From: an uncultured Chlorobiaceae bacterium | GTDB lineage: Bacteria; Bacteroidota; Chlorobiia; Chlorobiales; Chlorobiaceae | NCBI GenBank assembly: GCA_903824045.1 | Contig: CAIJVD010000031.1 | Span: forward strand, 1 to 34,499 | DNA: 34,499 nucleotides | Direction: 5' to 3' | Shown here: in pieces, positions 1 to 34,499 of the stretch | Layout: each line of letters begins with the position of its first letter | Position numbering within the stretch: position 1 is the stretch's first letter | Notes under the pieces: generated by a model | What the model was told of the DNA's origin: nothing | Database searches by the model: none | What the model saw: the letters and a program-made list of their open reading frames with translations, nothing else | Made by a program: the position numbers and the translations under genes

Positions 1-1098
1 AGCACCACTGTCCGAGCTGTACTGCCAAGTCGCGCCCGATTCCAGACCGGTAACATTCACGGTGCCGTTGCTGGTGATGCCGTCGGAGCTGCTGCTGCCG
101 CTGTCGGTCGCCAAAGCAATTGTCGGAGCCGCTGCGCTCGTATCCAGCACATATGCCTGGCTCAATGTTGTGGCAGTATTTCCCGCTGTATCCCTGACCT
201 CAAGCTTGATAGTGCTGCTGCCGGACAATGTTACGCCACTCCAGGTGATCGTTGTTCCGGAAACTTTAGTTGTTATATCCGTCCAGGTAACCCCGTTATC
301 GATTGAGCCATACAGCTTGTCTGTGCCAAGAGTCGCGCTTAGCGTGCCGGTGATGGTCTGGGAGGCAGTATTCGTAATAAAGTCTGATCCACTTGCCCCT
401 GTATCAGAACTGATATGCACTCCGCTTACTGTCGTCGTCGGCGCCGTCGAGTCAACGGTTATTGCTGAGGCTATCTTTCCGACCACGCTTGTGTTGCCTG
501 CAAGGTCGGTCTGGCGTACATGCACAGTGTTAGCTGAATAATTGCCGGCGGCCAGAGTGAAGCTTGTTCCTGTGCCGGTACTCCAGGAGCTGCCATTGTT
601 GGTGCTGTACTGCCAAGTCGCGCCCGATTCCAGACCGGTAACATTCACGGTGCCGTTGCTGGTGATGCCGTCGGAGCTGCTGCTGCCGCTGTCGGTCGCC
701 AAAGCAATTGTCGGGGTCGCTACCGTCGTGTCGACCAGATAGGAAGGGTTGTCAGCAACAGCACTGAATGTCAGCGTCGCATTAGTATTGGTAGATGTAT
801 CTTTAATTGAAGCGCCACCGGTCAGGCTGACGGAGCCCGCATTGATGCTGATACCGTTCGCATCGGCATCTCCTGAGCTGATGGTGTAGGTGAAAACCAA
901 TGTAGTCCCGGAGGATGCGGTCGCATCATACGTTGCCGTCTTAGACGTCGCGCCGATCAATAAATTCAGTGTTGGCGTCCTTGAGACCGTCACAGCGCTA
1001 CTCATTGTCACTGTTATGGATACGACATCGCCAGTATTCAATGAATTGTTCAGGATTCCAGACGCGCCGGTAATTGCTATTCCAGTTACACTTGCCAT
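1..1098 (-). CDS. Large Ig-like repeat adhesin, type I secretion cargo (partial, N-terminal part)
   Basis: An open frame of 366 codons runs from an ATG at 1098 off the left edge without a stop, so only the N-terminal part is visible. Residues about 1-120 form an SwmB/LapA-type beta-sandwich domain. A Ser/Thr/Gly/Asp-rich repeat follows, then a second type of Ig-like domain, then the first repeat again. I see no cysteine, no N-terminal signal peptide and no RTX nonapeptide in this part. These traits are usual for giant type I-secreted adhesins. An in-frame TAA lies 12 bases before the ATG, so the start cannot lie much further upstream; no Shine-Dalgarno sequence is evident. It is the last visible gene of the secretion operon, 129 bases after the 420-aa repeat protein. 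The adhesin role is inferred from repeats and neighbours. Confidence 0.8.
   Translation of the reverse strand, partial: MASVTGIAITGASGILNNSLNTGDVVSITVTMSSAVTVSRTPTLNLLIGATSKTATYDATASSGTTLVFTYTISSGDADANGISINAGSVSLTGGASIKDTSTNTNATLTFSAVADNPSYLVDTTVATPTIALATDSGSSSSDGITSNGTVNVTGLESGATWQYSTNNGSSWSTGTGTSFTLAAGNYSANTVHVRQTDLAGNTSVVGKIASAITVDSTAPTTTVSGVHISSDTGASGSDFITNTASQTITGTLSATLGTDKLYGSIDNGVTWTDITTKVSGTTITWSGVTLSGSSTIKLEVRDTAGNTATTLSQAYVLDTSAAAPTIALATDSGSSSSDGITSNGTVNVTGLESGATWQYSSDSGA
16..126. repeat. 111-bp perfect direct repeat, copy 1
   Basis: Bases 16-126 are identical to 604-714 (offset 588 bp), by direct comparison. Both copies lie in the same frame of the adhesin gene and encode the start of the same Ig-like repeat (TPTIALATDSGSSSSDG and onward). 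Confidence 0.95.
604..714. repeat. 111-bp perfect direct repeat, copy 2
   Basis: Identical to bases 16-126. Sequence flanking the repeat diverges at once (base 715 differs from base 127), so the identity is confined to this module. Nucleotide-level identity suggests recent duplication or gene conversion between adhesin repeats. Confidence 0.95.
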
Positions 1099-1155
1099 GA
1101 TAGTGGTGGTTTATGTTTATTGAGTTATTGTGCTAATTATCTGTTTGTTTGCCGG

Positions 1156-1177
1156 CGTTGCTCCGAGGGAGCGAACG
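1156..1177. other. Short hairpin between the two repeat-protein genes
   Basis: GCTCC (1160-1164) pairs with GGAGC (1168-1172) around a 3-base loop, extended by CGTT/AACG with one bulged base. There is no T run after it in the minus-strand direction, so it is not a convincing terminator. It could stabilise an mRNA end or be chance. Confidence 0.35.
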
Positions 1178-1227
1178 ACTGCTTTTTAAAAAGAGGAGCG
1201 GTTAGGTGAAGTCGTCAAATCCGCATT

Positions 1228-2490
1228 TCATAGGTAGAGTATTGCAAGCAGGCCGACTGCGCCCGCGCCAACAAAGATTGCGCCCTCCGGAATCCCTCCG
1301 GAATGGGCGCCGCTCTCGGCATAGGGGTCGACCCCTCCGCCGAATGCAAGGTTCCCGTCGAGGGTTGTTACAAGTCCTGTTGCATTGCTTGTGATGCTCT
1401 CCTGGGTGCCGTGAGCATCGGTGTAGCTGGCATGGACGGAAATCATTTTGCTGATTTGAGCTTCAGTGAGTAAAAGCCTGTCGTCGGTGGCGCCGGTGAT
1501 GGCCGCGCCATCGGCGTACCATTGGTAGTGAATGGTGCCGAGACCGTCGATATCCCCGAGGGTGTTGCTTGCTGACAATGTATGTGCCTGTGCCGGGGTG
1601 CCGGATATTGTTACGTTGCCAGTCGGGGGATCATTGACATTCTCGACGGTAGTTGTTGTGCTGCTGGCGACGCGCTCCTGGGTGCCGTGAGCGTCGGTGT
1701 AGCTGGCATGGACGGTAATGGCTTTGCCGACCTGCGCTTCGGTGAGAACCAGGGTGTCCGCGGAGGCTCCTGCGATTGCCGCTCCATCGGCGTACCAGAG
1801 GTAGCTGATAGCGCCCATGCCGTCCGCATCAGTAATGTCGTTGTGTGCTGTCAGCGTCTCGCCCTGCCTTGCGGTGCCTCTGATCGTTACATCTCCCATT
1901 GGAGGCTCGTTCCCTGGAAGTACGATTGCCGTCGGATTGCTGTTGACGCCCTCTGCCGTTCCGTGAAGGTCAGTGTATGCGGCCCTTACAGTGATGACCT
2001 TCCCCAATTCTGCACTGCTCAGAACTACTGTTTCGGAGGTTGCTCCGGCGCTATCAATGGCAACACCATCGGCATACCACAGGTAGCTTATGCTGCCCAT
2101 GCCGTCCGCATCGGTAATGGTGTTATGTGCTGTCAGCGTTTCGCCCTGCTTGAGCGCGCCGGTGATTGTTACGCTGCCTGCTGGTGCGTCGTTTGTGTTC
2201 GCCACGTGTTCTGTCCCGGTGCTGAGAACGCTTTCAGCCGTACCGCCCAGGTCGGTGTAGCTGCCCCTCACGGTAATGGCCTTGCCGACCTCAGACTCAT
2301 TGAGCATGAGAAAATCCGAGGTTGCCCCGGCTCCGTCAATGGCAACACCGTCTGCATACCACTGGTAGCTGATGGAGTTAATGCCATCGGCGTCTTCCAG
2401 TGTGTTTGCGGCGGTGAGTGTCTGGCCCTGAGCGGGAGTGCCGGTAATCGTCAAGCCGCCGGCAGGATGGGTGTTGGTAGCTGTAAACAT
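1228..2490 (-). CDS. Four-repeat Ig-like protein, probable type I secretion substrate
   Basis: 420 aa, complete. It consists of four tandem Ig-like repeats (about residues 12-101, 105-192, 199-287 and 291-375), each carrying a DADG-like acidic turn, a WYADG core and a later SYTD..GT.E strand. There is no cysteine and no signal peptide; the protein opens directly in a linker-like stretch (ATNTHPAG) resembling the one between repeats 1 and 2. The last 45 residues are not repeat: a Gly/Ser-rich spacer, then a hydrophobic end, GAIFVGAGAVGLLAILYL, with no basic residues after it. The gene lies 50 bases after the TolC-type gene, the last machinery gene, which fits a secreted or surface-retained cargo. 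The only in-frame start after the upstream TAA is the ATG at 2490; no Shine-Dalgarno sequence is clear. Exact function unknown. Confidence 0.85.
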   Translation of the reverse strand: MFTATNTHPAGGLTITGTPAQGQTLTAANTLEDADGINSISYQWYADGVAIDGAGATSDFLMLNESEVGKAITVRGSYTDLGGTAESVLSTGTEHVANTNDAPAGSVTITGALKQGETLTAHNTITDADGMGSISYLWYADGVAIDSAGATSETVVLSSAELGKVITVRAAYTDLHGTAEGVNSNPTAIVLPGNEPPMGDVTIRGTARQGETLTAHNDITDADGMGAISYLWYADGAAIAGASADTLVLTEAQVGKAITVHASYTDAHGTQERVASSTTTTVENVNDPPTGNVTISGTPAQAHTLSASNTLGDIDGLGTIHYQWYADGAAITGATDDRLLLTEAQISKMISVHASYTDAHGTQESITSNATGLVTTLDGNLAFGGGVDPYAESGAHSGGIPEGAIFVGAGAVGLLAILYL

Positions 2491-2540
2491 CGTTCTGTTT
2501 TTTAAGACGTTAGCAAGGCTTTACTGGTGTGGTCGCGGCC

Positions 2541-3911
2541 TCATAGCCTCTGGTGAGCCGGGCTGAACCACCCATTGATCTCTTCGATTTCAGTTTCCGA
2601 TAATGTGCCTGCGCTTTGCTTGAGCATGAGGTTGTTGAGAATGTACTGGTATCGAGACTTGGCAAGGTTCCGCCGGCTGGCAAGCAGCTTTTGCTCGGCA
2701 TCGAGTACATCGACATTGCTGCGCAGGCCGGCATCAAACCCTTTCCGGGTTCCTGTCAGGGCGATTTCCTGGGACTTCATGGCCTGGTCATAAGCATTGA
2801 TCTGGGCAATGCCGGTGGTTGTGCTGTTGAAATATTTGCGGACATCCGACACTACCCCGCGTTCCTGGCTGCTACGCAGTTCTCCTGCCTTCAGCAAACG
2901 GGCCTGCGCCTGACGGACAGCGGCACTGACATAGCCGCCGCTGTAGATCGGTACGCTGAGCTGAAGCCCGATTGAGTAGGTGTCGTAGGTGGAGCCGATG
3001 GAGTAGTTGTTTTCACTCTCCGAATAGTTTCTTCCAGCAACGAGCTCGATAGTCGGGTAACGGCCGGCCCGCTGTTTCTGAACATCGTGTTCAGCTATCC
3101 TGATCTCCTCTTTGGCGGCTGTCAGCGAGGGATTGGCGGAAAGGGCCATATCAATCCAAGTATCCACACTGGCAGGAGCGAGCGGCTGCAGTGTCATTTT
3201 TTCCGGGGCAAGCCTGCAGAGCTGCTCGGGATAGACCCCGATCAGCTCCTCAAGCTCACCGCGGGTGTACGCCACATTGCTCGAAATATCGAGCCCCTCG
3301 GCAATGGCCATGTCATGGTTGGCCTGTGACTCCTTAACCTCGGTAATAGTGCCAAGGCCATTTTCAAAACGCTTTTTGGCCTGCTGGAGCTGTTCCCGGG
3401 TGGCCTTGATGTGGGCCTGACTGAACTCCTGATTGTCCTCGGCATAGAGGGTATTGCAGTAGGCCTCGGTTATTCTGACAATGAGGTTCACCGTTTCTTT
3501 GCGAAGATCAGCATCACTTTTTGCAGCCGCTGCCTTGGCCTGTTTATACTCTGCCAGATTGGAAAGATTCAGGATGGACTGGCGTACCGTGATGCCGAAA
3601 TTGAGGGTATTGTAGGACTCAGGAGTGGAGATATACCCATGGAATCCATGCTGAGTCGCGTTGCGCCCCCGTCCTGCCGAGCTTCTGACGATCGGTCGAA
3701 ACTGGGCTCTGGCTTTGCCGATCTCTTCCTGGTTAATCTGATTGTCTGCCTGTGCCGCACGCAGTCGTGCGTCATAGCCGACGGCCCTTTTGTAGGCTGA
3801 GAGCAAATCGAACGTCTCGGCATGCGCCGGGCTTGCAAATACTATTTCTGTTGCAAGCAGTAATCGAATACAGTGCGTTCTCATCTGCCGGATCATTTTC
3901 TGGTTCATCAT
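2541..3911 (-). CDS. TolC-family outer-membrane channel of type I secretion
   Basis: 456 aa, close to the family norm. It begins with a signal peptide (basic MMNQKMIRQMRTHCIR, hydrophobic core, likely cleavage after SPAHA). Two outer-membrane efflux protein (OEP) repeats follow, with the long Gln/Ala/Lys-rich helices typical of the periplasmic tunnel. It should form the trimeric outer-membrane exit duct, engaged by the HlyD-type adaptor. The start is supported by GAGGAG upstream, which overlaps the stop codon of the adaptor gene only 5 bases away, suggesting translational coupling. A second ATG follows immediately (3908) and either could be used. Position between the adaptor and the cargo supports a dedicated channel rather than a general drug-efflux TolC. 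Confidence 0.92.
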   Translation of the reverse strand: MMNQKMIRQMRTHCIRLLLATEIVFASPAHAETFDLLSAYKRAVGYDARLRAAQADNQINQEEIGKARAQFRPIVRSSAGRGRNATQHGFHGYISTPESYNTLNFGITVRQSILNLSNLAEYKQAKAAAAKSDADLRKETVNLIVRITEAYCNTLYAEDNQEFSQAHIKATREQLQQAKKRFENGLGTITEVKESQANHDMAIAEGLDISSNVAYTRGELEELIGVYPEQLCRLAPEKMTLQPLAPASVDTWIDMALSANPSLTAAKEEIRIAEHDVQKQRAGRYPTIELVAGRNYSESENNYSIGSTYDTYSIGLQLSVPIYSGGYVSAAVRQAQARLLKAGELRSSQERGVVSDVRKYFNSTTTGIAQINAYDQAMKSQEIALTGTRKGFDAGLRSNVDVLDAEQKLLASRRNLAKSRYQYILNNLMLKQSAGTLSETEIEEINGWFSPAHQRL

Positions 3912-3916
3912 GGCGC

Positions 3917-5098
3917 CTACTCCTCTTTCATCGAGAGGTGAATCCTCTTGACCAGAGGATCGATCAGATAGGTCAGCAGAGAGCGCTCGCCGGTTTTGAT
4001 GACCACCTGAACCGGCATGCCCGGCTGCATCTGATGGCCTCCAAGCGACTTCATCCCTTCAGGCGTAACGGCAATCCGGGCAAGGTAATAGGACGAGGCC
4101 GGCTGTGCCGGATTGAGCGGTGGATCGGTCATAATGTCGCTTGAGAGCGATTCCACCTTGCCTTGCACGACAAGTTGCGGTGAGTGGGCAAACGAGGAGA
4201 AGCTGATGCTGACCGGAAGGCCCTTTCGAATGCTGTCGATAAGATGCGGCGCGATCTTTCCGTCGATGAGCAGCCCTTCATTGCCAGGTACTATATCCAT
4301 GATTTTCTGACCCGGCTGTATGACCGCTCCGACGGTCTGTACCTGAAGCCCGACAACCTGCCCTGATGCCGGAGAGCGTATCTCCGTATCAGCAAGTTCC
4401 CCGGCAAGTGCCCTTGTTTTTTCTGCGTCGGAATCCACTTCGCGCTGCATCTGCGCAAGCTCGGCCGCGGTATTGCTTCGTATCTCCGAGATTTTGAGTT
4501 CCATCTCCCGCTGCTGGGTTCTGGGCGCGTATCCTTCTCGGACAAGCGCAGCAATCCCCGCCAGCTGTTCTTTGAGAATGCCGAGCGTCATGCGGCGCGA
4601 ACGGAAAAGCTCCTGCTGGTTCTGCATCTGCCGGTGTGCAAGTTCCCTGTCGGGATCGTTCAGGATGTCTCTGTGAAAGGCAATGGATCCGGCACCGCGA
4701 AGTTCGGCAGAGAGCCTGTCGGCAGTAGCCCGTATGCCGAGGTAGTGCTCATGCACCTCATCGTAGCGGGCTTTGGCCGTCTGCTTGTCGAGGGTGACGA
4801 GCACCTCTCCCTGCCGGACCATCTCCCCCTCTTTGACCTGTACCTTTTCGATTCTCCCTCCTCTCAGGTTTTCGACGACCTTGCGTTTGGTGGCAATGCT
4901 GACCACTCCCTGACACGGAACACCTTCGTCAAGCGGCGCGAGTGCCGCCCAGAGCAGGAACCCGCCGAATCCTGCCAGCAGAATCCAGATGCCGAGACGG
5001 ATGGGGGTTCGTGTATCGCGATATGCTGTGCCGGGCGAGCTTACGGGTTGCCAGGGCCTGAAAGGGTTTGTCAGTGTTCGGCTGTTGAGAGTACTCAT
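3917..5098 (-). CDS. HlyD-family membrane fusion protein of type I secretion
   Basis: 393 aa from the ATG at 5098. A cytoplasmic N-terminus of about 33 residues is followed by one membrane helix (about 34-54) and a first biotinyl-lipoyl half (about 60-105, with NLRGGRIEKVQVKEGEMV). A long helical hairpin (about 105-245) and a C-terminal lipoyl/beta-barrel part follow (with RSPASGQVVGL and PGMPVQVVIKTGERS). It bridges the inner-membrane ABC transporter and the TolC-type channel. The frame stays open to 5215, but that would overlap the upstream ATPase gene and add about 39 residues not expected in the family. ATG 5098 leaves 49 bases after the ATPase stop. No strong Shine-Dalgarno sequence is seen. 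Confidence 0.93.
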   Translation of the reverse strand: MSTLNSRTLTNPFRPWQPVSSPGTAYRDTRTPIRLGIWILLAGFGGFLLWAALAPLDEGVPCQGVVSIATKRKVVENLRGGRIEKVQVKEGEMVRQGEVLVTLDKQTAKARYDEVHEHYLGIRATADRLSAELRGAGSIAFHRDILNDPDRELAHRQMQNQQELFRSRRMTLGILKEQLAGIAALVREGYAPRTQQREMELKISEIRSNTAAELAQMQREVDSDAEKTRALAGELADTEIRSPASGQVVGLQVQTVGAVIQPGQKIMDIVPGNEGLLIDGKIAPHLIDSIRKGLPVSISFSSFAHSPQLVVQGKVESLSSDIMTDPPLNPAQPASSYYLARIAVTPEGMKSLGGHQMQPGMPVQVVIKTGERSLLTYLIDPLVKRIHLSMKEE

Positions 5099-5147
5099 GA
5101 TGGTGGCTTGGTAACTGTTAACTAAACGGTACAAAGGTTTTTTTTGG

Positions 5148-6854
5148 TTATGCGGCGGCAGCCTGCTGGCCCGCAGTAACCTCGTATTGGGGTCCGAACC
5201 GGACAATCCGTCCATCCTGCATCACTGCGACCAGATCGGCAATGGCAACGACATCCGGCCGGTGGGTGACAAGAATCACGGTTTTTCCGGCGGCCTTCAG
5301 CTCCGCAACAGCTTTGAGCAGTGAGTGCTCGCCGGCATCATCGAGGTTGGCATTGGGTTCATCGAGAACAATAATGGCAGGGTTGCCGTAGAGCGCACGG
5401 GCAAGGCCAAGCCGCTGCCGCTGTCCGCCCGAAAGCATTCCGCCGGCCTCACCAATCAGGGTGTCGTATCCGTTCGGAAAGCGCAGGATTATCTCGTGGA
5501 TGCCGGTGCGCCGGGCAGCTTCGATCACTTTCATTGAATTCACTTCGGAAAAACGGGCGATGTTTTCAGCAATCGTCCCGTCGAACAACTCGATATCTTG
5601 CGGGAGATAGCCGATATGCGGCCCCAGCTCTTGCCGGTTCCAGCTTTCAACTGGCTCTCCGTCGATGAGTACCCGGCCCTCACGGTTCGGCCAGACTCCA
5701 AGTATGCAGCGAACGAGTGTGGATTTTCCTGAGCCCGACGGGCCAAGAACGACAACCGTTTTGCCGGCAGGAAAGATGGCGTGAAGGTCATTCAGGAGAG
5801 GGGCCGAACGTCCCGGCGCCATTGCCGTGAGCGCGTCGAGCCGGATCTCCCCGATCGGATCCTGACGGGGTCGCTGCGGCCTCTGCACGGGAAATTCGTC
5901 AAGAAGTTTTTCAAGGCGCAGGAATGCCGTCCGGGCCTGGATGAAGGGTTTCCATGTGGCGACGACAAGGTCGAGCGGTGCCAGCGCTTTCGACATCAGC
6001 ACATTGGCCGCGATCATCGAGCCGGCACTCATCTTCCCCTCAATTACCAGCATAGCCCCCGCTCCCAGCGTCAGCGACTGCATGCAGTAGCGCACAAACT
6101 TTGAAAATACCTGATGGCGCTGCTGCCGAGCGCTGGATGATTCGGCTTTGGCCAGCGACGCCTCATGCAGTTTTGACCAGTTCACCCTGAGCCTTTCCTG
6201 CATGCCCATTGCCTGTATCGGCTCGATATTCCTCAGCTTCCCCTGCAGATACCGGTTGCTGTCTTCACTTGCCACAGATGCGCGCTCTATCTCTTTGGTG
6301 CTCATCCGGTGGGTTTGCCGCGTTATGGCAAGCTGAATAAGGGCAAAAAGGATGGAGAGCCAGCCAAGAAACGGGTTGAGCACAAAAATCACCCCGATAT
6401 AGAGAGGCGTCCAGGGGGTGTCGAAAAAAGCAATGATGCCGCTGCCCGTCAGAAACTGCCGGATATTGGTCAGATCCGCGAATGCCTCGCCGGCGTTTTG
6501 ACGGGCCCGTTTCAGGTAGGCCTCGAAACTTGCCGTGAAAACCAGTGCATTGAGATTTTCGTCAAGCCTGACGCCTGCACGGACGAGTATGCGTGAACGG
6601 AGCCACTCAGCAACCGTCATCACTCCATAGAAAAGCACCAGAAAGATCGTTACCATCAGGAGTGTCAGTTCACTCCCGCTTTTCAGGACGCGGCCGTATA
6701 GCTGAAGCATGTAGATGGTTGGCGTCAGCATGAGCACATTGGCGATCATGCTGAAAATCCCTACCCAAAAAAATTCACGGCGAAACAACCAGAGCTGCCG
6801 GGTGAGAATGCTTCGGTCAAAGAGATCAGGTCTCATTGGAGGTTTGTTTTCCAT
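5148..6854 (-). CDS. Type I secretion ABC transporter, PrtD-type (second of pair)
   Basis: 568 aa from the ATG at 6854. The N-terminal half is an ABC transmembrane domain with the PrtD-type opening (LMLTPTIYMLQLYGRVLKSG). The ATPase half has Walker A GPSGSGKST (about residue 370), Q-loop GYLPQDIELFDGTIAENI, signature LSGGQRQRLGLARAL, Walker B IIVLDEPNANLD and switch histidine THRPD. All key residues are intact. No C39 peptidase or C39-like domain precedes the membrane domain, which fits PrtD rather than bacteriocin exporters or HlyB. A GTG at 6899 would extend it by 15 residues into the upstream gene; the ATG, 11 bases after that gene's stop, is preferred. It probably powers cargo export, as a homodimer or paired with the neighbouring ATPase. 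Confidence 0.93.
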   Translation of the reverse strand: MENKPPMRPDLFDRSILTRQLWLFRREFFWVGIFSMIANVLMLTPTIYMLQLYGRVLKSGSELTLLMVTIFLVLFYGVMTVAEWLRSRILVRAGVRLDENLNALVFTASFEAYLKRARQNAGEAFADLTNIRQFLTGSGIIAFFDTPWTPLYIGVIFVLNPFLGWLSILFALIQLAITRQTHRMSTKEIERASVASEDSNRYLQGKLRNIEPIQAMGMQERLRVNWSKLHEASLAKAESSSARQQRHQVFSKFVRYCMQSLTLGAGAMLVIEGKMSAGSMIAANVLMSKALAPLDLVVATWKPFIQARTAFLRLEKLLDEFPVQRPQRPRQDPIGEIRLDALTAMAPGRSAPLLNDLHAIFPAGKTVVVLGPSGSGKSTLVRCILGVWPNREGRVLIDGEPVESWNRQELGPHIGYLPQDIELFDGTIAENIARFSEVNSMKVIEAARRTGIHEIILRFPNGYDTLIGEAGGMLSGGQRQRLGLARALYGNPAIIVLDEPNANLDDAGEHSLLKAVAELKAAGKTVILVTHRPDVVAIADLVAVMQDGRIVRFGPQYEVTAGQQAAAA

Positions 6855-6865
6855 GTTACATGTTG

Positions 6866-8608
6866 TTAATTCAGTGCCCCGCGTCGTCCTGACGGGCACG
6901 AGGAGGCTGTCGGCGGAGACTGCAGGGCTTCAAGCACCTCCCTGCATGTGCCTAACCGCTGGATCTGTCCGTCAACAAGCAGCAGCATGTGCTCGATTGC
7001 GCTGATAATGTTCAGCCGGTGGGTGATGACGATCACCGTCGTACCTCTCTGCCGCAAGAGCTTTACGGCATTGATGAGCGCGGCATCACCGGCTTCGTCG
7101 AGGCTTGCATTCGGCTCATCGAGCACGACAAGCTTCGGCATGCCGTAGAGTGCACGGGCAAGTGCGATGCGCTGGCGTTCGCCACCGGAAAGCAGTGAAC
7201 CCTCTTCGCCCACCCGAGTCTCGTAGCCGTCCGGCAGCTGGGCAATGAAGCTTTCAAGTCCGACCATTTTGCATGCCTCGGAAAGTTTCTGTTTATCAGG
7301 CTCTCCGAACCGTGAGATATTCTCCGCGATGCTTCCTTCGAACAGCTCCACACTCTGCGGCAGATAGCCAACATGCTGGCCAAGTTCATCCTTGTTCCAC
7401 TGATAGAGGTCGTTTCCGTCAAGCCGTACCTTGCCCTGCGCGGCGGGCCATATTCCAGTAAGCAGTCTTGCCAGTGTTGTTTTTCCCGACGCCGATGGTC
7501 CCACGATAGCCAGTGACCCTCCGGGTGCGACCCTGAAGCTTACACCCCTGAGAATCTGTATCTGGCTCCTTGGCGCTCCCGCAATGACCCCCTCAACTGA
7601 AAGCAAGCCTGTCGGGGGCGGCAGCGCCATTTTCTTTTCCGGGAGCGGAAACTCCCTGAGGAGTATATCCAGGCGGCGGAATGCCTCCAGAGCCTCTTCA
7701 GTCTGGCGCCAGTTTCCGATGATCTGCACAAGCGGGGAGAGCACCTTGCCTCCGAGAATCGAGCCGACAATCATGCCGGAACCATGCAGCTCGCCCTTCA
7801 TCGTCAGCCAGCATCCAACACCGAGCAATAGAGAGCTCAACAGGTTTTGCACCAGTTTCGAGAGAACAGCATTGGTTCCGGCGTGATCGGAGGCGGTTGC
7901 CTGTGAGAGAAGAAACTCCTGCTGCAGAGCCGACCATCGCCTATGGATATCCGGTGCCATTCCCATCGACTCGATCACCTGCGCGTTGCGGATGACCTCA
8001 TCGGCATAGCCTTGAGAGATCATTGCACTGCGGTTTGCGGCCAGAAGCGGCAAGCCAATGCGCCGTTCATTGAGAGTTCCGATCCCGAACTGAAGCAGCG
8101 CGCCGGCAACGGCAAACCAGCCCAGCATTGGGTTCATCAGAAAAAGAATCACCAGGACAAGCATGGCGAAAGGGGTATCGAGAATCGCCAGAAAAGCTGG
8201 CGAAGGAAGAAACTCTCGCAGTGTTTTGAGGTCGCGCAGTGCTTGCGGCCCTGCAGCGGGAAAGTTTTTCGTGCGCGCCGAAAAAACCGAGGCAAACAGA
8301 GGGTCACGAACGTTTCTGTCAAGCTCCACTCCGGCATGCTGCATGATCTGATGGCGTACCCACTCGAGAGATTCAAGCAGCATGTATGCGCCAGCGACAG
8401 CTATCGTCAGCATCAGAAGAGTCGTATGGCTCTGGCTGTTTACCACCCGGTCATAGACCTCCATCATGTAGGCGCTTGGCGAAAGGACCAGCACATTGAT
8501 GAAGACCCCGAAAAAGAGCGTCTGATTAATGGCGGGAATCCTTGAGATGAGGGCTTCGCGCAGGGGAGAGTTTTCGTTGAATTTTTTCACGGCTCTCAAT
8601 GGATGCAC
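6866..8608 (-). CDS. Type I secretion ABC transporter, PrtD-type (first of pair)
   Basis: 580 aa, first gene of the secretion operon. PrtD-type membrane domain (LVLSPSAYMMEVYDRVVNSQ) followed by an ATPase domain with Walker A GPSASGKTT, Q-loop GYLPQSVELFEGSIAENI, signature LSGGERQRIALARAL, Walker B LVVLDEPNASLDEAG and THRLNI. No peptidase domain. It resembles its neighbour throughout but is clearly divergent, so the pair is not a recent duplication. The longest start is GTG at 8608. A second GTG at 8590 has a better-placed GAGAG and gives an N-terminus MKKFNENSPLREAL, so the true start is uncertain by six codons. Both proteins keep all catalytic motifs, so neither looks like a degenerate partner. 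Confidence 0.92.
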   Translation of the reverse strand: MHPLRAVKKFNENSPLREALISRIPAINQTLFFGVFINVLVLSPSAYMMEVYDRVVNSQSHTTLLMLTIAVAGAYMLLESLEWVRHQIMQHAGVELDRNVRDPLFASVFSARTKNFPAAGPQALRDLKTLREFLPSPAFLAILDTPFAMLVLVILFLMNPMLGWFAVAGALLQFGIGTLNERRIGLPLLAANRSAMISQGYADEVIRNAQVIESMGMAPDIHRRWSALQQEFLLSQATASDHAGTNAVLSKLVQNLLSSLLLGVGCWLTMKGELHGSGMIVGSILGGKVLSPLVQIIGNWRQTEEALEAFRRLDILLREFPLPEKKMALPPPTGLLSVEGVIAGAPRSQIQILRGVSFRVAPGGSLAIVGPSASGKTTLARLLTGIWPAAQGKVRLDGNDLYQWNKDELGQHVGYLPQSVELFEGSIAENISRFGEPDKQKLSEACKMVGLESFIAQLPDGYETRVGEEGSLLSGGERQRIALARALYGMPKLVVLDEPNASLDEAGDAALINAVKLLRQRGTTVIVITHRLNIISAIEHMLLLVDGQIQRLGTCREVLEALQSPPTASSCPSGRRGALN

Positions 8609-8702
8609 TGCCTGTTTCGTGTCGTATGCTCTTTGGCTGTCATGATATTTCGGCCCCGTTTTTACGGTTAACTATTAAGGAATTCGATTATTACCTCCGA
8701 TC

Positions 8703-8716
8703 GACTCACGTGAGTC
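8703..8716. promoter_or_regulatory. 14-bp perfect palindrome, candidate operator
   Basis: GACTCAC followed directly by GTGAGTC, a perfect two-fold symmetric site with no spacer, about 95 bases upstream of the first secretion gene. With the promoter proposed at 8726-8752 it would cover roughly +3 to +16 of the transcript, a usual place for a repressor site. Regulator unknown; no regulator gene is adjacent. Confidence 0.45.
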
Positions 8717-8725
8717 AATTAATCG

Positions 8726-8752
8726 ATTATCCCTAATCAAATACCATGCCAA
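8726..8752 (-). promoter_or_regulatory. Possible promoter of the secretion operon
   Basis: On the minus strand TTGGCA (8752-8747) and GATAAT (8731-8726) are separated by 15 bases. The -10 matches the sigma-70 consensus at five of six bases and the -35 at four of six, but the spacing is short. Weak evidence taken alone; its placement before the palindrome and the operon raises it slightly. Confidence 0.3.
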
Positions 8753-8803
8753 GATTTTGCATTTGAGCGATGACGGGCATCCTGAGGCGGATGGTCAGTG
8801 GGG

Positions 8804-8880
8804 ATGTCTCAGCAAAAGTTGCTTATTGTGAGACATAAACTGTCTTTATTAAGACGGAAGCCTTTGTTTTCATAAGGCTT
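8804..8880. other. Cluster of three small hairpins
   Basis: ATGTCTCA (8804-8811) pairs with TGAGACAT (8829-8836), with a nested AGCAA/TTGCT stem inside. GTCTT/AAGAC follows around TATT (8842-8855), then AAGCCTT (8858-8864) pairing with AAGGCTT (8874-8880). There are no long T runs. They may be a structured 5' leader or remnants of small terminators; I match no riboswitch consensus. Confidence 0.4.
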
Positions 8881-8908
8881 GACGGTGAATGCAGTTAAAG
8901 GGGGGGGG

Positions 8909-8932
8909 CCGACAGGCCGTTGAGCCTGTCGG
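8909..8932 (-). terminator. Hairpin downstream of the Get3-like ATPase gene
   Basis: CCGACAGGC (8909-8917) pairs perfectly with GCCTGTCGG (8924-8932) around a 6-base loop, 11 bases past the ATPase stop. In the minus direction it is followed by C9 and then TTT rather than a T run, so termination is plausible but atypical. Confidence 0.55.
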
Positions 8933-8943
8933 ACAGAATCGGT

Positions 8944-10149
8944 TCAGGTTGGCGCGGAGGAAGGCTCTTTTTTGCGGAAGTCGATTTTCAGCCACTCCTC
9001 TTCGTATCCGGCTTCGGCTACCCGCATGCCGGCAAGAAAGAGCGGGAGGATGACACCTTTCTGGTAGTTGCCAATCCTGACGCTCATGGAGTCGCCGACC
9101 TGCATGACTTTGGCTTCCATGCGGTTGTCGAAGACGAAGGGGAGTCGGAGTTTCATCACGTAGTGTCCCTCGCTGATTTTCGTGATGAGGGTGTGCTCCT
9201 CATGGAAGAAGATGTCTATCGGGTCTTTCCCTTTATAAACCAGGTCGCCCACGATTTTCAGCATCTCTAGACCGAGCACTTCGCGCTTGAAGAGCGGCAC
9301 TCTGGTGATCGGAATCGGGGCGAAGGAGCGTTCGATCTGCTCGAGGTATTTTTTCTGGATGGTTTTCCACTCGTCGAAGTAGGCCCCGTCCACCTCATCC
9401 ATGTAGACGCGGTTGATCACCACCTGGTCCACGGTGATGCCGTAGAGGTTGAGGTAGGTAAGCGCCCGCATCGACTCCTTCACGACCATTTTTTCCGGGT
9501 TCATCACAAGGCGTACGGTGGTTCTGGTGCCGTCGGAGAGAAGCTCGACGATTCCCTCAATCGACGAGAAGAGGTGGTCTATCTGGTCGTAGACATCGAC
9601 GTCGGGTACCATGTCGTGCAATCGCCCGATCCGTTTCGAGAGAGGGCGGATCATCGGCTTGACCACATACTTCTCAAGGTTCCGCATCAGTTTGAGCATC
9701 CAGCCGAAGGTCTCGGGCAGGGAGAGCAGGCGCAGCGTTTCGCCGGTCGGCGCGCAGTCGACCACCAGGAGGTCGTACTCCTTCGACTCGTTGTAGCGCT
9801 TGATGTAGGAGAGGGAGAAGAGCTCCTCCATGCCGGGCAGAACGCCCATCTCCTCGACATAGATTCCCTTGATGCCCTGCACCTCCATGAGGTGCGCGAA
9901 GTGTTCCCGCACGATCTCCCAGTTGAGCGAGAGGTCGCCGTAGACGCTTACCTCCTGACCCCAGAGGTTGTCGGCGATTTTGAGGGGAGTAGGGCCGAGC
10001 TCAATGTCGAACGAGTCCCCGAGGCTGTGCGCCGGATCGGTTGAAATGATGAGGGTCCTGTATCCCATTGATGCCGCCTTGACGGCGGTCGCCGCGGCAA
10101 TCGAGGTTTTGCCGACACCCCCCTTCCCTGTGAAAACGATGTTTCTCAT
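8944..10149 (-). CDS. ArsA/Get3-family ATPase with C-terminal alpha-crystallin-like domain (Get3d-like)
   Basis: 401 aa. It has a deviant Walker A GKGGVGKT (residues 8-15), switch I DPAHSLGD (38-45) and A-loop/switch [10 protein letters not shown] (131-138), the signature of the ArsA/Get3 ATPases. After the ATPase core, residues about 320-392 form a beta-rich segment ([10 protein letters not shown] through EEEWLKIDF) matching the ArsA HSP20-like domain found in Get3d of cyanobacteria and chloroplasts. Only one ATPase half is present and no arsenite pump or arsenic regulator is nearby, so arsenic export is unlikely. A role in handling hydrophobic or membrane-bound client proteins is inferred by homology. 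It sits last in a minus-strand series, 87 bases after the nitroreductase gene. Confidence 0.88.
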
Positions 10150-10236
10150 GGTGCATCCGTTTTGCTTTTTCAGGGGGGAGTACTATGGTAACAACACAGG
10201 ATGCCAGAAAATTCACGCGCATTTTTCTTCAATCGC

Positions 10237-10749
10237 TCAAAGAAATTCAACAATCTCTTCGAGCGGTTTTCGACTCTTGGGGCGGATTTCGAGGTTCGGG
10301 GCGGGGTAGCCGAGGGGGGTGAAGGCGAAGAGTTCTTCTCTCTCCTTCATGCCGAGTGCCCGCTTCAGCATCTCCTTGTCGAATGCGGCAATCCAGCAGG
10401 TGCCGAGCCCTTCCCACGCGGCGGCAAGCACAAGGTGGTCCATAACGATGCCGAGGTCGGTCTCGATGGAGTTGTAGCCGTCCTGCCGGACCCATGCGCT
10501 TTCACGCTCTCCGGTTACGATAAGGATGCAGGGTGCAGTCTTGATCCAGTCGCGGGCGTTGCATGGGTAGACTTTCTGGAGCATTTCGGGTGTTCTGACA
10601 ACCTTGATGCGCCATGGCTGGCGGTTGCAGGCCGAGGGGGCCATCCTGCCGGCGTTGAGGATTCTCTTTAGCAGCTCTTCGGGAATTGGCCGGTCGCTCT
10701 CGTAGTTTCGTATGCTGCTGCGTGCTGTCACAAGGTCGTAAAAGTCCAT
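10237..10749 (-). CDS. Nitroreductase-family flavoprotein
   Basis: 170 aa from the ATG at 10749. The N-terminus carries the flavin-binding pattern of the family (ARSSIRNYESDRPIP, then AGRMAPSACNRQPWRI). A central GIVMDHLVLAAAWEGLGTCWI and a C-terminal PLGYPAPN follow. These are FMN-dependent NAD(P)H oxidoreductases; the substrate cannot be read from sequence, and the short length suggests a small single-domain member. The start is well supported by AAAGGAG immediately upstream, just after the TGA of the preceding gene, so the two are probably translationally coupled. A longer frame to 10767 would place that Shine-Dalgarno inside the coding region. Confidence 0.9.
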   Translation of the reverse strand: MDFYDLVTARSSIRNYESDRPIPEELLKRILNAGRMAPSACNRQPWRIKVVRTPEMLQKVYPCNARDWIKTAPCILIVTGERESAWVRQDGYNSIETDLGIVMDHLVLAAAWEGLGTCWIAAFDKEMLKRALGMKEREELFAFTPLGYPAPNLEIRPKSRKPLEEIVEFL

Positions 10750-10763
10750 GGTGCAGGCTCCTT

Positions 10764-11375
10764 TCAAATGTGCTGGATTCTGGCGAAGTCCTTTGAAATG
10801 GCATTAAACATCCGGTTCGTCGCGGTCTGCATGATGATGGACATTCCTGCGTTGGTCATGAGCTTGATGATCTGCTCGGGAATGATCCGGAACGCGGGGT
10901 AGAGAATAAACTTGACATCGACCTGCAGCTGGAAGTTGACCCTCGTCCGCTTCTCTTCCATGCGGTGGAGGTCAAGCGAGGCTGAGGCTCTGCCTTCGAA
11001 AAGATAGTTGATTGGGTCCTCAACCTTTGAAGGCGCAGGGTAGTGTTTCCAGCGAATCCGGCGGCCAACGGTATGCTCCAGGATCATCTCTTCGGTGAGT
11101 TGCTCAGGGGTGTGGTCTTCGAGATGAACCGGCAGTTCGACGAGCAGTTCATCGGTCTGTTCAACATAGAAGATGACGTCAAACGGGTTGTTCTGTGGAT
11201 CGGTGACCCGGAAGTGCCACTTGTAGACGTTTTCCGTTTCGGTCAATTCGACGCTGTGGCAGAAGGGGTTGAAACCAAGGACTTTTTTCTGGTTTCCGAG
11301 ATAGTTCGCTGTTTTTTCCAGCTCTTCGAAAAATATCCAGTCTCCTTTGCTGGTGCCTGTAGACTCCATCTCCAT
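10764..11375 (-). CDS. Hypothetical SRPBCC/DUF1997-like protein
   Basis: 203 aa, soluble, no signal peptide. The layout resembles START/SRPBCC lipid- or ligand-binding folds: an early segment [20 protein letters not shown], several beta strands, and a long amphipathic C-terminal helix (ITSNAGMSI-type stretch through [11 protein letters not shown]). I recognise similarity in pattern to the DUF1997 group common in phototrophs but cannot confirm family membership by eye. It lies 108 bases after prfA and 14 bases before the nitroreductase start, so it shares that gene's transcript. ATGs at 11375 and 11369 are both possible; neither has a good ribosome site. Confidence 0.7.
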
Positions 11376-11483
11376 AATCGCGATCGGTAGGTTCGGTTTC
11401 GTGAGCTTTTTGTGGTACTCTTCCCCCGAAAATATAGTGAGAATCCAGGGGAAAACTATCTGCCATCAGGGTTCGGCGGGTGG

Positions 11484-12557
11484 TTACATGAGTTCGGCTT
11501 TCAGCCGTTCAGTCTGGTCGTGCATTTTGAGCGCATTGATGATGTCGTGCATCTCTCCCTGCAGGATCTGCGGGAGGGCGTGGCTGGTGAAGCCGATGCG
11601 GTGATCGGTGACTCGCGACTGGGGGAAGTTGTAGGTGCGGATCTTGGCGCTCCGGTCGCCGGTTGTGACCATAGAACGGCGCAGGTCGGCCCTCTCTTGC
11701 ACCTGAGCGGCAAGCTGCTGGTCATAGAGCTTGGCCAGAAGCATCTTCATCGCCCGCTCCTTGTTCTGAAGCTGGGAGCGCTCCTCCTGGCATGCCACAA
11801 CAATGCCGCTCGGCATATGGGTGATGCGCACAGCGGTTTCGACCTTGTTGACGTTCTGCCCTCCTTTTCCTCCGCTGCGGTAGGTGTCGTAGCGCAGATC
11901 CTCACGGCGAACCTCAACGTCGACCTCTTCGGCCTCGGGAAGCACGGCGACGCTTACGGCCGAGGTGTGGATTCGTCCCTGTGTCTCGGTGTCGGGCACT
12001 CGCTGTACGCGGTGGACGCCGCTTTCGTACTTCATGGTGGAGTAGACGTCGTGACCTCTCACTTCCATGGTGATTTCGCGGAAACCGCCGGGCATGGAGC
12101 TTTCGTTGTAGTGCATGATTTCATACTTCCATCCCTGGCTTTCGGCGTATCGCTGGTACATTCTCAAGATGTCGGCAGCAAAGAGCGCGGCCTCCTCTCC
12201 GCCGGTGCCAGCGCGAATCTCTACAATGACGTTGCGTGAGTCGGCCTCGTCTTTGGGCAGAAGGAGTACCTTGAGCTGCTGCTCAAGCTCCGGCAGCTTT
12301 TTCTGCAGTTCGGTGATTTCGGCCTGCACGAGCTCTTTCATCTCCGGGTCCTGCTCGCTTTTCAGCAAGGATTTCGACTCATTGAGTTCGGTTTGCGCCT
12401 GTGCGTACTCGTCATAGGCTTGAACGATCTCCTTGAGGTCGCTGTACTCCTTGTTGAGTTTGCGGAATCGAGCCTGGTCAGTTGCGGCTGCCGGGTCGGC
12501 AAGGAGGCGCTCAAGGTCGAGGTGCTTCTCCTTTATGTATTGCAGTTTTTCGAGCAT
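11484..12557 (-). CDS. prfA: Peptide chain release factor 1
   Basis: 357 aa, the normal length. It recognises UAA and UAG in the ribosomal A site and triggers peptidyl-tRNA hydrolysis. The catalytic GGQ motif is in [11 protein letters not shown], and the stop-codon tripeptide is of the PxT type (VPDTETQGR), which assigns it to RF1 rather than RF2 (SPF). The N-terminal helical domain and the C-terminal [19 protein letters not shown] stretch are typical. GAGGA lies 6 bases before the ATG. It follows rseP by 19 bases, indicating co-transcription. Confidence 0.97.
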
Positions 12558-12576
12558 TGTGTCCTCTTCGCCGCCC

Positions 12577-13938
12577 TCAGGGGTTGACGATGTCGTTGAT
12601 AAGAATGAATGCGAAAAGCGCCAGAATGAGTGCCATGCCGACCTGCTGAATGCGCATTTTTATGCTGAACGGCAGTTCCCGCCCGATAATGCCTTCGATG
12701 CCGTTGAGGAGAAACTGGCCTCCGTCGAGCGCCGGGACCGGCAGGATGTTGATAATGGCCAGCGAGATCGAGAGCATGGAGAGAAAGTAAAGGAAGCTGA
12801 CCGGACCCTGCTCGGCACTTCGGCTGGCAATCTTTGCAATCTTGATCGGGCCACCGACAGATTTGCGGAACTCCTCCTGGCCGGTGAAGATTTTGGCGAA
12901 TCCCTGAACGGTCATGACGCTCATCTTCCATGTCTGCCCGATGCCGTCGGCTATCGCCTCTCCCGGCCCTACCTTTCTGCGCTGTGTCGGCAGAATCTGC
13001 TTGAGCGAGATGCCGATCTTTCCTGAACTGTTGGGCACAACGGTGGTGAGCTGCTCGCGTCCCTCTGCAAGAATCCTGGAGGGAGAGATCGACTGCCCTT
13101 TAACAGGTTCGATGTAGCGCCATCTGATGGCAATTGGTTTGCCCGGATGAGCGGAGATGATGCCGACGACCTCGGCCCAGTCGGAGACCGGTTTTGCGTC
13201 GATTGAGGTGATGAGTCCACCTGATTTCAGTCCGGCAACTTTCGCCGGCTGGCGATCAAGAACCTCTTCAATAAACGGTGGAACAATCGGACGGATGCCG
13301 AGCCCCTTCTGGTCGTTGATTCTCGACATGATGTTCGACGGGGCGTTGAGGGTCAGGCTCTCTCTGTTGCGCCGAACGGTGTAGCTGAGCGTTTTTGCGC
13401 TAAGCAGCTCGGGGTCGAGCGCCTCCTCCCAGCTTGCGACCGGCTTGCCGTTCACCGCCTGAAAGCGGTCACCGGTCTTCATGCCCATAGCCTCGAAGAC
13501 GGAACCCTTTTCGACGAAAGAGGGGGTGGTGACGCTGGTTCGGGCTTCACCAAGCACCAGCGTGATGCCGATAAAGATCACGGCGGCAAGAAGGATGTTC
13601 ATGACAACGCCGCCCGCAAGCACAATCATGCGCTGCCATGCTGGCTTGGCCCTGAACTCCCACGGCTGAATCTCCTCGCTCTGGAAATCGGTATCGAGAC
13701 TTTCATCAACCATTCCGGCGATTTTGACGTAGCCGCCAATCGGAAATACCCCGATGCCGTACTCGGTCTCGCCAATCTGTTTTTTCCAGAGCCTCAGGCC
13801 CCAGAAATCGAAGCCGATGTAAAACTTGTCGACCCTCATGCCGAAAAGTTTTGCTGTCAGGAAGTGGCCGAGCTCATGGGCCGTCACCAGAATGAAAATG
13901 GCAAGAATGAAGAAAAATGTCGTGGTCAGAAGATCCAT
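12577..13938 (-). CDS. rseP: RseP-type site-2 intramembrane zinc metalloprotease
   Basis: 453 aa. HELGH at residues 21-25 lies in the first membrane helix and supplies two zinc ligands and the catalytic Glu. The third ligand is in [10 protein letters not shown] near the C-terminus. Between them are PDZ-like segments ([19 protein letters not shown] and [19 protein letters not shown]), so two PDZ domains as in E. coli RseP. It cleaves membrane-bound substrates such as anti-sigma factors or signal-peptide remnants; the actual substrate is unknown here. Located between dxr and prfA; the dxr-rseP neighbourhood is common in bacteria. No clear Shine-Dalgarno sequence precedes the ATG. Confidence 0.96.
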
Positions 13939-14005
13939 GGATGTTGTTCGTTTCAGTAGGGAAAAGAGGTGCTCCCGATGTTGGAGGCCGCACCAGTTAT
14001 AAGGG

Positions 14006-15154
14006 TCATTCGATAAATTTCAATGCACGCTCTCTGGCCCACCGGTCGGCCTGCAGGTACTCTTCGAGCTCGACGGGTGAAAAGGGTTCGTGTGCCTGCA
14101 TGGTTTTGTCAACGGTTTCAGCAATCCCGGTAAAGCCGATTTTTTTCTGGAGGAAGGCAGCTACGGCGATTTCGTTGGCGGCGTTGAGCACTGCCGGGTA
14201 GGTTCGGCCGGCCTTCAGGGCGTCAAACGCCAGGTTGAGGGCAGGGAATCGAAGCCTGTCAGGTTCCTCGAAGGTCAGTGTTCCTGTCTTTACCAGGTCA
14301 AGCTTGTGAATGCCGCTTTCACATCGTTCGGGCCAGGCAAGGGCGTAGGCAATCGGCGCACGCATGTCGGGAGCTCCAAGCTGGGCGATGACGCAGCCGT
14401 CAATATATTCAACCATGGAGTGAATGATGCTCTGGGGATGAACCACAACGCCGATTTTTTCGGCCGGCATGTTGAACAGCCAGTGAGCCTCGATGACCTC
14501 CAGCCCTTTGTTCATAAGGGTTGCGGAGTCGATGGTTATTTTTGCCCCCATGCTCCACTGCGGGTGCTTCAGTGCGCGCTCGGGGGTGACCTCCTTCAGC
14601 TCCTCCTGCGGAGTGTTGCGGAAGGGGCCGCCCGAAGCGGTGAGGATGATGCGTTCGACATCTTCTGTGCGGTGCCCCTGGAGCGACTGGAAGATTGCCG
14701 AGTGCTCGCTGTCCACGGGAAGCAGGTGAACGTTATGCTTTTTGATGAGGTCTGAAACCAGCTGTCCGGCAACGACAAGGGTCTCCTTGTTGGCGAGGGC
14801 AATATGCTTGCCCGCCTTGATGGCGCTGACGGTTGGCACAAGGCCGGCCGCACCGACGATGGCCGATACAACCATATCCGTCTCTTCAAGAGAGGCTACC
14901 ATTGCGGCCCCTTCAGTTCCGAAATAGATTTCAGGCTTGCAGTCGCCAAGCATCTCTCTCAGGCGGGCTACCGAGGCCTCGTCTCTGACGGAGACCGCAG
15001 TCGGGCGGAACTCCTCGATCTGCCGGGCGAGTCCGGCGATATCCTGGCCTGCGGCAAGGCCGGCGACGCTGAATTTTTCGGGATGCTGCCGGACAACGTC
15101 AAGGGTGCTCAATCCTATAGAGCCGGTTGAGCCAAGGATGGCGAGTGTTCGCAT
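14006..15154 (-). CDS. dxr: 1-deoxy-D-xylulose 5-phosphate reductoisomerase
   Basis: 382 aa from the ATG at 15154. It converts DXP to MEP with NADPH, the committed step of the MEP isoprenoid route, which in phototrophs also feeds carotenoids, quinones and chlorophyll side chains. NADPH-binding GSTGSIG is near the N-terminus. The metal ligands are the Asp and Glu of PVDSEHSA and the Glu of NKGLEVIEA; the flexible-loop region contains [18 protein letters not shown]. The frame is open to 15205, but those 17 extra residues are not family-like and [14 protein letters not shown] is the usual N-terminus. It is the first gene of the minus-strand series with rseP and prfA. Confidence 0.96.
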
Positions 15155-15277
15155 AGTGATGAACAAAAAAAAAGTTGCCGGGTTTGGCCGCCGAATTACC
15201 GGCATGAATTTATGCTTTTTCGGGAAGGCTTACAAATAACGCACAATCGAGCTCTTGGGCGGGGATGTTTTTTCTTT

Positions 15278-15306
15278 TTGTACTTCCTTGAAAATAGTGG
15301 TATAAT
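15278..15306 (+). promoter_or_regulatory. Promoter of tRNA-Val
   Basis: TTGTAC (15278-15283), a 17-base spacer and a perfect TATAAT (15301-15306). Transcription would start about 15313, nine bases before the mature tRNA. This is the clearest sigma-70-type promoter in the window. Confidence 0.7.
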
Positions 15307-15321
15307 GATGCCCCGTTTCAA

Positions 15322-15395
15322 GGGTTCCTAGCTCAGCTGGTTAGAGCGACTGGTTTACACCCAGTAGGTCGGGGGTTCGAATCCCTCGGGACCCA
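15322..15395 (+). tRNA. tRNA-Val (anticodon TAC)
   Basis: 74 bases. Acceptor stem GGGTTCC/GGGACCC (with one G-T pair), D-arm GCTC...GAGC, anticodon stem ACTGG/CCAGT around TTTACAC (anticodon TAC, reading GTN valine codons), a T-arm GGGGG TTCGAAT CCCTC, and discriminator A. The CCA end is not encoded (CA follows), so it must be added enzymatically. Confidence 0.97.
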
Positions 15396-15418
15396 CATCG
15401 ACACTCTACAGTGCACCC

Positions 15419-15445
15419 AAAAAGGCAGGATTTTCCTGCCTTTTT
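15419..15445. terminator. Bidirectional terminator shared by tRNA-Val and the ftsH-acyP pair
   Basis: AAAAAGGCAGG (15419-15429) pairs with CCTGCCTTTTT (15435-15445) around a 5-base loop. The stem ends in A5/T5, so it works as an intrinsic terminator in both directions. It is 24 bases after the tRNA on the plus strand and just after the acylphosphatase stop on the minus strand. Confidence 0.9.
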
Positions 15446-15450
15446 GCATT

Positions 15451-15726
15451 TTATACGATAACGGTAAAGCCGCCGAGGCCTCTTTCAGGTGTTTTTTCCT
15501 CTCTCCTGATGGAGGTGACTCTCGATCGTGAAGGTCCTTTTTCGGCCCGCCGTGCCAGCTCCAGAACCAGCTCCTCCGCTCCCTGAACCTCAATTTCCAC
15601 CGAGCCGTCCGGTCGGTTTCGTACCCATCCCCCAAGCTTCAGCTCGTTTGCCGCACGGTCAATAAACATCCTGAATCCAACGCCCTGAACAAGGCCGGAG
15701 ACCCTCAAATTAACCCTTTTTGTCAT
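15451..15726 (-). CDS. acyP: Acylphosphatase
   Basis: 91 aa, the normal size. It hydrolyses the carboxyl-phosphate bond of acylphosphates. The signature VQGVGFR carries the phosphate-binding Arg (Arg19), and GWVRNRPDGSVEIEVQG carries the catalytic Asn (Asn37). The C-terminal GLGGFTVIV is an ordinary edge strand. It starts 18 bases after the ftsH stop and ends at the shared terminator, so it is probably co-transcribed with ftsH. Confidence 0.95.
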   Translation of the reverse strand: MTKRVNLRVSGLVQGVGFRMFIDRAANELKLGGWVRNRPDGSVEIEVQGAEELVLELARRAEKGPSRSRVTSIRREEKTPERGLGGFTVIV

Positions 15727-15744
15727 GGTTTAATGCGAGGGCGG

Positions 15745-17832
15745 TTACGGTGTTTTACGGGCCTCTCTCAGCCTCGCAACGGCCTCCTCAAGCTCCGCCT
15801 GCTCACGCTCGCTGATGCTCAGCACCGGCTCCTCAGCGGAGGGTGTTTCCGGCCCATCACTCTCAATATCAGGCTCAATCTCCTCGGTGATGGTAACCGG
15901 GAAGAGTCCTTCAGGTCGTTTGCCGAGAATCTCTTCGATCTGGCTGTACTGAAGCATTTCTTTCAGGAGCAGTTCACTGGCAAGGCGTTCAAGCTTGTCA
16001 CGGTTCTCGGTCAGCAGCGCGTCAACCTTGATGCGTGACTCTTCGACAATGGCCATGACCTCCCTGTCGATAAGACGAGCGGTCTCTTCGCCGTATTTCT
16101 TGTCGATACCGGGGCTGCCGTAGTAGGGGTTGTTGCTTTCGAAGAAGGAGAGGTTGCCGAGCTTTTCGCTCATGCCGTAGACCATGACCATGTTGTAGGC
16201 TATGCTGGTTACCTTTTCCAGATCGTTCTGTGCGCCGGTAGAGATCTCATTGAAAATGATCTGCTCGGCGATGCGTCCCCCGAGCAGGCTGCAGATGCGC
16301 GCCAGCAACTCGTTTTTCGTCATCAGGTAGCGGTCCTCAAGCGGGATGTTCATGGTGTAGCCGAGCGCGCTCATGCCGCGAGGAACGATCGAGATTTTCT
16401 GGACGGGGTCGTTCTCCGGCATCATCCAGCTGATGACGGCATGGCCCGCCTCATGGTAGGCGACAATCTGCTTCTCTCTGGGGTTGATCACCTTGTTCTT
16501 TTTCTCAAGCCCCGCTACGACGCGCTCAATGGCGTCCTCAAAGTCTTTCATCTCGATGCTCAGCTTGTTTCGGCGCGATGCAAGCAGTGCGGCCTCGTTG
16601 GCGGCGTTGGCGATTTCGGCGCCTGCAAATCCGGGCGTCTGAGAGGCAAGCGCCTTGAGGTTGACGTCCGCCGAAAGGGAGAGGTTCTTGGTGTGTACCT
16701 TGAAAATATCGATGCGTCCCTTCAGGTCGGGCTTGTCGACCATGATCTGGCGGTCGAAGCGGCCGGGCCTGAGGAGCGCGGAGTCGAGCACGTCGGGCCG
16801 GTTGGTCGCAGCCATAAGGATGACGCCCTTGTCGGTTGCGAAACCGTCCATCTCCACAAGCAGCTGGTTGAGCGTGTTTTCACGTTCGTCATTGGCGCCC
16901 ATCATGGCGCCTTTGCCGCGGCTGCGGCCAACGGCGTCGATCTCGTCGATGAAGATGATACAGGGGGCTTTCTCCTTGGCCTGCTTGAAGAGGTCGCGCA
17001 CCCTTGCTGCACCGACGCCGACAAACATCTCGACGAAGTCCGAGCCGCTGATGCTGAAGAAGGGCACGTCGGCCTCGCCGGCAACTGCCTTGGCCAGAAG
17101 GGTTTTGCCTGTGCCCGGAGGGCCGACCAGCAGCACTCCCTTGGGCAGCTTGCCGCCGAGCTTGGTATACTTTTTCGGATCCTTGAGGAAGTCCACGACC
17201 TCCATGACCTCCGCCTTTGCCTCGTCGAGGCCGGCCACATCCTTGAAGGTGATGCGGGTGTGCTCGTCCAGGTTTTCGTAGAGTGCGGCCTTGTTCTTGC
17301 CGATGTTCATGAACTGCGCGCCCGGTCCGCCCATGCGCCGGAAGACGAAGAAATAGATGCCGATCAGAAGACCGAAGGGCAGCAGCCACTGCAGCAGTTC
17401 GCTGATCCATGTGCTGCTCGGAAGTCCCTGGTACTTGATCCCCTTGCTTTCGAGCAGAGGTACCAGTGTCTCATCGCGTACGGGGTTTACATAGATCTCC
17501 TCAGGTTTCGTCTGGGACTGAGGGAGATTGACTCCAGGCCCCTCCTTTGGCTGTTCCTTTGTGGCGAGGCCCGAAGAGACGCCGGGTTTGAGCTTGACGT
17601 ATATTCTTTCAGGAGAGATCTTTACTGATTCAACCTTGTTTTCGGTAATGAACTTGCGGAAGGTACTGTAGGGAATCTCCTGTGAAGTGCCTGACCAGAA
17701 AAAAGCGAGCTGTATGCCTATGAGAAGAACAATGACGACCACATAGTACATGATCGAGAATTTCGGTCGAGGCAGGTTGTTTTCCGGTTCGTTTTTATAG
17801 GGATTTGAGGGTCCGTTCGTTTTTTTTAACAT
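15745..17832 (-). CDS. ftsH: ATP-dependent zinc metalloprotease FtsH
   Basis: 695 aa from the ATG at 17832. Two membrane helices (about 25-46 and a second before FRRMGGPG) flank a periplasmic domain of roughly 100 residues. The AAA module follows with Walker A GPPGTGKT, Walker [12 protein letters not shown] and second region of homology [21 protein letters not shown]. The protease domain has HEAGH and the downstream acidic ligand in QNDLEKVT. It degrades membrane and unstable cytosolic proteins. The C-terminus carries an acidic Glu/Ser/Pro-rich tail of about 50 residues beyond the protease domain, a variable region in this family. The frame is open to 17877, but LMLKKTNGP begins most naturally at the internal ATG. 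Confidence 0.97.
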
Positions 17833-18094
17833 CAATCGACAATAATGGTTATGGTAATTCAGCGGTGCCGGATGCAAGGGGATGCAAGGCCTGTAATTTA
17901 CTGGAAACTTTCATTTAAAGAACTATATCGTAAGAAAACATATCATATATTGACAAACGTAAAAATGAATTCCGGCGACTATAAGTTTCATGAGGTTCTG
18001 CCGGAGTTTTGTTAACCGGCAGCGCCCGTCAATAGTTTTATGGGCGGCATCTGTCGGTAGCTCTATCGATAACCCCATGAAGGAGATGACGTTC

Positions 18095-18931
18095 ATGAGT
18101 TCAGCCCGGGATAAGGCCAATACCAGAATTTCGGCATTGAAATCGCTCTTGTGTGTCGGACTCGACACTGATCCGGGGAAGATTCCCGCTCTCTTTTCAG
18201 CCTACGCCAATCCCGTTCTGGAGTTCAATCGTGCCATCATCAGGGCGACAGCGGATACGGCGGTCTCCTACAAGATCAACACGGCATTCTACGAATCGAG
18301 GGGGATCGAGGGGTTGAAGGATATGGAGCAGACGCTTGCCGCCATTCCCGATTCGATCATGACGATCGCCGACGCCAAGCGCGCCGATATCGGCAATACC
18401 AGCAGAATGTACGCGAAGGCTTTTTTTGAACACTGGCCCTTTGATGCCCTGACCGTTGCCCCCTATATGGGCTCAGACTCCCTCGAGCCTTTTTTCGCCT
18501 ATGAGGAGAAGCTCGTTTTCGTGCTCTGTCTCACTTCGAACCCGGGATCGGCGGATTTTGAGGAGCAGCCGTTGCAGAGCGGCCAGCCACTCTACCGCTC
18601 GGTGCTTCAGCATGTCGCCTCATGGAGCCGAAACGGCAACGGCGGCGTGGTGGTCGGGGCCACCAAAAGCTCGCAGCTTGGCGAGATACGCAGTCAGGCG
18701 CCGGGACTTTTTCTGCTTATTCCGGGTGTGGGCGCCCAGGGCGGATCGCTCGAAGAGGCGGTTGACCTTGGTGTTGACGGGAACCGTCAGAGTGCCCTGA
18801 TCAATGTCAGTCGCAGCCTCATCTATCCCGAAGCTCCGGCATCCGGATCGTTTTTGTCGATCGATGCCTATGAGCGGGCGGTCGCTGAAGAGGCGGACAA
18901 AATTCATGCAGGGATGAAGCATCTGTTATAG
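18095..18931 (+). CDS. pyrF: Orotidine 5'-phosphate decarboxylase (type 2 family)
   Basis: 278 aa from the ATG at 18095. Last step of UMP synthesis, OMP to UMP. The catalytic Lys/Asp array is DAKRADIGNT (Asp93, Lys95, Asp98). N-terminal LCVGLDTDPGKIP and C-terminal LLIPGVGAQGG (phosphate-binding loop) are as expected for the longer PyrF group. The open frame extends upstream to 17990, but AAGGAG at 18079-18084 fits the ATG at 18095 and the extra residues are not family-like. It is divergent from ftsH and is not in a larger pyrimidine operon here; pyrG is elsewhere in the window. Confidence 0.95.
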   Translation: MSSARDKANTRISALKSLLCVGLDTDPGKIPALFSAYANPVLEFNRAIIRATADTAVSYKINTAFYESRGIEGLKDMEQTLAAIPDSIMTIADAKRADIGNTSRMYAKAFFEHWPFDALTVAPYMGSDSLEPFFAYEEKLVFVLCLTSNPGSADFEEQPLQSGQPLYRSVLQHVASWSRNGNGGVVVGATKSSQLGEIRSQAPGLFLLIPGVGAQGGSLEEAVDLGVDGNRQSALINVSRSLIYPEAPASGSFLSIDAYERAVAEEADKIHAGMKHLL

Positions 18932-19037
18932 ATCTTCCCTATATTGGGAGACTTTTCGAATCTCAATCAGGTTGGCTTTCAGAGGTGTTGAGTGCCATTA
19001 TTTCCTTTCTTGAGGATTAACCAACAATTTTGTTGCC

Positions 19038-20882
19038 ATGTGTGGAATAGTAGGATATATCGGCTGGCGTGAAGCCGCGCCATTGTTGCTGACCGGCTTG
19101 AAGCGGCTTGAGTACAGAGGCTACGATTCAGCAGGGATAGCCCTTTTGAACGGGACCCTTTCGGTAATGAAGCAGAAGGGGAGCGTCGGAGGTCTGGAGA
19201 CGGACACCGGTGAGCGTCGCGAGGCGCTCAAGGGCGCAACGATCGGTATCGGCCACACCCGGTGGGCGACGCACGGTGACCCGAGCGACCGCAACGCTCA
19301 CCCGCACATGAATGCCGCGGGGGACATCGCTCTCATCCATAACGGAATCATTGAAAACTACTCAGCCCTGAAGCAGGAGCTCATCTCAGAAGGGTATAGC
19401 TTTGCCAGCGACACCGATTCCGAGGTGCTTGTTCATCTTATCGATCGGATCTGGAAGAGTGACCGGTCGCTCTCTCTTGAGTCGGTTGTTCGCAGCTCCC
19501 TCCGCCATGTTGAGGGTGCTTACGGCATCTGCGTCATCTCCTCGCGCGAGCCTGACCGGATTATTGTCGCCCGCAAGGGCAGCCCGCTGGTCATCGGCAT
19601 CGGCAAGGAGGAGTACTTCATCGCCTCTGATGCGGCCCCGATTGTCGAGCATACCAACAAGGTGATTTATCTCTCCGACGGCGAGCTTGCCGTTGTGACG
19701 AGGACCGGATACACAGTCAAGACTATCGAGAATATTGAGCAGGAGAAGGTTGTTACAGAGCTTGATTTCTCTCTGGAAAAAATAGAGAAGGGGGGCTTTG
19801 AGCACTTCATGCTCAAGGAGATCTTTGAGCAGCCGACCGTGATGCACGACGTGATGAGGGGCCGAGTGCGACTCGAGGAGGGCCGGGTATGCCTTGGCGG
19901 TATTGAGGACTACCTCGACCGGCTGAAGCAGGCCAAGCGCATTGTCATCTGTGCCTGTGGTACGAGCTGGCACGCAGGCCTGATTGGCGAGTACCTCATC
20001 GAGGAGTTTGCCCGCATCCCTGTTGAGGTCGATTATGCTTCCGAGTTCCGCTACCGCAATCCGATTGTCGGCGTGGATGATGTCGTTATTGTCATTTCAC
20101 AGTCGGGCGAGACTGCCGATACCCTCGCCGCCCTTCGTGCGGCCAAGGAGAAAGGGGCTCTTGTTATGGGTATCTGCAATGTGGTCGGTTCGACCATTGC
20201 CCGCGAAACCCTCTGCGGCATGTACACCCATGCCGGCCCGGAGGTCGGCGTCGCTTCGACCAAGGCGTTCACTGCCCAGGTTATCATGCTCTACATGCTC
20301 GCCCTCGCGCTCAGCAAGGGCCGGACCATCTCTCACAGCGAGATTGCGCTTAACCTCCGCGAGCTTGCCGATCTGCCCGAAAAAGCCGACAGGATTCTCA
20401 ACCTCGACAGCCAGATCCAGAGCATCGCGGCGCTTTTCAAGGATGCCAAAAACTTCCTCTATCTTGGCCGCGGCTACAACTTCCCGGTTGCGCTCGAAGG
20501 GGCGCTGAAGCTCAAGGAGATCTCCTACATCCATGCCGAAGGCTATCCGGCAGCAGAGATGAAGCACGGCCCGATTGCCTTGATTGACGAGGACATGCCG
20601 GTCATCTTCATCGCCACCCGCGACAGCACCTATACCAAGATTCTCAGCAACATCGAAGAGGTGCGGAGCCGCAAAGGCCGTGTCATCGCCATCGCCAACG
20701 AGGGAGACAAGGAGATCGGCCGTCTTGCCGAGCACGTCATCTACATCCCGCAGTCCTCAGGGCCGATCACGCCGCTTTTGACCGTCATTCCGTTGCAGTT
20801 GCTCGCCTACCACATCGCCACGCTTCGTGGCTGCAACGTCGACCGACCAAGGAACCTTGCCAAGTCGGTGACTGTTGAGTAG
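19038..20882 (+). CDS. glmS: Glutamine-fructose-6-phosphate aminotransferase (isomerizing)
   Basis: 614 aa, full length. It makes glucosamine-6-phosphate, the entry to peptidoglycan and LPS amino sugars. Cys2 of MCGIVGYIGWR is the glutaminase nucleophile. HTRWATHGDPSDRNAHPH and the later glutaminase motifs follow. The C-terminal half has two sugar-isomerase (SIS) domains (CGTSWHAG, SQSGETADT, VASTKAFTAQ, HAEGYPAAEMKHGPIALID) and ends with the usual PRNLAKSVTVE. No Shine-Dalgarno sequence is seen; a short CAACAA/TTGTTG inverted repeat (19022-19035) sits directly before the ATG. It is monocistronic, bounded by the terminator at 20928. Confidence 0.98.
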   Translation: MCGIVGYIGWREAAPLLLTGLKRLEYRGYDSAGIALLNGTLSVMKQKGSVGGLETDTGERREALKGATIGIGHTRWATHGDPSDRNAHPHMNAAGDIALIHNGIIENYSALKQELISEGYSFASDTDSEVLVHLIDRIWKSDRSLSLESVVRSSLRHVEGAYGICVISSREPDRIIVARKGSPLVIGIGKEEYFIASDAAPIVEHTNKVIYLSDGELAVVTRTGYTVKTIENIEQEKVVTELDFSLEKIEKGGFEHFMLKEIFEQPTVMHDVMRGRVRLEEGRVCLGGIEDYLDRLKQAKRIVICACGTSWHAGLIGEYLIEEFARIPVEVDYASEFRYRNPIVGVDDVVIVISQSGETADTLAALRAAKEKGALVMGICNVVGSTIARETLCGMYTHAGPEVGVASTKAFTAQVIMLYMLALALSKGRTISHSEIALNLRELADLPEKADRILNLDSQIQSIAALFKDAKNFLYLGRGYNFPVALEGALKLKEISYIHAEGYPAAEMKHGPIALIDEDMPVIFIATRDSTYTKILSNIEEVRSRKGRVIAIANEGDKEIGRLAEHVIYIPQSSGPITPLLTVIPLQLLAYHIATLRGCNVDRPRNLAKSVTVE

Positions 20883-20927
20883 TTTTTAGGGAGGGATTTG
20901 CCCTCCTGAACTGTAGCCCAAACTCAC

Positions 20928-20972
20928 GCCGAAGCGGGGAGCACCCAGGTGTTTTCCCCGCTTCGGCTTTTT
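20928..20972 (+). terminator. Strong intrinsic terminator after glmS
   Basis: GCCGAAGCGGGGA (20928-20940) pairs perfectly over 13 bp with TCCCCGCTTCGGC (20955-20967), loop 14 bases, followed by T5. The strongest terminator in the window. Confidence 0.95.
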
Positions 20973-21063
20973 CGTTTTGTGCGGCAGGGAATTATTACGG
21001 GTAAGGGCCTGTTCAGTCATAGGTTATATGGAGTTTCAATCATTCCAGGCAGTGAGTTGTTCT

Positions 21064-22005
21064 ATGCAGGGTCATATCGTTATTACCGGAGCCACTGGTG
21101 TAATCGGCGTCGAGCTTGCCGAGAGGCTTATCAATCGAGGGGCGCGGGTCGTCGTTTTTGCCCGGTCTGTTAAGAGCGCCGAGGAGAAGATTCCTGGTGC
21201 CGCGGGCTATGTGAAGTGGGATTCCGATATGGAGAGCGGCGAATGGACCGGCTACATCAGCGGCGCCAGGGCGGTGATTCATCTTGCGGGCAAGCCGCTG
21301 CTTGAAAGCCGCTGGAGTCCGGAGCACAAGGCGGAGTGCTACGATTCGCGCATTCTCGGCACCCGTCATCTGACGGCGGCCATAGTCTCTGCGCCCGAGA
21401 AACCCGGTGTCTTTATTTCCGCCTCTGCCATCGGCTATTATGGCTCCTTTGATTCCTGCAAGGATACAGAGGATCTTCTCGAGTCCGCTCCGGGAGGAAG
21501 TGATTTTCTTGCCAAAATCTGCATTGACTGGGAGGAGGAGGCTCTTCCTGCCGCCGATTGCGGAGTGCGTCTTGTTCTGCTGAGAACCGGAATTGTTCTG
21601 TCAACCCGGGGAGGGATGCTGCAGAAGATGATCACGCCGTTCAGTGTTTTTCTCGGAGGTCCTGTCGGCACGGGGAGGCAGTGCATCTCCTGGATCCATC
21701 TCGATGACGAGCTTGCCTGTATCCTCGAGGCGCTGGACAATCCTGAGTATAAAGGCGCGATCAATGCTGTCAGCCCGAAGCCGATATCGATGAGGGATTT
21801 TGCCACCGTGCTGGGCTCTGTTCTCGGTCGGCCGTCGATTCTGCCGGTGCCGAAGCTCGCCGTTCAGCTTCTGTTGGGTGAGGGCGCGGACTATGCGGTC
21901 AGAGGGCAAAAGGTCAAGCCGGGATTTCTCGAAAAGCAGGGCTTTATTTTCAGGTATACGAAACTCTCTGATGCCATCAGGGAGCTGGTCTCAAGCAAGA
22001 GGTGA
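21064..22005 (+). CDS. TIGR01777/YfcH-family NAD-dependent epimerase-like protein
   Basis: 313 aa from the ATG at 21064. N-terminal Rossmann motif GATGVIG, then HLAGKPL, SASAIGYYG (active-site Tyr region), LRTGIVLSTRGGML and a conserved SWIHLDDE. The C-terminal part resembles DUF1731 (LLLGEGADYAVRGQKVKPGFL). This short-chain dehydrogenase/epimerase subfamily is widespread and its substrate is unknown. In-frame starts exist at 20977 and 21028, but they add residues not found in relatives and the first lies next to the glmS terminator. It ends 64 bases before the Dps-like gene, so the two could share a transcript. Confidence 0.9.
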   Translation: MQGHIVITGATGVIGVELAERLINRGARVVVFARSVKSAEEKIPGAAGYVKWDSDMESGEWTGYISGARAVIHLAGKPLLESRWSPEHKAECYDSRILGTRHLTAAIVSAPEKPGVFISASAIGYYGSFDSCKDTEDLLESAPGGSDFLAKICIDWEEEALPAADCGVRLVLLRTGIVLSTRGGMLQKMITPFSVFLGGPVGTGRQCISWIHLDDELACILEALDNPEYKGAINAVSPKPISMRDFATVLGSVLGRPSILPVPKLAVQLLLGEGADYAVRGQKVKPGFLEKQGFIFRYTKLSDAIRELVSSKR

Positions 22006-22069
22006 CGATCCCCGGAGGTTGCGTGGGGGACGGCAGCTCATTCAGCAACGAAATAACAGGAGGAAGATC

Positions 22070-22567
22070 ATGGGTACCAGAGGACGTGAAATTGTCGGGG
22101 AACATCTTCCCCGTGTGCTTGAGCTGCTCAACAAGGCATTTGCCGACGAGTGGCTGGCCTATTATCAGTACTGGCTTGGTGCAAAGGTTGTTCAGGGGCC
22201 GATGAAGGATGCGGTGATCGCCGAGCTTCTCCAGCATGCCGCCGATGAGCTTCGCCATGCCGATATGGTGACAACGAGGATTATTCAGCTTGGAGGAACC
22301 CCCATTACCAGCCCAAAGGAGTGGTTCACCTGGGCCAACTGCGGTTATGCTGCCCCGGATGACCCCTTTGTCAAAAAGATTCTTGAGCAGAATATTGCCG
22401 GAGAGCAGTGCGCTATCAATGTCTACAACAGCATTATCGGCGAGATTGGGCTCAAGGATCCGGTGACCTACAATCTTGCGGTGCAGATTCTTCAGGATGA
22501 GGTGGAGCATGAGGAGGACCTGCAGGCCCTGCTCGAAGATCTGGGAGTTTTTCTCGTCCGCTCTTAG
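22070..22567 (+). CDS. Dps-like / thioferritin-type diiron protein
   Basis: 165 aa from the ATG at 22070, supported by CAGGAGGAAG upstream. A four-helix ferritin-like fold with ligands Glu27, Glu60-x2-His63, Glu112 and Glu144-x2-His147. Two cysteines, Cys91 (in NCGYAAPDDP) and Cys114 (in GEQCAINVY), lie next to the diiron site. That pair is the hallmark of the Dps-like (DPSL/thioferritin) group of archaea and anaerobic bacteria, distinguishing it from bacterioferritin (no heme Met is apparent) and classical Dps. Likely role: iron storage with peroxide detoxification, sensible in a strict anaerobe. It is followed by a terminator shared with the convergent RNA-binding protein gene. Confidence 0.88.
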   Translation: MGTRGREIVGEHLPRVLELLNKAFADEWLAYYQYWLGAKVVQGPMKDAVIAELLQHAADELRHADMVTTRIIQLGGTPITSPKEWFTWANCGYAAPDDPFVKKILEQNIAGEQCAINVYNSIIGEIGLKDPVTYNLAVQILQDEVEHEEDLQALLEDLGVFLVRS

Positions 22568-22590
22568 ACAGCGCTTCCCGGGGGGAAATG

Positions 22591-22620
22591 AAAAAGCCAG
22601 ACAAATGCCTGGCTTTTTTT
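22591..22620. terminator. Bidirectional terminator between the Dps-like and RRM genes
   Basis: AAAAAGCCAG (22591-22600) pairs with CTGGCTTTTT (22609-22618) around an 8-base loop, with T7 at the plus-strand end. It is symmetric and serves the convergent genes on both sides. Confidence 0.9.
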
Positions 22621-22645
22621 ACTCGAAACAACGAAAAAACTGCAA

Positions 22646-22918
22646 TCAGTAGCGATCTCTTCTTGCCGGCCGTTCTTCGCGCGGTCTTGCTTCGTTGACC
22701 TTTATGGTGCGGCCTTTCAAATCTTTGTCGTTCATTGATTCGATGGCTTCACGAGCCTCACTGTCGTTAGGCATGTCGACAAATCCAAACCCTTTGGAGC
22801 GGCCTGAAAACTTGTCGTTAATGATGTTTGCGGTGTCTACCTGCCCGAATTGGGAAAAAACGTCACGCAGATCATCTTCAGATACAGTGTAAGGCAAATT
22901 GCCAATGTAAATATTCAT
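22646..22918 (-). CDS. Small RRM-domain RNA-binding protein
   Basis: 90 aa, a single RNA recognition motif. RNP2 is IYIGNL (residues 3-8) and RNP1 is KGFGFVDM, followed by the usual second helix and last strand. The tail is short and Arg/Glu-rich (PREERPARRDRY). These resemble the cold-inducible Rbp proteins of cyanobacteria and Bacteroidota and probably act in RNA folding or stability. It is transcribed alone from a long upstream region with a possible promoter (22943-22970) and an inverted repeat (22998-23018). Confidence 0.94.
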   Translation of the reverse strand: MNIYIGNLPYTVSEDDLRDVFSQFGQVDTANIINDKFSGRSKGFGFVDMPNDSEAREAIESMNDKDLKGRTIKVNEARPREERPARRDRY

Positions 22919-22942
22919 TGTTAGTCTCTGTAAACATGTGCA

Positions 22943-22970
22943 TTGATAGCAAAGAGAGGCTGGCCGTCAA
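22943..22970 (-). promoter_or_regulatory. Candidate promoter of the RRM protein gene
   Basis: On the minus strand TTGACG (22970-22965) and TATCAA (22948-22943) with a 16-base spacer. The -35 matches five of six bases, the -10 four of six. Predicted 5' leader about 20 bases. Confidence 0.4.
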
Positions 22971-22997
22971 CCAAAGCACAAATTAAACGGCACAGCG

Positions 22998-23018
22998 ATC
23001 AGCCAACCATTGGCTGAT
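22998..23018. promoter_or_regulatory. Perfect 9-bp inverted repeat upstream of the RRM gene
   Basis: ATCAGCCAA (22998-23006) and TTGGCTGAT (23010-23018) around CCA. It lies 28 bases upstream of the proposed -35 box, where an activator could bind. No T run follows in either direction, so it is not a terminator. Confidence 0.45.
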
Positions 23019-23321
23019 TTCTGCGCCTAATTTACCGCAATCAAGAGTGTATTTCCAAAAAAAAACCATTTCTGGCAGCCATTTTCCGGCCTCGGCTGCG
23101 TCTGCCGAGCGGGTTGCTCCGGCGCAGTTTCACTCCTCTTCTCCACGCCTTCGTTCCTTTCGGCCCGCTTTTCGTGGGTTGCATTCTGTCCGGCATAATC
23201 TCTCGATTTCAACGATTATGTAATAAAGTGCGCCTATGATTTTGGTATGCTTTAATAAATAACTACATTTTCGTTGTTATCGTAAATAATTAAGGTGTGC
23301 GTAATTTTATTTGATCGGGTT

Positions 23322-24656
23322 ATGAGGAAGAGCGTTATAGCGTCGGGTGTGCTTCTGCTTGCAGGACTGCTGGTTCAGAGTTCGGCCCATGCAGCTGAGC
23401 GGGTTGTTACCGACAGCGGCACCACTGCATGGATGCTGACATCCACAGCACTGGTACTTCTTATGGTTCCAGGACTTGCCATGTTCTATGGAGGTCTTGT
23501 CCGGACAAAAAATGTGCTCGGTACCATGATGCACAGTTTTGGCGCAATGGTGATCATCGGCGTACTCTGGCCTATGGTGGGGTATTCGCTGAGTTTCGGC
23601 CCAGGGGTTTTAGGCGGCTTTGTTGGATGGGACAGCAATCTGTTCATGCTTCAGGGGATCGATGAAAAGATCATGCCCACCCATATCCCGGAGTATGTTT
23701 TTGCCATGTTCCAGGGAAAATTTGCCATCATCACTCCGGCGCTTATTGCCGGTGCATTTGCCGAAAGGGTCAACTTCAAGGGGTATGCCCTCTTCATTGC
23801 GCTCTGGAGTATTCTTGTCTACAGCCCGATCTGCCACTGGGTGTGGGCTCCTGACGGTTTTCTGTTCAACCTCGGCGCATCCGGCGCAATCGATTTTGCA
23901 GGCGGAACCGTTGTGCATATCTCTTCGGGCGTCACCGCGCTTGTCGCGGCGCTCTATCTCGGTAAACGGCGCGGCTATCCCCGCAATGTGATGCACCCGA
24001 ACAACCTTGTCATGACGCTCATCGGCGCGGGTCTTCTGTGGGTTGGATGGTTCGGATTCAATGCAGGAAGCGCTATTGCCAGCGATCTTGCTACCGCCAG
24101 AGCGCTTACGGTAACTCAGGTTGCGGCGGCTTCGGGGGCATTTGCCTGGATGATTATCGAGGTGTTTCATCATGGAAAGGCAACAAGCCTTGGCGTGGCA
24201 TCGGGAATTCTTGCCGGTCTTGTGGCTATCACGCCTGCCGCAGGTGTTGTGCAGCCTTCCGGCGCTTTCGCGCTCGGGGCTCTTGCCGCTTCGATCTGCT
24301 ATACGGCGATTTTGATCAAGAACCGGCTTGGTTATGACGACAGCCTCGACGCTTTCGGCGTCCACGGTGTCGGAGGTATAGTCGGCGCACTCGCGCTGGT
24401 ATTCTTTATTCGGCCTGCATGGATGGCAGATGCCGCCGCAAAGACGGCCTCAAAGAGCTGGACGGTGTGGCAGCAGCTCGGCGTTCAGGCGACGGCGGTC
24501 GGCGTTACCATCGCTTACGCTGCAACACTATCCCTTGTACTGCTTGTGCTGGTTGAGAAAACTGTCGGGCTGCGCATCAGCGAAAATGATGAGATGTCGG
24601 GTCTTGACCACAGCATGCACGGCGAGCACGGGTACGGCCTCATCAATCTTAATTAA
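23322..24656 (+). CDS. amtB: Ammonium transporter
   Basis: 444 aa from the ATG at 23322. A cleavable signal peptide (MRKSVIASGVLLLAGLLVQSSAHA) precedes the Amt fold, as in many bacterial AmtB proteins. Family hallmarks are GLAMFYGGLVRTKNVL, the pore histidines in VVHISSG and in FGVHGVGGIVGAL, and FNAGSA. About 11 membrane helices follow the signal peptide, and the C-terminal tail carries the PII-contact region (ISENDEMSGLDHSMHGE). It conducts ammonium/ammonia for assimilation. The PII gene begins 9 bases after its stop, the classic amtB-glnK arrangement. A start at 23295 is possible but would spoil the signal peptide. Confidence 0.96.
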   Translation: MRKSVIASGVLLLAGLLVQSSAHAAERVVTDSGTTAWMLTSTALVLLMVPGLAMFYGGLVRTKNVLGTMMHSFGAMVIIGVLWPMVGYSLSFGPGVLGGFVGWDSNLFMLQGIDEKIMPTHIPEYVFAMFQGKFAIITPALIAGAFAERVNFKGYALFIALWSILVYSPICHWVWAPDGFLFNLGASGAIDFAGGTVVHISSGVTALVAALYLGKRRGYPRNVMHPNNLVMTLIGAGLLWVGWFGFNAGSAIASDLATARALTVTQVAAASGAFAWMIIEVFHHGKATSLGVASGILAGLVAITPAAGVVQPSGAFALGALAASICYTAILIKNRLGYDDSLDAFGVHGVGGIVGALALVFFIRPAWMADAAAKTASKSWTVWQQLGVQATAVGVTIAYAATLSLVLLVLVEKTVGLRISENDEMSGLDHSMHGEHGYGLINLN

Positions 24657-24665
24657 TCCAGAGTA

Positions 24666-25007
24666 ATGAAACTCATAACAGCCATCATCAGGCCTGACCG
24701 GCTCGATCACGTCCGTGAGGCGCTGATTCAGGCCGATATAACCAGAATAACCGTCAGCCGGGTTACCGGTCACGGTCGCCAGGAGGATATCGATATCTAC
24801 CGTGGCCAGAAAATTGCGCCGAACCTGATTCCGAAAATCAGGCTGGATATTGCCGTTAACGATGAGTTCGTCGATATCACGGTCGATACCATCATCGATG
24901 CGGCAAGCCACGGAGAGAGGGAGATCGGTGCCGGCAAGATCTTTATCACCCCACTGGAGGAGTGTATTCGCATCAGGACCAGAGAGCGCGGCGGCACGGC
25001 GATTTAG
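24666..25007 (+). CDS. glnK: PII nitrogen-regulatory protein (GlnK type)
   Basis: 113 aa. A PII trimer subunit that senses ATP/ADP and 2-oxoglutarate and gates AmtB. N-terminal MKLITAIIRPDRLDHVREAL and C-terminal EECIRIRTRERGGTAI are typical. The T-loop (about residues 37-56) is one residue shorter than in E. coli GlnB and reads IYRGQKIAPNLIPK: the Tyr equivalent to position 46 is present (Tyr45), but the place of the uridylylated Tyr51 is taken by Ile50. The B-loop region is also two residues longer (SHGEREIGAGKIF). Regulation by uridylylation therefore looks unlikely. The amtB linkage supports the name glnK. Confidence 0.93.
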   Translation: MKLITAIIRPDRLDHVREALIQADITRITVSRVTGHGRQEDIDIYRGQKIAPNLIPKIRLDIAVNDEFVDITVDTIIDAASHGEREIGAGKIFITPLEECIRIRTRERGGTAI

Positions 25008-25029
25008 GGCAGAGGAGATGTTTGAAACG

Positions 25030-25063
25030 CAATAAAGCCCCCGGTTCGACGAGGGCTTTATTG
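25030..25063 (+). terminator. Hairpin terminator after the amtB-PII operon
   Basis: CAATAAAGCCC (25030-25040) pairs with GGGCTTTATTG (25053-25063), 11 bp perfect, 12-base loop. The T stretch is inside the stem rather than a clean tail. Confidence 0.75.
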
Positions 25064-25255
25064 TTCCAGTTCGCTTTTGTTTTGTCATTTCGAACGAAGA
25101 GAGAAATCTCATGCTGACAAGCAGGAAGAGCTCCCCTTCCGTCTCGGCGGGTCGGCATAACGGCGGCGGGCTATCCTAAACCAGCAGCAGGTTTCCCCGC
25201 GTCATTGTTGTTGAAGTTCATGAGTTCAGGAACGTCCCCCCCGGGGGAGGGGGAT

Positions 25256-25816
25256 TTATAGCGGTCCGGAGGCGATCGGGGCTCCTCGCCAATCGGGAAC
25301 GTAGGTGTTGAGCCATGCCTCTGCGGTGAGGTCCCCAAGCTTGGCGGCCTGCCGGAAATCTTCAAGCCTGCCCGAGAGGTCACCGGTTTTGCTTTTTGCG
25401 AGTCCGCGGTGAAAGTAGGCTGCGGCCATTTTTCTGTCGAGTTCAATCGCCTGTGAAAAGTCGAATATGGCTTCGGCAAATGCGCCGGTCATGTTTTTCA
25501 CCACCCCTCTGTTGTAGTAGCCGACGGCCTTGAAATAGTTTTCACCGCAGGCGATGACCATTGAGTAGTCGCTTATGGCTTGGGGGTATTTCTTGAGCTG
25601 CTGCATCGTTGCGCCGCGCATCTCATAGGCCATGGCAAAGGAGGGGTTCTGTTCGATAGCCCGCGAGTAGAGCTTTACGGCACCCGAAAGATCACCCTTC
25701 CGCTGCAGGGCGAATCCCTCGTTGAAAGAGCTGTTTGCGGACTCGGCGCTGGCAAGGGATGCAAAAAGAAGCATAGATGCGGCGGCAGCGGCGGTTGCAC
25801 ACAATATCCTTTTCAT
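25256..25816 (-). CDS. Secreted TPR-repeat protein
   Basis: 186 aa. Signal peptide MKRILCATAAAAASMLLFASLASA with likely cleavage before ESANS. Three to four tetratricopeptide repeats follow: FNEGFALQRKGDLSGAVKLYSRAIEQNP, AYEMRGATMQQLKKYPQAISDY, YYNRGVVKNMTGAFAEAIFDFSQAIELD and AYFHRGLAKSKTGDLSGRLEDF, abbreviated here by their starts. TPRs bind partner proteins; the role is periplasmic scaffolding or envelope assembly by inference, no partner known. It stands alone, divergent from scpA, with its ATG at 25816 preceded by GGAAAG. Confidence 0.85.
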   Translation of the reverse strand: MKRILCATAAAAASMLLFASLASAESANSSFNEGFALQRKGDLSGAVKLYSRAIEQNPSFAMAYEMRGATMQQLKKYPQAISDYSMVIACGENYFKAVGYYNRGVVKNMTGAFAEAIFDFSQAIELDRKMAAAYFHRGLAKSKTGDLSGRLEDFRQAAKLGDLTAEAWLNTYVPDWRGAPIASGPL

Positions 25817-26025
25817 TGATGACTTTCCGGGATGATGTCTAAGGGATCAAGGGGGAATGGAGCATTCCCGATACTTCCTTGTATATATAAATAGTTTTTG
25901 CGAATCTGAAGTTTCTTTTTTTTCGGCTCCTTGCCGCGGTTTTCACCCGCAGGGGTTTCTTTGCGCATTTTCTCCCGCTTTTTCTATCTTGCCTCAATAG
26001 ATATTGCCAACGCACCAACCTCTCC

Positions 26026-26751
26026 ATGTTCCGCATCAGCCTCGAAGAGTTCGAAGGTCCCCTTGATCTGCTGCTGTTTTTTATCAGGCGCGATGAGCTC
26101 GATATCTACAATATTCCCATCTCTAAAATCACCGCTGATTTTATCGGCTATATCCATGATGTCAGAAACCTGAACCTTGAGATTGCTGCCGAGTTTATTT
26201 ATATGGCTTCGATGCTGATGAGCATCAAGGCGAAAATGCTGCTTCCCCGTCCCGCTGAAGAGAGCGGGGCGACCGATGAATTCGATCCCCGAACCGAACT
26301 TGTGCAGCGCTTGCTTGAGTACAAGCGCATCAAGGAGGCCTCTGCGGCCCTCAGCCAGCTTGGCGAGGCGCGGGAGAGCTTGTTTGCCCGGGGATTTTTC
26401 GAGGATTTTGAGGCCGAGGTTATCGACGAGCTCGATGAACCGGTCAACCGTCCGACTCTCTACCATCTCATGCTCGCCTACAAAGCGGTGCTCGACAACA
26501 TGCCCCGCACCATGACCAGAAATGTCATGGATGCGCCGGTAACGGTCGAAGAGCAGAGTGCGCTTATTCTCTCAAGGCTCCAGGAACGGGTGCAGGTCTC
26601 CTTCCGTGCGGTGCTCGAAGGGGTCACGGAGCGCATTATTCTTGTCGTTACCTTTCTGGCCGTGCTTGAGATGTGCAAAAACCGACGTATCATCGTGCTG
26701 GTCAAGGAGGGTTATGACGATTTCTGGATAGCCCAGAGATCAGGGGCCTGA
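26026..26751 (+). CDS. scpA: Segregation and condensation protein A
   Basis: 241 aa. The kleisin subunit of the Smc-ScpAB condensin, linking the Smc heads. The N-terminal Smc-binding segment FEGPLDLLLFFIRRDELDIYNIPI and the following FIYMASMLMSIKAKMLLPRP are diagnostic; a C-terminal winged-helix region includes SFRAVLEGVTERIILVVTFLAVLEM. It is the first gene of a plus-strand run (scpA, DUF1015, tsaE, tsaB). No Shine-Dalgarno sequence is seen before the ATG. Confidence 0.94.
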   Translation: MFRISLEEFEGPLDLLLFFIRRDELDIYNIPISKITADFIGYIHDVRNLNLEIAAEFIYMASMLMSIKAKMLLPRPAEESGATDEFDPRTELVQRLLEYKRIKEASAALSQLGEARESLFARGFFEDFEAEVIDELDEPVNRPTLYHLMLAYKAVLDNMPRTMTRNVMDAPVTVEEQSALILSRLQERVQVSFRAVLEGVTERIILVVTFLAVLEMCKNRRIIVLVKEGYDDFWIAQRSGA

Positions 26752-26783
26752 CTGCATGCACAACACTTTAAACCTTTGCCGTT

Positions 26784-28058
26784 ATGCCTGAAATTGTTCC
26801 ATTGAAAGCGATTCTCTACAGCGACGAGATGCTGAAGAGCGCTACCGATCTTATCTGCCCGCCATACGACGTCATCTCCGCGGAGTTTCAGCAGGAACTC
26901 TACCAACGTTCGCCGTTCAATGCCATCCGTCTTGAACTGCCCACGGAGGCTGACCCCTACGCTGCTGCGGCCTCGCGTCTTGAAGAGTGGCTTCGGGATG
27001 GTGAGCTCCGGCAGGATTCTGTGCCGGCCATCTACCCCTATTTTCAGACCTTTGAGGATTCCGAGGGCACTACCCATACGCGGTGCGGGTTCTTTTCGGC
27101 CATGCGTCTCCATGACTTTTCGGAGAAAAAGATACTTCCGCACGAAAAGACTCTTTCCGGCCCCAAGGCCGACCGCCTGAACCTCTTCCGGAAGACGAAG
27201 GCTAACATCAGCCCTATTTTCGGGCTCTATGCCGATGAGGATAAGACTGCTGACCGTATCCTTAAAGCCTACGCCGAGAACCACCCGCCGGTTGTCGATG
27301 CACAGTTTCAGGGGGTGAGAAACCGGATGTGGAGGATTACGGATCCGGAGATTCTCGGCGAGCTCCAGCACTCCATTCTTGAGCGCACGGTCTATATCGC
27401 CGACGGTCACCATCGTTACGATACCGGCGTCAATTACAGCCGGGAGCGGGCTGCGGCTAACCCGGCCCATACTGGCGATGAACCCTATAATTTCATTCTC
27501 ACCTTTCTGGCCAACATCTATGATGAAGGGCTGATTATTTTTCCGATCCACAGGCTGGTGCACAGCCTCGAGGGGTTCGATGCCTCGCAGCTGAAGGTGC
27601 GGCTTGAGGAGTACTTTGCCGTGACCGAGCTGCCCGACCGGGCGGCCCTGAAGGCCTTTCTCGATGCATCGCCCTCCAGCTATGCCTATGGGGTGGTCAC
27701 CGCCGGCTCCGTTCTTGGAATAAGTTTGAAAGCTGACCCATCTGCCCTGTTCGACCCTTCCCGTCCCGAAGCACTTCGGCGTCTCGGACTGGTGCTGTTG
27801 CACGATCTGGTGCTCGGCAGGCTGCTCGGCATATCCCAGGATGCCATGGCAAAACAGAGCAACCTTGTCTATGTCAAGGATGACCGGGAGCTCTTCGATG
27901 CGGTCGCCTCAGGCCGCGTTCAGGTCGGGTTTGTTGTCAAGCCGACGACTGTGGCGCAGGTGCTTGCGGTCTCGGAGACCGGAGAGGTGATGCCGCAGAA
28001 GTCGACCTTTTTCTTTCCGAAGCTCATGACCGGGCTCCTCTTCAACCCGCTCGACTGA
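26784..28058 (+). CDS. DUF1015-family protein of unknown function
   Basis: 424 aa, full length for DUF1015. Conserved stretches are CPPYDVIS near the N-terminus, ILPHEKTLSGPKADRLNLFRKTKANISPIFGLY in the middle (key residues HEKT and KADR), and the likely active-site or binding motif ADGHHRYDT. It is soluble, with no signal peptide. I do not know a proven function. It lies 32 bases after scpA and 6 bases before tsaE, so it is probably co-transcribed. A long antisense frame on the minus strand over this gene (26712-27803) is a composition shadow. Confidence 0.92.
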   Translation: MPEIVPLKAILYSDEMLKSATDLICPPYDVISAEFQQELYQRSPFNAIRLELPTEADPYAAAASRLEEWLRDGELRQDSVPAIYPYFQTFEDSEGTTHTRCGFFSAMRLHDFSEKKILPHEKTLSGPKADRLNLFRKTKANISPIFGLYADEDKTADRILKAYAENHPPVVDAQFQGVRNRMWRITDPEILGELQHSILERTVYIADGHHRYDTGVNYSRERAAANPAHTGDEPYNFILTFLANIYDEGLIIFPIHRLVHSLEGFDASQLKVRLEEYFAVTELPDRAALKAFLDASPSSYAYGVVTAGSVLGISLKADPSALFDPSRPEALRRLGLVLLHDLVLGRLLGISQDAMAKQSNLVYVKDDRELFDAVASGRVQVGFVVKPTTVAQVLAVSETGEVMPQKSTFFFPKLMTGLLFNPLD

Positions 28059-28064
28059 CCGGTC

Positions 28065-28502
28065 ATGGATGAACGCTTCGTTTCCCGCTCGGCTGAAGAA
28101 ACCCGCACGATTGCCCGGCAGTTTGCCGCGACCCTGAAGCCCGGAGAGGTTGTCGCTCTCTGTGGCCAGCTCGGCGCGGGCAAAACGGAGTTCATGAGGG
28201 GCGTTGCAGAGTTTTTCGGCTGCGACGACCAGCTCTCCAGTCCGACATTCCCGATCTTCAATATCTATCAGGGTTCGGTTCAGGGCGAGCCGGTGATGAT
28301 CCACCATTTTGATCTCTATCGGATTGGCTCACTTCGGGAGCTTGAGGCGCTCGGGTTCGATGAATACCTTGAATCCGCCTACCTCTCCTTTGTCGAATGG
28401 AGCGACCGCTTCATGGAATATGAGAGGGTCTACTCGGCATCGGTAGAGCTTGAGCATGCGGGTGAAGCGAGCCGCAGGATTACCATAAAACGGAAGCAGT
28501 GA
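28065..28502 (+). CDS. tsaE: tRNA threonylcarbamoyladenosine biosynthesis ATPase TsaE
   Basis: 145 aa. P-loop GQLGAGKT (residues 34-41), switch region SPTFPIFNIYQG, the conserved HHFDLYRIGS and a C-terminal ALGFDEYLESAYLSFVEWSDRF. TsaE drives ATP-dependent turnover of the TsaB-TsaD complex that makes the t6A37 modification on ANN-decoding tRNAs. Its TGA overlaps the tsaB ATG by one base, so the two are translationally coupled. tsaD is not in the window. Confidence 0.95.
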   Translation: MDERFVSRSAEETRTIARQFAATLKPGEVVALCGQLGAGKTEFMRGVAEFFGCDDQLSSPTFPIFNIYQGSVQGEPVMIHHFDLYRIGSLRELEALGFDEYLESAYLSFVEWSDRFMEYERVYSASVELEHAGEASRRITIKRKQ

Positions 28503-29182
28503 TGAATATTCTTGCCATAGAGTGCACCCATGCAGCTCTTTCAGTCGCACTCTCGAAGGGGGGTGAGGTCTTTGAGGTGAGCGCCCCTGACTGGAAGAGG
28601 GCGGCCGAGTCTCTGGTGCCGCTTGTTGCGGAGGTTATGACCCGCAGCGGCCTGGAACGCCGGGAGCTCAACTGCATCGCGATATCTTCCGGGCCGGGTT
28701 CGTTCACTGCCCTTCGCATCGGCATGGCGGCAGCAAAAGGGATTGCCTGCGGACTCTCGCTCCCCCTGATTGCGGTTCCCACAATGCCAGCAATGGCCTC
28801 CGCCCTTGTTTCGAGTGTTGAAAGGGTTGTTGCTGTTATCCCGTCACGCAAGGGTGAGTACTACTACGCAACCTACCGGGCGGCCGATCTCGGCGCCGGC
28901 GAGTGGCACGACGAGGTCGAACGGGGGGGCGCCGAAGCTGTTGCCGATGCGGCCCGACTTGCTGCGCTTTCCGGCCTGGCGGCGGCGGTCGGCCGGGGAG
29001 TTCCTGAACTTCAGCCGCTCCTTGCCCTAACGGGTGCGACCTTTGTGGAGTCCGACTTTTTTTCAGCCAAATCGCTCTTTACTCCCGCCAGCCGGCTCTG
29101 CAGTTCAGCTTCAGAAGCCTCGCCCGGACAGGTCGTTCCGGATTACCGCCAATTGTTTGTTCCCAATGTTGGGGGAGTGTGA
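28502..29182 (+). CDS. tsaB: tRNA threonylcarbamoyladenosine biosynthesis protein TsaB
   Basis: 226 aa from the ATG at 28502. An ASKHA-fold, catalytically inactive partner of TsaD. Hallmarks are MNILAIECTHAALSVAL at the N-terminus and SSGPGSFTALRIGMAAAKG. The C-terminal third is less conserved, as is usual. The start codon shares a base with the tsaE stop. A GTG one codon earlier (28499) is unlikely to be used. Confidence 0.95.
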   Translation: MNILAIECTHAALSVALSKGGEVFEVSAPDWKRAAESLVPLVAEVMTRSGLERRELNCIAISSGPGSFTALRIGMAAAKGIACGLSLPLIAVPTMPAMASALVSSVERVVAVIPSRKGEYYYATYRAADLGAGEWHDEVERGGAEAVADAARLAALSGLAAAVGRGVPELQPLLALTGATFVESDFFSAKSLFTPASRLCSSASEASPGQVVPDYRQLFVPNVGGV

Positions 29183-29226
29183 ATCATTGCTATATTTTCA
29201 GGAAGATTTTATAAGAGAATTTCTCA

Positions 29227-29649
29227 ATGGACGATGAACGGAGGGATATGAGCAGCGCGAAAAAGACCGTCAAAAAGGCGGCTGAAGTGGTGAAAGAGGT
29301 TGCGGTCAGTGAGTTGCTGGCCAAACGGTGCGCGGAGCTTGCGCTGGAGAAAAAGTGTGAAGAGGTCAAGATTCTTGACCTCAGGGGGCTGACATCGGTT
29401 ACGGATTTTTTCGTTATTGTGACCGCCGACTCGGAGCGTAAGGCAAAGGCGGCGGCAGAGCATATTGTCGATGAGCTTAAAGAGGAAGATGAGCGTCCGC
29501 TGCACGTTGAAGGCATGGATTCCATGCACTGGATACTGATCGACTATTTCGATGTTGTTGTGCATATATTTATGCCGGATGAACGGCGTTTTTATGATCT
29601 GGAATCCCTATGGTCAGATGCTCCTGTGCAGGCTGTGATTGGAGAGTAA
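29227..29649 (+). CDS. rsfS: Ribosomal silencing factor RsfS
   Basis: 140 aa. The Iojap/RsfS domain includes [32 protein letters not shown] (starting near residue 48) and [38 protein letters not shown] (key end residues FYDLE and LW). It binds ribosomal protein L14 (uL14) and blocks subunit joining under starvation. An extra Lys/Ala-rich N-terminal segment of about 25 residues precedes the domain. The start could be the ATG at 29227 or one at 29248 with GGAGG only 3 bases before it. Confidence 0.94.
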
Positions 29650-29695
29650 TCAAGGGTTATCTCTGTATATTGTTTGTTTTTGAAACTATGCTGTT

Positions 29696-29730
29696 ACCGG
29701 ATTTCAACGGATTTTTATACATTATCCGGT
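29696..29730. promoter_or_regulatory. Inverted repeat in the gyrA upstream region
   Basis: ACCGGAT (29696-29702) and ATCCGGT (29724-29730) flank 21 A/T-rich bases containing TTATAC. It could be an operator around a gyrA promoter, where supercoiling control is often found, but no matching -35 was found at normal spacing. Confidence 0.3.
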
Positions 29731-29767
29731 CGGGTTATTTATATCAATTATCACTCAGGATCTACCT

Positions 29768-32254
29768 ATGCAGCGCGAAAGAATAGTCCCTGTCAGTATT
29801 GAAGAAGAGATGCGGGGTTCCTATCTCGATTATTCGATGTCGGTTATTGTCAGTCGAGCGCTGCCCGATGTGAGGGACGGTCTGAAACCCGTTCACCGTC
29901 GCGTGCTTTACGGCATGCACGAGCTTGGCCTTCAGGCTGGCAAGCCCCACAAGAAGTCTGCCCGTGTTGTCGGTGAAGTGCTTGGCAAGTTCCATCCCCA
30001 CGGCGATACGGCCGTCTACGACTCTCTTGTACGTCTTGTTCAGGACTTCTCGCTGCGCTACCCTCTTATTGACGGCCAGGGAAACTTCGGTTCGGTTGAC
30101 GGCGACTCTCCGGCAGCCATGCGTTATACCGAGGTTCGCATGAAGCCTATTGCCGGTGAGATGCTGAAGGATCTCGAAAAAGAGACCGTCGATTTCGCCC
30201 TCAACTTTGATGACTCCCTCGAGGAACCTACCGTTCTTCCCTCATCGATTCCCAACCTGCTGGTCAACGGCGCCTCTGGCATCGCTGTCGGTATGGCAAC
30301 CAACATCCCTCCGCAGAACATGCGGGAGGTTGTCGACGGCATGATCGCCCTGATTGCCAATCCGGAAATCGAGGTCGCTGACCTCATGAAATATGTCATA
30401 GCGCCGGACTTCCCGACCGGCGGTATTATCTACGGTTATGAAGGAGTCCGCTCCGCATACCTGACCGGCAGGGGCAAGGTTGTGATTCGCGCCAGGGCCC
30501 TCGTGGAGGTTACCCAGAAAAACGGCAGGGAGTCCATTGTTGTTACCGAGCTTCCCTACCAGGTCAACAAGGTTCGCCTGATTGAAAAAATCGTCGAACT
30601 GGTGCACGACAAGAAAATCGACGGCATAGCCGACATCCGCGACGAGTCCGACCGTGACGGCATGCGCCTGGTCATAGAGCTGAAGCGGGATGCGGTTGCA
30701 AAGGTTGTGCTCAACAACCTCTACAAGCACACCCCGATGCAGGACACCTTCGGCGTGATCATGCTGGCGCTGGTTGATGGCGTGCCGAGGATCCTCAATC
30801 TCAAGGAGATGATGGTCTACTACATCAAGCATCGCAACGAGATTGTCCTCCGCCGCACGAAATACGACCTCTCCGCAGCAGAAAAGCGGGCCCATATTCT
30901 TGAAGGTCTCAAGATCTGCCTCGACAACCTCGATGCGGTTATTGCCACCATCAGGGAGTCGCCTGACGCATCAGTTGCACAGGAACGGCTTATGGAGCGC
31001 TTCGGCCTCTCCGAGATCCAGTCGAAAGCGGTTCTTGAGATGCGCCTTCAGCGCCTGACCGGTATGGAGCGCAAGAAGATTGATTTGGAGTACACCGAGG
31101 TGCTTGCCCTTATCGAGGAGCTTCGCTTTATTCTCGGCAGTCCCGAGCGCCAGCTTGAGATCATCCGTGATGAGTTGCTCAAGGTCAGGGATGTTTATGG
31201 TGACGAGCGCCGGACCGAGATTGTTCCGCAGGAAGGCGATTTCTCCATCGAGGACATGATTGCCCAGGAGGATGTGGTCATCACCATCACCCACGACGGC
31301 TTCATCAAGCGCTTCCCGGTTTCGGGCTACCGCCGTCAGGCAAGGGGTGGAAAGGGCGTAACAGGGGCACAGGCCAAGCATGACGATTTCGTCGAGCACA
31401 TGTTTATTGCCTCCACGCACAACTACATACTCTTCTTCACCAATACCGGTCGCTGCTACTGGCTGAAGGTCTACGAGATACCTGAAGCGGGCCGGGCGGC
31501 AAGGGGCCGGGCGCTGGCCAATATCATGGAGCTGCAGCCGAGTGAGAAGATAAAGGCATATATCAATATCCGGAACTTCGAAGAGCCGGGATTCATTGTC
31601 ATGGCGACGACTAACGGCATCGTGAAGAAAACCGCGCTTGACGAGTTCTCCCATCCGAGACGAAACGGTATTGCTGCCATTACCATCGAAGAGACGGACG
31701 AGCTGCTCGACGCACGCCTGACCGACGGCGAACACCAGATCATGCTTGCCAAGAGTTCCGGCTTTGTGGTTCGCTTCCCCGAGGCTGAGGTTCGTGCCAT
31801 GGGCCGGACCGCAATGGGTGTCAAGGGCATCACGCTCGACGACGGCGAGAAGTGTATCTCTATGGTGACCACCAAGCGCGTAGATACCTCACTGCTTGCC
31901 GTTACCGATAACGGATTTGGCAAGAGGAGCAAGGTTGAGGACTACCGTCTGACTCGCCGCGGTGCCAGAGGCGTTATCACACTCAAAGCGCATGAGAAGA
32001 TCGGCGCGCTTGTCGGCCTGCTCGATGTCAACGACGAAGATGATCTCATCATCATCACCACCCACGGCATCGTCAATCGCCAGCATGTCTCCGATATCAG
32101 AGTGACCGGCAGGAACACCTCCGGGGTAAGGCTCATCAGGCTCATGTCAGGGGATATGATCGGCGCGCTTGCCCGTGTCCCTAAATCCGATGAGGATGGC
32201 GACCCTGACCTCCCGATTGAGGATGCTGACGGCCAGATTGGACTTTCATTATAA
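29768..32254 (+). CDS. gyrA: DNA gyrase subunit A
   Basis: 828 aa. The catalytic subunit that cleaves and rejoins DNA for negative supercoiling. The active-site Tyr is Tyr120 in [10 protein letters not shown]. The quinolone-resistance region reads [14 protein letters not shown], with Thr81 and Asp85 at the classical positions. The C-terminal beta-pinwheel has the GyrA box QARGGKGV, which separates it from ParC. It ends in a short acidic tail ([16 protein letters not shown]). An upstream ACCGGAT/ATCCGGT hairpin (29696-29730) lies in the leader. It is followed by the CDGSH gene 34 bases later. Confidence 0.98.
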
Positions 32255-32288
32255 TCGGAAGGAACGCAACCAAAAACCGGAGTGAATC

Positions 32289-32507
32289 ATGGCAGAGAGT
32301 AGACCCTATATCATAAAGGAGCAGCCGGGCACCAAATATTACTGCGGCTGCGGCAAATCACAGAACTTTCCCTACTGTGACGGGGCTCACCAGGGTAGCG
32401 GACTGCATCCCTATCAGGTTGAGATCGAAAAGGAAAAGACGGTTGCAGTTTGCGGGTGCGGAAAATCGGCAGCAATGCCCTTTTGTGACGGCGCCCACAA
32501 GGCATAG
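32289..32507 (+). CDS. Tandem CDGSH iron-sulfur domain protein
   Basis: 72 aa with two complete CDGSH zinc-finger-type motifs. Motif 1 has Cys19, Cys21, Cys30 and His34 ([16 protein letters not shown]); motif 2 has Cys55, Cys57, Cys66 and His70 ([16 protein letters not shown]). Each should bind a redox-active 2Fe-2S cluster with 3Cys-1His ligation. It is soluble with no membrane anchor, unlike mitoNEET. GGAG lies 8 bases before the ATG. It is placed between gyrA and pyrG, probably on the gyrA transcript. Function unknown; electron transfer or cluster transfer is the family inference. Confidence 0.94.
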
Positions 32508-32554
32508 GAGTAGAGTAGTAGACGGTAACACTTAATTAACGATCAGCGGATCTC

Positions 32555-34261
32555 ATGGCCCGACCGAAAAACGTAAAGCATATATTTGTCACCGGCGGAG
32601 TGATCTCCTCGCTTGGTAAGGGAATCCTGTCGGCATCGCTTGGAATGCTGCTCAAAAGCCGCGGCCTGAGGGTAGCCATACAGAAATACGATCCCTATAT
32701 CAATGTGGATCCCGGCACCATGTCGCCCTACCAGCATGGCGAGGTCTACGTTACCGACGACGGGGCTGAAACCGATCTCGATCTTGGCCACTACGAACGA
32801 TTTCTTGACGAGTCCACCTCCCAGGCATCAAACCTGACCATGGGACGGGTCTACAAGTCGGTCATCGACAAGGAGCGCAAAGGTGAGTATCTCGGTGCAA
32901 CAGTACAGGTTGTGCCTCATGTCATCGACGAGATCAAGGACCGGATGGCAGAACAGGCTAAAAACGGTGACCTTGATGTGCTTATTACCGAGATCGGCGG
33001 CACGATCGGTGATATTGAATCACTTCCCTTTCTTGAGGCGATGCGCCAGATGAAGCTCGAGATGGGCGACCGTAACATGCTGAACATCCATCTGACCTTT
33101 GTCCCCTATATCAAGGCCGCAAGCGAGCTCAAGACAAAGCCGACCCAGCACAGCGTGAAAATGCTGCTCGAGACTGGCATTCAGCCCGACATCCTTGTCT
33201 GCCGGAGCGAAAAGCCGCTCTCGCGCGAGATCAAGAACAAGGTTGGACACTTCTGCAACGTCAATGAACTTGACGTTATCGGGCTCAACGATTGCGAAAC
33301 CATCTATGACGTCCCGCTCCTCCTGCTCAAGGAAAAACTTGACCTTCGCGTTCTGAAAAAACTTGGTCTCAAGAAGTACAAGGAGCCAACCCTCGACTAC
33401 TGGCGCGAGTTTTGCGGCAAGGTCAAGTCGCCCGAGGATGGAGAGGTCACTATCGGCATCAGCGGCAAATATACCGAGTACCCCGACGCCTACAAATCGA
33501 TTCTTGAGGCCTTCATTCATGCAGGTGCCAGCAACAATGTCAAGGTCAATGTCAAGCTGCTCAAGGCGGAGGATGCAGAGCTCGCCAGCTACGATTTTGC
33601 CAAAGAGCTGGAAGGCATCAGCGGCATTCTTGTCGCCCCCGGTTTCGGGGACCGTGGCATTGAGGGGAAGATAAAGTTCATTCAGTATGTCAGGGAGCAG
33701 AACATCCCCTTCTTCGGTATATGCCTCGGCATGCAGTGCGCCACCATCGAGTTTGCCCGCAACGTCTGTGGAATGGCAGACGCCAATTCAACCGAGTTCA
33801 ACAGGCGCGCGCGCTTTCCGGTCATCGATCTCATGGAGCATCAGAAAAAAGTCAAGGAGAAGGGCGGCACCATGCGTCTGGGAAGCTATCCCTGCATCAT
33901 CAAGGAGGGCTCAAAGGCCCACGCCGTATACGAGAAGTTCCTGATCAACGAACGCCACCGTCACCGCTACGAGTTCAATAATACCTTCCGAAAGAACTTC
34001 GAGGATGCAGGCATGATATTCTCCGGCACCTCTCCGAACGGCGAGCTGGTAGAGATCATCGAGCTGAAGGACCATCGCTGGTTTGTAGGGGTACAGTTCC
34101 ATCCTGAGCTGAAATCTCGCGTGCAGAAGGTCCATCCCCTCTTTCACGGCTTTGTCGGGGCTGCAAAGGAGTTCTCCCGCGGTTCCCATCAGATGGAGCT
34201 TGAGGTCGAAATGCCGACATTTTTTTCGCTCAGCCCTGACCCCCTGAAAAGCACAGAGTAA
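32555..34261 (+). CDS. pyrG: CTP synthase
   Basis: 568 aa. It aminates UTP to CTP using glutamine. The N-terminal synthetase domain starts [17 protein letters not shown] and contains [21 protein letters not shown]. The C-terminal class I glutaminase domain has the nucleophile Cys in [10 protein letters not shown] and the His/Glu pair in [11 protein letters not shown]. The C-terminal tail of about 25 residues past the domain is unusual-looking but within the range seen. It follows the CDGSH gene by 47 bases. Confidence 0.98.
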
Positions 34262-34499
34262 TCGGTCGGTTTTGATGATCCGGCGGATGAATCAAAGAAA
34301 AAAGAAGAAAGAAGCAGAAAGAGTTTGGAAGTTGGGGGGGAGTGTGATACATTGGGAGCCCACTGAAGATAAGGACGTGGGCAAGAGCCTGAAAGATGGC
34401 ATGTTATTTGAGAGTTAGCTGATTGAGAGGGAACTGCTGAACGTGTGTTTGAGGCTGAACTTGTCAAAAGATGAGGGTGAGTCGAAAAGAAAAGAAAGA
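34262..34499. other. Gene-free, purine-rich right end
   Basis: No coding frame or RNA gene is recognised. The plus strand is dominated by A and G, with runs such as AAAGAAAAAAGAAGAAAG and a G7 tract near 34335. An interrupted TTGAT/ATCAA hairpin near the start (about 34272-34297) lacks a T run, so it is a doubtful pyrG terminator. Confidence 0.5.

Follow-up and report, generated by a model that had tools for sequence, protein, structure and literature searches.

A 420-aa protein encoded in the window, i.e., the whole 34,499-nucleotide stretch analysed here, which forms contig C31 of a 2.09 Mb genome assembled in 37 contigs and placed in the GTDB genus of Chlorobium ferrooxidans, ends with one copy of a conserved C-terminal module. 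This module is undescribed. We estimate at roughly 0.6 the probability that it is a modular export signal, by which Sec-independent surface or secreted proteins of Chlorobiaceae would enter a dedicated PrtDb-PrtDa-HlyD-TolC type I secretion system (T1SS). The tail is probably an export label, since it is shared by about 100 otherwise unrelated proteins, occurs in Chlorobiaceae only, and travels with one export machine. A lineage-specific type I secretion signal thus appears to be the best explanation of the sequence data, with surface retention as its main rival or as a second role of the tail. The earlier note on this DNA had proposed that the tail may be a signal for type I secretion or for retention, specific to this lineage. 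Its lineage restriction and its link to a T1SS of PrtD type are borne out by our results, while the sequence IPEGAIF, which had been taken for its motif, is private to the 420-aa protein, and the conserved part is DPYA...GVGxLGLLAW-xxx.

The C-terminus of the 420-aa open reading frame (ORF) is GGGVDPYAESGAHSGGIPEGAIFVGAGAVGLLAILYL-stop (coordinates of this and other features are collected in Table 1). Lysine and arginine are absent throughout the tail region, and the initial description of the tail as uncharged applies to its last 17-18 residues only, as the spacer contains D and E. The four repeats initially seen in this protein correspond to four stretches matched by the ZirU_fam model. When the 39-aa window tail alone was used as a query against 65 genomes of the same genus, other Chlorobium proteins were matched (E down to 7.7e-5), and in nearly all of them, at very different protein sizes, the stop codon follows the shared motif at a nearly constant distance, which places the tail well above chance. 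Three matches of this search (L013, L035, and L036), as well as L242, were rejected as false.

Table 1. Features of the window relevant to the C-terminal tail and its predicted transporter
Feature	Position	Strand	Basis and remarks
Large adhesin, start only	1..1098	(-)	Big_13 repeats; no signal peptide; C-terminus beyond contig end
420-aa tail-bearing protein	1228..2490	(-)	Contains four ZirU/Ig-like repeats; lacks an N-terminal Sec signal
C-terminal tail	1228..1365	(-)	Last 45 codons and stop of the 420-aa ORF; spacer, DPYA, hydrophobic end
Hydrophobic terminal segment GAIFVGAGAVGLLAILYL	1231-1284	(-)	Followed by stop
DPYA within Gly/Ser spacer	1318-1329	(-)	Family alignments
TolC-family outer membrane channel	2541..3911	(-)	TIGR01844, E 4e-97
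HlyD-family T1SS periplasmic adaptor	3917..5215	(-)	TIGR01843, E 6e-83
PrtDa, T1SS ABC half-transporter	5148..6899	(-)	TIGR01842, 654 bits vs. cut-off 510; Walker A GPSGSGKS; ORF start uncertain, overlaps both neighbours
PrtDb, another, diverged T1SS ABC half-transporter in tandem with PrtDa	6866..8608	(-)	TIGR01842, 621 bits; GPSASGKT, LSGGERQR, Walker B intact
Get3/ArsA-type ATPase	8944-10149		ArsA_HSP20 domain; directly upstream of PrtDb

The module consists of (A)DPYA, a Gly/Ser spacer, the sequence G-V-G-x-L-G-L-L-A-W, and three hydrophobic residues that are followed directly by the stop. In an alignment of 27 tails (consensus xADPYAxxxxxxGxSTGxxLxGVGALGLLAWLxL), residues P, G, G, L, and A are invariant, and D, Y, A, and W nearly so; the tails of genus g2 have an AAVAATGG-like sequence in place of DPYA and keep the terminal end. 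Among 64 tails, tryptophan stands exactly three residues from the end in 51, and an aromatic residue four from the stop in 9, while the final three residues are hydrophobic in all (L, V, A, I, or F, with a single W, Y, or M). The window copy is divergent, with I (LLAILYL) at the position of this tryptophan. K and R are absent from the final 18 residues of all 64 tails, and D or E occurs there in 15 only, near the start of the stretch. The hydrophobic segment, about 17 residues long, is of membrane strength (mean Kyte-Doolittle value of 2.08 over 18 residues) and is rich in small residues with a GxxxG-like spacing. The pooled dN/dS of about 0.18 for the last 20 codons, calculated for 24 non-independent pairs of related tails, is indicative of purifying selection, i.e., the protein sequence of the tail has been kept. 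A chance hydrophobic end was rejected on account of the homology of tails and of purifying selection.

A profile of 61 tails, of which the window tail is one (E 7.3e-9 against this profile), gave about 110 matches in 50 of the 98 Chlorobia genomes, all of them Chlorobiaceae: 39/65 in genus g1 and 11/21 in genus g2, vs. 0/12 in other families of the class. Genomes with the tail include those of Chlorobium ferrooxidans DSM 13031 (G003) and Chlorobaculum sp. (G072). In addition, 84,980 prokaryote species were scanned with a DNA pattern describing the hydrophobic core and the stop behind it. The scan gave 60 matches; all 46 matches in Chlorobiaceae were true terminal tails, and the other 14 were not tail-like on reading. 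This pattern misses variants, the window's own included, because it requires W with exactly three residues after it. The tail thus recurs across relatives, and the lineage specificity suspected in the earlier note agrees with both searches. No significant match to Pfam or NCBIfam models was found for the 27 tails. The model GVDTG_CTERM (NF058571), followed up after an E value of 0.19 for one member, was rejected, as its best score was 16.5 bits vs. the curated cut-off of 29, with no genome above it. We found no description of the tail in the open-access literature on C-terminal sorting in green sulfur bacteria and on hydrophobic T1SS tails.

The tail-bearing proteins range from about 190 to 5,700 aa and have little in common beyond the tail. 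Their bodies comprise Ig-like, Big_5, SWM_repeat, cadherin, RTX, VCBS, DUF4347, and serralysin-type metalloprotease domains. An equal occurrence of the tail on cytosolic proteins, which would speak against a secretion signal, was not found, as the bearers examined have bodies of extracellular types. With a simple heuristic rule, which is not equivalent to SignalP, a Sec signal was indicated in only 1 of 46 complete bearers, in a DUF4347-like start judged to be false, compared with 33/35 TolC controls; the N-terminal starts of the bearers are of the type MATYNYTGTTGADSVSL. One of the bearers in Chlorobium ferrooxidans is a serralysin-like metalloprotease with Big_5 (L156:656-2305), and similar proteins are encoded in two related genomes (L216 and L231). 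Relatives of this metalloprotease are classical PrtD substrates. The window's genome encodes also a tail-bearing protein of 3,284 aa (contig C15), and the open frames of other large bearers elsewhere have 3,219 to 5,702 aa.

The genes of the window follow the order PrtDb-PrtDa-HlyD-TolC-tail protein-large adhesin, and each of them is encoded on the minus strand. The PrtD genes occur as a tandem pair in nearly every genome that has PrtDs, with the Walker A lysine and Walker B glutamate kept in both products. That two diverged PrtDs stand in tandem and have been retained as a pair across Chlorobiaceae suggests that the transporter of this PrtD-type T1SS may be a heterodimer of PrtDa and PrtDb. 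The RtxB/RtxE T1SS likewise has two different ABC half-transporters encoded at a single locus; in contrast to that system, both ABC proteins are here of PrtD type and without a C39-like domain, and some neighbouring substrates carry the tail.

Results of our analysis associate the tail with this particular transporter. Of 86 Chlorobiaceae genomes, 45 have both the tail and tandem PrtD, 4 the tail only, 12 PrtD only, and 25 neither (p=6.5e-9); the respective numbers for genus g2 are 11, 0, 2, and 8. Because related genomes are treated in these counts as independent, the p-values are optimistic, and adjacency of the genes in two genera together with the contrast to another T1SS are the stronger arguments. 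The earlier note had suggested a check of whether such genes lie beside those of PrtD-type transporters: 13 tail genes, including that of the window, are within 5 kb of 12 PrtD operons, often directly upstream, with 0.6 expected. In contrast, no tail gene was found near about 30 loci of LssB-type T1SS, no tail was on the same contig as any of the LssB-type loci compared, and the genome co-occurrence with this type was slightly negative; the LssB-type T1SS was therefore rejected as a partner of the tail. Among the four genomes with a tail and no PrtD over the cut-off, one (G023) has a piece of PrtDa (80% identity) cut by a contig end, and in the remaining three (G013, G046, and G056), which are draft assemblies of 85-98% completeness, PrtD was not found. 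In several of the 12 genomes with PrtD and no tail detected at E 1e-3, the RTX proteins sampled end otherwise, e.g., with DIHIIA; hence, not all T1SS substrates of Chlorobiaceae need the tail.

How the tail could act as an export signal may be modelled on PrtD-type systems elsewhere, which recognise an exposed C-terminal hydrophobic motif. The transporter would recognise the exposed hydrophobic C-terminus of the tail, namely the aromatic and three hydrophobic residues before the stop, presented on the Gly/Ser linker, and the unfolded protein would then be threaded out with its C-terminus first. Here, we infer that recognition rests on the tail itself, that the tail stays uncleaved, and that PrtDa and PrtDb form one heterodimer. 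The mostly fixed distance between the aromatic residue and the stop fits the recognition of a free end. Substrates of PrtD-type systems have been reported to need an exposed COOH-terminal motif of an acidic and three hydrophobic residues, and one added terminal residue impaired the secretion of such a substrate (PMC2642768); according to another report, as cited in the same paper, the motif is non-essential. Tail proteins share with PrtD-type substrates the lack of a Sec signal, linkage to or co-occurrence with PrtD/HlyD/TolC, and an exposed hydrophobic C-terminus. The acidic residue that directly precedes the terminal hydrophobic residues in PrtD-type substrates is missing in the tails, where W-xxx or a similar sequence is present, so the tail resembles PrtD-type signals without having their every feature. 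Like the tail, the signals of PrtG, AprA, HasA, and LipA/TliA have exposed terminal hydrophobic residues, their proteins have no Sec signal, and their genes adjoin those of PrtD-HlyD-TolC. However, these signals are short and weakly conserved, whereas the tail, a homologous module some 35 residues long, comprises DPYA, a linker, and a 17-residue hydrophobic segment, is common to many unrelated proteins of one bacterial family, and is associated with a tandem PrtD pair. The length of this segment, exceeding the classical motif of 3-4 residues, counts against the function of the tail as an export signal.

The same length, sufficient to span a membrane, and the GxxxG-like spacing of small residues would fit a function of the tail in retention, i.e., as an anchor. 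In such a case, the proteins would be exported by the T1SS owing to other cues, and the hydrophobic end would then hold them on the cell, either within a membrane or the channel or through self-association of the helix rich in small residues. The adhesin-like character of many bearers and the existence of PrtD genomes without tails also favour this explanation, which we regard as the most serious of the alternatives, if unlikely. On the other hand, a protease bears the tail as well, the C-terminal end of T1SS substrates leaves the cell first, outer membranes do not usually contain alpha-helical anchors, and the known T1SS adhesins are kept on the cell by a plug at their N-terminus. Tail proteins may also be exported first and retained afterwards.

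Targeting of the tail to another partner appears improbable. The Get3/ArsA-type ATPase gene, which in the window lies upstream of PrtDb at a distance of about 336 bp, might suggest that the tail is inserted as a tail anchor into the inner membrane, but none of the other tail or PrtD loci fetched has this gene beside it, and Get3 was rejected as a partner. Moreover, Get3-dependent tail-anchored proteins have a cytosolic body and a C-terminal anchor, while the bodies of tail-bearing proteins (Ig-like, cadherin, RTX, and serralysin) are of extracellular types. The tail could alternatively target the DUF3570 outer membrane protein, as tail genes are located near genes of DUF3570 and/or ApbE in 18 genomes, in 13 of which 4-150 bp separate the tail stop and ApbE (genomes counted by hand); many bearers, however, have no DUF3570 in the surrounding sequence fetched. 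Such clusters often include also DsbD and thioredoxin (e.g., L143:207-5135, L284:162-5356, L024, L028, and L124). It has been shown that ApbE flavinylates DUF3570 of Chlorobium luteolum, in passages that make no mention of a tail protein (PMC8238504). The recurrence of tail proteins in the DUF3570-ApbE-DsbD-thioredoxin clusters of Chlorobiaceae suggests that they may be secreted partners of the DUF3570-ApbE extracellular redox system.

Although the general plan of motif, spacer, and hydrophobic segment on many unrelated proteins is shared by the tail with PEP-CTERM, GlyGly-CTERM, MYXO-CTERM, and LPXTG, processing of the tail as a Sec-dependent sorting tag, whether by an exosortase, a rhombosortase, or a sortase-like enzyme, is highly improbable, and a Sec/exosortase-type tag was rejected, in agreement with the initial placement of the tail outside the PEP-CTERM/LPXTG type, as the bearers have no credible Sec signals and no basic C-terminal cluster, NCBIfam CTERM models gave no significant match, and exosortase co-occurrence was not observed (11/27/11/16, p=0.43).

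Type I secretion signals are as a rule poorly conserved, which makes their recognition hard to study. A conserved modular tail tied to one transporter provides a natural alignment of about 100 signals, lets likely substrates be read from genomes across a whole bacterial family, and opens recognition by a PrtD-type pair to direct testing. It further draws attention to a group of surface proteins associated with flavin-redox clusters and with adhesion in green sulfur bacteria, among which are members of consortia with other bacteria. A wider scenario, rather doubtful when taken as a whole, is that a heterodimeric PrtD T1SS has acquired its own transferable, conserved tag, which would both export proteins and hold them on the surface and would serve to build extracellular flavin-redox and adhesion layers in green sulfur bacteria.

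Besides the operon in the window, the same genome has a second PrtD-pair operon and a separate LssB-type T1SS (G000:C10 and G000:C12; L145 and L149), the latter adjoining a large repeat protein without the tail. The repeats of the large adhesin encoded next to the 420-aa protein match tail-bearing proteins in four loci (L198, L095, L102, and L144) and also RTX proteins with other ends (L253 and L268).

What the first reader, a model, noticed from the sequence alone, without database searches (positions are those of the whole stretch)
5148..8608. Two divergent but fully intact PrtD-type ATPases in tandem
Type I systems normally need one ABC protein acting as a homodimer. Here two adjacent ABC genes share the same architecture yet differ along their whole length, and each keeps Walker A, signature, Walker B Glu and switch His. 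This could be an obligate heterodimer or two exporters with different cargo sharing one adaptor and channel, matching the two different cargo proteins downstream.
Basis: partly seen in the sequence, partly recalled or inferred. Interest (0 to 1): 0.55.

Follow-up and report, generated by a model that had tools for sequence, protein, structure and literature searches.

The report
Inseparable twin motors of an exporter
In green sulfur bacteria and some betaproteobacteria, a protein-exporting machine that normally runs on one type of ATP-driven motor protein always carries two different, anciently separated ones side by side, which most likely work together as one mixed motor.

Summary
Confirmed: window 8608..6866 (A) and 6899..5148 (B), minus strand, are two intact PrtD-type (TIGR01842) ABC exporters, 38% identical, followed by one HlyD and one TolC gene. 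A and B are two old clades (each 100/100 support), shared by Chlorobiaceae and Betaproteobacteria. In my census 89 of 90 distinct A genes have B directly downstream (one cut by a contig end), and 104 of 106 B genes have A directly upstream (two cut). None of 79 ordinary single PrtD genes has a partner. A and B diverge in step (r=0.98), under equal purifying selection, and more tightly with each other than with HlyD or TolC. In Accumulibacter the HlyD has been exchanged for one of the single-motor kind while the duo stayed intact. Both keep complete ATP-site motifs. Best reading: an obligate A:B heterodimer with two active composite ATP sites. 'Two exporters for two cargoes' is not supported: 0 of 45 other pair loci with enough sequence have a cargo-like gene downstream. 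The closest precedent is the Vibrio MARTX exporter (RtxB/RtxE), which belongs to the HlyB-like group. New variant of a known kind; physical heterodimerisation remains inferred.

The parts
6866..8608 (-). ABC subunit A: PrtD-type permease/ATPase, 580 aa open frame (start codon uncertain); Walker A GPSASGKT, signature LSGGE, Walker B/Glu VVLDE, switch His530
   Evidence: AF2 model, best PDB match 5L22 PrtD
5148..6899 (-). ABC subunit B: PrtD-type permease/ATPase, 583 aa open frame; true start probably ATG at 6854 or 6836; Walker A GPSGSGKS, signature LSGGQ, Walker B/Glu IVLDE, switch His546
   Evidence: AF2 model, best PDB match 5L22 PrtD
3917..5215 (-). HlyD-family membrane fusion protein (TIGR01843, 279 bits, cut-off 209); likely start ATG at 5098
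2541..3911 (-). TolC-family outer membrane channel (TIGR01844, 326 bits, cut-off 225)
1228..2490 (-). 420 aa Ig-like-repeat protein, possible cargo; repeats also found inside giant open frames elsewhere in the genus
   Evidence: export not tested
1..1098 (-). first 366 aa of a repeat protein (Big_13 Ig-like domain) that runs off the contig end; possible giant cargo
   Evidence: export not tested

Best explanation
A and B are the two halves of one obligate heterodimeric PrtD-type ABC exporter, working with one HlyD adaptor and one TolC channel as a four-component type I secretion system. Shown: two old clades, strictly paired in fixed order, co-diverging, equally constrained, each with complete ATPase motifs. 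Inferred: they intertwine as A:B, giving two composite ATP sites (Walker A of A with signature of B, and the reverse). Because neither site is degenerate, both probably hydrolyse ATP, unlike heterodimeric exporters such as TmrAB that have one degenerate site. The subunits have different, long-fixed residues, some in motifs that touch the partner in this fold, so the two sites and the two halves of the substrate path are probably not equivalent. Cargo is probably the giant Ig-repeat adhesins scattered around these genomes, recognised by an uncleaved C-terminal signal (inferred).
For: Census: A 90 distinct, 89 with B downstream and 1 cut; B 106 distinct, 104 with A upstream and 2 cut; single PrtD 79, none with an ABC neighbour. 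Search with TIGR01842, not biased to A or B: 43 of 101 genomes exceed the cut-off; 40 have a tandem pair and 3 (G006, G035, G045) are cut by contig ends. 18 of 61 same-genus genomes have no match over the cut-off, so the operon is absent or lost whole, never by halves. Trees: A and B each one clade, 100/100 and SH-aLRT 100. Co-divergence: Mantel r=0.955, 0 of 2000 permutations; 88 pairs, r=0.981 with median identity 0.545 and 0.560. Partial A-B given HlyD and TolC 0.887 against partial B-HlyD given A and TolC 0.269, 63 loci. HlyD exchanged with the duo kept in Accumulibacter. Equal dN/dS. Fixed A/B differences include coupling-helix and D-loop positions. Precedent: MARTX RtxB/RtxE, both needed, heterodimer proposed.
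Against: No dimer was modelled or measured; the structure tool folds single chains only. Strict pairing would also follow from two homodimers sharing one envelope complex. A and B are homologues of equal length and like rate, so their identities correlate better than with HlyD for that reason alone. Removing the two Accumulibacter loci shrinks the contrast in the beta set (A-B 0.972 against B-HlyD 0.891). Most loci were fetched with A-type queries, so a lone B could be under-sampled, except. Both halves keep everything that a homodimer would need.
Confidence: 0.7

Rival explanations
1. A2 and B2 homodimers sit side by side in one envelope complex. The HlyB/HlyD complex holds several HlyB dimers, so A and B could form distinct dimers with different roles (for example one energising, one gating) and be equally inseparable.
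For: The HlyB/HlyD entries 7sgr and 8dck list six HlyB chains each; that these are three dimers is recalled, not read here. All co-inheritance data fit this too.
Against: Fixed A/B differences include the coupling helix and D-loop, which in type IV exporters contact the partner protomer (recalled). RtxB/RtxE was proposed as a heterodimer. None of this excludes the rival.
Confidence: 0.15
2. Two independent exporters with different cargo that share HlyD and TolC.
For: Two possible cargo genes lie downstream in the window. Both ABC proteins are complete.
Against: 0 of 45 other pair loci with at least 9 kb downstream carry a cargo-like gene downstream. No A or B was seen without the other among 90 and 106 distinct genes, contig ends aside, although 18 of 61 same-genus genomes lack the operon. 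The single PrtD operons with their own HlyD are a different kind.
Confidence: 0.1
3. A recent or repeated local gene duplication kept by chance or for dosage.
For: Tandem arrangement.
Against: 38% identity between A and B against a median of about 79% within A and within B across the genus. Both clades span two phyla with 100/100 support. dN/dS about 0.07 in both.
Confidence: 0.01

Closest known systems
PrtD/AprD-type T1SS ABC exporters (TIGR01842; Aquifex aeolicus PrtD, PDB 5L22)
   Same: Both subunits pass the family cut-off. 5L22 is the best PDB match by sequence and by fold. No N-terminal peptidase-like domain; HlyD and TolC follow in the operon.
   Different: Known members have one ABC gene (homodimer). 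Here two diverged clades are always paired.
Vibrio MARTX T1SS, RtxB/RtxD/RtxE with TolC
   Same: Two diverged ABC proteins, both needed, heterodimer proposed (PMC3034196 and PMC4316617, passages). RtxB and RtxE form separate clades there too.
   Different: RtxB/RtxE belong to the HlyB-like Group 2; A/B score far below the HlyB cut-off. The two Rtx ABC genes flank the HlyD gene, whereas A and B are adjacent. MARTX uses a TolC encoded outside the locus; here TolC is in the operon.
Heterodimeric type IV ABC exporters TM287/288 and TmrAB
   Same: Two different half-transporters; same overall fold.
   Different: TmrAB has a degenerate ATP site (PMC8277102 passages; for TM287/288 recalled). Here both sites have complete motifs, and the genes sit with protein-secretion partners.
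Legionella taurinensis putative bacteriocin T1SS with two ABC genes
   Same: Two ABC genes at one locus (PMC6959600, one passage).
   Different: One has a C39 peptidase motif; bacteriocin-type, not PrtD-type.

Membership tests
PrtD-type T1SS ABC exporter (TIGR01842) | Score over the curated cut-off (510 bits) | tested here: met
   A 621, B 654 bits
PrtD-type T1SS ABC exporter (TIGR01842) | No N-terminal C39 or C39-like domain | tested here: met
   580 and 583 aa; no peptidase domain in Pfam
PrtD-type T1SS ABC exporter (TIGR01842) | Operon with HlyD adaptor and TolC channel | tested here: met
PrtD-type T1SS ABC exporter (TIGR01842) | One ABC gene, acting as a homodimer | tested here: not met
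   As to gene number, always two; oligomeric state not testable here. So a sub-variant, not a classic member.
MARTX RtxB/RtxE exporter | Two ABC genes with one HlyD | tested here: met
MARTX RtxB/RtxE exporter | HlyB-like (Group 2) ABC proteins | tested here: not met
   TIGR01846 250 and 260 bits, cut-off 726
MARTX RtxB/RtxE exporter | Both ABC proteins required for secretion | not testable with these tools
   needs deletions
Heterodimeric ABC exporter with a degenerate site | One non-canonical ATP site | tested here: not met
   Glu, His, Walker A and signature intact in the commonest variants printed for 41 A and 44 B
Heterodimeric ABC exporter | A:B dimer in the membrane | not testable with these tools
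   single-chain folding only

The most novel reading that the evidence does not exclude
An unrecognised, ancient class of PrtD-type secretion systems driven by an obligate asymmetric A:B motor with two active but non-equivalent ATP sites. It arose in Betaproteobacteria, was passed as a sealed unit to an ancestor of the green sulfur bacteria, and is used there to export giant adhesins. The two motor genes have never been separated, even when the adaptor was exchanged.
Probability: 0.55. Interest if true: 0.65.

Novelty: new variant of a known kind. Interest (0 to 1): 0.52.

Why it matters
Why a protein exporter would need two different motor halves is open even for the MARTX system, and that system is tied to toxins of pathogens. 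Here is an independent solution in phototrophs and soil or water betaproteobacteria, with about 90 natural pairs and a large set of single-motor sisters (79 here) as built-in controls. It makes testable whether asymmetry serves very long cargo, directionality or signal recognition. It also warns that annotation by family model, which puts both genes in the same family, hides a two-gene motor.

Tried and rejected
Recent duplication: rejected. Pseudogene in one copy: rejected; one internal stop in A of G040 (L070), a short draft contig, was left as read. Degenerate ATP site: not found. Two-cargo matching: not supported. Whether A and B are sisters (one in-operon duplication) or two PrtD lineages that met: not resolved (p-AU 0.51). 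Co-variation analysis of contacts: given up, effective number of pairs about 45. The idea that A's coupling-helix change and B's changes at AaPrtD 391/396 are matched losses across the A:B interface could not be tested, as no coordinates are available.

Tandem pairs elsewhere: in 398 genomes sampled from Pseudomonadota only two adjacent pairs (G316, G558) were seen in the printed list, but only three candidates per genome were scored and the list was cut. Other phyla were not sampled beyond the 296 genomes. None showed a two-ABC PrtD-type system; most subscription papers and all preprints are missing from that library. The tree held one wrongly extracted row (L085) and is superseded. Rows dropped: six loci with an A identical to another's (L088-L093); the tree used 37 of 71 pairs and 21 single proteins (every third single locus plus six plasmid ones); one search used 14 pairs. 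Loci L080 and L081 were fetched as possible neighbours of the window and were not used.

Full report
WHAT IS THERE. The window is contig C31 of genome G000; the relatives with the closest genes are named Chlorobium, Chlorobaculum or Chlorobiaceae in public records. On the minus strand it carries, in order, A (8608..6866), B (6899..5148), HlyD (5215..3917), TolC (3911..2541), a 420 aa Ig-like-repeat protein (2490..1228), and the start of a larger repeat protein cut by the contig end (1098..1). A and B both pass the PrtD family cut-off and fall well below those of the HlyB and LssB families. They are 38% identical over 532 ungapped positions. All ATPase motifs are present in both. AF2 models of the single chains (mean pLDDT 82.7 and 82.2) have PrtD, 5L22, as best match.

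THE PAIR IS OLD AND FIXED. With the TIGR01842 profile, which favours neither A nor B, 43 of 101 genomes searched have a match over the cut-off, all of them in the window's genus. From and the fetched regions, 40 have a tandem pair; the other three (G006, G035, G045) are cut at contig ends. The window's genome has two pairs (window, and C10 = L044). All 41 typed A loci of the genus are followed by B, then HlyD and TolC where the contig reaches; L070 ends after B. In a sample of 296 genomes of the phylum, A occurs only in one family, in two genera; the one match outside it, G245, is a single-ABC type.

A scan of the genome collection with the A profile returned 80 loci. Typing of their genes split them cleanly. 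One set, from Chlorobiaceae, Burkholderiales, Accumulibacter and the Azonexus/Azoarcus/Zoogloeaceae group, has A then B then HlyD (and TolC where the contig reaches). The other set has one ABC gene, about equally distant from A and B. One A-type locus, L120, stops at its contig end. In a sample of 300 genomes of the order of G316 (a Burkholderiales member) at least 10 have the pair: of the 30 loci inspected, 10 were A followed by B and 20 were singles. Over everything fetched up to then, with genes typed by three profiles, 90 distinct A genes have B next in 89 cases and a contig end in one; 106 distinct B genes have A before them in 104 and a contig end in two; 79 single PrtD genes have no ABC neighbour (downstream 78 none, 1 cut; upstream 75 none, 4 cut). 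Caveats: duplicates were removed by a sequence stretch, and most loci were fetched through A-type queries.

TREES. In a 97-row tree A (37 rows) and B (37 rows) are each one clade, SH-aLRT 100. In a 49-row careful tree both have 100/100 and are single clades in 100% of 200 bootstrap trees. Whether A and B are each other's sisters is not resolved (p-AU 0.51). In one search (the one ABC tree drawn in full, superseded because of one row) the Chlorobiaceae rows lie among the betaproteobacterial rows in both clades, which suggests transfer from Betaproteobacteria to an ancestor of Chlorobiaceae; I rate that as likely, not shown.

CO-DIVERGENCE AND ITS LIMITS. A and B path lengths correlate at r=0.955 over 37 pairs (0 of 2000 permutations) and 0.963 over 28 betaproteobacterial pairs. 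Identities over 88 pairs correlate at 0.981, with nearly equal medians. Over 63 loci with all four genes, the partial correlation of A with B given HlyD and TolC is 0.887; that of B with HlyD, its other direct neighbour on the DNA, given A and TolC is 0.269. In the beta set of 22 the figures are 0.942 and 0.217. Against this: A and B are homologues of like length, so they correlate more easily; and without the two Accumulibacter loci the raw contrast falls to 0.972 against 0.891. The HlyD tree shows why: Accumulibacter's pair carries an HlyD that lies among those of single-ABC systems (96*), and one single-ABC locus (L149) lies beside the pair type. So adaptors have been exchanged while the duo stayed whole. 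dN/dS is 0.071 for A (47 comparisons) and 0.066 for B (48) among close relatives.

WHAT DIFFERS BETWEEN A AND B. Over 92 A, 90 B and 70 single proteins, 18 positions are fixed differently in A and B by the thresholds used. In Aquifex numbering, A departs from the residue shared by B and the singles at positions 45, 144, 205 (coupling helix 2), 249 and 498 (D-loop), among others; B departs at 278, 391 and 396, among others. The basic gate R307 is kept in all 92 A and 70 single proteins and in 81 of 90 B. That coupling helix and D-loop touch the partner in this fold is recalled knowledge. The pattern fits an asymmetric dimer but does not prove it.

CARGO. The two repeat proteins downstream in the window are plausible cargo: they have Ig-like repeats and are low in Lys, Arg and Cys. 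The 420 aa protein's repeats recur, often inside giant open frames, in 16 of 61 genomes searched. But by the same composition test 0 of 45 other pair loci with at least 9 kb downstream have a cargo-like frame downstream on the same strand, and 7 have one upstream. The number of motors is therefore not explained by the number of neighbouring cargoes. Giant adhesin-like proteins are known in green sulfur bacteria (PMC7762298 and PMC4053972, passages only); that they use this exporter is inference.

COMPARISON. A two-ABC type I system is known: the Vibrio MARTX exporter needs RtxB and RtxE, and a heterodimer has been suggested (PMC3034196 and PMC4316617, passages; the 2004 paper they cite was not read). 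Those are Group 2, HlyB-like; A and B are PrtD-like. I saw no report of a paired PrtD-type system in ten searches of an open library (listed in Tried and rejected); that library lacks most subscription papers.

VERDICT. Observation confirmed. Interpretation partly supported: an obligate A:B motor is the most likely reading (0.70), homodimers side by side in one complex the main rival (0.15), two cargo-specific exporters unlikely (0.10). New variant of a known kind, moderate interest.

Noticed in passing
L096:5399-6004, L111:5291-5983, L097, L100, L112, L138 and others: In many betaproteobacterial pair operons a conserved 200-230 aa protein lies directly upstream of A: 30 A loci (duplicates not removed) have it, 80 do not, 46 are cut; 0 of 70 single-PrtD loci with room have it, 3 cut. 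Four members gave no Pfam match at E up to 10. Not found in the Chlorobiaceae loci. A pair-specific accessory protein or regulator.
   Followed up: partly
window 1228-2490 (-): The 420 aa repeat protein ends in a hydrophobic tail (GGIPEGAIFVGAGAVGLLAILYL) like a membrane anchor or sorting tail without the usual basic end; no signal peptide is apparent by eye.
   Followed up: no
L044 (G000 contig C10, 36386-39745): The same genome has a second complete A-B-HlyD-TolC operon with ordinary neighbours and no cargo beside it.
   Followed up: yes
L236 and L111 (both G317): An Acidovorax genome carries two A-B pairs.
   Followed up: no
L118:2153-5836: A DUF5801-repeat protein (1227 aa open frame), likely adhesin cargo, lies directly upstream of A in a Variovorax genome.
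   Followed up: no
L097, L098: Accumulibacter pairs carry an HlyD of the single-ABC kind: a natural adaptor exchange.
   Followed up: partly
L070 (G040:C409): The only typed A gene of the genus with an internal stop codon, on a short contig of a draft genome.
   Followed up: no
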